DNA of 64,000 nucleotides from Brevundimonas sp. 357 (GTDB lineage Bacteria > Pseudomonadota > Alphaproteobacteria > Caulobacterales > Caulobacteraceae), in NCBI RefSeq assembly GCF_003938605.1, contig NZ_RHWX01000016.1:1-64000 (forward strand), given 5' to 3'. Below the pieces are notes generated by a model. It was not told the origin of the DNA and did not search any database. It worked only from the letters and a program-made list of their open reading frames with translations. Shown piece by piece: positions 1 through 64,000 of this stretch (its first letter is position 1; every line of letters begins with the position of its first letter). The position numbers and the translations under genes were made by a program.

Positions 1-289
1 TCCGCTCCTTCCCAGCCAGGGAAATCTCAGCGGAAAACTCTAACGTCCGGTGATCCAGTTTTCGGGGAGCAGATCACATCGTCTTCACGCCGAAGGAGAT
101 AGCCCTTGGGACGCGCTCTGACGATTTAAATGTGCGTGCGGATGGGGCGAGCCGGATAACGGGGGAATGAAACGTGCAGTGGTTGACCTAACGTCCCTTG
201 GGGTTCATTGGCCCCCGTTACACAGCGTGATCAGCTTATTGCGTGACGGCGACGACAGATCGCTGCGCGCAGCTTCAGGAGAGCAAGAC
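1..289. other. Intergenic region upstream of pckG
   Basis: No gene is supported here. An in-frame ATG at 167 would extend pckG by 41 codons. The extension has no family resemblance, and a good ribosome site (AGGAG at 277-281) precedes the GTG at 290, so the region is read as promoter and leader. A TTGACC at 183-188 could be a -35 element, but no convincing -10 follows it. Confidence 0.5.
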
Positions 290-2134
290 GTGACGCAATC
301 GATTCCCGGACTCCATCCGGCGCCGACCGAACACAAGGGCCTCGTCGCCTGGGTGGAGCAGATCGCCGCCCTGACCAAGCCTGACCGTGTTCACTGGTGC
401 GACGGCTCGGCCGCCGAGAAGTCCGCCATCGTCGCCGATCTGATCGGCAAGGGCACGCTGAAGGAGCTGGATCAGGCCAAGCGCCCCGGCTGCTACTACG
501 CCGCCTCGGACCCCAAGGACGTGGCTCGCGTCGAGAGCCGCACCTTCATCTGTTCCGAGGACGCCGCCGACGCCGGTCCGACCAACAACTGGTCCGACCC
601 GGTTGAAATGCGCGTCCGTCTGGACGGCCTGTTCGACGGCTGCATGAAGGGCCGGACGATGTATGTCGTTCCGTTCTGCATGGGGCCGTTGGGCTCCAAG
701 ATCTCCGCCCTGGGCGTCGAGATCACCGACAGCGGCTATGTCGCCGTGTCGATGGGCGTCATGACCCGCATGGGCAAGGGCGCGCTGGACATGCTGGGCG
801 CCGACGGCGTCTTCGTCCCCGCCGTTCACACCCTGGGCGCGCCGCTGGCCGAAGGTCAGGCCGACGTGGCATGGCCCTGCAACGACGACAAGTGGATCGT
901 CCACTTCCCTGAGACCCGCGAAATCTGGTCCTACGGCTCGGGCTACGGCGGCAACGCCCTGCTGGGCAAGAAGTGCTACGCCCTGCGCATCGCCTCGATC
1001 ATGGCCCGCGACGAGGGGTGGCTGGCCGAGCACATGCTGATCCTCAAGCTGACCAGCCCCGAAGGCGTGTCCAAATATGTGGCCGCTGCCTTCCCGAGCG
1101 CCTGCGGCAAGACCAACCTGGCCATGCTGCAACCGGCGCTGGACGGCTGGAAGGCCGAGACGGTCGGCGACGACATCGCCTGGATGCGCTTCGGCGACGA
1201 CGGTCGTCTGTATGCAGTGAACCCGGAAGCGGGCTTCTTCGGCGTGGCGCCGGGCACCAGCCGCAACACCAACAAGAACGCGCTCGAGACCCTGACGCGC
1301 GACACCATCTTTACCAACGTGGCTCTGACCGCTGACGGCGACGTCTGGTGGGAAGGCCTGTCGAAGGAAGCGCCGGAAGGCCTGACCAACTGGAAGGGCC
1401 AGCCGCACGATCCGGCTTCGGGCGAGCCTGCGGCGCACCCGAACTCGCGCTTCGCCGTCTGGGCCGGTCAGTGCCCGTCCATCGCGCCGGAGTGGGAAGA
1501 CCCCGCGGGCGTGCCGATCGACGCCATCCTGTTCGGCGGCCGCCGCGCCTCGGCCGTGCCGCTGGTGACGGAAGCCTATGACTGGGAGCACGGCGTCTTC
1601 ATGGGCTCGACCGTGGCCTCCGAAGGCACCGCCGCGGCCGAGAACAAGGTCGGCGAGCTGCGCCGCGACCCCTTCGCCATGCTGCCGTTCTGCGGCTACA
1701 ACATGGGCGACTACTTCGGCCACTGGCTGAAGATGGGCGAGAAGGCCGATGCGTCGAAGCTGCCGCGCCTGTTCTTCGTCAACTGGTTCCGCAAGAACGA
1801 CGAAGGCAAGTTCGTCTGGCCGGGCTTCGGCGACAACGCCCGCGTGCTGAAGTGGATCGTGGAGCGTCTGGAAGGCCAGGCCGAGGCCGTCGACACCCCG
1901 GTCGGCCGCGTGCCGTCCAAGGCCGCGCTGGACCTGTCGGGTCTGACGCTGACCGACGCGGATCTGAAGATCCTGCTGGACGTGGACGCCGAGGTCTGGA
2001 CCGAGGAAGCCGCCATGATCCCCGCCTTCTACGAGAAGTTCGGCGATCGCCTGCCCAAGGCCCTGTGGGGCCAGCACGCCGCCCTGACAAAGCGTCTGGA
2101 AGAGGCGCGCGCGGCCAAGCTGGCGGCTGAATAA
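290..2134 (+). CDS. pckG: Phosphoenolpyruvate carboxykinase, GTP-dependent
   Basis: This cytosolic enzyme makes phosphoenolpyruvate from oxaloacetate and GTP, the first committed step of gluconeogenesis. The product is 614 residues, the usual length of the GTP class. The kinase P-loop FPSACGKTN lies at residues 268-276 with the active-site Cys at 272. [11 protein letters not shown] and the Trp-rich DGDVWWEGL segment follow, and both are typical of the GTP rather than the ATP family. The GTG at 290 is chosen because AGGAG sits 8 bases upstream and the protein then begins where the family begins; an ATG at 167 is in frame but has no ribosome site. It is followed by an FAD oxidoreductase after 52 bases, with no strong terminator between them. 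The family call is very safe; the exact start is less so. Confidence 0.96.
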
Positions 2135-2186
2135 AAGACCGTCCTCAACGGTTGAAATCGGGGCGCGGGAGGTCGAAGGACTTTCC

Positions 2187-3209
2187 GTGCCCCTTTTCAA
2201 TTCTCCTGAACCCTCCTTCGACGCCGTGGTCATCGGCGCGGGCGCTTTGGGCCTGTGCGCGGCGGCGGAGCTGAGGCTGCGCGGACGCCGCGCGGCGGTG
2301 GTCGATCCGGGCGGCGTCAACGCCTCAGCCGTGGCGGCGGGCATGATCGCGCCCGCCATGGAATGCGCCATCGACGATCTGTCGCTGGGAGCGGCTCAGG
2401 TGTTGCGCCGCGCGCGCGACCTGTGGCCTGCCTTCGCCGAAGCGACGGGCGTGCGCCTGTATGGCGATCTGGCGGAATGGCGCGGCGGCGATGTCGCCGA
2501 ACTGGCGGCGCGGATGAAGACGCTGGGATTTCAGCATCAATACGACGCCGCCTCGGCGCGCCTGACCACGCATGAGGACGCCAAGGTCGATCCGCCTCAG
2601 GCGCTGACGGCGCTGGCGCAGGGACTCACGGTGATCGAGGCGCGGGCGCTGCGTGCGTCGCCGGACGGGCAGGGCTGGCGGGTCGAGACGACGACGGGCG
2701 CCGTGCGCGCCGATCATCTGATCCTGGCCACGGGCGCCGATCCGGCGCTGGAGGGCCTGCCGCCCGAAGCGTGCGCGGCCGTCGCCTGCATCGCCCCCAT
2801 TCGCGGCCAGATCGGTCTGGTGAAGGAGAGGCTGGTCGATCACGTCGTGCGCGGGCCGGGCTCCTATGTCGCGCCGATGGGCGAAGGCAGCGTGATCGGG
2901 GCGACGATGGAGGCGGGCGAGCGCTCGGTGACGCCCGACGCCGCGCGCTGCGAAGCCATGCTGGCCGCCGCATGGAAAATCCTGGCCCAGACGCCGCGTC
3001 CTCTGACGATCGACTGGCGCGCGGGGGTGCGGGGGACGGCTCCGGACGGCCTGCCGATGGCGGGGCGGGTCGCGCCGGGTCTTCATGTCGCGCTGGGGCC
3101 GCGCCGCAACGGCTGGCTGCTGGGGCCGCTGGTCGGCGCCGTCGTCGCCGACGCGACAGAGGGCCGGCCCGTCGCCGAGCCGACCCTCCATCCCTCGCGG
3201 TTCGTCTAG
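2187..3209 (+). CDS. FAD-dependent oxidoreductase, D-amino-acid oxidase/glycine oxidase (ThiO-like) family
   Basis: The 340-residue protein opens with a Rossmann dinucleotide motif, VVIGAGALGL (GxGxxG at residues 17-22). Near the C terminus it carries the DAO-type segment WRAGVRGTAPDGLPMAG and a GPRRNGWLLGP loop, as in glycine oxidase and ThiO. Such enzymes oxidise glycine or other small amines with FAD. The absence of thi genes nearby leaves the substrate open. The start is GTG at 2187, with GAAGGA just upstream. Its stop codon overlaps that of the convergent tonB-type gene by 4 bases (CTAG at 3206-3209), so there is no room for a terminator between them. Confidence 0.8.
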   Translation: MPLFNSPEPSFDAVVIGAGALGLCAAAELRLRGRRAAVVDPGGVNASAVAAGMIAPAMECAIDDLSLGAAQVLRRARDLWPAFAEATGVRLYGDLAEWRGGDVAELAARMKTLGFQHQYDAASARLTTHEDAKVDPPQALTALAQGLTVIEARALRASPDGQGWRVETTTGAVRADHLILATGADPALEGLPPEACAAVACIAPIRGQIGLVKERLVDHVVRGPGSYVAPMGEGSVIGATMEAGERSVTPDAARCEAMLAAAWKILAQTPRPLTIDWRAGVRGTAPDGLPMAGRVAPGLHVALGPRRNGWLLGPLVGAVVADATEGRPVAEPTLHPSRFV

Positions 3210-3946
3210 TCCTTGGGCAGGTCGAAGCGGATGGCCATGGTGACGCGCGCGCCGTCGACGGCCTGTCCGTCCACCGTGCGCGGGCTGAGGCGGAAATAAC
3301 GGCTCAGGCTCACCGCCGCCCGCCCGAAGCCCTGATTGCCGGGTGTTTCCGAGGTGACGGAACAGCCGGTCAGGCTGCCGTCCACCCGCACCAGACAGGA
3401 CAGTTCCGCCACGCCGCCGATCCCGCGCGCCTCAGCCGCCGAGGGGTAGGCGCGCATCAGTTGATCCGCCGTCGGTTTGCGCACCCAGTCGGGCTGGGTG
3501 ATGACGGGAACGGGCTTCGGCGGTTCGGGCGTGACCTTAGTTCCCGTCGAAGGCTCGGCCGCCGGTTCCGTCAGGTTGATGGCCGGGCCGGCGTCATGGC
3601 TGACGACGGGGGCGACCGGAACCTCCAGCGGGGCGACGTTGCTGGGCATGACCTGCGCCGGTCGATGGATCGGCGGCGTCGGCGCGGGGGAAGCCTTGGG
3701 CGGCGTCTCTGGCTTGGGCGGCAGCGGCGGCCGGATCAGATCAATGACGGTAGGCGGCGTCTCGGCGGGCGCGGGCGGGATGTCGGCCCGTTCAAAGCGT
3801 TGCTGATACAACCAGACGCCGGCGCCGACGTGCGCCAGAGCCGAGGCGCCGATCATCGCCCACACCCATCGGGGCAGGGGCTTCTTGCGTTGCTGGAAGT
3901 CGAGGGGGCTGACCACGCCGTGGCCCCCGGCGATACGCATCATCAT
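3206..3946 (-). CDS. Energy transducer TonB family protein
   Basis: The 246-residue protein has the classic TonB plan: a short cytosolic N terminus, one membrane segment at about residues 27-47, a long Pro-rich periplasmic spacer (about 55-165), and a C-terminal TonB domain with Cys-containing strands (LSCLVRVDGSLTGCSV) that would contact TonB boxes of outer-membrane receptors. It would pass proton-motive energy from an ExbBD complex, but neither exbBD nor a receptor gene lies in the window. The ATG at 3946 has GGAGG upstream. It may be one of several TonB paralogues. The two Cys in the C-terminal domain could form a disulfide. Confidence 0.85.
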   Translation of the reverse strand: MMMRIAGGHGVVSPLDFQQRKKPLPRWVWAMIGASALAHVGAGVWLYQQRFERADIPPAPAETPPTVIDLIRPPLPPKPETPPKASPAPTPPIHRPAQVMPSNVAPLEVPVAPVVSHDAGPAINLTEPAAEPSTGTKVTPEPPKPVPVITQPDWVRKPTADQLMRAYPSAAEARGIGGVAELSCLVRVDGSLTGCSVTSETPGNQGFGRAAVSLSRYFRLSPRTVDGQAVDGARVTMAIRFDLPKD

Positions 3947-4057
3947 GACTTACGCGCCTCCTGTCGCAGGCCCTCCCCAGCACCCACGGAACGAAGTTCG
4001 CGCTTCGCTTGCGGCCTTATTGTGGCGCTTGGAATTGTTAACGGCGGCGGCGTTGCG

Positions 4058-4072
4058 TTAAGGTTTCGTTTA
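4058..4072. promoter_or_regulatory. Candidate CtrA box (TTAA-N7-TTTA)
   Basis: TTAA, seven bases, then TTTA lies 24 bases before the lytic transglycosylase start. The Caulobacter CtrA consensus is TTAA-N7-TTAA, so there is one mismatch. Such sites occur by chance, so this is a hypothesis only. Confidence 0.3.
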
Positions 4073-4095
4073 CCGAGGTTAGCGACCGTTCACAC

Positions 4096-4893
4096 ATGAC
4101 CGTGAAAGCGATTCCATCATCCGGCGGCGTGGAGGCGGCCATTCGGCGCGCCTCGACCTCGACGGGCGTGGACTTCGATTTCCTGATGAAGACCGCGCGC
4201 CGCGAAAGCGCGATGAACCCCAATGCGCGGGCGCCCACGTCCTCGGCGTCGGGCCTGTTCCAGTTCATCGAGCAGACCTGGCTGGGCACGGTGAAGCGGC
4301 ACGGCGCCAAGCACGGCTACGGCCAGTACGCCGACCTGATCTATCAGGGCGGCGACGGGCGCTGGCAGGTGCGCGGCTCGGCCCGCAACGTCGTGCTGGA
4401 TCTGCGCTTCGATCCTCAGGCCGCTTCGACCATGGCGGGGGAACTGACAGCTTCGAACGCGGCCTATCTGCGCGGACGTACAGGACGTGAGCCGAACGGC
4501 GGCGACCTGTATGCGGCTCACTTTCTGGGTCCGGCGGGCGCAGCCAAGTTGATGGAGGCCATGCAGTCGCGGCCCCAGTCCAGCGCGGCGGCCCTGTTCC
4601 CCGAGGCGGCCTCGGCGAACCGCTCCATCTTCTATCGCAACGGCCGCCCGGCGTCGGTGGCCGAGGTGCATGCCAATCTGCAGCGCACAGCAGGCGAGGC
4701 CGCGCCCGCCGCCGGCGCCGGTAGCGTGAAACCCGTTCCCGAGTTGGGCGATAAGGAGCGCGCCTTGGCCGCGCGTCTGGACCGTCTGAAGCAGGATCAA
4801 AGCCTGTTGGCCTTGCTGCTGGGCCAGGACGGGCGGGGAGCGGGCGGCGGCTTTGGCGGCGCCTATGGCCCGCCGCCGAACAAGCCTGGCTGA
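4096..4893 (+). CDS. Lytic transglycosylase, SLT domain
   Basis: This probable peptidoglycan lytic transglycosylase has 265 residues. The N-terminal third holds the SLT fold with the likely catalytic Glu37 (ARRESAMNP) and the signature SGLFQFIEQTW at about 52-62. The rest is Ala/Gly-rich with a short C-terminal tail ending in Gly/Pro. No standard signal peptide is seen at the N terminus, so export may depend on a specialised system, or the start may be misplaced. In Caulobacter a lytic transglycosylase of similar type (PleA) is needed for pili and flagella. The neighbouring Hpt and DUF2336 genes and a possible CtrA box upstream fit a cell-polarity role, but that is inference. Confidence 0.85.
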   Translation: MTVKAIPSSGGVEAAIRRASTSTGVDFDFLMKTARRESAMNPNARAPTSSASGLFQFIEQTWLGTVKRHGAKHGYGQYADLIYQGGDGRWQVRGSARNVVLDLRFDPQAASTMAGELTASNAAYLRGRTGREPNGGDLYAAHFLGPAGAAKLMEAMQSRPQSSAAALFPEAASANRSIFYRNGRPASVAEVHANLQRTAGEAAPAAGAGSVKPVPELGDKERALAARLDRLKQDQSLLALLLGQDGRGAGGGFGGAYGPPPNKPG

Positions 4894-4915
4894 AGACCTT
4901 TGTTCCGCCTTATTC

Positions 4916-4930
4916 CTAACGGGGCCTTAA
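4916..4930. promoter_or_regulatory. Candidate CtrA box (CTAA-N7-TTAA)
   Basis: CTAA, seven bases, then TTAA(C) lies 52 bases upstream of the first DUF2336 gene, one mismatch from the CtrA consensus. Together with the similar site at 4058-4072 it suggests, but does not prove, shared cell-cycle control. Confidence 0.3.
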
Positions 4931-4982
4931 CTATGTAACGCTATGAGTGACGATTGATTCTTCGCCGCTCTGAGCTTCATCC

Positions 4983-6122
4983 ATGACCGCCTACCGCGCC
5001 CGACTGACGGAAAGCGACATCAGGCGCCTGATCAAGTCCGACGTCGAGGACGATCGCGCGGCGGCGGCCCACAAGCTGTTCCGCAGCATCGATCGCATGG
5101 TGCTGGACGAGACGGAGCGCGCGGCGGCCAGGAAAATACTCAATGTCCTAGCCGCTGACACGGCTGAACTCGTGCGACGGGCCCTGGCCGTGACGCTGAA
5201 GGCGTCGGATTTGGTGCCACGTGAGGTGGCGCGTCGTCTGGCTGCGGATGTGGACAGCGTGGCTCTGCCTATCATCAACTGCTCGCCCGCCTTTTCCGAT
5301 GACGACCTGATCGAGATCGTGCGCGCCGGATCGGCCGTCCGTCAGGCGGCTGTGGCGTCGCGTTCACGCGTGCCGCGCGACGTAGCGACGGTCCTGGCCG
5401 CCGAGGGGCGACAGGAAGCGGTTCTGGCCCTGGCGGCCAACGACAACGCAGACCTTTCCGAACACGCCCTGGGCCTGGTGGTCGACCGCTTTGGTCACGC
5501 ATCCGAGGTGGTGTCGGCCCTGGCCTATCGTCAGGTGCTGCCTTTGTCCGTGACCGAACGCCTGGTGGTCCTGGCTTCGGACGCAGCGCGCGAGCATCTG
5601 GTCACGCGCCACGCCCTGGCGCCGGAAACGGCCATCCAGTTCGCCGACTTCGCGCGTGAGCGGGTGACGGTGGATCTGATCGATCAGGCCCGGGTGGCTG
5701 TGGATCTGCCGGAATTCGTCGCCCGCTTGTACGGCCGCAAGGCGTTGACGCCGTCGCTACTGCTGCGCGCTCTGGCGCGGGGGCAGATGGCCTTGTTCGA
5801 GCATGCTCTGGCGGAGCTGGCGGGCACGCCGCATCACCGCGCCTGGCTGATGGTGCACGATGCAGGTCCGCTGGGGCTGAAGGCGCTCTATGACCGTGCA
5901 GGAATGCCGCCACGTCTGTTCCAGGCCTTCCGCTCCGGCGTCGACACCTGGCGTATGCTTCAGGCCGAGGGCGGCGACACCTCGGGCGAAGCCTTCCGCC
6001 AGCGTATGCTGGAACGCTTCCTCAGTCAGCGCCCGGACGCCGCACGCGAAGATCTGGCCTATCTGATGGAGCGCTTGGATCGTCCGGCGCCTGAAGCTCT
6101 GGCCGCTATCGGCGCCGCATAG
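4983..6122 (+). CDS. DUF2336 domain-containing protein (first of two)
   Basis: The 379-residue, Ala/Leu/Arg-rich, all-helical protein resembles the DUF2336 family, which is abundant in alphaproteobacteria and predicted to form HEAT-like helical repeats. Typical features are the N-terminal stretch with LIKSDVEDDRAAAAHKLF and repeated helix pairs such as LPIINCSPAFSDDDLIEIVR. There is no signal peptide or membrane segment, so it is probably cytosolic. No catalytic motif is visible and its molecular function is unknown. It follows the lytic transglycosylase by 89 bases. A paralogue lies at 7525-8619, with an Hpt protein and NAD kinase between them. Confidence 0.85.
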   Translation: MTAYRARLTESDIRRLIKSDVEDDRAAAAHKLFRSIDRMVLDETERAAARKILNVLAADTAELVRRALAVTLKASDLVPREVARRLAADVDSVALPIINCSPAFSDDDLIEIVRAGSAVRQAAVASRSRVPRDVATVLAAEGRQEAVLALAANDNADLSEHALGLVVDRFGHASEVVSALAYRQVLPLSVTERLVVLASDAAREHLVTRHALAPETAIQFADFARERVTVDLIDQARVAVDLPEFVARLYGRKALTPSLLLRALARGQMALFEHALAELAGTPHHRAWLMVHDAGPLGLKALYDRAGMPPRLFQAFRSGVDTWRMLQAEGGDTSGEAFRQRMLERFLSQRPDAAREDLAYLMERLDRPAPEALAAIGAA

Positions 6123-6148
6123 AAAAAAGGGCGCCCAGTGGACGCCCT
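6123..6148 (-). terminator. Rho-independent terminator for the Hpt gene
   Basis: AGGGCG pairs with CGCCCT across a short loop. On the minus strand the stem is followed by six U residues (AAAAAA at 6123-6128 on the plus strand). It sits downstream of the minus-strand Hpt gene and directly after the stop codon of the convergent DUF2336 gene. Confidence 0.75.
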
Positions 6149-6174
6149 CTCATCGATGCTGCTTGAGGCGGATT

Positions 6175-6651
6175 TTAACCCAGGTGCTCGGCCACGCGCG
6201 CTTCCAGCGCCTCGGCGAGGTCGCGGCCGACCGGGTGTTCATCCGTCTGAATCTCGTCACGCACCACGGCCTTGATGGCGTCGATATGGGCGTCGATGAC
6301 GGGCAGAGGCGCCTTCATCCGCTTGTCGGCGTCGTCCAGCATCCGACACAACGATCCGGCGATGCGCGTCACCAGCGGGTATTGATAGGTCGTCCCCAGG
6401 CCCTTCAGATCGTGCGCGCGGAAATACAGCGCCTCGGCGGTTTCGGTGGTGTAGCCCTTGGTGCGGATGTCGGCCTGGGTCTGATCCAGCTTGGCCACTT
6501 CATCCTGAAGCCACTGACCGAACTGGGCCGACATGGCTTTAAGGGCCTCTTCGGCCTTGGCGATGGCGTTGGCGTCGATACCGCCGAAGCCGCCGCCGAC
6601 CTTGGCGCGAAGGGCGTTGGGCGGACGAAAGACGTTGGAAGAATTGCTCAC
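6175..6651 (-). CDS. Histidine phosphotransfer (Hpt) domain protein
   Basis: The 158-residue, mostly helical protein carries the Hpt signature RAHDLKGLG with the predicted phospho-acceptor His80. No kinase ATPase or receiver domain is fused to it, so it would shuttle phosphoryl groups between separate partners of a phosphorelay. The start is GTG at 6651 with CAGGAG upstream. It lies between two DUF2336 genes and is transcribed with nadK and the second DUF2336 gene in the same direction, ending at a good terminator. It is not obviously ChpT, which has a kinase-like fold and a different length. Its partners cannot be told from the window. Confidence 0.85.
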   Translation of the reverse strand: MSNSSNVFRPPNALRAKVGGGFGGIDANAIAKAEEALKAMSAQFGQWLQDEVAKLDQTQADIRTKGYTTETAEALYFRAHDLKGLGTTYQYPLVTRIAGSLCRMLDDADKRMKAPLPVIDAHIDAIKAVVRDEIQTDEHPVGRDLAEALEARVAEHLG

Positions 6652-6713
6652 GGGCCGGACTCCTGAACTGTAAAATCCAATGTGCCGCGAGAGTTCTAAA
6701 AAACCGTGACGTT

Positions 6714-7493
6714 TCAGGCGGCGAACTGTTCGGCCATGACGCGTTCTTCATAGGATCGCCCTGCGTCGAACAGCATGGTCAGGGCGATATCGCGTCGCTC
6801 GCGCACTTCGACCCGTGTCACGCGCCGCACCTCGAAGTTGTCCGCCGTGGCGCTGACGGGTCGTTTGTCGGCCTCCAGTACGTCGAACCGCACCCTTGCC
6901 GTGTGCGACAGCAGCGCCCCGCGCCAGCGCCTGGGGCGGAAGGCGCTGATCGGCGTCAGCGCCAGGCTGGGCGCGTCCAGCGGAATGATCGGCCCGTGAG
7001 CCGATAGATTATAGGCGGTCGATCCCGCGGGTGTCGCGACCAGGCAACCGTCGCAGGTCAATTCCTCCAACCGCACCTTGTCGTTGATGCTGATACGCAG
7101 CTTGGCGCTCTGGCGGGTCTGACGCAGCAGGGAGACTTCATTGACCGCCAGGCCGCTGTGGACCTGGCCGCTCTCGGTCCAGGCGTCCATCTGCAGGGGG
7201 TGAAGGACGGTTCGATCCGCCTGGATCACCCGCTCCAGCAGATCGTCTTCCTCATAGTCGTTCATCAGGAAGCCGACTGAGCCGCGATTCATCCCATAGA
7301 CGGGTGTCTGAAGTTGCAGGTTGTTGTGAAGCGTTTCCAGCATGAAGCCGTCGCCGCCCAGGGCCACGATGACTTCGGCCTCCGTCACGGGAACTGAGCC
7401 GTAGCGTTCGCTCAGTCTCAGGCGCGCCTCCTCGGCTTCGGGCCGATCGCTGGCCAGGAAGGTGAGGGCGGTGGGGCGGAAAGGCTGGGTCAC
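6714..7493 (-). CDS. nadK: NAD kinase
   Basis: NAD kinase phosphorylates NAD to NADP. The motif GGDGF (about residues 46-50, with the catalytic Asp48) and the second conserved segment [19 protein letters not shown] are both present, as is the [13 protein letters not shown] strand. The 259-residue length is normal for bacterial enzymes. I choose GTG at 7493, because the protein then starts just before the conserved [13 protein letters not shown] strand. A TTG at 7505 in frame is the alternative, and neither has a strong ribosome site. It lies 31 bases after the second DUF2336 gene and upstream of the Hpt gene on the same strand. Confidence 0.93.
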
Positions 7494-7524
7494 GCGCCTA
7501 GGCAAGCGGAGCCGAGGCCGCGTG

Positions 7525-8619
7525 TCAAACGGGACGACCGTCTTCGGGCGCCATCAGCAGCTGGAATTCATAGGCCGCCTGCGCTGCTGAACGCTCGGCC
7601 AGGCGCCAGGCGCCGCCATCAGGGTCATGAGGGAAGCCAGCATTCATTCGTCGTACCTCGCTGAGCACGGCGGGGAAGGCGGCGCGGTCCAGCCCGGCTG
7701 CGGTGCAAGCCAGAAATAACGGTCGAGCCGTGTCGGCCCGCAGCGCACGGCGCACCTGATCCAAGTCTAGCCTTCCCAGGCGGCTCAGGGCGTGGATAAA
7801 GACCTCCAGCCGATCATCGCGCAGGGCGCGGATCAGGGTGGCGGGGCGAAGCTGGTCGGCGGCCTGGAGCTTGGCGACCAGACGGGCGGCGGCGATATCT
7901 GGGGACGTGGCTTCCCGGGCGGCGGCCCGGGCCGCTTCAGCCAGGCGGGCGGGGTCCAGGGTGAAGCGTTCCATGATCGCCTGGCGCAGGGCCTCGCCCA
8001 CCCACTGATACAGGCGTGCGCCCAGGTCAGGCGTCATGTGCGGGTGGCGAGACAGCGGCGCGCGTAAAGCCGCCAGTTCACGCGCCCGGTCCACCAGGCG
8101 GCTCATATCCTCGGCATCCAGCGCCGCCGTGCGGTTGGAGGCCAGAGCCGTCAACACGGTCGGATCGTCGGCCTTGAGGATGGCGCGGGCGACGGCGACG
8201 CTCAGGCCGGGGCGCAGGGCGATCTGCACTTGGTGATCCAGCGACGTCTGGGCCAGCAGTTTCAACAGGTCGTCGTCCTGCAAAAGCGGACTGGCGGCGA
8301 TGACGGGACGGGCGATCTCTATGGCGTCGGCGGCCAGCATCCGCACCAGGCCGGGCGGCGCCCAGTCGGCGTCAGCCAGGCGCTCGGACAGGGCCCGGCG
8401 GATGTCGGCTTCGGCCGCTCGGACCAGGGCGATGAAGGCGTCGGCCAAGGCTGAGGGGGCGCGGTCGCTCCCGCCGACCGAGCGGTACAAGTCGGCCACC
8501 CCGATCACCAGTCCGCGTTGGCGTTCGGGCGGCTGGCCCTTCGCCAGATCGACCAGTTGCTCAAGACTGCTCAAGGGCAGAGCGCCCGGCCCGTCGAACG
8601 TCACAGTCGTGGACTCCAC
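7525..8619 (-). CDS. DUF2336 domain-containing protein (second of two)
   Basis: The 364-residue helical-repeat protein resembles the DUF2336 family and the product of 4983-6122, with the same order of motifs ([12 protein letters not shown] matches the DDDLIEIV helix of the other copy). The GTG start at 8619 has a strong GAGGAG ribosome site. There is no signal peptide, membrane span or catalytic motif. It is the first gene of a minus-strand run with nadK and the Hpt gene. The two copies are diverged, so they are old paralogues rather than a fresh duplication. The function is unknown; a scaffold or signalling role near Hpt is only inferred. Confidence 0.82.
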
Positions 8620-8779
8620 GGCGCTCCTCGCGGAAATTCAGTCTGCCTCTGCGGCGAACGCATCATGGGGCGGCGCGATGAAAACAGGGTTAATGAAGTC
8701 TTGGGAAAAGCGCCGTTCCGCTTGACGACGCCGGCTGTCGGGGAGACGCTTCACATGAACGCTGATCAGGGGAGTGGTC

Positions 8780-9550
8780 ATGGCGGACGGCATGAGCGGG
8801 GCGCCCTCTTTGCAGGGACGAGTGTCAGAGGACGAATGGCGCACGCGCGTCGAGCTGGCGGCCCTTTATCGATTGGTGGCGCTGCATGGGTGGGACGACA
8901 TGATCTTCACCCATATATCGGCCCGCGTGCCGGGACTGGAGCATCACTTTCTCATCAATCCCTACGGCTGGTATTTCGATGAGATTACAGCCTCTTCCCT
9001 GGTGAAGGTCGATCTGGAGGGCAATATCGTCCAAGACACGACCAGCTTTATCAACCCGGCCGGCTTCACCATTCACTCAGCGATTCATGCGGCGCGCGAA
9101 GAGGCGCATTTCGTCATCCACCTGCACACGGTGAACGGCGTCGGCGTCGCGGCGCAGGAGGACGGCCTGTTGCCGATCAGCCAGAACGCCTGTCTGTTGC
9201 AACATCAGGTCGCCTATCACGGCTATGAAGGTCTGGCGCTGAACCACGACGAGCGTGAGCGGCTGGTGGCGGATCTGGGCGACAAGTCCCTGATGTTGCT
9301 GCGCAATCATGGCACCCTAGCGGTGGGGAACACGGCGGCCCAAGCCTGGGTGGGGATCTTCTTCCTGGAACGCGCCTGCGCTCAGCAGGTGGCGGCCCTG
9401 TCGGCGGGGCGCGACAATGTCCTGATCGCGCCGGACGCGGCCCAGGCCGAAACGAAGGAGCAAGGACGCGGCATCGGCTTCGTCTCTTCGCTGGCCTGGC
9501 CTGGGGCCCTGCGCCAGCTTCAGCGAAAATCGCCCGGCTACGACGTGTGA
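8780..9550 (+). CDS. Class II aldolase/adducin family protein
   Basis: The 256-residue cytosolic protein has the class II aldolase fold. The metal-binding His pairs are visible in VIHLHTVNGVG and LLRNHGTLAVG, and TISA-type segments (DDMIFTHISARVPG) lie near the N terminus. Family members cleave or epimerise sugar phosphates using zinc, and many close relatives in proteobacteria have no assigned substrate. The ATG at 8780 is preferred because AGGGGAG lies 6 bases upstream; GTG at 8774 is also in frame. Its stop overlaps the next start (GTGA), so it is co-translated with the outer-membrane protein that follows. Confidence 0.88.
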   Translation: MADGMSGAPSLQGRVSEDEWRTRVELAALYRLVALHGWDDMIFTHISARVPGLEHHFLINPYGWYFDEITASSLVKVDLEGNIVQDTTSFINPAGFTIHSAIHAAREEAHFVIHLHTVNGVGVAAQEDGLLPISQNACLLQHQVAYHGYEGLALNHDERERLVADLGDKSLMLLRNHGTLAVGNTAAQAWVGIFFLERACAQQVAALSAGRDNVLIAPDAAQAETKEQGRGIGFVSSLAWPGALRQLQRKSPGYDV

Positions 9551-10335
9551 GGCCGCTGGGGGGCGGACTTCGGGGAGGGGGGATCGGCCTGCTGGCGGGC
9601 CTGACCCTGCTTGCGACCGGACAGCCCGCATGCGCAGGCGCCTGGAACCTGCCCAAGGGCCAGGGGCAGGCCATTCTCAAGTATGAGAGCATACGCGCGG
9701 ATGAGGCCTTTTCGCCCGACGGCGATCGGGTCAACCTGCCGGGCGATCGTCGTGACAGCGCGGCCTCCCTTCTGGTCGAATACGGGCTGGATGAGCGTTT
9801 CACCCTGCAGATGAAGGGAGAGTGGCAGGGCGGGCGCGACGCCTTCGTCGACTATCAGGGACGCGGCCCGCTAGAGATCGGCGTCCGCTGGCAGGCGTAT
9901 CGCGACGCGCGCAACGTCGCCGCAGTCTATGTCGGCTATGCACACGGCGGCGAGGGCCGCAACGCCGGCTACGCTGCGCCCGGCGCAGGCGATCACGACT
10001 GGGAGGCGCGTCTGCTGGCGGCCCGCAATTTCGGCGTGGACGGGCGGGGCGGTTTCATCGAGGCTCAGGCGGCTCGGCGCTGGCGCTCCGGCTTGCCCGA
10101 CGAGACGCGGCTCGACCTGACGGCGGGCGCGCCTCTGTCCCCTGGCTGGATGCTGTTGGGTCAGGCCTATGCGGGGGCGGCGGACGACGGCGGGGCGCGT
10201 TGGCTGTCGCTGGAAACCTCGGTCGTGCGGCGACTCGGCGACTGGAGCCTGCAGGCGGGTTGGCGCACCGCCGTCGCAGGTCGCGAAACTCCTGCGGGAC
10301 AAGGCCCCGTCATCGGAATCTGGCGACGTTTCTAG
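9547..10335 (+). CDS. Predicted outer-membrane beta-barrel protein
   Basis: I do not recognise a named family. The 262-residue product has a Gly-rich N terminus followed by a hydrophobic signal segment ending near ACA-GAW (about residue 30). Alternating polar/aromatic strands fill the rest, and the C terminus is Arg-Arg-Phe, the terminal aromatic expected of beta-barrel proteins. The content (GYAHGGEG, QAGWRTAVAG) suggests a transparent barrel of 10-12 strands. The GTG start overlaps the stop of the aldolase gene by 4 bases (GTGA). It may be an uptake pore or a structural protein; the link with the aldolase is unexplained. Confidence 0.65.
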   Translation: MRPLGGGLRGGGIGLLAGLTLLATGQPACAGAWNLPKGQGQAILKYESIRADEAFSPDGDRVNLPGDRRDSAASLLVEYGLDERFTLQMKGEWQGGRDAFVDYQGRGPLEIGVRWQAYRDARNVAAVYVGYAHGGEGRNAGYAAPGAGDHDWEARLLAARNFGVDGRGGFIEAQAARRWRSGLPDETRLDLTAGAPLSPGWMLLGQAYAGAADDGGARWLSLETSVVRRLGDWSLQAGWRTAVAGRETPAGQGPVIGIWRRF

Positions 10336-10444
10336 CGCGAAATTCCGCGACGGAATCCGAGCATAGCCTCGTTACAGATACGTTATTTGCGTAACGGCGA
10401 TGACCCGCTAAGCGGGGCGCTTGTTGTCGGGGAGACTGCGTCGC

Positions 10445-11590
10445 GTGTTCAAACGCCATTTTTTCATAATCGCTGCGGCCTGCGTACTGGGGCTGATGAT
10501 CGTGGCGGCGGTCGCCAAGATCGCGTTCAGCGACGGCGGCGCAGGTGATCGCAAGGGACCGGGAGGCCAGGGCGGTCGCGGCCAGGTGGTCGAGGAAGTC
10601 ACCGCTCAGAGACGTGAGTTCGCTGACCAGATTCGCGTTCTGGGCGTGGCGCGCAGCCGTCGCTCGGTCAACATCACCTCAAACACCGCCGAATTGGTGA
10701 CGCGCGTCATGTTCACTGATGGTCAGCGCGTGAACGCCGGAGCGCCCCTGGTCGAACTTCAGGCGCGCGAGGAAGACGCCGACCTGATCCGCGCCCGCGC
10801 CCAGCTGGAGAACGCCCAGCGCGAGTATGATCGTTACCGTATCCTGGCTGAACGCGGCGTTGCGCCGCGCGTCATGGCCGAAACGTCGGAAACAGCGCTG
10901 AAGACCGCCCAGGCGGCTCTAGCGGCGTCGGAAGCTCGTCGCGGCGACCGCATCCTGCGCGCGCCCTTTACGGGCGTTCTGGGTCTGACGACGGTCACGC
11001 CGGGCACGCTGATCTCGCCCGGTTCGGTCATCACCACCCTGGATGACGTCAGCGCCGTCCGCGTCGATTTCCCGCTGCCTGAGCGGTACCTCGGCATCCT
11101 GCCGGTCGGCGCGCCGATCACGGCCACCTCCGACGCCTTCCCCGGCGAAGCGTTCAACGGCCGGATCGCCTTGCTGGACACCCGCGTCAATGAGCAGACG
11201 CGCGCGGTCATCGCCCGCGCGGAGTTCCCCAACACCGGTAACCGCATTCGTCCCGGCATGATGATGCGCGTCGCCGTGCACCAGGGCCGCCGCCAGACCC
11301 TGGCCGTGCCTGAGGCGGCCGTTCAATATGAAGGTCAGGGCGCTTTCGTGTATCGCATCGCGCGTGGCGAGGCGGGCGCGACCGCCCAGCGCGTCGAGGT
11401 TCAAACCGGCGCCGTCGAGGGCGGTTTCGTCGAGATCGTTTCAGGCCTGACGAACAATGACCGCATCGTCGCATCGGGTCTGAACCGCATCCAGCCGGGC
11501 GCCCCCGTCACCGTTGAAGGCGCCGAAGGCCGGCAGCGCGGCGCTCCAGCCAAGGGCGGCGCCCGCGCGCCGCAGGCGGCCCGCCCATGA
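10445..11590 (+). CDS. RND efflux periplasmic adaptor subunit (HlyD/AcrA family)
   Basis: The 381-residue membrane-fusion protein links an inner-membrane RND pump to an outer-membrane channel. After one N-terminal membrane segment (FFIIAAACVLGLMIVAAVA) comes the split lipoyl/barrel-sandwich domain, with RAPFTGVLGLTTVTPGTLI as its second half, around a short helical hairpin rich in Ala/Glu/Arg. A beta-barrel and a membrane-proximal domain with the usual RPGMMMRVAV segment follow. GTG at 10445 is chosen (GGGGAG ten bases upstream); TTG at 10421 is an in-frame alternative. It is translationally coupled to the pump gene (ATGA overlap). No outer-membrane channel gene is adjacent. Confidence 0.92.
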   Translation: MFKRHFFIIAAACVLGLMIVAAVAKIAFSDGGAGDRKGPGGQGGRGQVVEEVTAQRREFADQIRVLGVARSRRSVNITSNTAELVTRVMFTDGQRVNAGAPLVELQAREEDADLIRARAQLENAQREYDRYRILAERGVAPRVMAETSETALKTAQAALAASEARRGDRILRAPFTGVLGLTTVTPGTLISPGSVITTLDDVSAVRVDFPLPERYLGILPVGAPITATSDAFPGEAFNGRIALLDTRVNEQTRAVIARAEFPNTGNRIRPGMMMRVAVHQGRRQTLAVPEAAVQYEGQGAFVYRIARGEAGATAQRVEVQTGAVEGGFVEIVSGLTNNDRIVASGLNRIQPGAPVTVEGAEGRQRGAPAKGGARAPQAARP

Positions 11591-14500
11591 TGCTGTCTGA
11601 TGTTTCGGTTCGGCGTCCCGTCTTTGCGGCGGTGGCGGCCATTGTCCTGTGCGTCATCGGCGCGGCGGCCTTCTTCTTCCTGCCGGTGCGGGAACTGCCG
11701 GACGTGGACCCGCCGGTCGTCTCGGTCAGCACCAACTACGCCGGCGCCTCGGCCGAGGTGATCGAGAGCCGGATCACTGAACCGATCGAGCAGCAGATCG
11801 CCGGCATCCAGGGCGTCGAGCGCATCAACTCGACCAGTCGCGACGGCCGTTCCAGCGTCAACATCGAGTTCTCGCTGGACCGCAACATCGATGACGCAGC
11901 CAATGACGTGCGCGACCGCATCTCGCGCGTGCTGGGTCGTCTGCCGGACCAGGCGGATCCGCCGGAAGTGGCCAAGGCCGATTCCGACAGCCAGCCGATC
12001 ATGATCATGTTCCTGCGCTCCACCACCATGGATCGGATGGAGCTGACGGATTACGCCCGTCGCTATCTGGTGGACCGTTTCGCCACCGTGCCGGGCGTGG
12101 CCCAGGTGAATATCTTCGGTGAGCAACGCTACGCCATGCGCATCTGGCTGGATGCGGGGGCCATGGCGGCGCGCGGGCTGACCGTCACCGATGTCGAAAC
12201 CGCCCTGAATAACCAGAACGTCGAACTGCCCGCCGGCGCGCTTGAATCGGCGCAGAAGGACTACACCGTCCGCGTGGCGCGCAACTACGCCGACCCCGCC
12301 GATTTCGCTCAACTGCCCATCGGCACGCGCGGCTCGGCCTCGACGGCCACGGGCGCGCAGGCGTCCGGCACCCTGGGCGCGGCCTCGGCGGCCATGACCA
12401 ACGGCGTCACGGGCGCCCTGATCGGCAATGCCGCCTACGTCACTCGTCTGGGGGACATCGCCCGCATTGAGGAAGCGCCGGCGGAGGCTCGCCGCCTGTT
12501 CCGAGGCAACGGGATTGATCAGATCGGTCTGGCCGTGACTCGTCAGGCCCAGTCCAACGATCTGCAGATCTCCGAAGGCGCGCGCAAGCTGATGGAAGAG
12601 ATCGCGCCCAGCCTACCGCCCGGCACGACGCTGGAGGTCGGGTCCGACAACTCGGTCTTCACCTCGCACGCCATTGACGAGGTCTGGATCACCATCGGCA
12701 TCTCCATGGCCCTGGTGGCCTTGGTCAACTTCATCTTCCTGGGCAGCCTGAGGGCGGCGATCATTCCATCGGTGGTGGCGCCTATCTGTTTGCTGGCGAC
12801 GTTTATCGTCCTTGCGCCGCTGGGCTTCTCGCTGAACCTGCTGACGCTGCTGGCCCTGGTGCTGGCCATCGGCCTAGTCGTCGATGACGCCATCGTGGTG
12901 GTCGAGAACATTCAACGCCGCCTGGACCACGGCGAGCCTCCGCTGGTGGCCGCCGAGCGCGGGGCGCGTCAGGTCTTCTTCGCCGTTGTGGCGACGACGG
13001 TGGTCCTGCTGTCGGTGTTCGCGCCGCTGCTGTTCCTACCGGGCTACGTCGGCCGTCTGTTCGTGGAGCTGGCCGCCGCCATCGCCGCGGCCGTGGCCTT
13101 CTCCGCCTTCTTGGCGCTCAGCCTGTCGCCCATGCTGGCGTCTAAGATCCTGAAGCCGGCTCACACCGGCGGCTGGGTGGCGCGGCGCGTGGATGCGGGC
13201 ATGGATGCGTTGAAACGGTCCTATGCGGCTTCGCTGGACGCCTTGCTGGGCCGTCGGATCGCTGTTGGCGGCATGGCGGCCCTGATCGTCCTGGTCGCTG
13301 CGGGAGCCACAGGCATCTTCCTGCATCTGCCCAATGAACTGGTGCCGAACGAGGACCGGGGTCGCGTAACCCTGCGGATCGCCGGACCGGAAGGTACGGG
13401 CTTCGACTACACTCGACAGATCATGTTGGGTCTAGAGCCTATCCTGGCCGAATACCGCGACAGCGGAGAGGCGGCGAATTTCCTGATCTCGGCGCCGGGA
13501 TTCGGCGGTTCCGGTTTCAGCTCGGGCAGCGCTGTCGTGAATCTGGCCGACTGGGCCGAGCGCGACCGCTCTGCCGATGAGATCGCTCAGGAGCTGAACG
13601 GCAAGCTGCGCAACCAGACCGGCGCCCAGGTCAACGCCTCGACACCGGGCGCCTTCCAGCGCGGCGGCGGCAACTCCAACTCGGTCGAGATGGTCGTCAC
13701 GGGGTCGGAATACGCCGCCATCTACAACTGGCTGCAGCCCATCCTGGCGGCGGCGCAGGAAAACCCCGGCTTCTCGCGTCCGCGCCTGAACTATGAGCCG
13801 AACGCGCCACGCCTGTTGGTCGACGTCGATCCGCAGAAGGCGGCCGCCCTGGGCGTCTCCTCGCAACAGATCGGCCGCACGCTGGAAACCATGTTCGGCT
13901 CGCGTCGCGCGACGACCTACATCAAGGGCGGTCAGGAGTACGACGTCATCCTGCAGACCGAGCGCGACAACCGCCGCGAAGTGACGGACCTGGAGTCGCT
14001 CTATGTCTCGACCGGCACGGCGCAACTGGTGCCGCTGTCGGCGGTGGTCACGACCAAGACCTCGGGCGATACGCCGGATCGTCGTCGCCTGGATCGCCAG
14101 CGGGCCATCACCCTGGCGGCCGACCTCAACCCCGGCACGACCATCGACGACGCGGTGCAATTCCTGAACGCCGAAGTCGCCAAGCAGCCGCAAGGCGTGA
14201 CCAATATCCGCTGGGGCGGCGCCGCTCGCGATCAGCAGGAGGCGGGCAGCGCCGTGGGCTGGGCCTTCGCCCTGGCCCTGCTGCTGGTCTTCCTGGTGCT
14301 GGCGGCCCAGTTTGAGAGCTGGATCACCCCGGCGGTCATCATGCTGACGGTGCCTCTGGCGGCGGCGGGCGGGCTGTTCGGTCTGCTGATGGCGGGCTCC
14401 AGCCTGAACATCTACAGCCAGATCGGCCTGATCATTCTGATCGGCGTCGCGGCCAAGAACGGCATCCTGATCGTCGAGTTCGCCAACCAACTGCGCGATC

Positions 14501-14826
14501 AGGGGCGGAGCATCCGCGAGGCCATCATCGAGTCCTCGTCGCTGCGTCTGCGTCCGATCATCATGACCTCGATCGCCACCGCCTTCGGCGCCCTGCCGCT
14601 GGTGCTGTGGCAAGGGGCGGGGGCGGGCAGCCGTCAGACCATCGGCGTGGTGATCTTCACCGGCGCCATGTTCGCGACGGTGCTGACCCTGTTCGTGGTG
14701 CCGGTGATCTATGGCGTGTTGGCGCGCTTCACCAAGTCGCCGGAATACACCGCCCGCAAGATCGAGGAATGGGAGGCGCAGGAGAAGCGCGACGGCCTCG
14801 AACCGGACATGAGCCCGGCGGAGTAA
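11587..14826 (+). CDS. RND efflux transporter permease, HAE1 family
   Basis: This 1079-residue proton-driven inner-membrane pump has the AcrB/MexF-like plan: 12 membrane segments with large periplasmic loops after the first and seventh. The N terminus (SVRRPVFAAVAAIVLCVIG, then LPVRELPDVDPP) is typical. The proton-relay aspartates lie in VVDDAIVVVENI at about residues 430-441, and the second half has GVAAKNGILIVEFANQLRDQG. An Ala/Gly/Thr-rich insertion at roughly residues 245-275 is somewhat unusual. It probably exports drugs, detergents or other amphiphiles; the substrate cannot be read. The gene is coupled to the adaptor and followed directly by a palindromic repeat element. Confidence 0.95.
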   Translation: MMLSDVSVRRPVFAAVAAIVLCVIGAAAFFFLPVRELPDVDPPVVSVSTNYAGASAEVIESRITEPIEQQIAGIQGVERINSTSRDGRSSVNIEFSLDRNIDDAANDVRDRISRVLGRLPDQADPPEVAKADSDSQPIMIMFLRSTTMDRMELTDYARRYLVDRFATVPGVAQVNIFGEQRYAMRIWLDAGAMAARGLTVTDVETALNNQNVELPAGALESAQKDYTVRVARNYADPADFAQLPIGTRGSASTATGAQASGTLGAASAAMTNGVTGALIGNAAYVTRLGDIARIEEAPAEARRLFRGNGIDQIGLAVTRQAQSNDLQISEGARKLMEEIAPSLPPGTTLEVGSDNSVFTSHAIDEVWITIGISMALVALVNFIFLGSLRAAIIPSVVAPICLLATFIVLAPLGFSLNLLTLLALVLAIGLVVDDAIVVVENIQRRLDHGEPPLVAAERGARQVFFAVVATTVVLLSVFAPLLFLPGYVGRLFVELAAAIAAAVAFSAFLALSLSPMLASKILKPAHTGGWVARRVDAGMDALKRSYAASLDALLGRRIAVGGMAALIVLVAAGATGIFLHLPNELVPNEDRGRVTLRIAGPEGTGFDYTRQIMLGLEPILAEYRDSGEAANFLISAPGFGGSGFSSGSAVVNLADWAERDRSADEIAQELNGKLRNQTGAQVNASTPGAFQRGGGNSNSVEMVVTGSEYAAIYNWLQPILAAAQENPGFSRPRLNYEPNAPRLLVDVDPQKAAALGVSSQQIGRTLETMFGSRRATTYIKGGQEYDVILQTERDNRREVTDLESLYVSTGTAQLVPLSAVVTTKTSGDTPDRRRLDRQRAITLAADLNPGTTIDDAVQFLNAEVAKQPQGVTNIRWGGAARDQQEAGSAVGWAFALALLLVFLVLAAQFESWITPAVIMLTVPLAAAGGLFGLLMAGSSLNIYSQIGLIILIGVAAKNGILIVEFANQLRDQGRSIREAIIESSSLRLRPIIMTSIATAFGALPLVLWQGAGAGSRQTIGVVIFTGAMFATVLTLFVVPVIYGVLARFTKSPEYTARKIEEWEAQEKRDGLEPDMSPAE

Positions 14827-14837
14827 CGGAATGGCTT

Positions 14838-14986
14838 CCTTCTCCCCTTGTGGGAGAAGGTGGCTGCCGAAGGCAGACGGATGAGGGCTGTCGGCACGGC
14901 GCCAAGAAGGCTGAAGAGGTTTGCGCCCAGCAACCCCTCATTCGACCTCGCTCCGCTCGGCCGCCTTCTCCCGCAAGGGGAGAAGG
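14838..14986. repeat. Palindromic repeat element, family A, copy 1
   Basis: A roughly 149-base element is bounded by 23-base hairpin arms (CCTTCTCCCCTTGTGGGAGA on the left, and its complement with one change on the right). Next to the left arm is a small hairpin CTGCC-GAA-GGCAG, then GGATGAGGG, with CCCTCATTCG on the far side. Full copies are at 24443-24585 and 48575-48715 and half copies at 44449-44471 and 40716-40739. It lies between convergent genes. Confidence 0.85.
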
Positions 14987-14992
14987 AAGATG

Positions 14993-15532
14993 TCATTCGC
15001 CGGTCGGCTTGAACCCCGTCTCGACTTTTAGGAAGGCGATCACGTCACGGCGGTCCGTGGCGTCGGGCAGGCCGGCGAAGCTCATCTTGTTGCCGGGCAG
15101 GAAGGTGCGCGGGTTCTGCAGCCAATGGTCCAGGGTCTCGGCGTCCCAGGTGAAGCCTGCCGTCCGCATGGCGTGGGAATAGCTGTATTTATCGCGCGCA
15201 CCCGCCTTGCTGCCGAAGACGCCATAGAGGTTGGGCCCCGTCATGTTCGGCCCGCCTGGCGTGATGGTGTGGCACGAACGGCAGCGGGCGAAGGCGCGGC
15301 GGCCGTTCTCCAGGTCCGCCTGGTCGTAAGGGGCGGGCAGGGACGCCAGCAGGGCGGCTTTCTCGGCCTCGGTCGGCGCGGGGGGGTTGGGCGCTTCGGC
15401 CGCGCTGGTCCCTGAACCTTCGGCGCCCTGGCCGCAGGCCGCGAGGCCCAGAGAGACTGTTAGCGCGACAGCCAACGCGGCGGCCGGGCCGGGCGTGCGG
15501 CGGATCGTGGGGAAGGACGAAAGATGGAACAT
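14993..15532 (-). CDS. Class I c-type cytochrome, predicted lipoprotein
   Basis: The 179-residue cytochrome c has the haem site CRSCH (Cys84, Cys87, His88) and a likely axial Met150 in GNKMSFAG, as in the cytochrome c2 group. The N terminus has a long signal segment ending in a lipobox, GLAAC (Cys33), followed by a Pro/Ala-rich linker, so it should be anchored on the periplasmic face of a membrane. It would carry electrons between respiratory complexes. ATG at 15532 has AAGGAG upstream. It lies 78 bases after the TetR gene on the same strand. Confidence 0.9.
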   Translation of the reverse strand: MFHLSSFPTIRRTPGPAAALAVALTVSLGLAACGQGAEGSGTSAAEAPNPPAPTEAEKAALLASLPAPYDQADLENGRRAFARCRSCHTITPGGPNMTGPNLYGVFGSKAGARDKYSYSHAMRTAGFTWDAETLDHWLQNPRTFLPGNKMSFAGLPDATDRRDVIAFLKVETGFKPTGE

Positions 15533-15610
15533 GACGCACTCCTTGGCCGAGGGTCATGCTTTAGCCCATGAGGGCGCCGTCGCAATGGACAGCTTGTCCA
15601 AGCCAGGGCG

Positions 15611-16237
15611 TCAGCGCCCGGTGGTCAGCTTCACCACGATGTGGGCGGTGGTGTCGATGATGGCTTCCGGCGTATCGGCGCGGCGCATCAGTTCGAAGCC
15701 CGCCGCAACGGATTCCACCAGGTTCGCCGTCTCATAGGAAGTCAGGCGGGGATTGAGCCCCTCGGGATGCAGGCCGCTGGCGTGGGCCTGGGCGATGCGG
15801 CGCTCCAGCGCCAGGTGCAGGCGCCGCAGGCGGCGGATGCGGCTCTCGGCGAAGGCGGGCTCGCCCATGTCGGCCAGCATGTGCTCGACCCGCAGCACCG
15901 GCCCGTGGTCGCTCCACAGGCCCAGCACCTCCAGCACATAGGCGCGGGCGGCCTCGAAGGCGCGTTCGCCGGACCAGTCGGCGTGGATGTGTGCCGCCAG
16001 TCGTTGAAAGTCCTCGCCCGCCTCTTCGCACAGCAGCAGCAGGCCTTCCTCGACCGAGGCGAAGTAGGTGTAGAAGGTCGGCGCTGATACGCTCGCCGCC
16101 GCCGCCACATCGGCCGGCCGGATTTCGCCCAGGTGCTTGCTGTTCAGCAGACTGCGCAGAGCGTCCAGCAGGGCGCGCCGGGTGCGGGCGCCCCGTGTTC
16201 GGATCCTGTGACCCAGCTTGTTGGTCGTCTCGGACAT
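15611..16237 (-). CDS. TetR/AcrR family transcriptional regulator
   Basis: The 208-residue protein has an N-terminal helix-turn-helix of TetR type (TRRALLDALRSLL, then IRPADVAAAASVSAPTFYTYF at about residues 40-60) and a ligand-binding C-terminal half. The FYTYF segment is the usual recognition-helix end. It precedes the cytochrome c gene on the same strand. A perfect 8-bp inverted repeat 83 bases upstream (16320-16339) is a possible operator. The ligand and regulon are unknown; C-terminal TetR domains cannot be matched by eye. Confidence 0.9.
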   Translation of the reverse strand: MSETTNKLGHRIRTRGARTRRALLDALRSLLNSKHLGEIRPADVAAAASVSAPTFYTYFASVEEGLLLLCEEAGEDFQRLAAHIHADWSGERAFEAARAYVLEVLGLWSDHGPVLRVEHMLADMGEPAFAESRIRRLRRLHLALERRIAQAHASGLHPEGLNPRLTSYETANLVESVAAGFELMRRADTPEAIIDTTAHIVVKLTTGR

Positions 16238-16319
16238 GTGGGAGGCGGCCGAAGTTGCGATGGAAACGGGCCGGAAAGGGGAGAAGGCGAAGGCCTAGCG
16301 GCTTCCGCCCTCTGCGACA

Positions 16320-16339
16320 AGCGCGACCCAAGTCGCGCT
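16320..16339. promoter_or_regulatory. Perfect 20-base palindrome upstream of the TetR gene
   Basis: AGCGCGAC-CCAA-GTCGCGCT forms an 8-bp perfect inverted repeat between the TetR gene start and the 3' end of the minus-strand gene at 16368. It could be an operator for the TetR protein. As RNA it would be a terminator-like hairpin for the 16368 gene, but it lacks a U tract. Confidence 0.4.
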
Positions 16340-16367
16340 GGGTCTTCAGGCGCAGCTCAGCGTTCCG

Positions 16368-16691
16368 TTAGTTCAGGGCGCGGCATCTGGTGGTGGTGTT
16401 GTTCATGACCGGATCGTCGATCATGCAGATGACGTATCGGTCGCCGTTCGTGAGAATGAAAGAGAACGACTCTATATTGGGATTGGAGTTGAACACCTCG
16501 GTCTGATAGTGGGCGTGCGAGATGATCTTCCAGCCTGCATTCAGCAATTCGGTCATCGATTGAGAAAGCGGAATCCAATCGGTCGCGCGGTGCTGGGGAT
16601 CGGGATCCGGAACCCTCTGCCGCCGTCCCTGGGCCTCGACCACAGTCGGAACCATCACGAGCAGAGCGAGCAGCAGGGTGAATTTTCGCAT
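16368..16691 (-). CDS. Small secreted protein of unknown function
   Basis: I do not recognise the family. The 107-residue product has a clear signal peptide (KFTLLLALLVMVPTVVEAQG, cleavage near residue 21). The mature domain has two Cys (in YVICMID and TTRCRAL) that may pair in the periplasm. The mature part, with GWKIISHAHYQTEVF and ESFSFILTNGDRYVIC, reads as a compact alpha/beta domain. It stands alone between the TetR gene and tRNA-Thr. ATG at 16691 is followed directly by the signal peptide, which supports the start. Confidence 0.7.
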   Translation of the reverse strand: MRKFTLLLALLVMVPTVVEAQGRRQRVPDPDPQHRATDWIPLSQSMTELLNAGWKIISHAHYQTEVFNSNPNIESFSFILTNGDRYVICMIDDPVMNNTTTRCRALN

Positions 16692-16851
16692 TCTTCATCC
16701 TCCCGGGCGGCAAGATCGGGGGCGGGAGACCGCAGGCCTCGCGCGCTGACGGAGGAGGGTAGCGTGAGGAATCGCGATCCGTCGATACGGAGAACGGCGT
16801 CGCATCTCGTGATGCGCGGGCCTGACCATCCTCATCCTGATCGGGAGAGGG

Positions 16852-16927
16852 TGGTGCCGGTTGCAGGAATCGAACCCGCGACCTTCGGTTTACAAAACCG
16901 CTGCTCTACCAGCTGAGCTAAACCGGC
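16852..16927 (-). tRNA. tRNA-Thr (anticodon UGU)
   Basis: Read on the minus strand, the 76 bases fold as a complete tRNA. The 7-bp acceptor stem GCCGGTT/AACCGGC is followed by ACCA, so the 3' CCA is encoded. The D-arm is AGCTCAGCTGGTAGAGC, the anticodon loop is TTTGTAA with anticodon TGT, and the T-arm is built on GGTTCGATTCC. No integrase or att-like duplication is seen next to it. Confidence 0.97.
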
Positions 16928-16978
16928 GTGGCCCGCCTTATGCTGGCGGAATCTGTTTGACGCAAGCACACTGATCGA

Positions 16979-17329
16979 ATGCCCTCGCTGCCCTATCTCG
17001 CGCCCATCGTCATGCTGGCGCTGTCCAACGTCTTCATGACCTTCGGCTGGTATGGCCACCTGAAATTCGGGGCCAAGCCGCTGTGGATCGTCGTCCTGAT
17101 CAGCTGGGGGATCGCCTTCTTCGAGTACTGGCTGGCCGTGCCCGCCAATCGCATCGGCCATCAGGTCTATTCAGCGGCCGAGCTGAAGACCATGCAGGAG
17201 GTGATCACCCTGCTGGTCTTCGCCGTATTCTCGGTCGTCTGGCTGGGCGAAAAGCTGACGGTGAATCACCTGATCGGCTTTGTGCTGATCGCGGGCGGCG
17301 CCTTCTTCATCTTCAAGGGGCCGCTCTGA
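16979..17329 (+). CDS. DMT superfamily small membrane protein (DUF486)
   Basis: The 116-residue protein has four hydrophobic segments (about residues 8-24, 33-52, 72-90 and 95-113) and the DUF486 signatures FGWYGHLKF, SWGIAFFEYWLAVPANRIG and LKTMQEVITL. Members are single-unit relatives of drug/metabolite transporters and probably dimerise in the inner membrane. The substrate is unknown. It starts 51 bases after the tRNA gene on the opposite strand and ends 7 bases before the convergent HIT gene. Confidence 0.9.
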   Translation: MPSLPYLAPIVMLALSNVFMTFGWYGHLKFGAKPLWIVVLISWGIAFFEYWLAVPANRIGHQVYSAAELKTMQEVITLLVFAVFSVVWLGEKLTVNHLIGFVLIAGGAFFIFKGPL

Positions 17330-17336
17330 CGGGCAG

Positions 17337-17774
17337 TCAGGCCAGTTCGGCCGCGATCTTTGCGGCCAGCGTTTTCAGATGCTCGGCGTCGGCCATGGGG
17401 GCGTGACCGTGGCCCTTCATCGGACGGTCCGCCCAGCGGGGCACGATGTGGAAATGCAGATGGAAGACCGTCTGGCCGCCCGCGTCGCCGTTGAATTGCA
17501 TCAGGCTGAGGCCCTCAGGCTTCAACGCCTTCTCGACCGCGCGGGCGGTGCGCTGGACGGCGGCGGTCAGTCGGGCCAGGGCCTGCGGCTCGATCTCCAG
17601 GATGTTGCGGGCGGTCGAGGTCTTGGACACGACCAGGACGTGGCCCTCGGACTGGGGAAACACGTCCATGAAGGCCAGGACGTCGTCGTCCTCCCACACC
17701 TTCACGCTGGGCATGTCGCCGCGCAGGATTTTGGCGAAGATGTTGTGCGGGTCGTAGGCGCCGTGAAGGCTCAT
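17337..17774 (-). CDS. HIT family nucleotide-binding protein
   Basis: The 145-residue protein has the histidine-triad motif HLHFHIVP (His105, His107, His109) and the N-terminal segment IFAKILRGDMPSVKVWEDD that marks the Hint branch. Hint proteins hydrolyse AMP-linked substrates such as phosphoramidates and act as small cytosolic housekeeping enzymes. Length and motif spacing are normal. It is convergent with the DUF486 gene and has a GGAG-type ribosome site before ATG 17774. Confidence 0.92.
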   Translation of the reverse strand: MSLHGAYDPHNIFAKILRGDMPSVKVWEDDDVLAFMDVFPQSEGHVLVVSKTSTARNILEIEPQALARLTAAVQRTARAVEKALKPEGLSLMQFNGDAGGQTVFHLHFHIVPRWADRPMKGHGHAPMADAEHLKTLAAKIAAELA

Positions 17775-17887
17775 GGGGGTCTCCTTCGGGGTAGGGCGAT
17801 CAGCCTAGCAGGCGAAGTTGCCCGACGCACGGAGCCGAACGCCGCGATATGCGCTTATATGGTCAAGGTTCTTCAGTTGGAGGCGTC

Positions 17888-18247
17888 ATGCTGGGTTTCA
17901 TCGTTCAGGCCGTGGTCACGGCGATCGGCCTGTGGGCCTCGGCCAAGCTGGTGCCGGGGGTGGAGTTCACCTCGACCGGCTCGTTGATCGCGGCGGCGGT
18001 CATCCTGGGCGTGGTCAACGCCTTCGTGCGGCCGCTGATGGTGATCCTGACCCTGCCTCTGACCATCGTCACCTTCGGCCTGTTTCTGCTGGTGGTGAAC
18101 GCCGCCATGATCGGGCTGACGGCCATGTTCCTGGGCGGCTTCGTGGTCGATGGCCTGTGGGCCGGGATCGGCGCGGCCATCGTCACCGGCGTGGTCAGCT
18201 GGATCGCCGGGGCTCTGTTCGGCGGCATGGACGAGCGGCGCTCATAA
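17888..18247 (+). CDS. Phage holin family-type four-TM membrane protein
   Basis: The 119-residue protein has four membrane spans and the conserved pattern NAFVRPLMVILTLPLTIVTFGLF seen in the mycobacterial four-TM holin superfamily (PF04020-like). Despite that name, members are widespread chromosomal proteins and there is no phage gene here. ATG at 17888 is chosen because GGAGG lies 4 bases upstream and the first span then starts immediately; a longer frame begins at 17849. Its function in the inner membrane is unknown. Confidence 0.85.
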   Translation: MLGFIVQAVVTAIGLWASAKLVPGVEFTSTGSLIAAAVILGVVNAFVRPLMVILTLPLTIVTFGLFLLVVNAAMIGLTAMFLGGFVVDGLWAGIGAAIVTGVVSWIAGALFGGMDERRS

Positions 18248-18289
18248 ATTATCCGGGTAATATTGACGCGACAATATCATCCGGGTAAT
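18248..18289. promoter_or_regulatory. Paired palindromic operator upstream of the DUF2239 gene
   Basis: ATTATCCGGGTAAT at 18248-18261 is a near-perfect palindrome. ATCATCCGGGTAAT at 18276-18289 repeats it 28 bases on, with ATATTG-ACGCG-ACAATAT between them. AT-rich sites of this regularity are rare in this GC-rich sequence and sit right before the DUF2239 start, so a repressor or activator site is likely. The protein that binds is unknown. Confidence 0.55.
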
Positions 18290-18317
18290 TTTTTCCTCAC
18301 CAGAGCGAGGACGGATT

Positions 18318-18890
18318 ATGCCCCTATGCACGGCCTTCGACGGCCATACGATGATCGCGACCGGGCCGTTGGCTCAGGTCGCGGGTGCGGTGAAGGCCGC
18401 GCACGACGCCGGACGAGCGGTCCTGGTCTTTCGCGACGAGGATGCGCGACCGATCGATCTGGATCTGCGCGGCGATCTGGCGGCGGTGCTGGCGCGTCTG
18501 CCGCTCGAGCCGCTGCGACCGGAGCCGGAGAAGCGCGGGCCGGGGCGGCCGAAGCTGGGCGTGACGCCTCGTGAAGTCACCCTGCTGCCCCGTCATTGGG
18601 ACTGGCTGGCGTCACAGCCGGGCGGGGCGTCGGTGGCGCTGCGCAAGCTGGTCGAAGCCGCTCTGCGCGAGGCGGAGGGGCCGGACCGGATGCGTCGCAG
18701 CCGCGAGGCGGCCTATCGCTTCATGACCGCTGTGGCGGGCGACCTGCCGGACTATGAAGAGGCCGTGCGGATGCTGTTCGCGGGCGACTGGACGGCGTTT
18801 GACGCCCGCACGGAGGCCTGGCCTGTGGACGTGCGTGATTACGCCCGTCGCCTGGCCGAGCCTGGATGGCGTAACGGCCAAGGACGCTGA
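18318..18890 (+). CDS. DUF2239 family protein
   Basis: The 190-residue protein fits the DUF2239 family: an N-terminal domain beginning CTAFDGHTMIATGPLAQVA, a basic linker KRGPGRPKLGVTPREVTLLP that contains an AT-hook-like GRPK, and a helical C-terminal domain (HWDWLASQPGGASVALRKLVEAA). The linker and the helix after it suggest DNA binding, but this is inference. No enzyme motif is seen. It follows the paired operator at 18248-18289 and may be controlled there, perhaps by itself. It converges with the carboxypeptidase gene. Confidence 0.85.
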   Translation: MPLCTAFDGHTMIATGPLAQVAGAVKAAHDAGRAVLVFRDEDARPIDLDLRGDLAAVLARLPLEPLRPEPEKRGPGRPKLGVTPREVTLLPRHWDWLASQPGGASVALRKLVEAALREAEGPDRMRRSREAAYRFMTAVAGDLPDYEEAVRMLFAGDWTAFDARTEAWPVDVRDYARRLAEPGWRNGQGR

Positions 18891-18908
18891 GAAATCAGGG
18901 ACGCTGAA

Positions 18909-20312
18909 TCAGCTGGGGCGGATCACCATGCAGGTGACGCGGCGCTCGGACAGGGCTTCGCACGCCGCCTCGGCCGACTGCTGGGTCATGCCGGTGAAGC
19001 GCGAGCGATACCAGCCGTTGGCCGTCTGCACGTCGCGCTGGGCGCTCGAGAACTGGGTGCGGAAGCGGCGGCTGACGTCGTTCAGCCAGTCGCGGGCCAC
19101 GGCTTCCTCGCGGAAGGCGCCGACCTGGACGGTCCAGCGGCCGGCGGGAGCCGGAGCGGCGGCGCGCGCAGAGGTGTTGCGGGTCGCGCGGGCCGGCGCC
19201 GCCGGCGCGGCGGCCGAGCCGCCGTTCAGCGCGGCGGTCAGGCTTTCGGGCGGGCGGTTCTCGGCGCGACGCGCCGACGGCGGCGGCGTCACCTCCGTCG
19301 GCAGGTTGCGCGGCGGCGGACCGGCGACATAGGCCACCTCGGTCGAGGAGCCGACGCCTTCGCCGTCCTCATCCGACAGGGAGGCGTAGGCGATGGGCGG
19401 CGAGGGATCGGCGCTGATCCCAAAGCCGCGCTGTTCGAAGAAGGCCTGGGCCAGTTGGATGCGCTCGCCCTGGCCGCGGCGACGCTGAACCTCGAAGCCG
19501 GTGTCCATCAGTTCGGCGACGTGGTCGTTGCGGCTCTTGGTCGAGCGGCCGCCCATGACGATGGTGATGATCCGCTTGCCGTCGCGCACCGAGGACGCCG
19601 CGAGATTGTAGCCCGAGGCGTTGGTGAAGCCGGTCTTGATACCGTCATAGCCGCGCCCGGTGGCCAGCAGGCCGTTGGTGTTGCGGTAGTCCCGGCCCTT
19701 GTAGAACCAGTCGTGCAGGCCGAGGTAGCGGTAGTATTGCGGATAGTCGCGCATGACCGCGCGGCTGAGGATCGACAGGTCGCGGGCCGTGGTCGCCTGG
19801 CGCGTGTCGGGCAGGCCGTTGGCGGTGGTGAAGCGGGTCTGCTCCATGCCCAGCTCGCGCGCCTTTTGCGTCATCATCTGGGTGAAACGGCCTTCCGAGC
19901 CGCCGATATGCTCGGCGATGACCACGGCCATGTCGTTGGCGCTGCGGACGGCCGTGGCGCGCATGGCGTCGTCCAGGCTGATCGTCTGACCGGCGGCCAG
20001 GCCCAGCTTGGACGGCGGCTGCGACGCCGCGCGCGGCGAGACGGTCAGGTTGTCGTTCAGGTTGACCTTGCCCGACTCCAGCGCCTCGAACGCCAGATAC
20101 AGGGTCATGACCTTGGTGATGGAGGCCGGATAGCGTCGCGCGTCGGCGAAACGCGAGAACAGGACTTCGCCCGATGCGGCATCGACCACGATGGCCGCAT
20201 ACCGACTATCGGATGACTGCGCTTCCGGCGGCGCGACGCCGATTGTCGGCGTCATGACGATGCCTCCCAGGACCAGGGCGGCCAGGAAACGACGGCGGAA
20301 GATGGCGTTCAT
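18909..20312 (-). CDS. D-alanyl-D-alanine carboxypeptidase (PBP5-like) with C-terminal SPOR domain
   Basis: This 467-residue periplasmic enzyme trims the terminal D-Ala of peptidoglycan stem peptides. All three penicillin-binding motifs are seen: SITK (Ser64-Lys67), SAN (124-126) and KTG (226-228). A hydrophobic signal peptide covers about residues 8-30. After a Pro/Ala-rich linker the last 80 residues form a SPOR domain (WTVQVGAFREEAVARDWL), which binds denuded glycan strands at division sites. This replaces the amphipathic membrane anchor of E. coli PBP5. ATG 20312 is preferred to the in-frame TTG 20318. Confidence 0.92.
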   Translation of the reverse strand: MNAIFRRRFLAALVLGGIVMTPTIGVAPPEAQSSDSRYAAIVVDAASGEVLFSRFADARRYPASITKVMTLYLAFEALESGKVNLNDNLTVSPRAASQPPSKLGLAAGQTISLDDAMRATAVRSANDMAVVIAEHIGGSEGRFTQMMTQKARELGMEQTRFTTANGLPDTRQATTARDLSILSRAVMRDYPQYYRYLGLHDWFYKGRDYRNTNGLLATGRGYDGIKTGFTNASGYNLAASSVRDGKRIITIVMGGRSTKSRNDHVAELMDTGFEVQRRRGQGERIQLAQAFFEQRGFGISADPSPPIAYASLSDEDGEGVGSSTEVAYVAGPPPRNLPTEVTPPPSARRAENRPPESLTAALNGGSAAAPAAPARATRNTSARAAAPAPAGRWTVQVGAFREEAVARDWLNDVSRRFRTQFSSAQRDVQTANGWYRSRFTGMTQQSAEAACEALSERRVTCMVIRPS

Positions 20313-20471
20313 GGGCAAGCTACTAGCCTCGTCACTGTGGCGCGAAGACGGCTGCGATCACGCACGTTACAAAGGCTAACATCCGCTTCCCCGGTTTCGA
20401 GAGGGTTAACAGCGCGTCAACAGACTTGTGATCGCTCTCCGCGTCCAGGCCGCAGGTTATCAGCGATCATA

Positions 20472-20486
20472 TTGTGCGTCGCACAA
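20472..20486. promoter_or_regulatory. Dyad TTGTGCG-T-CGCACAA upstream of the phasin gene
   Basis: A perfect 7-bp inverted repeat around one base lies 95 bases before the phasin start. It contains TGC-N3-GCA, the type of site reported for the polyhydroxyalkanoate regulator PhaR in front of phasin genes, so PhaR control is a reasonable guess. The rest of the 268-base gap from 20313 to 20580 shows only a weak TTAA-N7-TCAA at 20406-20420. Confidence 0.5.
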
Positions 20487-20580
20487 ATTTCACTTGAAGT
20501 CTTTTCGCAGGTGCACCATATCGCCGTTGTCGCGATGGGCTCGCCTGTCGCAAGAACCCTTTTGCTTCAGGAGACTCCCC

Positions 20581-21051
20581 ATGGCTGACGCCGCTGAGAC
20601 CGTGAAGAAGACCGTCGAACAAACCACCGCCAAGGCCAAGGCCCAGGCTGAATCCATCCAGGCCGCGGGCGCCAAGGCGTTCCGCGAAGGCGTCGACAAG
20701 TCGGTCGCCTCGCTGAGCGAGATCAACGCGCACGGCAAGAAGAACCTGGAAGCCGTGGTCGAATCCGCCGCCGCCGCCCAGAAGGGCGCCGAGGCCCTGT
20801 CGCAACAGGCCGTGGCCTACAGCAAGAAGTCCTGGGAAGACGGCGTCGCCGCCGCCCAGTCCTTCTCGCAGGCTCGCTCGGTGCAGGAACTGTTCGAACT
20901 GCAGACCAACTGGGCCAAGTCGGCCGCCGAGGCCTATCTGGCCGAGTTCGGCAAGGCGACCGAGACCATGACCGCCTCGGTCAAGGACAGCTTCAAGCCG
21001 ATCAACGAGCGCGTTTCGGCTGCTGTCGAGCAGTTCCAGGCCGCCCGCTAA
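20581..21051 (+). CDS. Phasin family protein
   Basis: The 156-residue, Ala/Lys/Glu-rich helical protein contains the phasin signature (SLSEINAHGKKNLEAVVESA, then VQELFELQTNWAKSAAEAYL). Phasins coat polyhydroxybutyrate granules and limit their size. The ATG at 20581 follows CAGGAGACTCCCC, a good ribosome site; the frame is open further upstream but that part is non-coding. A dyad resembling a PhaR site lies upstream and a strong terminator follows. No phaC or phaZ gene is in the window. Confidence 0.92.
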   Translation: MADAAETVKKTVEQTTAKAKAQAESIQAAGAKAFREGVDKSVASLSEINAHGKKNLEAVVESAAAAQKGAEALSQQAVAYSKKSWEDGVAAAQSFSQARSVQELFELQTNWAKSAAEAYLAEFGKATETMTASVKDSFKPINERVSAAVEQFQAAR

Positions 21052-21078
21052 GACGCGACTGCACGCTTAATGCGAACG

Positions 21079-21108
21079 AGGCCCCGGTGGAGACGCCGGG
21101 GCCTTTTT
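21079..21108 (+). terminator. Rho-independent terminator of the phasin gene
   Basis: AGGCCCCGG/CCGGGGCCT form a GC-rich stem followed by five U. The U tract touches the stop codon of the convergent gene at 21108. Confidence 0.85.
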
Positions 21109-21647
21109 CATGGCTTCGCTTCGGCGCTCATGGGGGCGTGGTCGATGCTGAAGGCGCGGGCCAGCCGCCAGCGCCCGTCCGGCTCCAGCCGCCACAGGAC
21201 GGAGAAGCGGGCGCGCCCGACCAGGGTTTCCGGCCCGTCGCCCTGCCGTTCGTAGAACAGGTGGCTGCCTTCTTCGACGGCGCCGACGCCGGGGATGGCG
21301 TAGACCCGCATCGTGCCGGGCACGAGTTCGCGCCGTGAGCGCCAGGCGTCGGGGGCGGTCCGCGCGGTGCAGCCCTGGCGATAATCGTCGATGAAGCGCG
21401 CCCGCGTCGCCGTCAGTCCGCCCCGGTCGTGATAGAATTCCAGGTCGTCCGTCACCAGATCGGCCAGGGCCTCGGGATCGCATCGGTCGAACATGACCGA
21501 AAACAGGGCGGCGTCCCGTTCAGCGATGATGGGGGCGAGGACGACGTCATCGGTAGGGGCGGCGGGCGTCTGGCCCAGCGTCAGGGCGACGAACAGTCCG
21601 GCGATCAGGGGCATGGCGGCGGTCCGGGGCAGGGAACGGAAGCGCAT
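21108..21647 (-). CDS. Secreted NTF2-like (DUF4440-type) protein
   Basis: The 179-residue protein has a signal peptide (about residues 1-29, hydrophobic run MPLIAGLFVALTLG). An NTF2-like cone domain follows, recognised from ERDAALFSVMFDRCDPEALADL, the short strand LEFYHDRGG and the closing VLWRLEPDGRWRLARAFSIDH. Such domains bind small ligands or act as minor enzymes; nothing tells which. Its 3' end abuts the phasin terminator. Confidence 0.75.
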   Translation of the reverse strand: MRFRSLPRTAAMPLIAGLFVALTLGQTPAAPTDDVVLAPIIAERDAALFSVMFDRCDPEALADLVTDDLEFYHDRGGLTATRARFIDDYRQGCTARTAPDAWRSRRELVPGTMRVYAIPGVGAVEEGSHLFYERQGDGPETLVGRARFSVLWRLEPDGRWRLARAFSIDHAPMSAEAKP

Positions 21648-21787
21648 TGGTGCGGTTCCTGAGCCGAGATGTCCCGTGAATCTTTGGTCAGGCGGCCGGG
21701 GTCACGCAGGCTGTGACTGGACGCATCTACAAATCAGGCCATCATTCCCTATCTGATCTTCTGACACTCCCCGATTACGGACCACGA

Positions 21788-22117
21788 ATGCCTAACAGAC
21801 GGCCAGGTGAGCAAGGCGGAGGCGCAGGCGCCGCCGTCGTCACCGAGACAAAGCCGAAACTTCAGCGGCCCTCGCTCTATCGGGTGCTGATCCTGAATGA
21901 CGACTACACCCCCATGGAGTTCGTCATCTACGTGCTGGAGCGGTTCTTCCAGAAGAGCCGCGAGGACGCGACCCGCATCATGCTGCACGTGCACCAGCAT
22001 GGCGTCGGGGTCTGCGGCGTCTTTACCTACGAAGTGGCCGAAACCAAGGTCGCTCAGGTGGTCGAGACGGCGCGACGCCACCAGCACCCCCTGCAATGCA
22101 CGATGGAAAAGGACTGA
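21788..22117 (+). CDS. clpS: ATP-dependent Clp protease adaptor ClpS
   Basis: ClpS delivers proteins with bulky N-terminal residues (N-degron substrates) to ClpAP. The 109-residue product contains the family core [20 protein letters not shown] with the Asn-Asp pair that holds the N-degron amino group. [21 protein letters not shown] follows, and [10 protein letters not shown] is near the end. ATG 21788 gives the usual unstructured N-terminal extension of about 25 residues; a GTG at 21713 is in frame but not supported. It lies 12 bases before clpA, the usual arrangement. Confidence 0.96.
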
Positions 22118-22129
22118 GAGGAACCTGCC

Positions 22130-24436
22130 ATGCCTTCGTTTTCCCGTCCTCTCGAAGAGACCCTGCACCGCGCGGTCCACTACGCCAATGAGCGCCGGCA
22201 TGAGTACGCCACGCTCGAACACCTGCTGCTGGCCCTGATCGACGATCCGGACGCCTCGGCCGTGATGACGGCCTGCAACGTCGATCTGGGCGCGCTGAAG
22301 GCGGCGCTCGGCTCCTATGTCGACACCGACCTGGCCGCCCTGGCCACGGCTGACGGCGACGACGCCAAGCCGACGGCGGGTTTCCAGCGCGTGATCCAGC
22401 GCGCGGTCATCCATGTCCAGTCGTCCGGCCGCGAGGAAGTGACCGGCGCCAATGTCCTGGTCGCCATCTTCTCCGAACGCGAAAGTCACGCCGCCTATTT
22501 CCTGCAGGAGCAGGACATGACGCGGTACGACGCGGTCAACTTCATCGCCCACGGCATCGCCAAGAAGGCCGGGGCCAATGAAGCCCGCTCGGTGCGCGGC
22601 GGCGCCAGCCCGGAAGAGGCCGAGGACGGCTCGGTCGTCAAGCAAGGCGGCGAGGCGCTGGAAGCCTATTGCATCGACCTGAACGAGAAGGCCAAGAACG
22701 GCAAGATCGATCCGCTGATCGGTCGTCAGGCCGAGGTCGAGCGCTCGATCCAGATCCTGTGCCGCCGGACCAAGAACAACCCGCTTCTGGTCGGCGACCC
22801 CGGTGTCGGCAAGACCGCCATCGCCGAAGGCCTGGCGCGCAAGATCGTCAACGGCGAGGTGCCGGAGGTTCTCAAGGGCGCCACCATCTACAGCCTCGAC
22901 ATGGGGTCTCTGCTTGCGGGCACCCGCTATCGCGGCGACTTCGAGGAGCGGCTGAAGCAGGTGGTCAAGGAGCTGGAGAACCACGAGAACGCGGTCCTGT
23001 TCATCGACGAAATCCACACGGTGATCGGCGCCGGCGCGACGTCGGGCGGGGCTATGGACGCCTCCAACCTGCTGAAGCCGGCTCTGGCGTCAGGCAGCCT
23101 GCGCTGCATGGGATCGACCACCTACAAGGAATACCGCCAGCACTTCGAGAAAGATCGCGCCCTGGTGCGTCGCTTCCAGAAGATCGACGTCAATGAGCCG
23201 ACGATCGAGGATACGGTGAAGATCCTCAAGGGTCTGAAGACGACCTATGAGACGCATCACAAGCTGCGCTACACGGACTCAGCCATCCGCACGGCGGTTG
23301 ATCTGTCGGCGCGCTACATCACCGACCGCAAGCTGCCGGACAAGGCCATCGATGTGATCGACGAGGCGGGGGCGTCGCAGATGCTGCTGCCGGAATCCAA
23401 GCGCAAGAAGGTCATCGGCCAGAAGGAGGTCGAGGCCGTCATCGCCAAGATGGCCCGCATCCCGCCCAAGTCGGTGTCCAAGTCGGACACGGAATCCCTG
23501 CGCGAGCTGGAGACCGATCTGAAGCGGACGGTCTATGGTCAGGAACAGGCCATCGATCAGGTGTCGTCGGCGATGAAGCTGGCGCGGGCGGGTCTGCGCG
23601 ACCCGAACAAGCCCATCGGCGCCTTCCTGTTCAGCGGCCCGACCGGCGTCGGCAAGACGGAAGTCGCCAAGCAACTGGCCGCCACGCTCGGCATCGAGAT
23701 GCAGCGCTTCGACATGTCGGAATACATGGAGCGTCACACGGTCAGCCGCCTGATCGGCGCCCCTCCGGGCTATGTCGGTCATGACCAGGGCGGCCTGCTG
23801 ACCGACGCCGTCGATCAGCATCCGCACTCGGTGGTGCTGCTGGACGAGATCGAGAAGGCGCACCCCGACGTCTACAACATCCTGCTGCAGGTGATGGACA
23901 ACGGGACGCTGACCGACGCCGTCGGCAAGAAGGTCGACTTCAGGAACGTCATCCTGATCATGACCACCAACGCCGGGGCCGCCGACAATGCTCGCGCCTC
24001 CATCGGCTTCGGCCGGGGCAAGGTCGAGGGCGAGGACGACAAGGCCATTCAGCGCCTGTTCGCACCGGAGTTCCGCAACCGTCTGGACGCCATCGTGGCC
24101 TTCAAGCCGCTGGGCGCCGAGACGATCCGCTCGGTGGTGACCAAGTTCGTGATGCAGCTGGAAGCCCAGCTGGCGGATCGCAACATCACCATCGAACTGA
24201 CGGACGAGGCGACCGACTGGCTGGCCAAGAACGGCTTCGACGAACTGTATGGCGCGCGTCCCCTGGCCCGCGTCATTCAGGAACACATCAAGAAGCCGCT
24301 GGCTGACGACATCCTGTTCGGCCGTCTGACCCGCGGCGGCCATGTGAAGGTCGAGTTGAAGGACGGCAAGATCGCCTTCGACATCATCCCGGCCAAGGGC
24401 GCGGCGGTGAAGGAAGAGGAAGAAGCAACGGCCTGA
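22130..24436 (+). CDS. clpA: ATP-dependent Clp protease ATP-binding subunit ClpA
   Basis: ClpA is the hexameric AAA+ unfoldase that feeds substrates to the ClpP protease. The 768-residue product has an N-domain with two Clp repeats (to about residue 145), a first AAA module with Walker [14 protein letters not shown] near residue 222 and Walker [20 protein letters not shown], and a second module with [12 protein letters not shown] near 503 and [16 protein letters not shown]. There is no middle coiled-coil domain, which separates it from ClpB. A ribosome site GAGAGGAAC lies upstream. clpP is not in the window. Confidence 0.98.
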
Positions 24437-24442
24437 TCTTAT

Positions 24443-24585
24443 CCTTCTCCCCTTGTGGGAGAAGGTGGCCCGTCAGGGCCGGATGAGGGGTCTTGCGACG
24501 TGAAAAAGGGGTTGCGGGATTTGTCGTCCCGCAACCCCTCATCCGTCTCGCTTCGCGAGCCACCTTCTTCCACAAGGGGAGAAGG
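24443..24585. repeat. Palindromic repeat element, family A, copy 2
   Basis: A 143-base element with the same terminal arms as copy 1. Its inner hairpins differ in sequence but still pair: GGCCC-GTCA-GGGCC on the left and CTCGC-TTC-GCGAG on the right. It lies between the convergent clpA and CsbD-like genes and may end transcription of both. Confidence 0.85.
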
Positions 24586-24593
24586 CCTTGATA

Positions 24594-24899
24594 TCAGCGT
24601 TTGCGACCCAGGGCGCCGAGCAGCACCGCCGCGCCGGCGATGATGCCGGTGGTCAGCAGTGGTTTGCGGCGGGCGAAGTCCAAGCCCTTGCGAGCGGGAT
24701 CGCGCAGGTCGGCGGGGGCCTTGTCCACCATGCCGTCCAGGCCGTCGATGACGCGGCCATAGGCGTCCAGCGCCTTGCCCTTCACCTCTTTCATCTTGCC
24801 TTCGACCTGAAGCTTGCTGTCGCCGGTCAGCCGACCCAAGCCGTTCTGGGCCTTGCCCTTCAGTTCAGTCGCGACGCCTTCGATACGTTGGTCAGTCAT
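24594..24899 (-). CDS. CsbD-like stress protein with C-terminal membrane helix
   Basis: The 101-residue protein begins with a CsbD-type repeat (RIEGVATELKGKAQNGLGRLTGDSK), a charged helical region typical of general-stress proteins. It ends with a hydrophobic stretch (PLLTTGIIAGAAVLLGALG) that could anchor it in the membrane. The ATG at 24899 gives the normal CsbD start (MTDQRIEG); the frame runs on to 24929 without support. CsbD proteins are usually stress induced and of unknown mechanism. The gene is followed at once by repeat A copy 2. Confidence 0.8.
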   Translation of the reverse strand: MTDQRIEGVATELKGKAQNGLGRLTGDSKLQVEGKMKEVKGKALDAYGRVIDGLDGMVDKAPADLRDPARKGLDFARRKPLLTTGIIAGAAVLLGALGRKR

Positions 24900-25001
24900 G
24901 TTGATCCCTGTGTTGAGGAGGAGACTCACACCCCAAGCGCATCCGGCCCCCGAGGGTTCCTGGCCGGACGCCCCCTAGCGACGAAATGTCAGCCCTGAAG
25001 A

Positions 25002-26147
25002 TCAGCCCTGGCGATAGGGCGACAACTCCGCCGTCATCGCGTGCATCTCCATCTCGACCGCTGGGCGCTCCTGTTCTAGGTAGCGGCCGACTGGATCGCG
25101 CAGCGCGGGATCAGCGATGAAGTGCGCCGAATAGACGGGGGAGGGCAGGTAGCCGCGCGCGATCTTGTGATCCCCCTGCGCGCCCGCCTCGACCCGCGAC
25201 AGGCCGCGCGCGATGGCGAAGTCGATGGCCTGATAATAGCACAGCTCGAAATGCAGGAAGGGCCGGTCGACCAGCGTCCCCCACTGACGGCCGTAAAGCG
25301 CTTCGCGGCCGATGAAGTTCAGCGCGCCCGCCACCGGCGTCTCGCCCTCGAACGCCATGACCAGGGCGATGCGGTCGGCCATGCCGGCGCCGACGCGAGC
25401 GAAGAAGTCGCGCGTCAGATAGGGCCGCCCCCATTTGCGGTCGCCGGTGTCCATGTAGAAGGCGAAGAAGGCGTCCCAGTGCGCCTGCGTGATCTGCGCC
25501 CCGGTCAGGACGCGGATGTCGAGATCGGCCTGCGCCTCGCGCCGCTCGCGCCGGATGGTCTTGCGCCGGTTGGACGACAGGGCGGCCAGGAAGTCGTCGA
25601 AGCTCCGATAGCCGTCGTTGCGCCAGATGAATTGGATGTCCCGGCGCGGCAGCAGGCCTGCCTCGGTCATGGCGCGCCATTCGGCCTCAAGCGGGAAGTT
25701 GACGTGCAGGGACGAGACGCCAAGCCGCTGGGTAAGCGTCAGCGCGCCTTGCAGCAGGGCCTCGCGCACCGTGGCGGCGTCTGTACCCGGCGTGCTCAGG
25801 AAGCGCGGGCCGCTCGCGGGGGTGAAGGGCACGGCGCCCAGCAGTTTTGGATAGTAACGCCCGCCCGCGCGCTCATAGGCGTCGGCCCAGCTGTGGTCGA
25901 AGACGTATTCGCCCTGGCTGTGGCCCTTCAGATAAAGGGGCATGACGCCGATCACGGCGCCGTCTTCATCATGCAGGGACAGATGGCGCGCCGCCCAGCC
26001 CTCTGACGGGACGGCGCTGCCGGACGTCTCGCAGGCGTTGAGGAAGTCGTAGGAGACGAAAGGATCGCCGCTTGGGGCCGCACAGGCGTCCCATGCGTCC
26101 CGGCCGATAGCGGCGATCCGGTCGTTTACCTGAAGGGTGAAGCTCAC
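25002..26147 (-). CDS. FemAB-like/GNAT acyltransferase (PF04339-type)
   Basis: The 381-residue cytosolic protein matches the GNAT-fold family once called peptidoglycan biosynthesis/recognition. Recognisable segments are the N-terminal DPFVSYDFLNACETSGS, NRRKTIRRERREA in the middle, and VEAGAQGDHKIARGYLPSP near the C terminus. An acyl- or aminoacyl-transferase role is inferred from the fold; the substrate is unknown. The GTG at 26147 overlaps the stop of the upstream ridA gene (GTGA), so they are translationally coupled. The frame continues upstream inside ridA as a shadow. Confidence 0.85.
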   Translation of the reverse strand: MSFTLQVNDRIAAIGRDAWDACAAPSGDPFVSYDFLNACETSGSAVPSEGWAARHLSLHDEDGAVIGVMPLYLKGHSQGEYVFDHSWADAYERAGGRYYPKLLGAVPFTPASGPRFLSTPGTDAATVREALLQGALTLTQRLGVSSLHVNFPLEAEWRAMTEAGLLPRRDIQFIWRNDGYRSFDDFLAALSSNRRKTIRRERREAQADLDIRVLTGAQITQAHWDAFFAFYMDTGDRKWGRPYLTRDFFARVGAGMADRIALVMAFEGETPVAGALNFIGREALYGRQWGTLVDRPFLHFELCYYQAIDFAIARGLSRVEAGAQGDHKIARGYLPSPVYSAHFIADPALRDPVGRYLEQERPAVEMEMHAMTAELSPYRQG

Positions 26148-26602
26148 TTCACCTCGATGATGGCGTCCACTTCGACGGCGAAGCCGAGCGGCAGCTTGTA
26201 GACGCCGACGGCCGAGCGCGAGTGCTTGCCCGCGTCGCCGAAGACCTGGACCATCAGGTCCGAGCAGCCGTTGATCACGCCGGGGATGGCCTCGAAGTCC
26301 GGCCCGGCCTGGACGAAGCCGCCCAGCTTGACGATGCGGACCACGCGATCCAGGTCGCCGTCGACGGCGGCGTTGATCTGGGCCAGCAGGTTGATGCCGC
26401 ACAGGCGGGCGGCCTCAGCGGCCTGCTCCGGGGTCACGTCCACGCCGACGGTGCCCTTGATGCCGCCGCCGGCGTCGTTCGACAGCTGGCCCGAGATGAA
26501 AATCTGCTCGCCTGAGCGGACGTAGGAGACATAGCTGGCGACCGGCTTGGCGGGCTCGGGCAGGGTGATGCCGAGTTCAGCGATGCGGGCGTGGATGCTC
26601 AT
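26144..26602 (-). CDS. RidA family protein
   Basis: The 152-residue protein is a member of the RidA/YjgF family, whose archetype hydrolyses reactive enamine/imine intermediates from PLP enzymes. It has the longer form seen in the YjgF-like subgroup with GEQIFISGQLSND and a NLLAQINAAV helix. The C-terminal catalytic segment of canonical RidA (a CxxR-type IEIE-A end) is only partly visible (VEVDAIIEVK), and the canonical Arg is not obvious, so it may be a RidA paralogue with another role. It is the first gene of a coupled pair with the acyltransferase. Confidence 0.85.
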   Translation of the reverse strand: MSIHARIAELGITLPEPAKPVASYVSYVRSGEQIFISGQLSNDAGGGIKGTVGVDVTPEQAAEAARLCGINLLAQINAAVDGDLDRVVRIVKLGGFVQAGPDFEAIPGVINGCSDLMVQVFGDAGKHSRSAVGVYKLPLGFAVEVDAIIEVK

Positions 26603-26656
26603 GGGGCGACTCCGTATGAAAGTGTGGAGGGGGTTTAGCGCGGCGCGGCGGCCGCG

Positions 26657-27931
26657 TCATCCGGGGCGTTCATTTGGTCGCTTCAACGAGCGACCGGCCA
26701 CCACGGCGGCGGCTCCGAACTTGTCGCGCAGGGCGTCGATGGCGGTCTCGGTCTTCAGGGCGCGGGTTTCGGCCGTGGCGAACAGGCCGGCGGGCGCGTC
26801 CTGAGCATCGGCGATGTCGGCCATGCCGATGCCGATCAGCCGGTAGGGCACGCCCAGTTCCGGTTTCAGCAGGTCGCGTCCGGCGGCGAACAGGGCGCGC
26901 GCCGTCTGCACCGGCTCGGCCAGGGTGATGCGGCGGGTGACGATCTTGAAGTCCGTCTTGCGCAGCTTCAGCACCACGACCCGGCTGGCCACGCCGTCGC
27001 GGCGGGCCTTGGAGGCCAGCTTCTCGCACAGGGGCCACAGTTCGGCCTCCAGCGCCTCGGCCGTGGTCAGGTCGTCGTTGAAGGTGGTCTCGGCGCTCAT
27101 GCCGCGCCGGTCGTGATCCGGGTTCACCGGGCGGCTGTCGCGCGCGTGGCTGAGGTCGTGCAGGCGCAGGCCCGTCTCGCCATAGCGCCGGACCAGATCC
27201 TTCACCTCGGCGGCGGCCAAATCGCCGATGGTGGCGAAGCCGTCCGAGCGCAGGGTGCGGCCGAACACCGGCCCGACGCCGGGCAGGGTGGTCACGGGCC
27301 GGGGCGCCAACAGGCCTCGGGCCTCGGCGACGCCGATGACGGAGAAGCCGCGCGGCTTGTCCAGCTCCGACGCGATCTTGGCCAGGAAGCGATTGGGCGC
27401 CAGGCCGATGGAGACGCTGAGGCCCGTCTCGTCCTCGATCCATTTCTGCAGACGCGCCAACTGGAAGGCGGGCGGGCCGCCGTTCAGCCGTTCGGTGCCC
27501 TTCAGGTCGATCCAGGCCTCGTCCAGCGACAGGGTCTGGACCAGCGGCGTCAGGCGATGGACGGCGCCGAAGATGCGCTCGCTCTCGGCCACATATTTGC
27601 GGAAGTCCGGCTTGATGACCACGGCGTCGGGACAGGCCTTCAGCGCCTTGAACATCGGCATGGCGGAGCCGACGCCATACAGCCGCGCCACATAGCAGGC
27701 GGTGGAGACCACCCCGCGCTTGCCGCCGCCGACGATCACCGGCTTATCGCGCAGTTCCGGCCGGTCGCGTTTCTCGACCGAGGCGTAGAAGGCGTCGCAG
27801 TCCAGGTGGGCGATGTGCAGGTCGCCCAGTTCGTCATGGGCGATCACCCGGCGCGACGCGCAGGCGGGACATCGCGCGACCTTGCGGTCGCCGGTCCACA
27901 GGCAGTCGCGGCAGACGGCCTTCAGGTTCAA
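26657..27931 (-). CDS. dinB: DNA polymerase IV with N-terminal Cys-rich extension
   Basis: This 424-residue Y-family polymerase copies past DNA lesions. The palm motifs are clear: HLDCDAFYASVEKRDRP, then LSLDEAWIDL with the catalytic SxDE. SIGLAPNRFLAKIASELDKP and a helix-hairpin-helix with LPGVGPVFG follow, then the little-finger domain. Before the usual start lies a stretch with CRDC (Cys7, Cys10) and CPAC (Cys21, Cys24) that looks like a zinc ribbon. No ATG precedes this part; the best start is TTG 27931 with GGAG six bases upstream. It is divergent from divK. No beta-clamp motif was checked beyond the tail. Confidence 0.93.
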   Translation of the reverse strand: MNLKAVCRDCLWTGDRKVARCPACASRRVIAHDELGDLHIAHLDCDAFYASVEKRDRPELRDKPVIVGGGKRGVVSTACYVARLYGVGSAMPMFKALKACPDAVVIKPDFRKYVAESERIFGAVHRLTPLVQTLSLDEAWIDLKGTERLNGGPPAFQLARLQKWIEDETGLSVSIGLAPNRFLAKIASELDKPRGFSVIGVAEARGLLAPRPVTTLPGVGPVFGRTLRSDGFATIGDLAAAEVKDLVRRYGETGLRLHDLSHARDSRPVNPDHDRRGMSAETTFNDDLTTAEALEAELWPLCEKLASKARRDGVASRVVVLKLRKTDFKIVTRRITLAEPVQTARALFAAGRDLLKPELGVPYRLIGIGMADIADAQDAPAGLFATAETRALKTETAIDALRDKFGAAAVVAGRSLKRPNERPG

Positions 27932-28051
27932 GGATGACTCCGGTTCTTCAGCTTCACCCCAACTTAAGACTGCGTGGGCGAGAGTGCACCCGAAGAAGGC
28001 GAAAAGCCCTGCGCACAGGCGCGATTTTTTGGCGAAACAGCCGGGTGACGG

Positions 28052-28417
28052 ATGTCGAAGAAGGTCCTCATCGTCGAGGATAATGAGCTGAACATGAAGC
28101 TGTTTCATGATCTGCTCGATTCTCAGGGGTATCAGACCCTGCAGACCCGCGAGGGCTTGCAGGCGCTGGCCTTGGCGCGCGAGCATCGTCCCGACCTGAT
28201 CCTGATGGATATTCAACTCCCGGAGATCTCCGGCCTGGAAGTCACAAAGTGGCTCAAGGATGACGATGAGCTGAACCATATTCCTGTCATCGCCGTTACA
28301 GCCTTTGCTATGAAGGGTGATGAGGAACGTATTCGTCAGGGGGGCTGCGAGGCCTACATTTCCAAGCCGATCTCGGTCGTCTCCTTCCTTGAAACGGTGC
28401 GGAAACACCTGGGGTAG
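28052..28417 (+). CDS. divK: Cell-cycle response regulator DivK
   Basis: DivK is a 121-residue single-domain receiver that, phosphorylated by DivJ and dephosphorylated by PleC, controls CckA through DivL and so CtrA activity and cell polarity. It matches Caulobacter DivK almost throughout: [20 protein letters not shown], phospho-acceptor Asp53 in [14 protein letters not shown], and [12 protein letters not shown] with the conserved Lys. No output domain is present, as expected. It is followed by pleD after 3 bases, an operon also found in Caulobacter. The divergent 120-base gap to dinB shows no full CtrA box. Confidence 0.98.
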
Positions 28418-28420
28418 GCG

Positions 28421-29782
28421 ATGAGCGCACGAATCCTGGTGGTGGATGATGTCGAGGCGAATGTCCGCCTGCTCGAAGCCAAGCTGACTCTTGAGTATTA
28501 CGACGTCCTGACGTGCGGCGACGGAGCTTCGTGCCTGCGTCTGGCCCGGGATGAGCAACCGGATCTGATTCTGCTGGACGTCATGATGCCGGGCATGGAC
28601 GGGTTCGAGACCTGCCGCCGGCTCAAGGCCGCCGAAGAGATGCGCCATATTCCTGTGGTGCTGGTGACCGCCCTCGACGGTCGTCATGATCGCATTCGTG
28701 GGCTAGAGGCCGGCGCTGACGACTTCCTGTCCAAGCCTCTGAACGACGTCATCCTGATGGCGCGGGTCAAGAGCCTGACGCGCCTCAAGATGGTCATGGA
28801 CGAACTGCGCGAGCGCGAGGAGAGCAGTCGCCGCGTTGGCATGGACACGGGCCACGTGGCTCGCCTCAAGGGCTCAGGCGGCCGTGTACTGGTCGTTGAT
28901 GACAATGAACTTCAGGCCGAGATGATCGCGCGCGAGCTGTCGGTCGAGCACCGTCCGACAGTGGAGATCACTCTTGAGGGCGGGTTGGACGCTGCGCGGG
29001 GACCGGTCGATCTGGTCATCGTCAATGTCTCATCCGAAGGGTTCGATGGTCTGCGCCTCATCGCCCAGTTGCGATCCAAGGAGGCGACGCGGCGCATTCC
29101 GATCCTGGCCCTGATCGACACGCATGACCGACCGCGCTTGCTGAAGGCGCTGGACCTTGGGGCGCATGACATCCTGGCCCGTCCAGTCGATCCTGAAGAG
29201 ATGTCCGCGAGGGTCCGCACCCAGGTGAAGCGCAAACGCTACGGCGATTTCCTGCGTGAAAAGCTGGACTATAATCTGGAGATGGCGATTACCGACCCGC
29301 TGACGGGTCTGCATAATCGTCGCTATATGAACAGTCAGATTCAGGCTCTGGTGGCGCGCGCCACGCGGGGCGGCGATCCTGTGGCCGTGCTGGTGCTGGA
29401 CATCGATCACTTCAAGGCGGTGAACGACACCTTCGGCCATGATGTCGGAGACGAGGTTCTGCGCGAGTTCTCGGTCCGGCTGGCGACAAATGTGCGCGCT
29501 GTCGATCTGCCTTGCCGGTTCGGCGGCGAGGAATTCGTGGTCGTCATGCCTGGAACCACTCTGGAAGCCGCTCATCGCATTGCGGAGCGTATTCGCCGTG
29601 ACGTGGGCGCTGCGCCGTTCCGGATTGCCGGCGGCGATCTTCTAGGCGTTACTGTCTCGGTTGGCGTGGCCGCTACAGTGGGCGTCTACGACACGCCGGA
29701 AGCCTTGCTCAAGCGCGCGGACGAGGGCGTCTATGAGGCCAAGGCCCAAGGGCGCAACCGCGTCGTCGCGCGCGCGGCCTGA
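28421..29782 (+). CDS. pleD: Diguanylate cyclase response regulator PleD
   Basis: PleD makes cyclic di-GMP at the stalked pole during the swarmer-to-stalked transition. The 453-residue protein has a receiver with Asp53, a second receiver-like domain (about 150-270) that lacks a proper phospho-site region and serves as a dimerisation adaptor, and a GGDEF domain with GGEEF at 368-372. The product-inhibition site RAVD lies at 359-362, the same numbers as in Caulobacter PleD, so feedback inhibition should be kept. It is co-transcribed with divK and ends before a strong two-way terminator. Confidence 0.98.
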   Translation: MSARILVVDDVEANVRLLEAKLTLEYYDVLTCGDGASCLRLARDEQPDLILLDVMMPGMDGFETCRRLKAAEEMRHIPVVLVTALDGRHDRIRGLEAGADDFLSKPLNDVILMARVKSLTRLKMVMDELREREESSRRVGMDTGHVARLKGSGGRVLVVDDNELQAEMIARELSVEHRPTVEITLEGGLDAARGPVDLVIVNVSSEGFDGLRLIAQLRSKEATRRIPILALIDTHDRPRLLKALDLGAHDILARPVDPEEMSARVRTQVKRKRYGDFLREKLDYNLEMAITDPLTGLHNRRYMNSQIQALVARATRGGDPVAVLVLDIDHFKAVNDTFGHDVGDEVLREFSVRLATNVRAVDLPCRFGGEEFVVVMPGTTLEAAHRIAERIRRDVGAAPFRIAGGDLLGVTVSVGVAATVGVYDTPEALLKRADEGVYEAKAQGRNRVVARAA

Positions 29783-29810
29783 ACGGTTGCAGACGTCGTT
29801 TGAAACGAAG

Positions 29811-29842
29811 AAAAACGCCCGGTCGGCGGACCGGGCGTTTTT
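29811..29842. terminator. Bidirectional terminator between pleD and rpmG
   Basis: AAAAACGCCCGGTC and GACCGGGCGTTTTT-like arms form a stem with A tract on one side and U tract on the other, so it can stop transcripts from both convergent genes. Confidence 0.9.
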
Positions 29843-29889
29843 CATTTCCAGCAATCAAGCGGACCGAGAGGCCCGAGGCGCGTTGGCCC

Positions 29890-30057
<168 letters not shown>

Positions 30058-30183
30058 CGGAAGTACCTTTGCGACGGCGAAAGCCGCATGAAACGAGAGG
30101 CGCGGAACATACTCAGGACGGGCCCAAAGTCAACGGTTTCGATGTCGCGTTGAGCGGCGCCGCAGAAGCGCTAGTGTTTCGAC

Positions 30184-30798
30184 ATGAAAACGCCCCACTT
30201 CAAGCCTGCCCGCGCCCTGTCCGTCGCCGCCATTGCGGTTGGATTGACCCTGTCCGCCTGCTCATCCGAGCCTGCGACGCCCGCCGCAACGGCCGATGCA
30301 GCCCCGGCCACGGCCCAGGACGCCTTCTTCGCCAATCTGACCGAACTGTGCGGCCAGCGCTTCGAGGGCAAGGTCGTCACGACCGAGGCCGCCGACTCGG
30401 ACTTCGTCGGCAAACGCCTGCTGATGCATGTGCGCGACTGCTCGAAGGATGAGATTCGCATTCCCTTCTGGGTCGGCGAAGACCGCTCGCGCACCTGGGT
30501 CGTGACCCGCACCGAATCGGGCCTGCGCCTGAAACACGATCACCGCCAGCCGGACGGCAAGACCGATCCGCTGCACTGGTACGGCGGCGATACGAAGAAC
30601 GAAGGCACGGCCGAGCGTCAGGAATTCCCGGTGGATCAGGAATCCATCGACCTGTTCAACGCACAGGACGCCTCGGTCTCGACGACCAACGTCTGGGCGA
30701 TGGAGGTTCATCCCGGCAAGACGTTTACCTATGAACTGCGCCGGCCGAACCGCCATTTCCAGGTTGATTTCGACCTGACCAAGCCGGTCGCCGAATAG
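30184..30798 (+). CDS. Predicted lipoprotein of unknown function
   Basis: The family is not recognised. The 204-residue product has a lipoprotein signal peptide with lipobox LSAC (Cys26) and an Ala/Pro/Thr linker. A globular domain with two further Cys (LCGQRFEGKV and VRDCSKDEIRI) follows, and could form a disulfide. WHY-type segments such as LKHDHRQPDGKTDPLHWYGG are notable. It should sit in the periplasm attached to a membrane. The gene ends 4 bases before the convergent DUF5990 gene. Confidence 0.75.
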   Translation: MKTPHFKPARALSVAAIAVGLTLSACSSEPATPAATADAAPATAQDAFFANLTELCGQRFEGKVVTTEAADSDFVGKRLLMHVRDCSKDEIRIPFWVGEDRSRTWVVTRTESGLRLKHDHRQPDGKTDPLHWYGGDTKNEGTAERQEFPVDQESIDLFNAQDASVSTTNVWAMEVHPGKTFTYELRRPNRHFQVDFDLTKPVAE

Positions 30799-30802
30799 GC
30801 CG

Positions 30803-31213
30803 CTAAAGCGCAGTCCATGCGGCCAGGGGCCTGACGGTGGCGCAAGCCGGGCCGCCGTCACGTCCTCGGCCGGGAAGGCGCGCCTCAAGCACCTGCCCGG
30901 CGCGCGCCAGGGCCAGCAGGTCGATGGGAATGTCGTGCACGTCGATCTTGGCGCGCCGATCCCAGGCGCTGTCGGCGTCGCCTGCGTGCTTGCCGATGCC
31001 GATGTAGACGAAGCGTCGTTCGGCGCCCTCGCGGCGGACAAACGGACCAGTCAGTCGATCGTCGTCTTTGAGCAGCACGGTCACATCCAAAGACAGAGGC
31101 GCTTCGCCGGCCGTGACGGCGCCGACAGGCCCGTCCTTGTCCTGAAGGCTGTAGCGGACGCCGGGCATGGGATCGGCGATAGTCAGGCGCAGGGTGATCG
31201 GCTGCTGGCCCAT
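30803..31213 (-). CDS. DUF5990 family protein
   Basis: The 136-residue product matches DUF5990: it begins with PITLRLTIADPMPGVRYSLQ and ends with ARLPGRGRDGGPACATVRPL. It also has the middle signature FVYIGIGKHAGDADSAWDRR. The family is small, cytosolic and without known function; the fold looks beta-rich. ATG 31213 is the natural start; the open frame upstream is a shadow of the NUDIX gene. It is the last gene of the rnr-NUDIX-DUF5990 run, 4 bases after the NUDIX stop. Confidence 0.82.
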   Translation of the reverse strand: MGQQPITLRLTIADPMPGVRYSLQDKDGPVGAVTAGEAPLSLDVTVLLKDDDRLTGPFVRREGAERRFVYIGIGKHAGDADSAWDRRAKIDVHDIPIDLLALARAGQVLEARLPGRGRDGGPACATVRPLAAWTAL

Positions 31214-31217
31214 CGGT

Positions 31218-31925
31218 TCAGTCCTGATGGTCGATGACGTGGCGGCCGCGCACCATATGCACGAAGGGCAGGGGGCGCTGCGGCGTCTCCAGCCGTTCGG
31301 CGACTTCGCCCAGCACGAAGCGGGTGATGGCGGGCAGGTCCAACCCTCGCGCTTCGTCCAGCGGAATCCAGGCGATCTCGTCCAGTTCGCCTGAGCCTTC
31401 GATGCGGTCGGGATCGCGCAGGGCCTCGACCGGGGCCATGAAGAAGCGGGCGTCGAAGCGGCGCGTGCGGCCCGGCGGGGTGATGGCGCGCGCCACATAG
31501 GACAGAACCGACAGATCGGGCAGGGCGCCCGCCTGACGATACTCTCGCCACGGTCCGGCGACCGAGGCGGTCGGTGCGGCGCGGCCCAGGATCAGGCCGG
31601 TTTCCTCAAAGGTCTCGCGTACGGCGGCCAGGGCCAGGGCGCGGGCGCGGCGGGCGGGCATTTCCGCTTGCAATCGTCGCGCGGCGTCATGCGACAGGGC
31701 GCCGTCGTCGGCGGCGTTGAAATCCGCCCGTTCGATGCGGCCGCCCGGAAACACCCACTTCGACGCCATGAAGACATGGCCCGGCGCCCGGCGGCCCATC
31801 AGCACCTCGGGGCGCTTGGCGTCGCGGGTCAGGATCAGGGTCGCCGCGTCCTTGGGGCGTTGGGCGCCGCCGACACGGGGCGCGTCGGCCAGGTCTTGGG
31901 CTGCGTCGAAGGGGAGGGGCTTCAC
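31218..31925 (-). CDS. NUDIX hydrolase
   Basis: The 235-residue protein carries an expanded NUDIX box: GGRIERADFN, a 40-residue insertion, then AVRETFEETGLIL. A long insertion between the Gly and the REUxEExGU half is known in the NUDT19/RDCP-like branch. It would hydrolyse a nucleoside-diphosphate-linked compound, possibly a CoA derivative. The GTG start at 31925 overlaps the rnr stop (GTGA), so it is translated after rnr. Confidence 0.88.
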   Translation of the reverse strand: MKPLPFDAAQDLADAPRVGGAQRPKDAATLILTRDAKRPEVLMGRRAPGHVFMASKWVFPGGRIERADFNAADDGALSHDAARRLQAEMPARRARALALAAVRETFEETGLILGRAAPTASVAGPWREYRQAGALPDLSVLSYVARAITPPGRTRRFDARFFMAPVEALRDPDRIEGSGELDEIAWIPLDEARGLDLPAITRFVLGEVAERLETPQRPLPFVHMVRGRHVIDHQD

Positions 31926-34237
31926 CGCCGCTTGCCCTTTCGGACGCCTTTCAGGCCGCCGGAGGGCTTGGCGCCGTTGCGGGGCTTGGGACCGCCGGGG
32001 CGGCCTTTGCCGCGCTTGGGCGGGCCGTCTCCACCGCGTCCGCGCATGCCGTAGCGCGGGGCCGGGGCGTTGGGATCGCGCGGGTCCGGTTCGGACAGCA
32101 TTTCCAGCACCAGACCGCCGGTGACGGGGGTGGCCTCCATCAGCCGCACCTCGACGCGGCGGCCCAGCGGGAACCGCTTGCCGCTGCGCTCGCCGACCAG
32201 GGCGTGGGCGCGGTCGTCGTGGGTGAAATATTCGTCGCCCAGCGTTGAAACCGGCACCAGGCCGTCGGCGCCCGTCTCGTCCAGCCGGATGAACAGGCCG
32301 AAGCGGGTGACGCCGGTGATGCGGCCGGTGAAGGTCGCGCCGACGTGCTCTTCCAGGAAGGCGGCGATGTAGCGGTCCATGGCGTCGCGCTCGGCGGCCA
32401 TGGAGCGGCGCTCGGTCTCGGTGACATGATCGGCGATGCCGCCCAGTTCGGCGATCTCGCGGTCGGTCAGGCCGTCCGATCCCAGCTTCAACCCCCGGAT
32501 CAGCCCGCGATGGACGATCAGGTCGGAATAGCGCCGGATGGGCGAGGTGAAGTGGGCGTAGCGGTCCAGATGCAGACCGAAGTGGCCGACGTTCTCGGGG
32601 CTGTAGATGGCCTGCATCTGGGTGCGCAGGACGACTTCGTTGACGACCTCGGCGTGCGGGGTGTCGCGGGTTTCCTCCAGCAGCTTGTTGAAGCGCTTGG
32701 TGTTCGGCGCCTCGCCCTTGTTCCACGGCTTGCCGATGGTGTGCAGGAAGTCGGCCAGGTTGAAGATCTTCTCTTGGCTGGGCGTGTCGTGGACGCGATA
32801 GATCAGCGGCGTGTGCGTCTTCTCCAGCGTCTCGGCGGCGCAGACGTTGGCCTGGATCATCATCTCTTCGATCAGGCGGTGGGCTTCCAGCGACTTGCGC
32901 GGCTCGATGCCGGCGATGCCGCCGTCGGGCGACATGATGATGCGGCGCTCGGGGCTTTCGATGGCCAGGGGGCTGCGGCGCTCGCGGCCCTTCAACATGG
33001 TGCGGTAGGCGTTCCACAGCGGATAGAGGATCGCCTCCATGATCGGCCCGGTGGCGTCGTCCAGCAGGCCGTCTATGGCGGATTGCGCCTGTTCGTAGGA
33101 CAGCTTAGCATGCGAACGCATCAGGCCGCGTGTGAACTTGTGCCCGGTCTTCCTGCCATCCTTGTCGAAGACCATGCGCACGGCCATGCAGGCGCGGTTC
33201 TCGCCCTGCTTCAGGCTGCACAGGCCGTTGGACAGCACCTCGGGCAGCATCGGCTCGACCCGGTCGGGGAAGTAGGTCGAGTTGCCCTTGGCCCGCGCCT
33301 CGCGGTCCAGCGCCGTATTGGGGCGCACATAGGCGGCGACGTCGGCGATGGCGACCCAGACGATCCAGCCGCCCGCATTGGTCGGGTCTTCGTCGCGCTC
33401 GGCATAGACGGCGTCGTCGTGGTCGCGCGCGTCGGCGGGGTCGATGGTGATGAAGGGCACGTGGCGCAGGTCTTCGCGCCCCTTCAGCGTCGGGACAGCC
33501 TGTTCCTCGGCCTCGCGCTCCACGGCCTCGGAGAAGCCGGTCGGCACGCCGTGGGCGTGGATGGCGATGATGGAGGCGGCGCGCGGGTCGTCCTCGCGGC
33601 CGATGTTCTCCAGGATTTTGCCGCGCTTGGGGCCGTAGCGATGCTCGCCCTTCTCGACGGCGGCCAGCACCAGGTCGCCGTCGCGCAGATTTGTCGCCTG
33701 GGCTGCGGGCACCAGCAGAACGTCCTTGGAGCGCTTGTCGACCGGCTCGACCCGAGTCTCGCGCGCTGACTTGCGGATGACGCCCAGCACGCGGTTGGTT
33801 CCGGCGTCCAGCCGCTTGACCAGGCGCGCCTCCCAGCCTTCGACACCTCGGCTGAACTTGACCAGCAGGCGGTCGCCCATGCCGGGCGCCGGGCCGCGCC
33901 CTTCGCGGTCGGGCATCAGGACGGCGCGCGGCGCGTCCTCGCTGCTCTTGACCAGTTCGACATACAACTCGCCGTCGGCGTCGCGATCCACGACATCGAC
34001 CACGCCGACGGGGGGCAGGGCGCCGGCTTCGGAAAAGCCCTTGCGGCCGCGCTTGCCCAGGCGGCCCTCGGCCTCCAGTTCCTTCAGCATGTCGCGCAAG
34101 GCGCGGCGCTCGGCGCCTTTCAGGCCGAAGGCGCGGGCGATGTCGGCCTTTTCAGCCTCTCCGGCCTCGCGCAGGAAGGCGATTAGGGATTCTTTGTCGG
34201 GCAGGCCCGCAGCGGGGCGTTTCGGTGTCTTGACCAT
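31922..34237 (-). CDS. rnr: Ribonuclease R
   Basis: This 771-residue processive 3'-5' exoribonuclease degrades structured RNA. It has an N-terminal helix-turn-helix/cold-shock region, the RNB catalytic domain (ITIDPADARDHDDAVYAERD with the catalytic Asp cluster, YVRPNTALDREARAKGNSTY, then HFTSPIRRYSDLIVHR), and an S1 domain (FTGRITGVTRFGLFIRLDET). A C-terminal basic tail is rich in Arg, Gly and Lys (GMRGRGGDGPPKRGKGRPGG). The start is ATG 34237; the frame upstream is not supported. It leads an operon with the NUDIX and DUF5990 genes. Confidence 0.96.
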   Translation of the reverse strand: MVKTPKRPAAGLPDKESLIAFLREAGEAEKADIARAFGLKGAERRALRDMLKELEAEGRLGKRGRKGFSEAGALPPVGVVDVVDRDADGELYVELVKSSEDAPRAVLMPDREGRGPAPGMGDRLLVKFSRGVEGWEARLVKRLDAGTNRVLGVIRKSARETRVEPVDKRSKDVLLVPAAQATNLRDGDLVLAAVEKGEHRYGPKRGKILENIGREDDPRAASIIAIHAHGVPTGFSEAVEREAEEQAVPTLKGREDLRHVPFITIDPADARDHDDAVYAERDEDPTNAGGWIVWVAIADVAAYVRPNTALDREARAKGNSTYFPDRVEPMLPEVLSNGLCSLKQGENRACMAVRMVFDKDGRKTGHKFTRGLMRSHAKLSYEQAQSAIDGLLDDATGPIMEAILYPLWNAYRTMLKGRERRSPLAIESPERRIIMSPDGGIAGIEPRKSLEAHRLIEEMMIQANVCAAETLEKTHTPLIYRVHDTPSQEKIFNLADFLHTIGKPWNKGEAPNTKRFNKLLEETRDTPHAEVVNEVVLRTQMQAIYSPENVGHFGLHLDRYAHFTSPIRRYSDLIVHRGLIRGLKLGSDGLTDREIAELGGIADHVTETERRSMAAERDAMDRYIAAFLEEHVGATFTGRITGVTRFGLFIRLDETGADGLVPVSTLGDEYFTHDDRAHALVGERSGKRFPLGRRVEVRLMEATPVTGGLVLEMLSEPDPRDPNAPAPRYGMRGRGGDGPPKRGKGRPGGPKPRNGAKPSGGLKGVRKGKRR

Positions 34238-34349
34238 TGCGCCCTTTCTAACGCGCTTCGCGGCGAAAAGGTGAAAACTTGCATGAGTTGACCGCGAGGG
34301 TCGCGACGCCCAGCTTCCCCCTGAAACCCGTGCAACGGAGCCTGCTTTC

Positions 34350-35753
34350 ATGTCGATGACCGACAATCCCGTCCTGTCCCGCCCCGTGGGGTCGCTGCTG
34401 GACCTGATCGGCAAGACGCCGATGGTCGAGGTGACGCGGATCGACACCGGCCCCTGCCGTCTGTTCCTGAAGCTGGAAAGCCAGAATCCCGGCGGCTCCA
34501 TCAAGGACCGCATCGCCCTGTCGATGATCGAGGCGGCGGAAAAGCAGGGCTGGCTGAAGCCGGGCGGCACCATCGTCGAGGCCACGGCGGGCAACACCGG
34601 CCTGGCCCTGACCCTGGTCGGCAAGCAGAAGGGCTACAACGTCCTGCTGGTCATCCCCGACAAGATGTCGAAGGAGAAGATCCAGCACCTGCGCGCCATG
34701 GGCGCCGACGTGCGCCTGACCCGCTCGGACGTGCCGCACGGCCACCCGGAATACTACACCGACATGGCCGAGCGCCTGGCCCAGCAGATTCCGGGCGGCT
34801 ATTTCGTCAACCAGTTCGCCAACGACGCCAACTCCGAGGCCCACTTCAAGACGACCGGCCCGGAGATCTTCGAGCAGATGGAGGGCGACATCGACGCCTT
34901 CGTCGCCGGTATCGGCTCGGGCGGCACGATCACGGGCAACGCCCGCTATTTCAAAGCGCAGGGCTCCAAGGCCAGGATCATCCTCGCCGACCCGGTCGGC
35001 TCGGCGCTGGCGGGCCTGATCAATGAGGGCGTGGCTGGACCTGACGGCAGCTATACGGTCGAAGGCATCGGCCAGAACTTCATGCCCGACACGGCCGATG
35101 CAGACCTGATCGACGTGGCCTATTCCATCCCCGACGCCGAGGCGATCGCCACGGTGCGCGAACTGCTGCTGAAGGAAGGCATTCTGGCGGGATCGTCGTC
35201 CGGCACCCTGATCGCCACGGCCCTGCGCTGGTGCCGCGAGCAGACCGAGCCGAAGCGGGTCGTGACCTTCGTCTGCGACACCGGCGCCAAATACCTGTCC
35301 AAGGTCTACAACGACGCCTGGCTGGCCGATCAGGGCCTGGCCGAGCGCGAACTGCACGGCGACCTGTCGGACCTGATCAATCGCAAATACGCCGCCGGCG
35401 ACGTGGTGGTGATCGGGCCGGAAGACACCCTGGACACGGCGTTCAAGCGGATGCGCGGCGACGGCCTGTCGCAACTGCCGGTCATTCAGGACGGCCGTCT
35501 GGTCGGCATTCTGGATGAAAGCGACATCGTCCACATCATGAACACCGACGACATCACCCGTCAGGAGCGCTTCGCCAAGCCGGTCGCCTCGGCCATGACT
35601 CGCGATCTGGACACGCTTCAGGTGACGGAGTCGCTGGACGCCCTGATCCCGGTCTTCGACCGCGACCGCGTCGCCATCGTGCTGGACGGCGAGACCTTCG
35701 TCGGCCTGATCACCCGCACCGACCTGATCAACCACCTCAGCCTGAACCGGTAA
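34350..35753 (+). CDS. Cystathionine beta-synthase
   Basis: This PLP enzyme condenses homocysteine with serine (or sulfide with activated serine) to give cystathionine. The 467-residue product has the PLP Lys52 in NPGGSIKDR, the TAGNTGLAL and GSGGTITG loops, and two C-terminal CBS domains (about 345-467) that may sense adenosyl ligands. The N-terminal haem domain of animal enzymes is absent, as usual in bacteria. ATG 34350 is followed by a second Met; GGAGC-type spacing lies upstream. The gene sits 4 bases before the gamma-lyase, so the pair runs reverse transsulfuration. Confidence 0.93.
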   Translation: MSMTDNPVLSRPVGSLLDLIGKTPMVEVTRIDTGPCRLFLKLESQNPGGSIKDRIALSMIEAAEKQGWLKPGGTIVEATAGNTGLALTLVGKQKGYNVLLVIPDKMSKEKIQHLRAMGADVRLTRSDVPHGHPEYYTDMAERLAQQIPGGYFVNQFANDANSEAHFKTTGPEIFEQMEGDIDAFVAGIGSGGTITGNARYFKAQGSKARIILADPVGSALAGLINEGVAGPDGSYTVEGIGQNFMPDTADADLIDVAYSIPDAEAIATVRELLLKEGILAGSSSGTLIATALRWCREQTEPKRVVTFVCDTGAKYLSKVYNDAWLADQGLAERELHGDLSDLINRKYAAGDVVVIGPEDTLDTAFKRMRGDGLSQLPVIQDGRLVGILDESDIVHIMNTDDITRQERFAKPVASAMTRDLDTLQVTESLDALIPVFDRDRVAIVLDGETFVGLITRTDLINHLSLNR

Positions 35754-35757
35754 GCCT

Positions 35758-36921
35758 ATGTCTGAACTGAAGAACTGCCAGGGCTTTTCGACCCGCGCCA
35801 TCCATGCGGGCCAGCAGCCGGACCCGACGACGGGCGCGGTGATGACGCCGATCTACGCCACCTCGACCTACGCCCAGGAAAGCCCCGGCGTGAACAAGGG
35901 CTATGAGTATGCTCGCGGCAAGAACCCGACGCGCGAGGCGTTCGAGGCCTGCATCGCCGACCTGGAAGGCGGGGTTCAGGCCTTCGGCTTCGGCTCGGGC
36001 ATGGCGGCGACCTCGACGGCGCTGGAGCTGCTGGACGCCGGGGCGCACATCATTACCGGCGACGACCTGTACGGCGGCTCGTGGCGGCTGTTCGAGCGGG
36101 TGCGCCGTCGCTCGATGGGGCTGGACTTCAGCTATATCGACCTGACCGACCTGGCGTCGGTCGAGGCGGCGATCACCGACAAGACGCGGATGCTGTGGGT
36201 CGAGACGCCGACCAATCCGCTGATGAAACTGGCCGATATCGAGGCCCTGTCGAAGATCGCCAAGGCGCACAAGCTGATCCTGGTGGTCGACAACACCTTC
36301 GCCACCCCGTGGAGCCAGCAGCCGCTGGCCCTGGGCGCCGACGTGGTCATGCACTCGGCGACCAAATATCTGAACGGACACTCCGACATCGTCGGCGGGG
36401 TTCTGGTGGCCAAGGACGCCGAGATGGCGGCCCAGCTGAAGTTCCTGCAGAACTCGATCGGCGGCGTCATGGGGCCGTTCGACGCCTTCCTGGCCAACCG
36501 GGGGCTGAAGACCCTGGGCCTGCGCATGAAGGCGCACAATGAGAACGCCTTGGCGGTGGCCCGTTGGCTGGAAGACCGGGCAGGGGTCGCCAAGGTCATT
36601 TATCCGGGCCTGGTCAGCCACCCGCAGCACGAATTGGCCGCGCGCCAGATGAACGGCCGCTTCGGCGGCATGGTCACGGTGCTGATCGACGGCGACCTGG
36701 AGCGCACGAAACGGGTGCTGGAGCGGGTGCAGGTCTTCACCCTGGCGGAATCGCTGGGCGGCGTCGAAAGTCTGGTGAACCACCCGGCCATCATGACCCA
36801 CGCATCCGTGCCGAAAGAGGTGCGTGAAGCGGGCGGCGTCACCGACAACCTGATCCGCCTGTCGGTCGGGGTCGAGGACATCGACGACCTGATCGCCGAC
36901 CTGGACCAGGCCATCGGCTGA
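35758..36921 (+). CDS. Cystathionine gamma-lyase / PLP-dependent transsulfuration enzyme
   Basis: This 387-residue Cys/Met-metabolism enzyme has the PLP lysine in HSATKYLNGHSD (about Lys203), the YEYARGKNPTREAFE pocket and the GGVESLVNHPAIMTHA substrate loop. The neighbouring beta-synthase makes gamma-lyase activity (cystathionine to cysteine) more likely than gamma-synthase or beta-lyase, though the family is hard to split by eye. Start ATG 35758 is 4 bases after the previous stop. Together the two genes turn homocysteine into cysteine. Confidence 0.92.
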   Translation: MSELKNCQGFSTRAIHAGQQPDPTTGAVMTPIYATSTYAQESPGVNKGYEYARGKNPTREAFEACIADLEGGVQAFGFGSGMAATSTALELLDAGAHIITGDDLYGGSWRLFERVRRRSMGLDFSYIDLTDLASVEAAITDKTRMLWVETPTNPLMKLADIEALSKIAKAHKLILVVDNTFATPWSQQPLALGADVVMHSATKYLNGHSDIVGGVLVAKDAEMAAQLKFLQNSIGGVMGPFDAFLANRGLKTLGLRMKAHNENALAVARWLEDRAGVAKVIYPGLVSHPQHELAARQMNGRFGGMVTVLIDGDLERTKRVLERVQVFTLAESLGGVESLVNHPAIMTHASVPKEVREAGGVTDNLIRLSVGVEDIDDLIADLDQAIG

Positions 36922-36934
36922 CGCCGATTGACGC

Positions 36935-36955
36935 GCCGGGGTTCAAATCCCCGGC
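36935..36955. other. GC-rich hairpin with 7-base loop
   Basis: GCCGGGG-TTCAAAT-CCCCGGC is a perfect 7-bp stem with a 7-base loop, 14 bases after the lyase stop. It looks like a tRNA T-arm but no other tRNA part is present. It lacks a U tract, so a terminator role is uncertain; it may be a transcript-end or spacer structure before the MscS gene. Confidence 0.45.
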
Positions 36956-36976
36956 AGGCCTGCCTAGGCTGGGCTC

Positions 36977-38215
36977 ATGTTTGATTTCATCGCCATGCGT
37001 GATCGCCTGGCGGAGTTCCCGATCGCGGAGATGCTGATCGGGCTCTGTCTTCTCGTCCTAGTCGCCTTTATCGCGGACTTTGTGGTCCGCCGCATCCTGA
37101 CCCGGTTGATCCTGCGGATCGTCGGTCGGGCGGTGCATGATCTCGACACCTTGTTGCAGCCCGTGGTGCGCAGCTTCACCCGCGTCGTTCCGGCCGTCAT
37201 CATCCATCAGGGGATCAGCGGCGTGCCGCATCTGGCGCCCGGCTTCGTCACCCTGGTCCAGAACGTGGCCGGGGCCTTCATGATCGTGGCCGTGGCAATC
37301 GGCATCGGGGCTGGGCTGGATATGGCCAACGCCCTCTACGCCCGCTCGCCGCGCGCCCATCGCCGCAGCATCAAGGGCTATCTGCAAGTTCTGAAGATCG
37401 TCATCTATGCCATCGCCACCATTCTGGTGATCGCGGCCCTGATCGACCGGTCGCCGCTGCTGTTGCTATCGGGGCTGGGCGCGCTGGCGGCGGTGCTGAT
37501 GCTGGTGTTCAAGGACACCATCCTGTCGCTGGTGGCGTCGGTTCAGTTGAACTCCAACGACATGCTGCGCGTCGGCGACTGGATTGAGATGCCCCAGGTC
37601 AACGCCGACGGCGACGTCATCGACATCGCTCTGCACACGGTGAAGGTCCAGAACTGGGACAAGACCATCACCACCATCCCGACCTGGCGGCTGATCAGCG
37701 AGTCCTACCGCAACTGGCGCGGGATGCAGGACAGCGGCGGGCGCCGCATCAAGCGGTCGCTGCTGATCGACCAGACCAGCGCGCGCTTCCTGGCCGAGGC
37801 CGAGCGCGAGCGGATGCGGCGCTTCCTGCTGATCGACGACTACCTGGCCGACAAGAGCGCCGAAATGGCGGACTGGAACGCCAAGCTGGTCGAGGCTGGA
37901 CGCGATCCGGTCAATATGCGGCGTTCGACCAACATCGGCGCCTTCCGCGCCTATGTGCAGAACTATCTGGAGAACCATCCGCGCATCCGTCAGGACATGA
38001 CGCTGCTGGTGCGCCAGATGCAGCCGACGGAGACAGGGCTGCCGCTGGAGATCTACGCCTTCACCGCCACCGTGGCCTGGGCCGAGTATGAGGCGATCCA
38101 GGCGGACATCTTCGATCACCTGCTGGCGATCCTACCCGAGTTCGATCTGCGCCTGTTCCAGTCGCCCAGCGGGGCGGACTTCGTTCAGCTGCGGCGGCCC
38201 TCGCTGGCGGCCTAG
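36977..38215 (+). CDS. Mechanosensitive ion channel (MscS superfamily)
   Basis: The 412-residue protein has an N-terminal set of about five membrane segments (in LIGLCLLVLVAFIADFVV, then others to about residue 185) and the pore-lining segment with LLLSGLGALAAVLMLVFKD. It continues with a beta domain around VGDWIEMPQVNADGDVIDIALHTV and a helical C-terminal region. It resembles the YbdG branch, which has a larger C-terminal domain than MscS. It should release solutes at osmotic downshift. It ends before a terminator. Confidence 0.92.
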   Translation: MFDFIAMRDRLAEFPIAEMLIGLCLLVLVAFIADFVVRRILTRLILRIVGRAVHDLDTLLQPVVRSFTRVVPAVIIHQGISGVPHLAPGFVTLVQNVAGAFMIVAVAIGIGAGLDMANALYARSPRAHRRSIKGYLQVLKIVIYAIATILVIAALIDRSPLLLLSGLGALAAVLMLVFKDTILSLVASVQLNSNDMLRVGDWIEMPQVNADGDVIDIALHTVKVQNWDKTITTIPTWRLISESYRNWRGMQDSGGRRIKRSLLIDQTSARFLAEAERERMRRFLLIDDYLADKSAEMADWNAKLVEAGRDPVNMRRSTNIGAFRAYVQNYLENHPRIRQDMTLLVRQMQPTETGLPLEIYAFTATVAWAEYEAIQADIFDHLLAILPEFDLRLFQSPSGADFVQLRRPSLAA

Positions 38216-38226
38216 GGGCAAAAGAA

Positions 38227-38258
38227 AAGCGCGCAGAGGGCGACCCCTGCGCGCTTTA
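38227..38258. terminator. Terminator hairpin between the MscS and cold-shock genes
   Basis: AAAGCGCGCAG pairs with CTGCGCGCTTT. The minus-strand side ends in CTTTTCTTTT, so it mainly serves the cold-shock gene; the plus side has only three U. Confidence 0.8.
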
Positions 38259-38311
38259 AATCCTGTCATCGTCGGCCCGTCATTGCTGACGCGGCTGGCG
38301 ATGGAGCCGGA

Positions 38312-38524
38312 TCAGCCTTCGGTCTTCAGTTGACCAGCCGATTCCTTGCCCGAGCGACGGTCGCGCTCGATTTCGTAGGAAACCTTTTGGTTTTCGTCCA
38401 GGCCGCGCAGGCCGGCTTGCTCAACAGCCGAGATGTGGACGAAGACGTCCTTGCCGCCGTCGTCCGGCTGGATGAAGCCGTAGCCCTTGGTGGAGTTGAA
38501 CCATTTAACAGTGCCGGTAGCCAT
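38312..38524 (-). CDS. Cold-shock protein (CspA family)
   Basis: The 70-residue protein is a single cold-shock domain with both nucleic-acid motifs, [12 protein letters not shown] (RNP1) and [10 protein letters not shown] (RNP2). It binds single-stranded RNA or DNA as a chaperone. The 5' region to 38693 (169 bases) is long for this sequence and could hold a cold-responsive leader. No second copy is in the window. Confidence 0.96.
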
Positions 38525-38693
38525 TTTCAGGACCTCCGCTAGAAGTTGGCCTCAGAGAACGTCCCTGAAGACCTGTCGGGTCTGTATGGATCGGCTTAGA
38601 CCTCGGTGCGCGGGGCAGAAGGCAGAGCGTTACGCAGAGAGATCGACCCCTTTAGGGTGGACCCTCCGGTGCCCTAATGCAAGAGCCGGTGCG

Positions 38694-38900
38694 TCAGGGC
38701 TCGGCCGTTTCCGGCGGCGACACCCAGTGCTCCTGACACAGCTTACGCAGGGCCGAGGTGATGGTCGAGCCGTAGAGCGCATCCTGGATCCGCTCATAGC
38801 CCTCCAGCTTCAGGGCCTGTTTGACATCGCCCACCGTCCGGCAGGATCCGCTTTCGGCCAGTTGGTACGCACGTTCCAAAGTCGTCGGTCGAAAAGTCAT
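38694..38900 (-). CDS. Small hypothetical protein
   Basis: The 68-residue product has no family that I recognise. It is soluble and mostly helical (TTLERAYQLAESGSCRTVGD, then VKQALKLEGYERIQDAL), with one Cys near the middle and another in LRKLCQEHW, and may be a small DNA- or protein-binding module. ATG 38900 has AAGGGCC-type purines upstream only weakly. Codon use resembles the neighbours, which supports a real gene. Confidence 0.6.
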   Translation of the reverse strand: MTFRPTTLERAYQLAESGSCRTVGDVKQALKLEGYERIQDALYGSTITSALRKLCQEHWVSPPETAEP

Positions 38901-38964
38901 GACCGCAACCTAGGCCCTTTCGGGCGAAAGATGAAACCGTGCGCCTGAAACGGCGGCGCGTCGG

Positions 38965-39672
38965 TCAGAAGTAGACGCTGATCCCGGCGACCAGGGCGTC
39001 GGCGTACTGCTCGCCCGGAACCTTGGCGTTGGTGCCGTGCCAGCGCAGTTCGGCCTCCAGCTTGGGCGTCAGGGCGTAGGTCGCGCCGATGTTGTAGCCG
39101 GTGTAGTCGACGCTGTTGTCCTGCTCGCGGCGGCCGACCTCGGCCGAGACGTTCAGTTTGTCGGTGAAGTCCCAGCCGCCGCGCAGGGCGACCCAGGTCC
39201 AGGCCTCGACCGATCCGGCGCCGTCGGGCGAGTGTTGCAGCCGCAGGCGCGCGCTGGCCGGACCGATTGACCGCTTCATGTCGGCCGTGAACTCCCAGGC
39301 GTTGGCGTCATAGCCGGGGTCAGCGTCCACCCGCCACTTGTGCGCGACGTTCAGGTCGAAATCGAAGCCGGCCCACTGCGGGCGCACGCCGCCGGTCAGC
39401 TCCAGCTCCAGCTCCGAGCCGCCGCTCTTGATCGTTTCGGCGGCGGGGCTGACGTAGAAGAGGCCGCTTTCGCTTTCCCATTCCGCCGCGCCCCAGACGA
39501 AGGCGTCGCCGTCCGACTTGGAGGCGTCCTTGGAGCGGTTGTCGCTGGCGGCGCCGGCGCTGAAGCTCCAGCGGCCGGGCATGTCCTGCGCCTGTGCGGC
39601 CGTCGAGGCCAGGATCAGGAGCGGGGCGGTCGCCAAGACGGTCGTCTTCAGGGCGGTCGTCAGGATGCGCAT
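38965..39672 (-). CDS. TorF family putative outer-membrane porin
   Basis: The 235-residue protein has a signal peptide (to about residue 28, ASTAAQAQD). A barrel follows with the TorF/Gcw_chp pattern: FSAGAASDNRSKD near the start, strand pairs such as RPQWAGFDFDLNVAHKW, and a terminal VYF, the outer-membrane targeting end. It should form a small pore. It lies 37 bases upstream of the nitronate monooxygenase gene in genome order, on the same strand and downstream of it. Confidence 0.82.
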   Translation of the reverse strand: MRILTTALKTTVLATAPLLILASTAAQAQDMPGRWSFSAGAASDNRSKDASKSDGDAFVWGAAEWESESGLFYVSPAAETIKSGGSELELELTGGVRPQWAGFDFDLNVAHKWRVDADPGYDANAWEFTADMKRSIGPASARLRLQHSPDGAGSVEAWTWVALRGGWDFTDKLNVSAEVGRREQDNSVDYTGYNIGATYALTPKLEAELRWHGTNAKVPGEQYADALVAGISVYF

Positions 39673-39708
39673 GAATCGGCCTCGATAGGGGAATGTCGAG
39701 GGCGCTTC

Positions 39709-40635
39709 CTAGAGGCGCTTCTTGTCGAATTTATCACAGGCTTGCGAAAACTCGTCCGTCAGCCGAGCGACAAGCTGAGCCGTGGTCGGCACGTCGTGGA
39801 TGGCGCCCGAACCCTGGCCCGCCGACCAGATGGTCTTCCAGGCCTTGGCCTCCTCGCCCATGTCCAGCTTGTGCTCGGGCAGGGACTTCGGGTCGATCTT
39901 GTTCTCGACCAGGGAGGGGGTCAGGAAATTGGCCGGAATGCCGGAGACGGCGGGCGTATAGGTGATGTCCGCCGAGCCCGACTGGACGATCAGATCCTTG
40001 TAGTGGGGCTGGGCCGCGCTCTCGGTCGTGGCGATGAAGCGGGTGCCCATATAGGCGAAGTCGGCCCCCATCATCAGCGCCGCCGCCACGTCCTGACCGG
40101 TCGACAGGGCGCCCGCCAGGATGATGGTCCCGTCATAGAAGCCGCGCACTTCGTTGATCAGGGCGAAGGGGTTCACGACGCCGGCGTGCCCGCCCGCGCC
40201 GTTGGCGACCAGGATCAGGCCGTCGACGCCCGCCTCGGCCGCCTTCCGCGCATGACGCACATTGGCGATGTCGTGGAAGACCACGCCGCCATAGCCGTGC
40301 ACCGCATCCACCACGTCGCGCACGGCGCCGAGCGAGGTGATGATCAGCGGCACCTTCTCCTCGACCGAGACCATCATGTCGGCCATCAGGCGCGAGTTGG
40401 TCGGGTGGATGATGTGGTTGACGCCGAAGGGGGCGGCGTCGGGCTTCAGCCGCGACTTGATCTCGTGCAGCCACTCCCGATAGCCCTCGGTCGTGCGCTG
40501 GTTCAGCGAGGGAAAGGTGCCGATCACGCCCGCATTGCAGGCCTCGACCACCAGGTCCGGCCCGGACACCAGGAACATGGGCGAGGCGATCACCGGCAGC
40601 TTCAGGCCGGACTGCAGGGAAGCGGGAATGGCCAC
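39709..40635 (-). CDS. Nitronate monooxygenase family flavoprotein
   Basis: The 308-residue FMN enzyme has the TIM-barrel pattern of NMO/2-nitropropane dioxygenase proteins: an N-terminal LKLPVIASPMFLVSGPDLV, FMN-binding GLILVANGAGGHAG, then LAGALSTGQDVAAALMMGADF and YMGTRFIATTES. It would oxidise propionate-3-nitronate or related nitronates. Length and motif order are normal. ATG 40635 has TCAGGAGAGACG upstream. Downstream the porin gene runs in the same direction. Confidence 0.92.
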   Translation of the reverse strand: MAIPASLQSGLKLPVIASPMFLVSGPDLVVEACNAGVIGTFPSLNQRTTEGYREWLHEIKSRLKPDAAPFGVNHIIHPTNSRLMADMMVSVEEKVPLIITSLGAVRDVVDAVHGYGGVVFHDIANVRHARKAAEAGVDGLILVANGAGGHAGVVNPFALINEVRGFYDGTIILAGALSTGQDVAAALMMGADFAYMGTRFIATTESAAQPHYKDLIVQSGSADITYTPAVSGIPANFLTPSLVENKIDPKSLPEHKLDMGEEAKAWKTIWSAGQGSGAIHDVPTTAQLVARLTDEFSQACDKFDKKRL

Positions 40636-40715
40636 GGGTCGTCTCTCCTGAAGGAACGCGTTGTTTTAAGCCACGCTAACCGGGTGTCGTCGGGGAAGGC
40701 AATGCGCTCCAGCGC

Positions 40716-40739
40716 CCTTCATCCTTTGTGGGGAGAAGG
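40716..40739. repeat. Degenerate half copy of repeat family A
   Basis: CCTTCATCCTTTGTGGGGAG followed by AAGG resembles the terminal arm of family A but with several changes. It directly abuts the first 37-base direct repeat at 40741. Confidence 0.5.
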
Positions 40740-40740
40740 A

Positions 40741-40777
40741 AAAAACAGAGTCCAATTCGTCTGAATCGTCTGAAATC
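40741..40777. repeat. 37-base direct repeat, left copy
   Basis: The 37 bases beginning AAAAACAGAGTCCAATTCGT are identical to 41581-41617 and in the same orientation, exactly 840 bases apart. The copies enclose a single gene (40821-41528). Each holds an inner near-duplicate TCGTCTGAA. Confidence 0.95.
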
Positions 40778-40820
40778 GCTCCGGCGTATTCACTCCTCTT
40801 TGTCGAGCGGAGCGGCTTGG

Positions 40821-41528
40821 TCAGTGGATGCTGAAAGGCACGGTGACGACGAAGGCGGACCCGACTTCTTCCGGCCGGATCGTCGCGGGGTTCAACCGTC
40901 CCCGACGGACGATTTTGACGGCCGCTTCTCCGAATCCGCTGCCGGGAGGAACTTCGGCGACAACGGCGCAGTTGGTCGGCTTGCCTGACAGCGCCACTTC
41001 ACAACGAACGGCGGCGCCGCCCGAAAGGCCGCGATCGACCGCCCGTTGCGGATAGTCCGATGCTGTCGGACGGGGCGGCGTCAGCCATCGCGCCTCAACG
41101 TTGATCGGCGCTTGAGCCGATGCCTGCGTCGGCTCGGCGTCAAGATTGAACGGCACCCGAACGGCGAAACGGCGAGACGCAGCAGCAGCGCCGTCAACAC
41201 CGGCTACGGAGGCGACGCGTCCGCGTTGCACGATGCCGAGGGCCGCCTGACCAAAACCCATGCCCTGAGGGTCTTCGGACAGGACTTCGCAGTCGACAGG
41301 CGCCCCGTCCGACGCGGCGTCGCAGGCGATGACGGCGGCTCCGCTGGCCCCCGCCTGCAGCGCCGCTTCAGGGAAGTCATCGGCATGAGGTTGCGGCGGG
41401 GCGCTCCAACGCGGCGGCGGCAAGGCGTCGTCGGCATCCTGAGCCGAGGCCGCAGACGGCAGGGCGGTGATGCCTGAAGCGATCAGGAGGACGAGCAGGG
41501 CGGGGCCAGGTCGGGCGGAAAAGATCAC
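40821..41528 (-). CDS. Secreted protein with two tandem TonB C-terminal-like domains
   Basis: The 235-residue protein has a signal peptide (to about residue 29, SAASAQDAD) and two similar halves: residues about 38-130 (ADDFPEAALQAGASGAAVIA) and about 145-233 (ASDYPQRAVDRGLSGGAAVR). Each ends in a GFGxAAxxIVxRGR segment. The halves resemble the TonB C-terminal domain, and each has the Cys pair of such domains. There is no membrane anchor or Pro-rich spacer, so it cannot act as a classic TonB. It may bind TonB-dependent receptors or Ton parts in the periplasm. It is enclosed by 37-base direct repeats. Confidence 0.75.
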   Translation of the reverse strand: MIFSARPGPALLVLLIASGITALPSAASAQDADDALPPPRWSAPPQPHADDFPEAALQAGASGAAVIACDAASDGAPVDCEVLSEDPQGMGFGQAALGIVQRGRVASVAGVDGAAAASRRFAVRVPFNLDAEPTQASAQAPINVEARWLTPPRPTASDYPQRAVDRGLSGGAAVRCEVALSGKPTNCAVVAEVPPGSGFGEAAVKIVRRGRLNPATIRPEEVGSAFVVTVPFSIH

Positions 41529-41580
41529 GGATGCTCCTGAAAAAAAGGCGGCGGGCAGGCGTGGGGTGGGCGCCGCCCAG

Positions 41581-41617
41581 AAAAACAGAGTCCAATTCGT
41601 CTGAATCGTCTGAAATC
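41581..41617. repeat. 37-base direct repeat, right copy
   Basis: Identical to 40741-40777. It lies 52 bases before the start codon of the minus-strand gene at 40821-41528, so it occupies that gene's promoter or leader region. The remaining sequence up to queF (to 41742) shows only GC-rich short hairpins; I see no riboswitch. Confidence 0.95.
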
Positions 41618-41742
41618 CCCCGGCGCCGGACGGCCGCTCTCCCCTCGGCCGCAGGGCAGTCTAGCACAGCTGCGACAGGGGGATGGCCGATTGCGGAGGG
41701 AGCGGCGTTTTCTTTGGCGGGGCGAACGCCTAAATGGCGGGC

Positions 41743-42204
41743 ATGACCCACTATACCGACAGCCTCAGCCAGCTCGGCGTCCAGACCGCCGCCCCGACCA
41801 ACCCGGAAGAGGCGGTGCTGGAGCGCGTGCCCAATCCGCACGCCGACACCCTCTATGTGGCGCGCTTCACCGCGCCGGAGTTCACCAGCCTGTGCCCGGT
41901 GACGGGCCAGCCCGACTTCGCCCACATCGTCATCGACTATGTGCCGGGCGACTGGCTGGTCGAGAGCAAGAGCCTGAAGCTGTACCTGACCAGCTTCCGC
42001 AACCACGGCGCCTTCCACGAGGACTGCACCGTCGCCATCGGCAAGCGCCTGGCCGACCTGCTGCAACCGAAATGGCTGCGCATCGGCGGCTATTGGTATC
42101 CGCGCGGCGGCATCCCCATCGACGTCTTCTGGCAGACGGGCGCGCCGCTGGAGGGCGTGTGGCTGCCGGATCAGGGCGTGGCGACCTATCGTGGTCGGGG
42201 GTGA
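41743..42204 (+). CDS. queF: NADPH-dependent 7-cyano-7-deazaguanine reductase (QueF)
   Basis: QueF reduces preQ0 to preQ1 in queuosine synthesis. The 153-residue unimodular form has the catalytic Cys51 in [13 protein letters not shown], the QueF motif ESKSLKLYL, and HGAFHEDC with the active-site Asp/Glu. [18 protein letters not shown] is also present. ATG 41743 fits the family start better than ATG 41734, which is in frame. Other que genes are not in the window. Confidence 0.95.
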
Positions 42205-42269
42205 GGGGGCATCTGGCTCGCCTATGGACTATCGTAGGCGGGCGTAGTTGCTAAGTAGGCTTCAAGCTA

Positions 42270-42740
42270 TCAAGCGGTCAGAGTGAGGAAGGTGAGGTAG
42301 GAGAGTGGCGTTCCAACCCCGCAGATGAACATGACCGATGCTGCAATGGCTGACCAAGTGGCGATATTGTCCATCTTGTTTCCTAGTTTGTCAGAATTGC
42401 TAATGTCAGGCTCAAGCGCTTTGGCTTTCTCAACCTCTTTGAGGTCGTCCCATTGAGATTTCGCATGGGACAAGCGCCAATAAATTTCGGATTGCCTATG
42501 CGAAGCGCTTAAACATAGGAAAGCGAATGATGAGGCGATGAGGCCTACGAAAAAGAGCCAGCCTGCGCTCAAAGACACGGGAGGTGCGAGCAAGGCTCCA
42601 TCCTTTATGGTCTCTGTGAAGAGCAGGAAGAGCGCGGCTCCATTTCCAACGGCCAGAGTAGAGATCCATTTTTGGCGAACGTCATCTGCAATAGCCTCGT
42701 CGCGGTTTGCGTAATTGGCCGTAGTCGAATGATCCGTCAT
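42270..42740 (-). CDS. Unknown three-TM membrane protein (low-GC islet)
   Basis: The family is not recognised. The 156-residue protein has a hydrophilic N terminus and membrane spans at about 28-45, 58-79 and 127-152. A charged cytosolic or periplasmic loop of about 45 residues (RQSEIYWRLSHAKSQWDDLK and on) lies between spans 2 and 3. Base composition (roughly 43-50% GC on sampled lines) and codon choice differ sharply from the neighbours, so it looks acquired. It is divergent from the gene at 42945. Confidence 0.65.
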   Translation of the reverse strand: MTDHSTTANYANRDEAIADDVRQKWISTLAVGNGAALFLLFTETIKDGALLAPPVSLSAGWLFFVGLIASSFAFLCLSASHRQSEIYWRLSHAKSQWDDLKEVEKAKALEPDISNSDKLGNKMDNIATWSAIAASVMFICGVGTPLSYLTFLTLTA

Positions 42741-42944
42741 AACAGTCTCATAGTCGGGCGTGACTTATAGGCTCATCCGGGATCGGACAGTGCCGATCTC
42801 AATGCGGCATCGAGCTGCTGCCGCTAAGCGTCGGAACTCGCAAGGGGAGAGAACGGAGCGACCCAAAATTGCTGCGCGCGTTTAGCTCTTGTTAAGCTTT
42901 TCGAATCGGTGCTTGATCAGCAGTTGCCGTTTCAGGAGCGACAA

Positions 42945-43559
42945 ATGACACGCATGGGTCTGGTAGCTTTCTTATTGGGTGATTGCATTGATTCCGTCTC
43001 GAGAACAATGCGGCTTGCTAAATATGCCACCGATCCTGGCGGCCAAGACTATCATTGGGCGGCCAAGCTCGCTGCCGCGAGGATGTTCGGTGAGGATTTA
43101 TCCTTCGACCAAGCCGTGTCCGAGGTGATGGCGTCTATCAAGCGCGACCATCAAAGACGAGACAATCAAGACGCGTTGAAAACGCTCTATGATTGGAAAA
43201 TTGCCCATCCAGGTTTGTCTAAGCAGCCGCCTGCGGGAGAGCTTACCGGCCCCTGTGGGGAACTCACGATCACCCTAAAGCCAGTGTTTGCCTTGGAGCG
43301 AAAGGGCATAACTACCGCCTATGTGCCGTGGATGTTTAAAGATGTTCGACTTACGGCCCAAGTCGCTGGAATCGGAGTCCACCTTTTGGAGCTCGGGCTT
43401 CAAAAGGAGGAATACGCAGCGTGGCGCTTCGCGCTGATCGATACCGTAAGCGGCAAGTGCTTTAACCGCACGCACAAACACACCACTGAGGCGGCGTACT
43501 TTGCTGTGCGCACAACGGAAGAAATGCTCATTGCTGCGCAAACCAGCCGAGCTGCCTAA
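42945..43559 (+). CDS. Unknown soluble protein (low-GC islet)
   Basis: The 204-residue product has no domain that I can name and no signal peptide or membrane span. The N-terminal third is helical (RTMRLAKYATDPGGQDYHWA); the C-terminal part is mixed, with three Cys (residues 14, 104 and 172) and a His/Thr-rich segment RTHKHTTEAA. ATG 42945 follows AGGAG (42934-42938) at good spacing; the frame is open back to 42909. Lower GC than the neighbours marks it as part of the same islet. The 204-base gap to the divergent membrane-protein gene must hold both promoters. Confidence 0.65.
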   Translation: MTRMGLVAFLLGDCIDSVSRTMRLAKYATDPGGQDYHWAAKLAAARMFGEDLSFDQAVSEVMASIKRDHQRRDNQDALKTLYDWKIAHPGLSKQPPAGELTGPCGELTITLKPVFALERKGITTAYVPWMFKDVRLTAQVAGIGVHLLELGLQKEEYAAWRFALIDTVSGKCFNRTHKHTTEAAYFAVRTTEEMLIAAQTSRAA

Positions 43560-43579
43560 CGTCGATTTGCATCGTTAGT

Positions 43580-44443
43580 TTGTCCAGCGTGTCTTCTTCC
43601 CGCCTCCCGCTCGAATCCTGGGGCCGTCGCCTGATGACGCGCGCCGAGGCGTGGGCCGACCGCTCGCGTCTTCGCCGTTACGCCTATGAGTTCCTGTGGT
43701 TCGGGCTGAAGCAGGGGTGGGCGTGTCTGTTCGGCGGGGCGATGCTGGCGCTGATTCTGGGGACGTTTCTGTTCTGGCCTGAGGAAGCGCCGCTGGCGCG
43801 TTATGACTTTCTGGTGCTGGGGGCGCTGGGGATACAGGCGGCGATGCTGGCCTTCCGGCTGGAGAGCTGGGAGGAGGCGCGGGTCATCTTCCTGTTCCAT
43901 GTCGCCGGGACGATCATGGAGCTGTTCAAGACCTATCACGGGTCGTGGATCTATCCGGAAGAGTCGGTGCTGAGGATCGGCGCCGTGCCGCTGTTCTCGG
44001 GCTTCATGTATGCGGCGGTGGGCAGCTATATCGCGCGGGTGCAGCGCATCTTCCATATCCGGGTGAGGCACTATCCGCCGCTGTGGACGACGTGGGTGCT
44101 GGCGGCGGCGATCTACGTCAACTTCTTTGCGCATCACTGGCTGCCGGACATTCGGCTGGCGCTGTTCGCGGCGACGGGGCTGCTGTTTATGCGGGGCTGG
44201 TTCTACTTCACCGCCGACCGGACGCGGCGGTCGATGCCGCTGCTGCTGGGCTATGGGCTGGTGGCGCTGTTCATCTGGTTCGCGGAGAACCTGGGGACGT
44301 TCGCGCGGGCCTGGGTCTATCCGGGGCAGGAGGGCGGATGGGAGATGGTCAGCCTGAACAAGCTGGGGGCGTGGTTCTTGCTGATGATCATCTCGGTGGT
44401 GCTGGTGTCGATCGTGCACCGGCCGGAGGAGGAGCCGAGGTAG
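43580..44443 (+). CDS. DUF817 family membrane protein
   Basis: The 287-residue protein has about eight membrane segments and the DUF817 features FLWFGLKQGWACLFGG, HVAGTIMELFKTYHGSWIYP and IWFAENLGTFARAWVYPGQ. The function is unknown. Composition returns to the normal GC level here, so the islet ends near 43560-43580. The start is uncertain: TTG 43580, GTG 43589 and ATG 43634 are in frame and none has a clear ribosome site. A half copy of repeat A follows the stop. Confidence 0.82.
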   Translation: MSSVSSSRLPLESWGRRLMTRAEAWADRSRLRRYAYEFLWFGLKQGWACLFGGAMLALILGTFLFWPEEAPLARYDFLVLGALGIQAAMLAFRLESWEEARVIFLFHVAGTIMELFKTYHGSWIYPEESVLRIGAVPLFSGFMYAAVGSYIARVQRIFHIRVRHYPPLWTTWVLAAAIYVNFFAHHWLPDIRLALFAATGLLFMRGWFYFTADRTRRSMPLLLGYGLVALFIWFAENLGTFARAWVYPGQEGGWEMVSLNKLGAWFLLMIISVVLVSIVHRPEEEPR

Positions 44444-44448
44444 GGCGT

Positions 44449-44471
44449 CCTTCTCCCACAAGGGGAGAAGG
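44449..44471. repeat. Half copy of repeat family A
   Basis: CCTTCTCCCACAAGGGGAGA plus AGG equals the right-hand terminal arm of the full elements. It sits between the convergent DUF817 and nitroreductase genes and by itself forms a short hairpin, so it may act as a terminator. Confidence 0.8.
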
Positions 44472-44476
44472 GCGCG

Positions 44477-45079
44477 TTACGGGCGCGCCGTCACCTTGTG
44501 CTCCAGGTTCGGGCGGGGGCGCTCCAGCGGGGGCTCGGACAGGGAGCCGACGTGGATGAAGCCGGCGATGCTCTCGCCGTCCTCGACGCCGAACAGGGCG
44601 ACGGCGGCGGGGTCGTAGGAATACCAGTCGGTGATCCAACTGGCCGAATAGCCCAGGGCGTTCGCCGCGTGCTCCAGGTTCATGCAGACGGCGCCGGCGG
44701 ACAGCTGTTGCTCCCAGACCGGCACCTTGTGGCCCTGGATCGGGGTCGAGACGACCATCACGGTCAGCGGCGGGTTGGCCAGCTTGGCCAGGGCGGCGAT
44801 CTCCTTGCCGGTGCGGGCCTGCGCCTCGCCCAGGACGGCCAGGGCCTCGGACAGCTCGGCGCGGCTGCGCGGACCCAGGATGACGAAGCGCCAGGGAAAC
44901 AGCTTGCCGTGGTCCGGCGTGCGGGCGCCCAGCAGCAGCATCTGCTCGATCTCGGCGTCCGAGGGGCCGGGCAGGGCCAGCGACTGGGCCGGGGCCGAGC
45001 GGCGCACGGCCAGGCGCGACAGCAGCTCGTCCGAACGGACGGGCAGGGGCAGGGCGGAAGCGAGGTCTGACTGGCTCAT
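44477..45079 (-). CDS. Nitroreductase family protein
   Basis: This 200-residue FMN-binding enzyme resembles the YdjA branch of small nitroreductases: SRLAVRRSAPAQSL (FMN phosphate contact), then LLLGARTPDHGKLFPWRFVI and SAGAVCMNLEHAANALGY, with the C-terminal GFIHVGS. It probably reduces nitro or quinone compounds with NAD(P)H; the substrate is unknown. ATG 45079 is 45 bases from the divergent NUDIX gene. Confidence 0.9.
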   Translation of the reverse strand: MSQSDLASALPLPVRSDELLSRLAVRRSAPAQSLALPGPSDAEIEQMLLLGARTPDHGKLFPWRFVILGPRSRAELSEALAVLGEAQARTGKEIAALAKLANPPLTVMVVSTPIQGHKVPVWEQQLSAGAVCMNLEHAANALGYSASWITDWYSYDPAAVALFGVEDGESIAGFIHVGSLSEPPLERPRPNLEHKVTARP

Positions 45080-45124
45080 GGCCGATAGCTAGGCTTTCGG
45101 GACGCGCTGCGCCATAGCAGGGGC

Positions 45125-45754
45125 ATGAGTCAGATCCGCGACATCAAGCCTCGCTGGGCCGAGGGCCTGCCGGACACGCCGCCGTGGCGCAGCCTGGGGA
45201 GCAGCGTCCTGGTCGACACGCCGTGGATGCGGGTGACGCGCCACCCGGCGATCGCGCCGACGGGGGCTGACGCCGACTATGTGGTCGTGCGGCCGAAGAA
45301 TGTAGGGACGGGCGTGCTGCCGCTGCATGACGACGGGACGGTCAGTCTGGTCGGGCAGCACCGCTTCGCCCTGATGCGCTATTCGTGGGAGATGCCCGAG
45401 GGCGGGGCGCCGGAGGGCGAGGATCCGTTCGAGGCCGTGAAGCGCGAACTGGCCGAGGAGGCGGGGCTGACGGCGCAGCACTGGCGCGGGGCGCTGGACC
45501 TGGACCTGTCCAACTCCATCACCGACGAGCGGGCGATGGCCTGGGTGGCCTGGGGTTTGAGCGAGACCGAGACGGCGCCGGACGAGACGGAGGTCTTTCT
45601 GACGGCGCGCGTGCCGTTCCGCGATCTGATGGCCGAGATCGCGCGAGGGGCGGTGCGCGACGGGCTGACGGTGGCGACGGCGTACCGCGCCTACCATATG
45701 GCGCGGGAGGGCGAACTGCCGGCCGCGCTGGCGCGCGCCATGCTGGGCGCGTAG
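45125..45754 (+). CDS. NUDIX hydrolase (ADP-ribose pyrophosphatase-like)
   Basis: The 209-residue protein has an intact NUDIX box, GGAPEGEDPFEAVKREL then AEEAGL, matching Gx5Ex7REUxEExGU. It is probably a cytosolic hydrolase of a nucleotide sugar or ADP-ribose. The C-terminal region TVATAYRAYHMAREGELP is helical. It lies 29 bases before cysE on the same strand and may be co-transcribed. Confidence 0.88.
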   Translation: MSQIRDIKPRWAEGLPDTPPWRSLGSSVLVDTPWMRVTRHPAIAPTGADADYVVVRPKNVGTGVLPLHDDGTVSLVGQHRFALMRYSWEMPEGGAPEGEDPFEAVKRELAEEAGLTAQHWRGALDLDLSNSITDERAMAWVAWGLSETETAPDETEVFLTARVPFRDLMAEIARGAVRDGLTVATAYRAYHMAREGELPAALARAMLGA

Positions 45755-45783
45755 GATCGCCGCCTGAATTCGAAGGAAGCCTG

Positions 45784-46605
45784 ATGGCCAAGCTGGAAGT
45801 CGTGCCGAAGCAGCCGGACCTGTGGGCGCAGTTGCGCGCCGCCGCCGAAGACGCTGCGCGCGAGGAGCCGCGCCTGGCGTCGCAGCTGAACGCCGTCGTC
45901 CTGGCGCACGAGGATTTCGCCGGGGCGCTGAGCTTCCAGATCGCGCGCAAGCTGGGCGATGCGGAACTGGGGGCCATGACGGTGCGCGAGGTGGCTCTGT
46001 CGGCCTTCGCCGCCGATCCGGGCATCGTCGCCGCCGCCGAGGCGGACCTGAAGGCGGTGCAGGAGCGCGATCCGGCGATCCGGTCGCTGTTGCAGCCCTT
46101 CATGTATTTCAAGGGGTTCCAGGCGCTGCAGGCCTGGCGCGTGGCGCACTGGCTGTGGGAGCACGACCGCGACACCCTGGCCTTCCATTTCCAGAGCCGG
46201 ATTTCGGAGCTGTTCCAGCTGGACATCCACCCGGCGGCGCGGATCGGCTCGGGCGTCTTTCTGGACCACGGCACGGGCATCGTCATCGGCGAGACGGCGG
46301 TGGTGGGCGACGAGGTGTCCATGCTGCACGCCGTGACCCTGGGCGGGACCGGGGCCGAGCGCGGCGACCGCCATCCGAAGATCGGGCGCGGCGTCCTGCT
46401 GGGCGCGGGGGCCAAGGTGCTGGGCAACATCACGGTCGGCGACTACGCCAAGGTGGCGTCGGGTTCGGTGGTGCTGAAGCCGGTGCCGGCGGGCTGCACC
46501 GTGGCGGGGGTGCCTGCAAGGCTGGTCAACTGCCCGACCGACGCCACGCCTGCGCGGACCATGGACCATACGCTGTCCGACATCGTCTATGACTTCGTGA
46601 TCTGA
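45784..46605 (+). CDS. cysE: Serine O-acetyltransferase
   Basis: CysE makes O-acetylserine from serine and acetyl-CoA for cysteine synthesis. The 273-residue protein has the N-terminal helical domain (DLWAQLRAAAEDAAREEP) and the left-handed beta helix with catalytic DIHPAARIGSGVFLDHGTG, VSMLHAVTLGGTG and the C-terminal tail ending in Ile, which typically docks into O-acetylserine sulfhydrylase. ATG 45784 has GAAGGA upstream. Together with the transsulfuration pair at 34.3-36.9 kb it gives the cell two routes to cysteine. Confidence 0.95.
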   Translation: MAKLEVVPKQPDLWAQLRAAAEDAAREEPRLASQLNAVVLAHEDFAGALSFQIARKLGDAELGAMTVREVALSAFAADPGIVAAAEADLKAVQERDPAIRSLLQPFMYFKGFQALQAWRVAHWLWEHDRDTLAFHFQSRISELFQLDIHPAARIGSGVFLDHGTGIVIGETAVVGDEVSMLHAVTLGGTGAERGDRHPKIGRGVLLGAGAKVLGNITVGDYAKVASGSVVLKPVPAGCTVAGVPARLVNCPTDATPARTMDHTLSDIVYDFVI

Positions 46606-46722
46606 CGGCGGCTGCTGCGCCTGTGGACGCCTGACGCGCGGGCTTCCCAATCCGGGGAGGCTTCTCTAGGGTCCGCAGCCAACGACATGCGCCCCTCCCG
46701 GCGCCAAAGCGAGGCTGACCCC

Positions 46723-46929
46723 GTGACCGAGAACGATCTGAAGCGCGTCGAGACGCACCTGAAGCGCACCTTCAACCACGGCGGCATCAAGGTGAAGGCC
46801 CGCAAGGTCGCCGATTCCGCCGAAGTCTATGTCGATGACGAGTTCATCGGCGTGGTGTTCGAAGATGAGGACGAAGCCGGCTCCTTCATGTTCGAAATGG
46901 CCATCCTGGCGGAAGACCTGCCGGAATAA
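46723..46929 (+). CDS. DUF3126 family protein
   Basis: The 68-residue acidic/basic protein matches DUF3126: KRVETHLKRTFNHGGIKVKA, then VYVDDEFIGVVFEDEDEAG. It is small, cytosolic and of unknown function, mostly found in alphaproteobacteria. GTG 46723 gives the usual family start; ATG 46687 would add 12 residues. A strong terminator follows. Confidence 0.85.
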   Translation: MTENDLKRVETHLKRTFNHGGIKVKARKVADSAEVYVDDEFIGVVFEDEDEAGSFMFEMAILAEDLPE

Positions 46930-46950
46930 GCCGTCTCAGCCATGAGAATT

Positions 46951-46988
46951 GAAGAAGGCCGGAGAGGGCGTCCTCTCCGGCCTTCTTT
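46951..46988. terminator. Terminator between the DUF3126 and H1-like genes
   Basis: GAAGGCCGGAGAGG pairs with CCTCTCCGGCCTTC, with T-rich tails on both strands, so it may work in both directions. Confidence 0.88.
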
Positions 46989-47009
46989 GCATTTGGGATC
47001 AGCGTTCGA

Positions 47010-47615
47010 TCACCAGCCGAACAGACGGGCGAAGAAGCCCTTCTTCTGCGGGGCGGGAGCCTCGACCGGCTTGATCGGCTCGGCGGCGGGCTTGGGCGCC
47101 GTGGCCTGAACGGGCGGCTCGACCGGAGCGGGGGGCGCAGCGACGACCGGCTCAGGCTTCGGCGCGGGCTTGGTCTCGGCGATGGGCGCGGGGGCGAGGG
47201 ATGCGGCGACCGGCGTCTCGACCGGGGTCGGAGCGGCGGCCTTGGGCGCGGCGGGCTTCTTGGGCGCAGCGGCCTTCTTCGGCGCGGCGGCCTTGGCCGT
47301 GGTCGCCTTTGCTGCAGCCGGAGCCTTCGGCGTTGCGGGCTTCTTGGCGGCCGGCGTCTTAGCGGCGGTCTTTGGCGCGGCGGTCTTTGGTGCGGTTGCT
47401 GCCTTCGGCGCAGCGGCGGTCTTGGCCGCAGCAGGCTTGGCCGCCTTGGGCGCAGCCGCCTTGGCCGGGGCCTTTGTCGCGGCGGGCGCCTTTACGGCCT
47501 TGGGCTTGGCGTCAGCTTTTGTCGCTGTCGCGCTCGACTTTGCCGCCGGTTTCGGCTTGGAAGCGGCGGAGGCCGCTTTCGCGGCAGGTTTCGTTTCAGA
47601 CGGTGCTTTGGCCAT
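47010..47615 (-). CDS. Ala/Lys/Pro-rich histone H1-like protein
   Basis: The 201-residue protein is low complexity: repeats of AAPK, AAKP and APKKA over residues about 10-130, then a Pro/Val/Ala segment, then a short tail QKKGFFARLFGW. The Lys-rich part resembles the DNA-binding tails of H1-like bacterial proteins; the tail may be an amphipathic, membrane- or partner-binding helix. ATG 47615 has GGGGAG upstream. It is divergent from prmA. It could be a nucleoid protein or a membrane-linked tether; the sequence does not decide. Confidence 0.72.
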   Translation of the reverse strand: MAKAPSETKPAAKAASAASKPKPAAKSSATATKADAKPKAVKAPAATKAPAKAAAPKAAKPAAAKTAAAPKAATAPKTAAPKTAAKTPAAKKPATPKAPAAAKATTAKAAAPKKAAAPKKPAAPKAAAPTPVETPVAASLAPAPIAETKPAPKPEPVVAAPPAPVEPPVQATAPKPAAEPIKPVEAPAPQKKGFFARLFGW

Positions 47616-47696
47616 AAACTCCCCGACCCCTCGTTGGACACGGGCGTAAGAACCAAGCCCGCACTGGCGATTCGTCATTATAACGGTGTTTGAGAA

Positions 47697-48563
47697 ATGT
47701 CCGAATCCGCAGTTCAGGTGATCGCGCGCGGCGATCGCGCCCCGGCCGAAGCCGCCGCCGCCGCCATCGACGCCAACCCCCTGTTGGAGAATGCGACCTA
47801 TTCCATCCTGGAAGAGGACGAGGACAAGGAAATCTGGCGCATCGACGCCTTCCCCACGACCGATGAAGAGGCCGAGGGCATCGCCGAAATCCTGCGCGCC
47901 ACGCCGGGGCTGGAGGTCGTGGTCGAGAAGCTGGCCGACGCCGACTGGCTGGCCATGAGCCTGTCGGGCCTGCCGCCGGTCGAGGCCGGGCGCTTCTTCG
48001 TCTATGGCGCGCACGATCAGGGCAAGGTGCCCGAGGGGCGGGTCAACCTGAAGATCGACGCGGGCGCCGCCTTCGGAACCGGCCACCACGGCACGACGGT
48101 CGGCTGCCTGGAGGCGTTCGACAATCTGCTGAAGACCGAGACGTTCGAGAAGGTTCTGGACGTCGGCTGCGGCACGGGCGTGCTGGCCATTGCAGCGGCC
48201 AAGACAGGTTCGCCCATCGCCGTCGGCACCGACATCGACGAGCCCTCGGCCCGCATCGCCAATGAGAACGCCCAGATCAACGACGCCAAGTGCGACTTCT
48301 ACTTCGCTGACGGCCTGAGCGATGCGCGCATCGCCCAGCACGCGCCCTATGATCTGGTGTTCGCCAACATCCTGGCGGCGCCGCTAGTGCATCTGGCGCC
48401 CGAGATCGGCGCGGCGCTGAAGACGGGCGGGGTCGCCATCCTGTCGGGTCTGCTGCGCACGCAGGAGGAGCGGGTGCTGGAGGCCTATCTGCCGCTGGGC
48501 TTCGTGGTGGAGCAGACGATCCATCATGATGCGTGGAGCGCGCTGCAACTGCGCAAGAAGTAG
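47697..48563 (+). CDS. prmA: Ribosomal protein L11 methyltransferase
   Basis: This class I SAM-dependent enzyme trimethylates ribosomal protein L11. The 288-residue product has the SAM motif [17 protein letters not shown], then [17 protein letters not shown], and the acceptor motif [11 protein letters not shown] (the N-I/P-L type). The FGTGHHGTT segment is typical of PrmA. It is followed by repeat A copy 3 and then a peptidase gene. Confidence 0.93.
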
Positions 48564-48574
48564 GGCGCAAACTC

Positions 48575-48715
48575 CCTTCTCCCCTTGTGGGAGAAGGTGG
48601 CTCGCGAAGCGAGACGGATGAGGGGTTGCTGGACATCGAAATCCGGCAACCCCTTTTGCGTTGAGAAACCCCTCATCCGCCCCTCCGGGGCGCCTTCTCC
48701 CACAAGGGGAGAAGG
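48575..48715. repeat. Palindromic repeat element, family A, copy 3
   Basis: A 141-base element with the same terminal arms as copies 1 and 2. Its inner hairpins are CTCGC-GAA-GCGAG (left) and GCCCC-TCC-GGGGC (right), so they keep pairing while the sequences differ. It lies between two genes on the same strand and ends 14 bases before the peptidase start. Confidence 0.85.
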
Positions 48716-48729
48716 GTATAAGAGCCCTC

Positions 48730-50553
48730 ATGCGCCAGACATTCAACGAAACCACCGATCCGTCCTTCGGGGCCAAGCACCTGCCTCTGCTCCGCGCCGA
48801 GATGGCCAAGCAGGGCCTCGACGGCCTGCTGGTCCCGCATGAGGACGAGCATCAGAACGAATACCTGCCCGACGCCAATGAGCGGCTGGCGTGGGTCAGC
48901 GGCTTCACCGGCTCGGCCGGGGCGGGCGTGGTGCTGAAGGACAAGGCGGCGGTCTTCGTCGACGGCCGCTATACGGTGCAGGCCAAGGCCCAGACGGACG
49001 AGGCCCTGTTCGAGCGCCAGCCGCTGAACACGCTGGCCGACTGGCTGACGGCCGTGCCGTCTGGCTCGGTGATCGGCTATGATCCGCGCCTGCACAGCCC
49101 CGATGCGCTGGCGACCTTGCGCGCGGCGGTCGAGAAGGCCGGGGCGACGCTGAGGGCGGTCGAGGCCAATCCGATCGACCTGGCCTGGGGCGCCGCCCGC
49201 CCGGCCCAGCCGCAGGCGCCGGTGGTGCCGCATGAGGATCGCTATTCCGGCGAGGACGCTGCGTCGAAGCGCGCCCGCATCGGCAAGGCCATCCTTGATG
49301 CCGGGGCCGAGGTCGCCGTGCTGACGGCGCCGTCTTCGCTGGCCTGGCTGTTCAACATTCGCGGCGGCGACGTGATCCGCACGCCCCTGCCGCTGGGACA
49401 GGCGGTGGTGAAGGCGGACGGGACGGCGCGCATCTTCCTCGATCCGGCCAAGGTGACGAACCAACTGCCCGGCTGGTTGGGCGACGCCGTGACGCTGGAG
49501 GCGCCCGAGGCGCTGCCGGGCGCGCTGGACGCCCTGTCGGGGCGCAAGGTGATGATCGATCCGGCCGTGTCCTCGGCCTGGTATTTCGATCGGCTGGAAG
49601 CGGCGGGCGCCGCCATCGTGCGCGGCATGGACCCCTGCGCCCTGCCGCGCGCCCAGAAGAACGCCGTCGAGATCGAAGGCAGCCGTCAGGCGCACATACG
49701 CGACGGCGCGGCTCTGACCCGCTTCCTGCACTGGGTCGACACGGTGGCCCAGAAGACGCTGCCGGACGAGCGGGCGGTGGTCGAGGCGCTGGAGGGCTTC
49801 CGCGAGGCGACGGGGATGCTGAAGGATCTGTCCTTCGACACCATCGCGGGGGTCGGGCCGAACGGCGCCCTGCCGCACTACAAGCCGGTCGGCGCCAAGA
49901 TCCGGCCGATGGAGGCGGGTTCGCTGCTGCTGGTGGACGGCGGCGGTCAGTATCTGGACGGGACCACGGACGTGACCCGCACCATGGCCATCGGCGAGGG
50001 CACGGCCGATCAGCGCCGGATGTTCACCCTGGTCCTGAAGGGCCACATCGCCATGGCCGTGATCCGCTTCCCGGCCGGGACCAGCGGGCGTCAGCTGGAC
50101 GCCATTGCGCGCCAGCCGCTGTGGAACGCGGGCTTCGACTTCGACCACGGCACCGGCCACGGCGTCGGATCCTATCTGGGCGTGCACGAAGGGCCGCAGC
50201 GCATCGCCGGATGGGGCACGGATCAGCCGCTGCTGACCGGCATGATCCTGTCGAACGAGCCGGGCTATTACCGCGAGGGCGAGTGGGGCATCCGCATCGA
50301 GACCCTGCAGGTCGTTACGCCCCCGGCCCAGGTGCCGGGCGGCGAGCGGCCGATGCACGGGTTCGAGCAACTGACGCTGGCGCCGCTGGACCGCCGCCTG
50401 ATCGATGTGGCGCTGCTGACGGCGGACGAGCGGGCCTATGTGGACGCCTATCACGCCGAGGTTCTGGCCAAGGTCGGGCCTCTGCTGGCGGACGGCGTGC
50501 AGAAGGACGAGGCGGCGCTGGAATGGCTGAAGGCGCAGACGGCGCCGCTCTGA
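48730..50553 (+). CDS. Xaa-Pro aminopeptidase (M24 family)
   Basis: This 607-residue M24 metallopeptidase releases the N-terminal residue before proline. The N-terminal creatinase-like domains hold LLVPHEDEHQNEYLP and SGFTGSAGAGVV. The catalytic domain has the metal ligands in LLLVDGGGQYLDGTTDVTRT, in GTGHGVGSYLGVHEGP, in SNEPGYY and in IRIETLQ. ATG 48730 is the natural start; the frame upstream runs into repeat A. Length is usual for the three-domain form found in proteobacteria and eukaryotes. Confidence 0.94.
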   Translation: MRQTFNETTDPSFGAKHLPLLRAEMAKQGLDGLLVPHEDEHQNEYLPDANERLAWVSGFTGSAGAGVVLKDKAAVFVDGRYTVQAKAQTDEALFERQPLNTLADWLTAVPSGSVIGYDPRLHSPDALATLRAAVEKAGATLRAVEANPIDLAWGAARPAQPQAPVVPHEDRYSGEDAASKRARIGKAILDAGAEVAVLTAPSSLAWLFNIRGGDVIRTPLPLGQAVVKADGTARIFLDPAKVTNQLPGWLGDAVTLEAPEALPGALDALSGRKVMIDPAVSSAWYFDRLEAAGAAIVRGMDPCALPRAQKNAVEIEGSRQAHIRDGAALTRFLHWVDTVAQKTLPDERAVVEALEGFREATGMLKDLSFDTIAGVGPNGALPHYKPVGAKIRPMEAGSLLLVDGGGQYLDGTTDVTRTMAIGEGTADQRRMFTLVLKGHIAMAVIRFPAGTSGRQLDAIARQPLWNAGFDFDHGTGHGVGSYLGVHEGPQRIAGWGTDQPLLTGMILSNEPGYYREGEWGIRIETLQVVTPPAQVPGGERPMHGFEQLTLAPLDRRLIDVALLTADERAYVDAYHAEVLAKVGPLLADGVQKDEAALEWLKAQTAPL

Positions 50554-50557
50554 TCCG

Positions 50558-50926
50558 ATGATCGGCGCCATCGCCCTGCTGCTCGTCTGCCAGTTGGCGG
50601 GCGAGGTGATCCACCGGCTGACGGGCCTGCCCCTGCCGGGGTCGGTGATCGGCATGGTGCTGTTGCTGGCGTGGCTGGCCCTCGTTCCGAGGGAGCGGCT
50701 GACGCTGACGCAGGTGACGGGCTGGCTGACGGCGCATCTGTCGATCATGTTCGTGCCCGCCGCCGTCGGTGTGATGGAGGAGGGGGCGATCCTGTCGCGC
50801 CATGGCCTCGGTATCGTCGTGGCGGTGGCGGTTTCCACCCTGCTGACGCTGGCGGTGACGGCGCTGGTGTTCCGCGCCGTGGCGCGGCGGGGTGAGGCGG
50901 GCGACGAAGAAGAGGGCGTGTCGTGA
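50558..50926 (+). CDS. CidA/LrgA family membrane protein
   Basis: The 122-residue protein has four membrane segments and the family segments GLPLPGSVIGMVLLL and MFVPAAVGVMEE. CidA/LrgA proteins are holin-like and, in Gram-positive bacteria, affect murein hydrolase activity and pyruvate uptake; the role in alphaproteobacteria is unclear. It starts 4 bases after the peptidase stop and overlaps the LrgB gene by 4 bases (GTGA), so the two are coupled. Confidence 0.9.
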   Translation: MIGAIALLLVCQLAGEVIHRLTGLPLPGSVIGMVLLLAWLALVPRERLTLTQVTGWLTAHLSIMFVPAAVGVMEEGAILSRHGLGIVVAVAVSTLLTLAVTALVFRAVARRGEAGDEEEGVS

Positions 50927-51615
50927 GCGGTCTGATCGCGACGCCTCTGCTGTGGCTGGCGGTGACGCTGGTGGTGTTCGAAGCGGCGGATATCCTGTCG
51001 CGGCGCAGCGGGCGTCATCCGTTGTGCCATCCGGTGCTGCTGGCGACCCCGGTGCTGATCGGAATCCTGCTGGCGACGAAGACGCCCTATCCGACCTACG
51101 CCGAGGCGACGCAGGTGCTGGGCTTCCTGCTGGGACCGGCGGTGGTGGGGCTGGCCGTGCCGATCTGGGCGCAGCGGGCGACGATCCGGCGGTTGGCCAA
51201 ACCGCTGACCTGCGCCCTGCTGGCGGGGGCCGCGACAGCCATCTTCAGCGCCGTGGGCATCGTCTGGCTGTTCGGCGCGCCGGCTGAGATCATGGCCTCC
51301 ATCGCCCCGCGCGCCACGACGACGCCGGTGGGGATGGCTGTGGCCTCTCAGTTGGGGGGCATACCGGCTCTGGCGGCGGTGATCGTGCTGATGTCGGGGG
51401 TGTTCGGGGCGATGACGGCGACGCCGCTGCTGAACCTGCTGAAGATCAGGGACTGGCGGGCGAGGGGCTTTGCGGTCGGGGTGTCGGCGCACGGCTTCGG
51501 GGCGGCGCGGGCGTTTCAGGTGGATCCGACGGCGGGCGCCTTCGCCAGCCTGGGCATGGCGCTGAACGCCGTGGCGACGGCGACCATCCTGTCGGTTGTG
51601 GCCGGTCTGATTTGA
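50923..51615 (+). CDS. LrgB family membrane protein
   Basis: The 230-residue partner of LrgA has about seven membrane segments and the LrgB features SGRHPLCHPVLLATPV, ATQVLGFLLGPAVVGLAVP, IAPRATTTPVGMAV and VSAHGFGAARAFQ. It probably forms a complex with the preceding protein in the inner membrane. The GTG start overlaps the lrgA stop. Confidence 0.92.
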   Translation: MSGLIATPLLWLAVTLVVFEAADILSRRSGRHPLCHPVLLATPVLIGILLATKTPYPTYAEATQVLGFLLGPAVVGLAVPIWAQRATIRRLAKPLTCALLAGAATAIFSAVGIVWLFGAPAEIMASIAPRATTTPVGMAVASQLGGIPALAAVIVLMSGVFGAMTATPLLNLLKIRDWRARGFAVGVSAHGFGAARAFQVDPTAGAFASLGMALNAVATATILSVVAGLI

Positions 51616-51707
51616 GGCGCGCCCCTTGAAATAAGGCCATACGGCGCCCATCTGAAGAGCGTCGGCGGATGCGCCGCCGACCCCCTCACATCAGAAGGAA
51701 TGCGCGG

Positions 51708-52691
51708 ATGAAGATGCGCAAGCTGGGCCGTAACGGCCCTGAGGTCTCGGCCGTCGGTCTGGGCTGCATGGGCATGAGCGCCTTTTACGGCGCAGCGGAC
51801 GAGGCCCAATCCATTGCGGTGATCCACCGCGCGCTCGACCTGGGCGTCACCCTGTTCGATACGGCCGAGATGTACGGCCCCCACACCAATGAAGTCCTGG
51901 TGGGCAAGGCGCTGAAGGACCGGCGCGACAAGGCCTTCATCGCCACCAAGTTCGGCATCAACCGGCAGCCGGACGGTTCGGCCGTCACCGACGGCTCACC
52001 CGCGAACGTGCGCCGCGCGGTCGAGGGCAGCCTCAGCCGTCTGGGCGTCGATCATATCGACCTCTATTACCAGCACCGCATCGACCCCAATACGCCGATC
52101 GAGGAGACGGTCGGGGCGATGGCCGAGCTGGTGAAGGAGGGCAAGGTTCGCTTCCTTGGCCTGTCCGAAGCGGCGCCCGCCACCCTGCGCCGCGCCCATG
52201 CCGAGCATTCGATCACGGCGCTTCAGACCGAATATTCGCTGTGGAGCCGCGACCCGGAAGACGAGCTTCTGGGCGTGGTGCGCGAACTGGGCATCGGCTT
52301 CGTGCCCTACAGCCCGCTGGGCCGGGGCTTCCTGTCGGGCGAGATCAAGTCGATCGACGATCTGGCGCCCGACGACTTCCGCCGTACCAATCCGCGCTTT
52401 GCGGGCGACAACTTCCAGAAGAACCTCGATCTGGTCGATGCGGTCGGCGCCATCGCGGCGGACAAGGGCGTGACGGCGGCGCAACTGGCCCTGGCCTGGG
52501 TGCTGGCGCAGGGAGAGGATCTGGTCCCCATCCCCGGCACGCGCCGGATCGCGACGCTGGAGCAGAATGCGGCGGCGGCGGACATCGTGCTGACGCCGGA
52601 TGATCTGGCGCGGATCGAAGCCGTCTTCCCGCGCGGAGCGGCGGCGGGCGAACGCTACGCGCCCGGCGGCATGAGCTCGCTGAACCGCTGA
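51708..52691 (+). CDS. Aldo/keto reductase
   Basis: This 327-residue NADPH-dependent oxidoreductase has the AKR barrel: [12 protein letters not shown] near the N terminus, the catalytic Asp/Tyr of FDTAEMYGP, Lys in FIATKFG, His in YYQHRID, and the cofactor-binding [14 protein letters not shown] at the C terminus. It falls in the YhdN/AKR11-13 group that reduces aldehydes and ketones; the substrate is unknown. ATG 51708 is preferred, with AGAAGG upstream. A strong terminator follows. Confidence 0.92.
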
Positions 52692-52696
52692 TGTGA

Positions 52697-52732
52697 AAAC
52701 GCCTCCCTCGCGATCGCGGGGGAGGCGTTTTT
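52697..52732 (+). terminator. Rho-independent terminator of the aldo/keto reductase gene
   Basis: AACGCCTCCC pairs with GGGAGGCGTT around CTCGCGATCGCGG, followed by five U. Confidence 0.92.
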
Positions 52733-52775
52733 CATGGCTGGATTGATGTTGAGGGCTGGTTGCTACCTTAGCTCC

Positions 52776-52879
52776 GCTCGTCCCGGCGGACGCCGGGATC
52801 CAGTAAGAGCCCCGCGCTCCACAACTGATTAATGTGGTTGAAGCCAAAGCACTGGGTCCCGGCGTCCGCCGGGATGAGC
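52776..52879. repeat. Inverted repeat, family C (GTCCCGGCG... type)
   Basis: Two 29-base arms, 52776-52804 and 52851-52879, are reverse complements with two mismatches. Each arm contains its own inner palindrome (CCCGGCG-GA-CGCCGGG). About 46 bases separate them. The unit lies between the aldo/keto reductase terminator and the convergent DUF2147 gene. Confidence 0.85.
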
Positions 52880-52946
52880 GGGAAGGGAAGGGGGTGACCA
52901 AGGCTCGACCCTAATCAGCCTCGTCATCGCAACCTGTGCGTGAGGC

Positions 52947-53369
52947 TTACTGAACGCGGGTCCAGGTCTGGGTCTTGCACAGGGGGGCGACGATGCAGCC
53001 GCGCAGGCGCAGGGTGTTGTCGTTGGTCAGGGTGATGGTTCCGCGATAGGTGCCGCCGTCTTCGGGGTTATAGACCGAGCCGCCGCGCCATTCGGTCGGG
53101 CCGCCGGTAAAGCCCGACAGCATCCGCAGGCCGCGCAGGGGGCGGGTCCGCAAGGACTCGTCCTTGTTGCGGGCGTCGCGCACGTTCGGATCGGCGCGGA
53201 TGTGGCTGGAGGTGACGAGGACGCCGCACAGGGCCTGGCCGCAACGCTCGATGCGGACCTGGCCGCCGTTGGTCGGCGTCTGCCACAGGCCGGTCGTGTC
53301 GCTGGCAAGGGCCGGAGAAGCGAGGGCGGCGGCTGCGACGGCGAGCGCCGTCAGGACGGAGGTCTTCAT
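52947..53369 (-). CDS. DUF2147 family secreted protein
   Basis: The 140-residue protein has a signal peptide (cleavage near residue 23, SPALASDT). The DUF2147 domain follows: TGLWQTPTNGGQVRIERCG near the start, GGSVYNPEDGGTYRGTITL, and the C-terminal LRGCIVAPLCKTQTWTRV. Two Cys pairs are likely oxidised. The fold is a small periplasmic beta-barrel; function is unknown. GAAGGA lies before ATG 53369. The 182 bases upstream, to the exonuclease gene, show nothing clear. Confidence 0.88.
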   Translation of the reverse strand: MKTSVLTALAVAAAALASPALASDTTGLWQTPTNGGQVRIERCGQALCGVLVTSSHIRADPNVRDARNKDESLRTRPLRGLRMLSGFTGGPTEWRGGSVYNPEDGGTYRGTITLTNDNTLRLRGCIVAPLCKTQTWTRVQ

Positions 53370-53551
53370 CGGCGTTTTCCTTCTGACGGATCGTTGAGGC
53401 GATCCCTTGGACGAAGGATGATCCGGGGTTCGGTCTGAAACAAGGCCGAAATTGTGAACTTCACTCAATGATTACATGACCTTAGGTCAAGTTGATCGCG
53501 CTGCGGGCGCCTAAGGCGATGGATTCGGGCGTCTTTTGCGGGAGGCGTCGA

Positions 53552-54166
53552 TCAACCGCCGCGCGGGCGGCGGGGGCGGGTTCCGGTGTTGGAGCAGGGG
53601 GTGTAGCCGTCGCGCCAGATGCGGCCGGGCGTCAGGCGGCTGGCGTCGGCCAGGGCGCGGCAGTCGGCGGCCTGATGCACCTGCGCCGCCGCCAGGGCCA
53701 CGGAGGCGCAGGCGAAGGCGTCCTCGGCGGCATCGTGGTGGCGGAAGGCGACGCCCAGTTCGGCGCAGACGTTGTTCAGCTTATGCGAGGGGAACTCGGG
53801 CCAACTGATCTGGGCCAACTTGACGGTGCAGAGGTAGTCGAACTCGGGATAGGTCAGGCCATAGTGGTCGCAGGTGTTGCGGATGACGCTGACGTCGAAG
53901 GCGGCGTTGTGGGCCAGCACCGTGCGGCCTTCGAGGCGCGGGGCGATGGCGGCCAGGACGGCGGGGAATTCCTCGGCGTCCTCGACCTGTTCGGGGCCGA
54001 TGCCGTGGAAGGCGATGTTGAAGCTGGCGAAACGCATCCCCGGCGGGCGGATGTAGTGGTGCTCGACGGACTCGATGACGCCGTCGTTGATCCAGGCCAG
54101 GCCGATGGAGCAGGGGCTGGCCCGCTGCTCATTGGCGGTTTCGAAGTCGATGGCGACGGCGTGCAT
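53552..54166 (-). CDS. 3'-5' exonuclease (DnaQ/DEDD superfamily)
   Basis: The 204-residue protein has the DEDDh motifs: AIDFETAN (Exo I), LAHNAAFDVSVI (Exo II) and HHDAAEDAFACA (Exo III). It resembles stand-alone exonucleases of the polymerase III epsilon type. The C-terminal tail ends with Arg/Pro/Gly residues and two Gly, and looks disordered. It follows ligA by 14 bases on the same strand, so it may be transcribed with it and act in repair. Confidence 0.88.
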   Translation of the reverse strand: MHAVAIDFETANEQRASPCSIGLAWINDGVIESVEHHYIRPPGMRFASFNIAFHGIGPEQVEDAEEFPAVLAAIAPRLEGRTVLAHNAAFDVSVIRNTCDHYGLTYPEFDYLCTVKLAQISWPEFPSHKLNNVCAELGVAFRHHDAAEDAFACASVALAAAQVHQAADCRALADASRLTPGRIWRDGYTPCSNTGTRPRRPRGG

Positions 54167-54180
54167 TACGAGATCATGTT

Positions 54181-56849
<2,669 letters not shown>

Positions 56850-57815
56850 ATGCGTCCTGTCCTCGTCAGCCTGTCCGTGATCGCCGCCGCCCTGACGCTG
56901 GCCGCCTGTGAGACGACGACCGTCCCGGCCGCGTCGGAAACGCCCGCCGTCGCCGCCGCCTCGGCCGATTACGCCCAGTTGATGGAGGATCTGCGCATTC
57001 TGTCGGCCGACGACATGCAGGGCCGCGACACCGGCTCGGAAGGCGGGGCCAAGGCGCGTGAATACATCGTGGCGCGACTGGAGGCGCTGGGCGTCCAGCC
57101 CTCGCCGATGGGGCGTCTGCAGCCGTGGGAGATGCAGGGCCGCACGCGCGAGGGGACGAAGACCTACAGCGGGACCAACATCATCGGCGTGATCCCCGGC
57201 ACGCGCGTGGCCGACAAATACATCGTGGTGACGGCCCACTATGACCACGTCGGGGTCAACGACGGCCAGATCTACAACGGCGCGGACGACAACGCCTCGG
57301 GCGTGGCGACCATGCTGGAGCTGGCCAAGCGGCTGAAGGCCAATCCGCCCGAGCACAGCGTGCTGATCGTGGCGCTGGACGGCGAGGAGCGGGGACTGCT
57401 GGGCGCCAAGCATTTCGTCGAGGCGCCGCCGGTGCCGCTGCATGCGATCGCGATGAACCTGAACTTCGACATGACGGCGCGGGCCGACAGCGACGGGAAG
57501 CTGTGGGTGACGGGGACGTATCAGCATCCCTATTTCCGCCCGGTGCTGGATCAGGTTCCGGCGCGCCGGAACGTGGCCCTGGCCTTCGGCAAGGACACGC
57601 CTGAGGACAAGGGCGCCGACAACTGGGTCGAGGCGTCGGACCACGCCGCCTTCCACCGTGCAGGCCTGCCGTTCCTCTATTTCGGCGTGAACTACCACAC
57701 GGACTATCACCGCCCGAGCGACGACTTCGAGAAGGTCAATCCGGCGGTGTTCCAGGACTCGACGGAGCTGGCGATCAGCGGCTTCCGAGCGCTGGACCGG
57801 TGGCTGGATCAATGA
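56850..57815 (+). CDS. M28 family zinc metallopeptidase, lipoprotein
   Basis: This 321-residue peptidase has a lipobox LAAC (Cys20), so it is probably membrane-attached in the periplasm. The metal and catalytic residues are visible: His/Asp in VTAHYDHVGV, Asp in GADDNASGV, Glu pair in LDGEERGLLG, Asp in NLNFDMTAR, and a closing His in YHTDYHRPSDDF. M28 enzymes remove N-terminal residues using two zinc ions. ATG 56850 precedes the signal peptide directly. The gene overlaps the next one (ATGA) and is co-translated with it. Confidence 0.93.
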   Translation: MRPVLVSLSVIAAALTLAACETTTVPAASETPAVAAASADYAQLMEDLRILSADDMQGRDTGSEGGAKAREYIVARLEALGVQPSPMGRLQPWEMQGRTREGTKTYSGTNIIGVIPGTRVADKYIVVTAHYDHVGVNDGQIYNGADDNASGVATMLELAKRLKANPPEHSVLIVALDGEERGLLGAKHFVEAPPVPLHAIAMNLNFDMTARADSDGKLWVTGTYQHPYFRPVLDQVPARRNVALAFGKDTPEDKGADNWVEASDHAAFHRAGLPFLYFGVNYHTDYHRPSDDFEKVNPAVFQDSTELAISGFRALDRWLDQ

Positions 57816-58330
57816 AGCGCGGGTTGATCGCGGCCGTCCTGCTGGCGGGCGTCGTGGGGCTGGCCGCCTGCGACCGCGGCGCGACGCCCGACAAGACGGC
57901 GCAGGCGGCCGCCTTCAAGCACGATCTGCCCGAGGACGTGTCCGGTTACTACATCCCCACGACGGCGGTGCAGGTGGGCGACTGGCGGCTGCATCACCTG
58001 TTCATGGGCCAGGTTCCCGACTTCATGAGTTGGCGCGACGGTCAGCGGACGACGGGCTTTGCGCCGATCATGATGGAGTTCGAAGCGGGCGATAAGGCGC
58101 GGCGCACGCGGCTGATCCCGACGGCTTATGACGTGACCGAGGACCGTGTGCGCTTCCAGGCGACGTCGGGGGAGCTGGGGGCGGTGTCGTTCGAGGGAAG
58201 GCTCGACCAGGATGCGCTGGCGAAGGCGCGGCGCAATCTGGGAGATCAGGGCGTGGTCCTGAAAGGGACGATGAAGGTCGGGGGCCGGACCTTCGACGGG
58301 GTGTCGATGCGGTGGTGGGCGGGGGACTGA
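57812..58330 (+). CDS. Small predicted lipoprotein of unknown function
   Basis: The 172-residue product is not assigned to a named family. A lipobox LAAC lies at Cys20, the same position as in the preceding peptidase. The rest is a soluble domain with YYIPTTAVQVGDWRLHHLFM and FAPIMMEFEAG and a Trp-rich end. It is translationally coupled to the M28 peptidase gene, so the two lipoproteins likely work together at the membrane. Confidence 0.75.
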   Translation: MKRGLIAAVLLAGVVGLAACDRGATPDKTAQAAAFKHDLPEDVSGYYIPTTAVQVGDWRLHHLFMGQVPDFMSWRDGQRTTGFAPIMMEFEAGDKARRTRLIPTAYDVTEDRVRFQATSGELGAVSFEGRLDQDALAKARRNLGDQGVVLKGTMKVGGRTFDGVSMRWWAGD

Positions 58331-58353
58331 TCCCCCGCCGCTGATACCGATCC

Positions 58354-58818
58354 TTAGGCGACGGTCGCCTTGACGATCTTGCCCGGCGCGCGCGGGGGCT
58401 CGCCCTTGGGCAGGGCGTCGACGTGATCCATGCCTTCGATCACTTCGCCCCAGACGGTGTACTGGCCGTCCAGGAAGCGGGCGTCGTCGAAGCAGATGAA
58501 GAACTGCGAGTTGGCGCTGTCCGGGTTGGCGGTGCGAGCCATGGAGCAGACGCCGCGGACGTGCGGCTCCTTCGAGAATTCCTGCTTCAGGTTCGGCTTC
58601 TTCGAGCCCGAGGTGCCGGTGCCCGTCGGGTCGCCGCCCTGGGCCATGAAGCCCGGAATCACGCGGTGGAAGACCACGCCGTCATAGAAGCCTTCCTTGG
58701 CCAGATCGGTGATCTGCTTGACGTGGTTGGGCGCCAGGTCGTCGCGCAGCTTGATGACGACGTTGCGTTCTTCGCCGTCGCCGGTGTCCAGGGTGAAGGT
58801 CAGGGTTTGGTCGGCCAT
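58354..58818 (-). CDS. Peptidylprolyl isomerase, cyclophilin type
   Basis: This 154-residue cytosolic cyclophilin speeds cis-trans proline isomerisation. It has FHRVIPGFMAQGGDPTGTG with the catalytic Arg, and MARTANPDSANSQFFICFDD. No signal peptide is present, so it is a PpiB-like cytosolic form. ATG 58818 has AAGGAG upstream. It converges with the preceding lipoprotein gene. Confidence 0.95.
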   Translation of the reverse strand: MADQTLTFTLDTGDGEERNVVIKLRDDLAPNHVKQITDLAKEGFYDGVVFHRVIPGFMAQGGDPTGTGTSGSKKPNLKQEFSKEPHVRGVCSMARTANPDSANSQFFICFDDARFLDGQYTVWGEVIEGMDHVDALPKGEPPRAPGKIVKATVA

Positions 58819-58898
58819 CGGGCGCTCCTTGAGGTTATGCGAGCCGGAATTGTGCGCGGGTCATAGCGGCTGAACGCCGTCAGGGCTATGTGGGAAGC

Positions 58899-59621
58899 AT
58901 GAGTGAAGACGAAAAGCCCGCCGACAAGCCGCAGGAACGCCGCCGCATGGTGCGCCTGCCCACGGGCGGCACGGCCTCGGGCCGCAAGGTCGGCCAGAAG
59001 ATCAAGACGGCCGACAAGAAGTCGCTGTCCAGTCAGGCGTGGATCAAGCGTCAACTGTCGGACGAGTGGTCCGATCGCGCCCGCGCCGAGGGCTGGCGCA
59101 GCCGCGCGGCCTTCAAGCTGATGGAGATCGACGACAAGTTCCGGCTGATCCGGCACGGCTCGCGGGTCATCGACCTGGGCGCGGCGCCGGGCGGCTGGGT
59201 GCAGGTGGCGCTGGATCGCGGCGCAGCGGCGGTGGCGGGCGTGGACCTGCTGATGATCGAGCCGATTCCGGGCGCGACGCTGATTCAGGCGGACTTCACC
59301 GATCCGGGCGTGGATCAGCAGATGCTGGACGCCATCGGCGGGCCGCCGGACCTGGTGCTGTCGGACATGGCGCACAATACGGTCGGTCATCGTCAGACGG
59401 ACCACCTGAAGATCATCGCCCTGATCGAGATCGCGGCCGACTTCGCCATCCGCACCCTGCGGCCGGGCGGGAATTTCGTGTCGAAGAACTTCCAGGGCGG
59501 CGACGCGGGCGGGGTGCTGACGCGCCTGCGCGAAGAGTTCGAGACGGTGAAATACGTGAAGCCCGAATCGAGCCGCAAGGGCAGCGCCGAGGTGTTTCTG
59601 GTGGCGCTGAACAAGCGGTAG
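58899..59621 (+). CDS. rlmE: 23S rRNA 2'-O-methyltransferase RlmE (FtsJ)
   Basis: RlmE methylates U2552 of 23S rRNA late in assembly of the large subunit. The 240-residue protein has a basic N-terminal extension (to about residue 45), then the class I fold with VIDLGAAPGGWVQVAL. The K-D-K-E catalytic set is seen in SRAAFKLMEID, LSDMAHNTVGH, FVSKNFQGGD and SRKGSAEVFLVA. ATG 58899 is chosen; GTG 58890 is in frame. Confidence 0.95.
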   Translation: MSEDEKPADKPQERRRMVRLPTGGTASGRKVGQKIKTADKKSLSSQAWIKRQLSDEWSDRARAEGWRSRAAFKLMEIDDKFRLIRHGSRVIDLGAAPGGWVQVALDRGAAAVAGVDLLMIEPIPGATLIQADFTDPGVDQQMLDAIGGPPDLVLSDMAHNTVGHRQTDHLKIIALIEIAADFAIRTLRPGGNFVSKNFQGGDAGGVLTRLREEFETVKYVKPESSRKGSAEVFLVALNKR

Positions 59622-59660
59622 GGCGCTGGCCCACTGTCTTTCCGCCCGTAAACAATCGCC

Positions 59661-59822
59661 GTCAGCTCTCCCACACGCCGTCATCCTCGGGCTTGACCCG
59701 AGGATCCAGCGCGGCGACGCGCTCATCCTTGCCGACTTCACGCAGACGGAAGGCTCGATCCTCGGGTCAAGCCCGAGGATGACGGCGGTTATTCGAGGAT
59801 GACGGCGTGTGGGAGAGCTGAC
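59661..59822. repeat. Inverted repeat, family B, copy 2, with nested outer arms
   Basis: An outer 29-base arm (59661-59689) has a perfect reverse complement at 59794-59822. Inside it lies the family B arm (to 59707), complementary to 59758-59786. The right side carries a second CGAGGATGACGGCG (59774-59787 and 59794-59807), a 20-base shifted duplication that breaks the symmetry. The element fills most of the gap between rlmE and the convergent DUF2061 gene. Confidence 0.88.
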
Positions 59823-59901
59823 GGCGTTTGGGAAGGTTGCCGCGTGTAGGACTGACGACGGCGCCTTGAGGGCGCGGCGTGGGCGTGGCTGACGGCGTCG
59901 G

Positions 59902-62063
<2,162 letters not shown>

Positions 62064-62069
62064 CCTGAT

Positions 62070-62104
62070 CCGCTCCCGGCCCCGGTCGGGAGCGGTTTTG
62101 TTTT
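62070..62104 (+). terminator. Rho-independent terminator of guaB
   Basis: CCGCTCCCG pairs with CGGGAGCGG, followed by TTTTGTTTT. Confidence 0.9.
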
Positions 62105-62128
62105 GGGCTAGTGGAACAGGAGACGGGC

Positions 62129-62527
62129 GTGACGACTGAACTCACCTATCTGGCGGCGACGCTGGTGCTCGCCCTGGTCCAGATTCTGCTGCCCGCCTTC
62201 GCCCGGACGCGCGAGTTCGGCCTGTCGTGGAACGCCGGGGCGCGGGACACGACGCCCGAGGCGCGCAGCCCTGTCGTCGGCCGTCTTGAGCGGGCGCAGG
62301 CCAATCTGTTCGAGACCCTGCCGCTGTTCATCGGCGCCGTGCTGATTGCTCAGGTCGCTGATCGAACCGGCGCGCTGACGGCCTGGGGCGCAGGCCTCTA
62401 CTTCTGGGCGCGCGTCGCCTATATCCCGCTGTACGCCCTGGGCGTTCCCTATATCCGGTCGCTGGTGTGGCTGGTCTCGCTCGCGGGACTGGCCATGTGC
62501 CTTCTGGCCCTTTTCATCCGAGTCTGA
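62129..62527 (+). CDS. MAPEG family membrane protein
   Basis: The 132-residue protein has four membrane spans and the MAPEG pattern (GRLERAQANLFETLPLFIGA, with the Glu-Arg and Asn that contact glutathione in relatives). Bacterial MAPEG proteins are glutathione-dependent transferases or related enzymes; activity here is not known. GTG 62129 has AGGAG at 62118-62122; GTG 62111 is an alternative. The methyltransferase gene starts 1 base after its stop. Confidence 0.88.
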   Translation: MTTELTYLAATLVLALVQILLPAFARTREFGLSWNAGARDTTPEARSPVVGRLERAQANLFETLPLFIGAVLIAQVADRTGALTAWGAGLYFWARVAYIPLYALGVPYIRSLVWLVSLAGLAMCLLALFIRV

Positions 62528-62528
62528 T

Positions 62529-63824
62529 TTGACCCCAGCCGCCCGCCTGGCCGCCGCCGCCGCCATCATCGACAGCATCTCGCAGGGCCGCCAGCCCGCC
62601 GACGCCGTGCTCAAGGCCTGGAGCCAGCAGAACCGCTACGCCGGTTCGGGCGACCGCCGCGCCATCGCCGAGCGCGTGTATCAGGTGCTGCGCGCGCGCG
62701 GCCGCCTGTCGGCCTTCATGGGCGGGCGTCAGGACGGACGCGCCCTGATCGTCGGCGCCCTGTCGGTGCTGGACGGCGCGACGCTGGAGGAGATCGAAGG
62801 CCTCTACAACGGCGAAGGCTATGGCCCGCGTCCCCTGTCCAAGCATGAGCGCGGCCGCGTCATGGCGGGCGAGGACGCAGTCGATCTGGCCGAGGTCGCC
62901 CTGCCGGACTTCGTGACGGCGGACCTGAAGGCGGTCCACGGCGACCGCTGGCGCGAAGAGGTCGAAGCTTTGAGCGGTCGCGCGCCGGTGGACCTGCGGG
63001 TCAACTCGCTTCGCGCCACGATGGAGGAGGTCGAGACCGAACTGCGCGACGCCGGCCTGTCGCCCCAGCGCACGGAGCTGTCGGGCTGGGGCCTGCGTCT
63101 GGAGGCCGAGCCTGCGCCGAACGTGCAGCCGCTGGACGGCTTCCAGAACGGTCATTTCGAGATTCAGGACGAGGCCAGCCAGGTCGTCGGCTGGCTGTCC
63201 GGCGCCTTCCCCGGCGCGACGGTGGTGGACTATTGCGCGGGCGGCGGCGGCAAGACGCTGGGTCTGGTGCAGGCCATGCAGGGGCAGGGATCGCTGATCG
63301 CCTGCGACGTCTCGGCCAAGCGTCTGGACAATGTGAAGCCGCGCCTGGCCCGCGCCGGCGTGGAGGCCGACCTGCGCCTGCTGGGTACGAACGGCGGCGG
63401 GGTCGAGGATCTGAACGGTCAGGCCGATGTGGTGCTGGTCGACGCGCCGTGCTCGGGCTCGGGCGCCTGGCGGCGTCGGCCGGAGGACAGCTGGAGGCTG
63501 ACGGCTGAGGAAGTGGCTCGTCTGCACGCGCTGCAACTGCGCATTCTCGGGCAGGCGACCAAGCTGGTGCGGCCGGGCGGTCGTCTGGCCTATGTCACCT
63601 GCTCGGTGCTGGGCGCGGAGAATGAGGCGACCGCCGCCGCCTTCGAGGCCGCGCACCCGGACTTCAAGCCCGTCCCCGTCGCCGATGCGGCGCACAGCGC
63701 GGACCTGACCGAGGCGGGGCGCGAGCGCCTGACCGCCCTGGCGCAAGGAAACCGCCTGCGTCTGTCGCCCGCCGCGACCGGCACGGACGGCTTCTTCATC
63801 GCCCTGTTCGAGCGCGCTTCGTGA
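62529..63824 (+). CDS. RsmB/NOP family RNA (cytosine-5) methyltransferase
   Basis: The 431-residue protein has an N-terminal NusB-like helical domain, then the class I fold with VVDYCAGGGGKTLGLV. The two catalytic Cys of m5C enzymes are in VDAPCSGSG (Cys308) and YVTCSVL (Cys358). The family includes RsmB, which methylates C967 of 16S rRNA; assignment to that site is not certain. The start is TTG 62529 after the MAPEG stop, with no other start near. It overlaps the next gene by 4 bases (GTGA). Confidence 0.9.
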   Translation: MTPAARLAAAAAIIDSISQGRQPADAVLKAWSQQNRYAGSGDRRAIAERVYQVLRARGRLSAFMGGRQDGRALIVGALSVLDGATLEEIEGLYNGEGYGPRPLSKHERGRVMAGEDAVDLAEVALPDFVTADLKAVHGDRWREEVEALSGRAPVDLRVNSLRATMEEVETELRDAGLSPQRTELSGWGLRLEAEPAPNVQPLDGFQNGHFEIQDEASQVVGWLSGAFPGATVVDYCAGGGGKTLGLVQAMQGQGSLIACDVSAKRLDNVKPRLARAGVEADLRLLGTNGGGVEDLNGQADVVLVDAPCSGSGAWRRRPEDSWRLTAEEVARLHALQLRILGQATKLVRPGGRLAYVTCSVLGAENEATAAAFEAAHPDFKPVPVADAAHSADLTEAGRERLTALAQGNRLRLSPAATGTDGFFIALFERAS

Positions 63825-64000
63825 GGCTGGAGCGTTATGGGGCCGTCACGGTCCTGCCGGTGATGGCGGCCCCGGCGGAATACGGCGAGCACCTGCGCGC
63901 CCGCATCGACCCGTTGATGACCGGCATCGGTCCGGTCGAGGGGGCGGTGGCCCTGACGGCGGCGCTGGCGCGGCTGGAGGCGCGGGGAGAGGCGCCGGAC
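63821..64000 (+). CDS. MTA/SAH nucleosidase-like purine phosphorylase family protein (partial)
   Basis: Only the first 60 codons are in the window. The N terminus reads RLERYGAVTVLPVMAAPAEY and RARIDPLMTGIGPVEGAVAL, similar to the nucleosidase/phosphorylase family in which the GIGP strand precedes the active site. The product would cleave methylthioadenosine or S-adenosylhomocysteine, but the fragment does not show the catalytic part. The GTG start overlaps the previous stop (GTGA). Confidence 0.65.
   Translation, partial: MRLERYGAVTVLPVMAAPAEYGEHLRARIDPLMTGIGPVEGAVALTAALARLEARGEAPD

Follow-up and report, generated by a model that had tools for sequence, protein, structure and literature searches.

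The window analyzed here is a stretch of 64,000 nucleotides from Brevundimonas sp. 357 (contig NZ_RHWX01000016.1; the genome, G000 in our set, comprises 3,290,901 bases in 61 contigs), and the site of interest is the gap between queF and a gene encoding a nitronate monooxygenase (NMO). In the window this gap harbors a further gene framed by a perfect 37-base repeat, the two copies of which are in the same orientation, 840 bp apart, and separated by a spacer of 803 bp (Table 1). One copy precedes the GTG start codon of the framed gene and the other follows its stop codon; each also precedes a gene of its own orientation, namely the framed gene and the NMO gene respectively. A degenerate half of another intergenic repeat (CTTCATCCTTTGTGGGGAGAAGG) adjoins the left copy. 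By eye, the N-terminus of the framed protein resembles a signal peptide, and its TonB-like C-terminal domains, the sole basis of this assignment, make it a probable envelope protein. The TTGCCT hexamer of the putative NMO promoter is present in 11 of 11 queF-NMO sequences compared, with the -10-like hexamer being variable. A first-pass annotation of this DNA had described the repeat pair, the single enclosed gene with its two TonB-like domains, the placement of the copies before its start and after its stop, and the abutting half-repeat, all of which were recovered at the same positions. It had also noted that no integrase or transposase is nearby, and this held for 13 proteins encoded from 35.7 to 46.6 kb of the window and submitted to Pfam (two of them without a family, and the set not including every possible small ORF), none of which is an integrase or transposase.

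Table 1. Features of the queF-NMO site, in window coordinates
Feature	Position	Strand	Remark
NMO gene (PF03060), right neighbour of the site	39709..40635	-	Pfam
Putative NMO promoter, TTGCCT-N16-GTTAGC	40675..40702	-	by eye
Degenerate piece of another intergenic repeat, REP-like CCTTCTCCCC..GGAGAAGG	40717..40739		abuts the T-run side of the downstream copy
Element copy downstream of the framed gene and upstream of the NMO gene	40741..40777	-	identical 37 bp
Framed accessory gene, 235 aa protein with two TonB_C stretches (PF03544)	40821..41528	-	Pfam
Element copy upstream of the framed gene	41581..41617	-	minus strand GATTTCAGACGATTCAGACGAATTGGACTCTGTTTTT: three 9-bp words, then T-run
TAGACT, -10-like hexamer in the GTGCTAGACT block, upstream of the upstream copy	41658..41663	-	putative promoter, from sequence
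queF (PF14489), left neighbour of the site	41734..42204	+	Pfam

A 25-base core of the repeat, with up to 3 mismatches, has exactly two matches in the window, which are the two copies themselves, and none in each of 100 shuffles; about 0.01 direct pairs within 1 kb are expected per genome among 9 randomly placed copies, and on these grounds a chance repeat was rejected. An assembly error, for which the first-pass annotation had allowed, was likewise rejected, as the same two-copy bracket is found in the assemblies G056 and G051 of other species. Two named records containing two repeat matches 778 and 779 bp apart are probably these same assemblies and add no support.

The 37-mer is one copy of a dispersed Brevundimonas element made up of three 9-bp words and a T-run. 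In the genome of the window a 19-base core occurs in 9 exact copies, or 11 within 3 mismatches, and a 34-mer is present with up to 3 mismatches in 30 of 131 genomes of the genus. Fetched regions of twelve close genomes yielded 104 element copies (at most 4 mismatches to a 27-mer), i.e. 6-13 collected copies per genome, which fall into 20 flank groups; two of these groups belong to regions counted already, one being the queF-NMO gap at the end of a contig and the other the fpr gap, in which the element is reversed. Most groups correspond to one gap common to several species, among them queF-NMO, gor, thioredoxin-like, DsbA-like, phhA and phoH-dxs, the gene names being, unless Pfam-tested, by recognition of protein starts. 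These gaps separate divergent, tandem and convergent gene pairs, and in the convergent ones the orientation of the element serves no gene. By eye, the element is nearly constant among the clade copies while its flanks drift. G062 and G101 have the element of the fpr-peptidase gap in the opposite direction to that seen in five other genomes (L219 and L225 versus L011 and L055). Exact matches to a 26-mer were found in 68 stretches of named records; apart from the stretches of one MAG labelled Bordetella, every one comes from a record with Brevundimonas in its title. The 37-mer had no match in 72,556 plasmid records at E 0.01, and a plasmid source was accordingly rejected. An Rfam search of the window and 20 element loci returned only tRNAs above the gathering score, with no family over the element, and a literature search based on titles and abstract openings found neither a description of the element nor the 16-mer TTCAGACGATTCAGAC. 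As a short, intergenic sequence in many copies it is reminiscent of the dispersed REP, MITE and Caulobacter CIR repeats, the last from a related bacterium, as named in PMC10969869; it appears to differ from them in its tandem 9-bp words and T-run, with a word that depends on the species, and is not known to have a transposase or target duplication.

In the window's minus-strand orientation the element takes the form of an array of 9-bp words, WTYRGAC+NN, ahead of the T-run. Within the order, 21 of 299 genomes contain at least three consecutive words, namely 19 of 27 in the genus and 2 of 272 outside it, the latter with one match each. The reversed control pattern gave 30 matches in 3 genomes, 27 of them in one genome of another genus of the family (G368), which perhaps carries a separate repeat family. 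The words vary by species, with TTCAGAC, ATCGGAC or ATTAGAC being common in different genomes, and are similar within a species; this word family is a genus-wide feature. Arrays with a T-run and sometimes an inverted word are seen throughout the genus (e.g. L382, L371, L351, L356), and G126 shows up to 58 three-word matches in one genome, overlapping matches counted. By eye, GANTC is present in some words and absent from others.

Some copies of the element also contain an inverted word that could close a hairpin; of 261 arrays (at least two words, distinct context), 75 have such a word close enough behind the T-run, as a raw count. The two bases after the last word pair with the two before the inverted word at a frequency of 0.627, against a permuted mean of 0.429 and a maximum of 0.587 in 2000 permutations. 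On 72 distinct rows the value is 0.653, and sliding the register by 1-6 positions gives 0.500, 0.278, 0.312, 0.382, 0.326 and 0.403 respectively. These covarying bases support a hairpin, short of proof, the rows being related. The pairing of the word with the arm itself (0.982 against a permuted mean of 0.964) was discarded as evidence because the search had demanded the arm.

Orthologs of the framed gene were found in 5 of 131 genomes of the genus (G000, G051, G056, G063 and G068), so the state in which all relatives carry the gene and both copies, which would have spoken against an optional gene, does not obtain. The other four orthologs are 75-82% identical to the window protein, and the next matches among those listed reach at most 51% identity, mostly covering a single domain. 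Each of the five carriers has the gene in the queF-NMO gap, preceded and followed by an element copy; G063 and G068 lack one word of the downstream copy, which in G051 runs into Ns. A tree of 29 genomes, built from six genes and 5,140 columns (G013 was omitted for too few columns, and G023, which has no queF, is absent), places the carriers in a close clade of ten genomes with 100/100 support, five with the gene and five without it. At least three gain or loss changes are required on this tree, in which 13 of 26 inner branches are well supported. No ortholog was found outside the ten-genome clade among the 131 genomes, and since no outgroup carries the gene its absence is probably the ancestral state. 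Among the matches listed for the 131 genomes, none is a donor locus at which the framed gene sits beside an element outside queF-NMO.

The framed gene is also more diverged than its surroundings. The G000 gene is 80.6-83.1% identical to those of the other four carriers, whereas the same comparisons give 96.0-98.5% for queF, 94.9-96.0% for NMO (315-425 columns) and 93.8-97.6% for tal. The divergence of 17-19%, as against 1.5-5.1% for the flanking genes, suggests a separate acquisition or exchange in the lineage of the window over simple inheritance. Identity in 90-column windows ranges from 65% to 97%, and the gene looks mosaic because columns 541-630 are 97% identical to G051 and the first 90 columns only 65%.

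The first-pass annotation had suggested looking for single-copy, empty sites in strains lacking the gene, and such sites were indeed found. Close relatives without the gene have a single TTCAGAC array in the queF-NMO gap, and the sister clade (G001, G047, G065, G067 and G083) likewise has one array and no gene; in more distant species (G009, G002, G020, G016, G003) several arrays may occur in the gap, part of them built from other words. In four gene-less members of the close clade (G007, G062, G101 and G050, the last with its site split over two contigs) the flanks of the single repeat could be compared with those of the two copies in the carriers. Their left flanks are 77-92% identical to the left flank of the upstream copy, as against 53-61% to that of the downstream copy. 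Their right flanks match the downstream copy: that of G007 is 82% identical over 45 columns to the right flank in G063, in sequence that is not REP, and those of G062, G101 and G050 are 95%, 95% and 100% identical over 43 columns to that in G068, in REP sequence. To the right flank of the upstream copy they show 51-61% identity where at least 15 columns aligned. Identity to the window's own downstream copy is 61-72% (33-46 columns), which is low because this edge is variable. Thus four close relatives combine a single repeat and no gene with flanks that form the hybrid expected from exchange between both repeats. The REP flank common to G068, G050, G062 and G101 may have a separate origin, because REPs are often found at that edge of the element; for the same reason the match between G007 and G063 carries more weight.

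The T-run side of the element is a recurrent junction, as the TonB_C gene, a second type of gene and REPs are all found there. Of the 104 clade copies, 30 (from 9 of the 20 groups) have a REP start no more than 33 bp away on the T-run side and 5 have one on the opposite side, and REP sequences occupy the same position in the queF-NMO gap of other genomes. The second gene is found in G049, the nearest relative in the tree, where a DUF1706 gene lies directly after the element at queF-NMO (L147:718-1245), in the orientation that the TonB_C gene has in the carriers and with no second array, implying that genes can enter the site another way. A DUF1706 homolog is present in 4 of 131 genomes; in the three besides G049 it is 52-60% identical, and no array was found within roughly 1.5 kb on either side of it.

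Based on the two-copy state in the five carriers, the single copy in close relatives without the gene, the hybrid flanks, the patchy distribution, the absence from outgroups and the excess divergence, we propose, with a probability of roughly 0.7, that an accessory gene has been gained and lost by recombination between dispersed intergenic copies of the element, with no recombinase nearby. The queF-NMO gap would anciently have held one element; in some lineages a unit of the gene and one element copy would have entered at this resident element, giving two direct copies, and exchange between these copies would remove the gene and leave one element behind. On this reading the gene would have arrived with an element copy attached, and losses as well as gains would have occurred. 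The first-pass suggestion that the pair lets the gene be lost by recombination is thereby supported, and extended to its gain. The exchange itself was probably homologous, either RecA-dependent or by RecA-independent slippage or annealing, rather than enzyme-specific.

A precedent, to which the 37-bp repeat with its 803-bp spacer comes close, is provided by a plasmid-borne cat gene with a perfect 46-bp repeat on either side, which was lost in recA E. coli without Flp; a related case is the H47 island of E. coli K12 with imperfect repeats of 148 and 144 bp, as outlined in PMC5426353. There too direct repeats frame accessory DNA without a recombinase of its own, and the island has empty sites in relatives (PMC5426353). 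As far as that account goes, excision was detected there by PCR, and for the plasmid model also by recovery of the deleted form, whereas in Brevundimonas it is deduced by comparison; furthermore, the Brevundimonas repeat belongs to a dispersed family, and the island repeats are longer and imperfect (PMC5426353). Given the 46-bp cat precedent and the lack of an integrase or transposase among the 13 neighbors, homologous or RecA-independent exchange is most likely, as judged from genome comparison. The natural empty sites illustrate how, in a bacterial genus, a single gene can be rendered optional by a short dispersed repeat where no mobile-element enzyme is apparent.

We also considered other explanations for the bracket. 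The first-pass annotation was borne out in treating the gene as optional, but its proposal of a cassette inserted by site-specific recombination was unsupported. In integrons, a cassette made up of a gene and a site is inserted into a site already resident behind a promoter, and the present locus resembles this in that its gene and site lie at a resident element behind a promoter-like box. On this view a recombinase encoded at another locus would use the element for attachment, and the gene together with one element would form an integron-like mobile cassette captured behind a promoter. The insertion of a gene plus one site at a site is consistent with this, as are the two different genes (TonB_C and DUF1706) in the same orientation directly after the element at one locus, and the inverted words of some copies that could pair and have covarying neighbors. 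However, no recombinase is found among the 13 neighboring proteins and no cassette array was seen, the DUF1706 gene lacks a second array, and the copies, as a dispersed family, keep the same loci across species. Moreover, among 87 element positions of ten genomes the sole direct pairs 0.3-6 kb apart are those of this locus (G000 and G056), with one type of framed gene in place of several different cassettes each with a site; other genes framed by the repeat, for which the first-pass annotation had suggested a search, were thus not found. Taken together, this makes the cassette quite improbable. A mobile MITE- or REP-like repeat could instead have arrived twice, independently, around a resident gene, in which case the bracket would be coincidental and the gene lost otherwise. 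The dispersal of the element through the twelve close genomes is compatible with this, and the uniformity of words within species suggests spreading or conversion, but outgroups have the element without the gene, the gene-less flanks are hybrid, only about 0.01 such pairs are expected per genome, and none of the five carriers has fewer than two copies. We accord two such arrivals little probability.

Alternatively, a regulatory role might account for the retention of both copies: the framed gene and NMO would each have one as its leader or operator, so that the duplication would serve regulation and the recombination would be incidental. The position of each copy before a gene of its own orientation, and the constancy of the element amid drifting flanks, would be in line with such a role, as would -10-like boxes upstream at preferred distances, albeit with weak statistics. 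Nevertheless, the element also lies between convergent genes in an orientation serving none, and the promoter-like sequence of NMO is downstream of the element; retention for regulation alone seems unlikely. A more elaborate scenario would have foreign single genes captured after the T-run in the direction of transcription, with the promoter-like box and array forming a Brevundimonas-specific capture site, the array or hairpin serving as recombination core and a trans-acting factor reading the species-specific words, and this we deem very improbable. Gain and loss by recombination between dispersed copies is the reading we prefer.

As for the element itself, it is possible that it acts as a transcribed leader or small RNA with a hairpin, or as an operator array, or that it is a mere spreading repeat. 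In the clade copies the -10-like boxes before the array cluster at distances of 19-22, 28-32, 41-44 and 51 bp, with others at 12-13, 17, 53, 55 and 58 bp. The best boxes score modestly above shuffles (mean 4.2 versus 2.7, SD 2.4), and Rayleigh tests of their spacing give p of 0.02-0.04 for periods of 10-12 and 0.09-0.20 for periods of 9-9.5, nine periods having been tried, so that helical phasing of these promoter-like boxes is possible on weak statistics. At the tal region, the sole other element locus tried for a clean empty site, the gap was too variable to provide one. Arrays of other words (TTGCAC, TTGGAC, GTGCAC) with a T-run adjoin the TTCAGAC array at L019, L034 and L061 and in the queF-NMO gap of G003 (L153), and a three-word TTCAGAC array is also present in six viral contigs (L345-L350).
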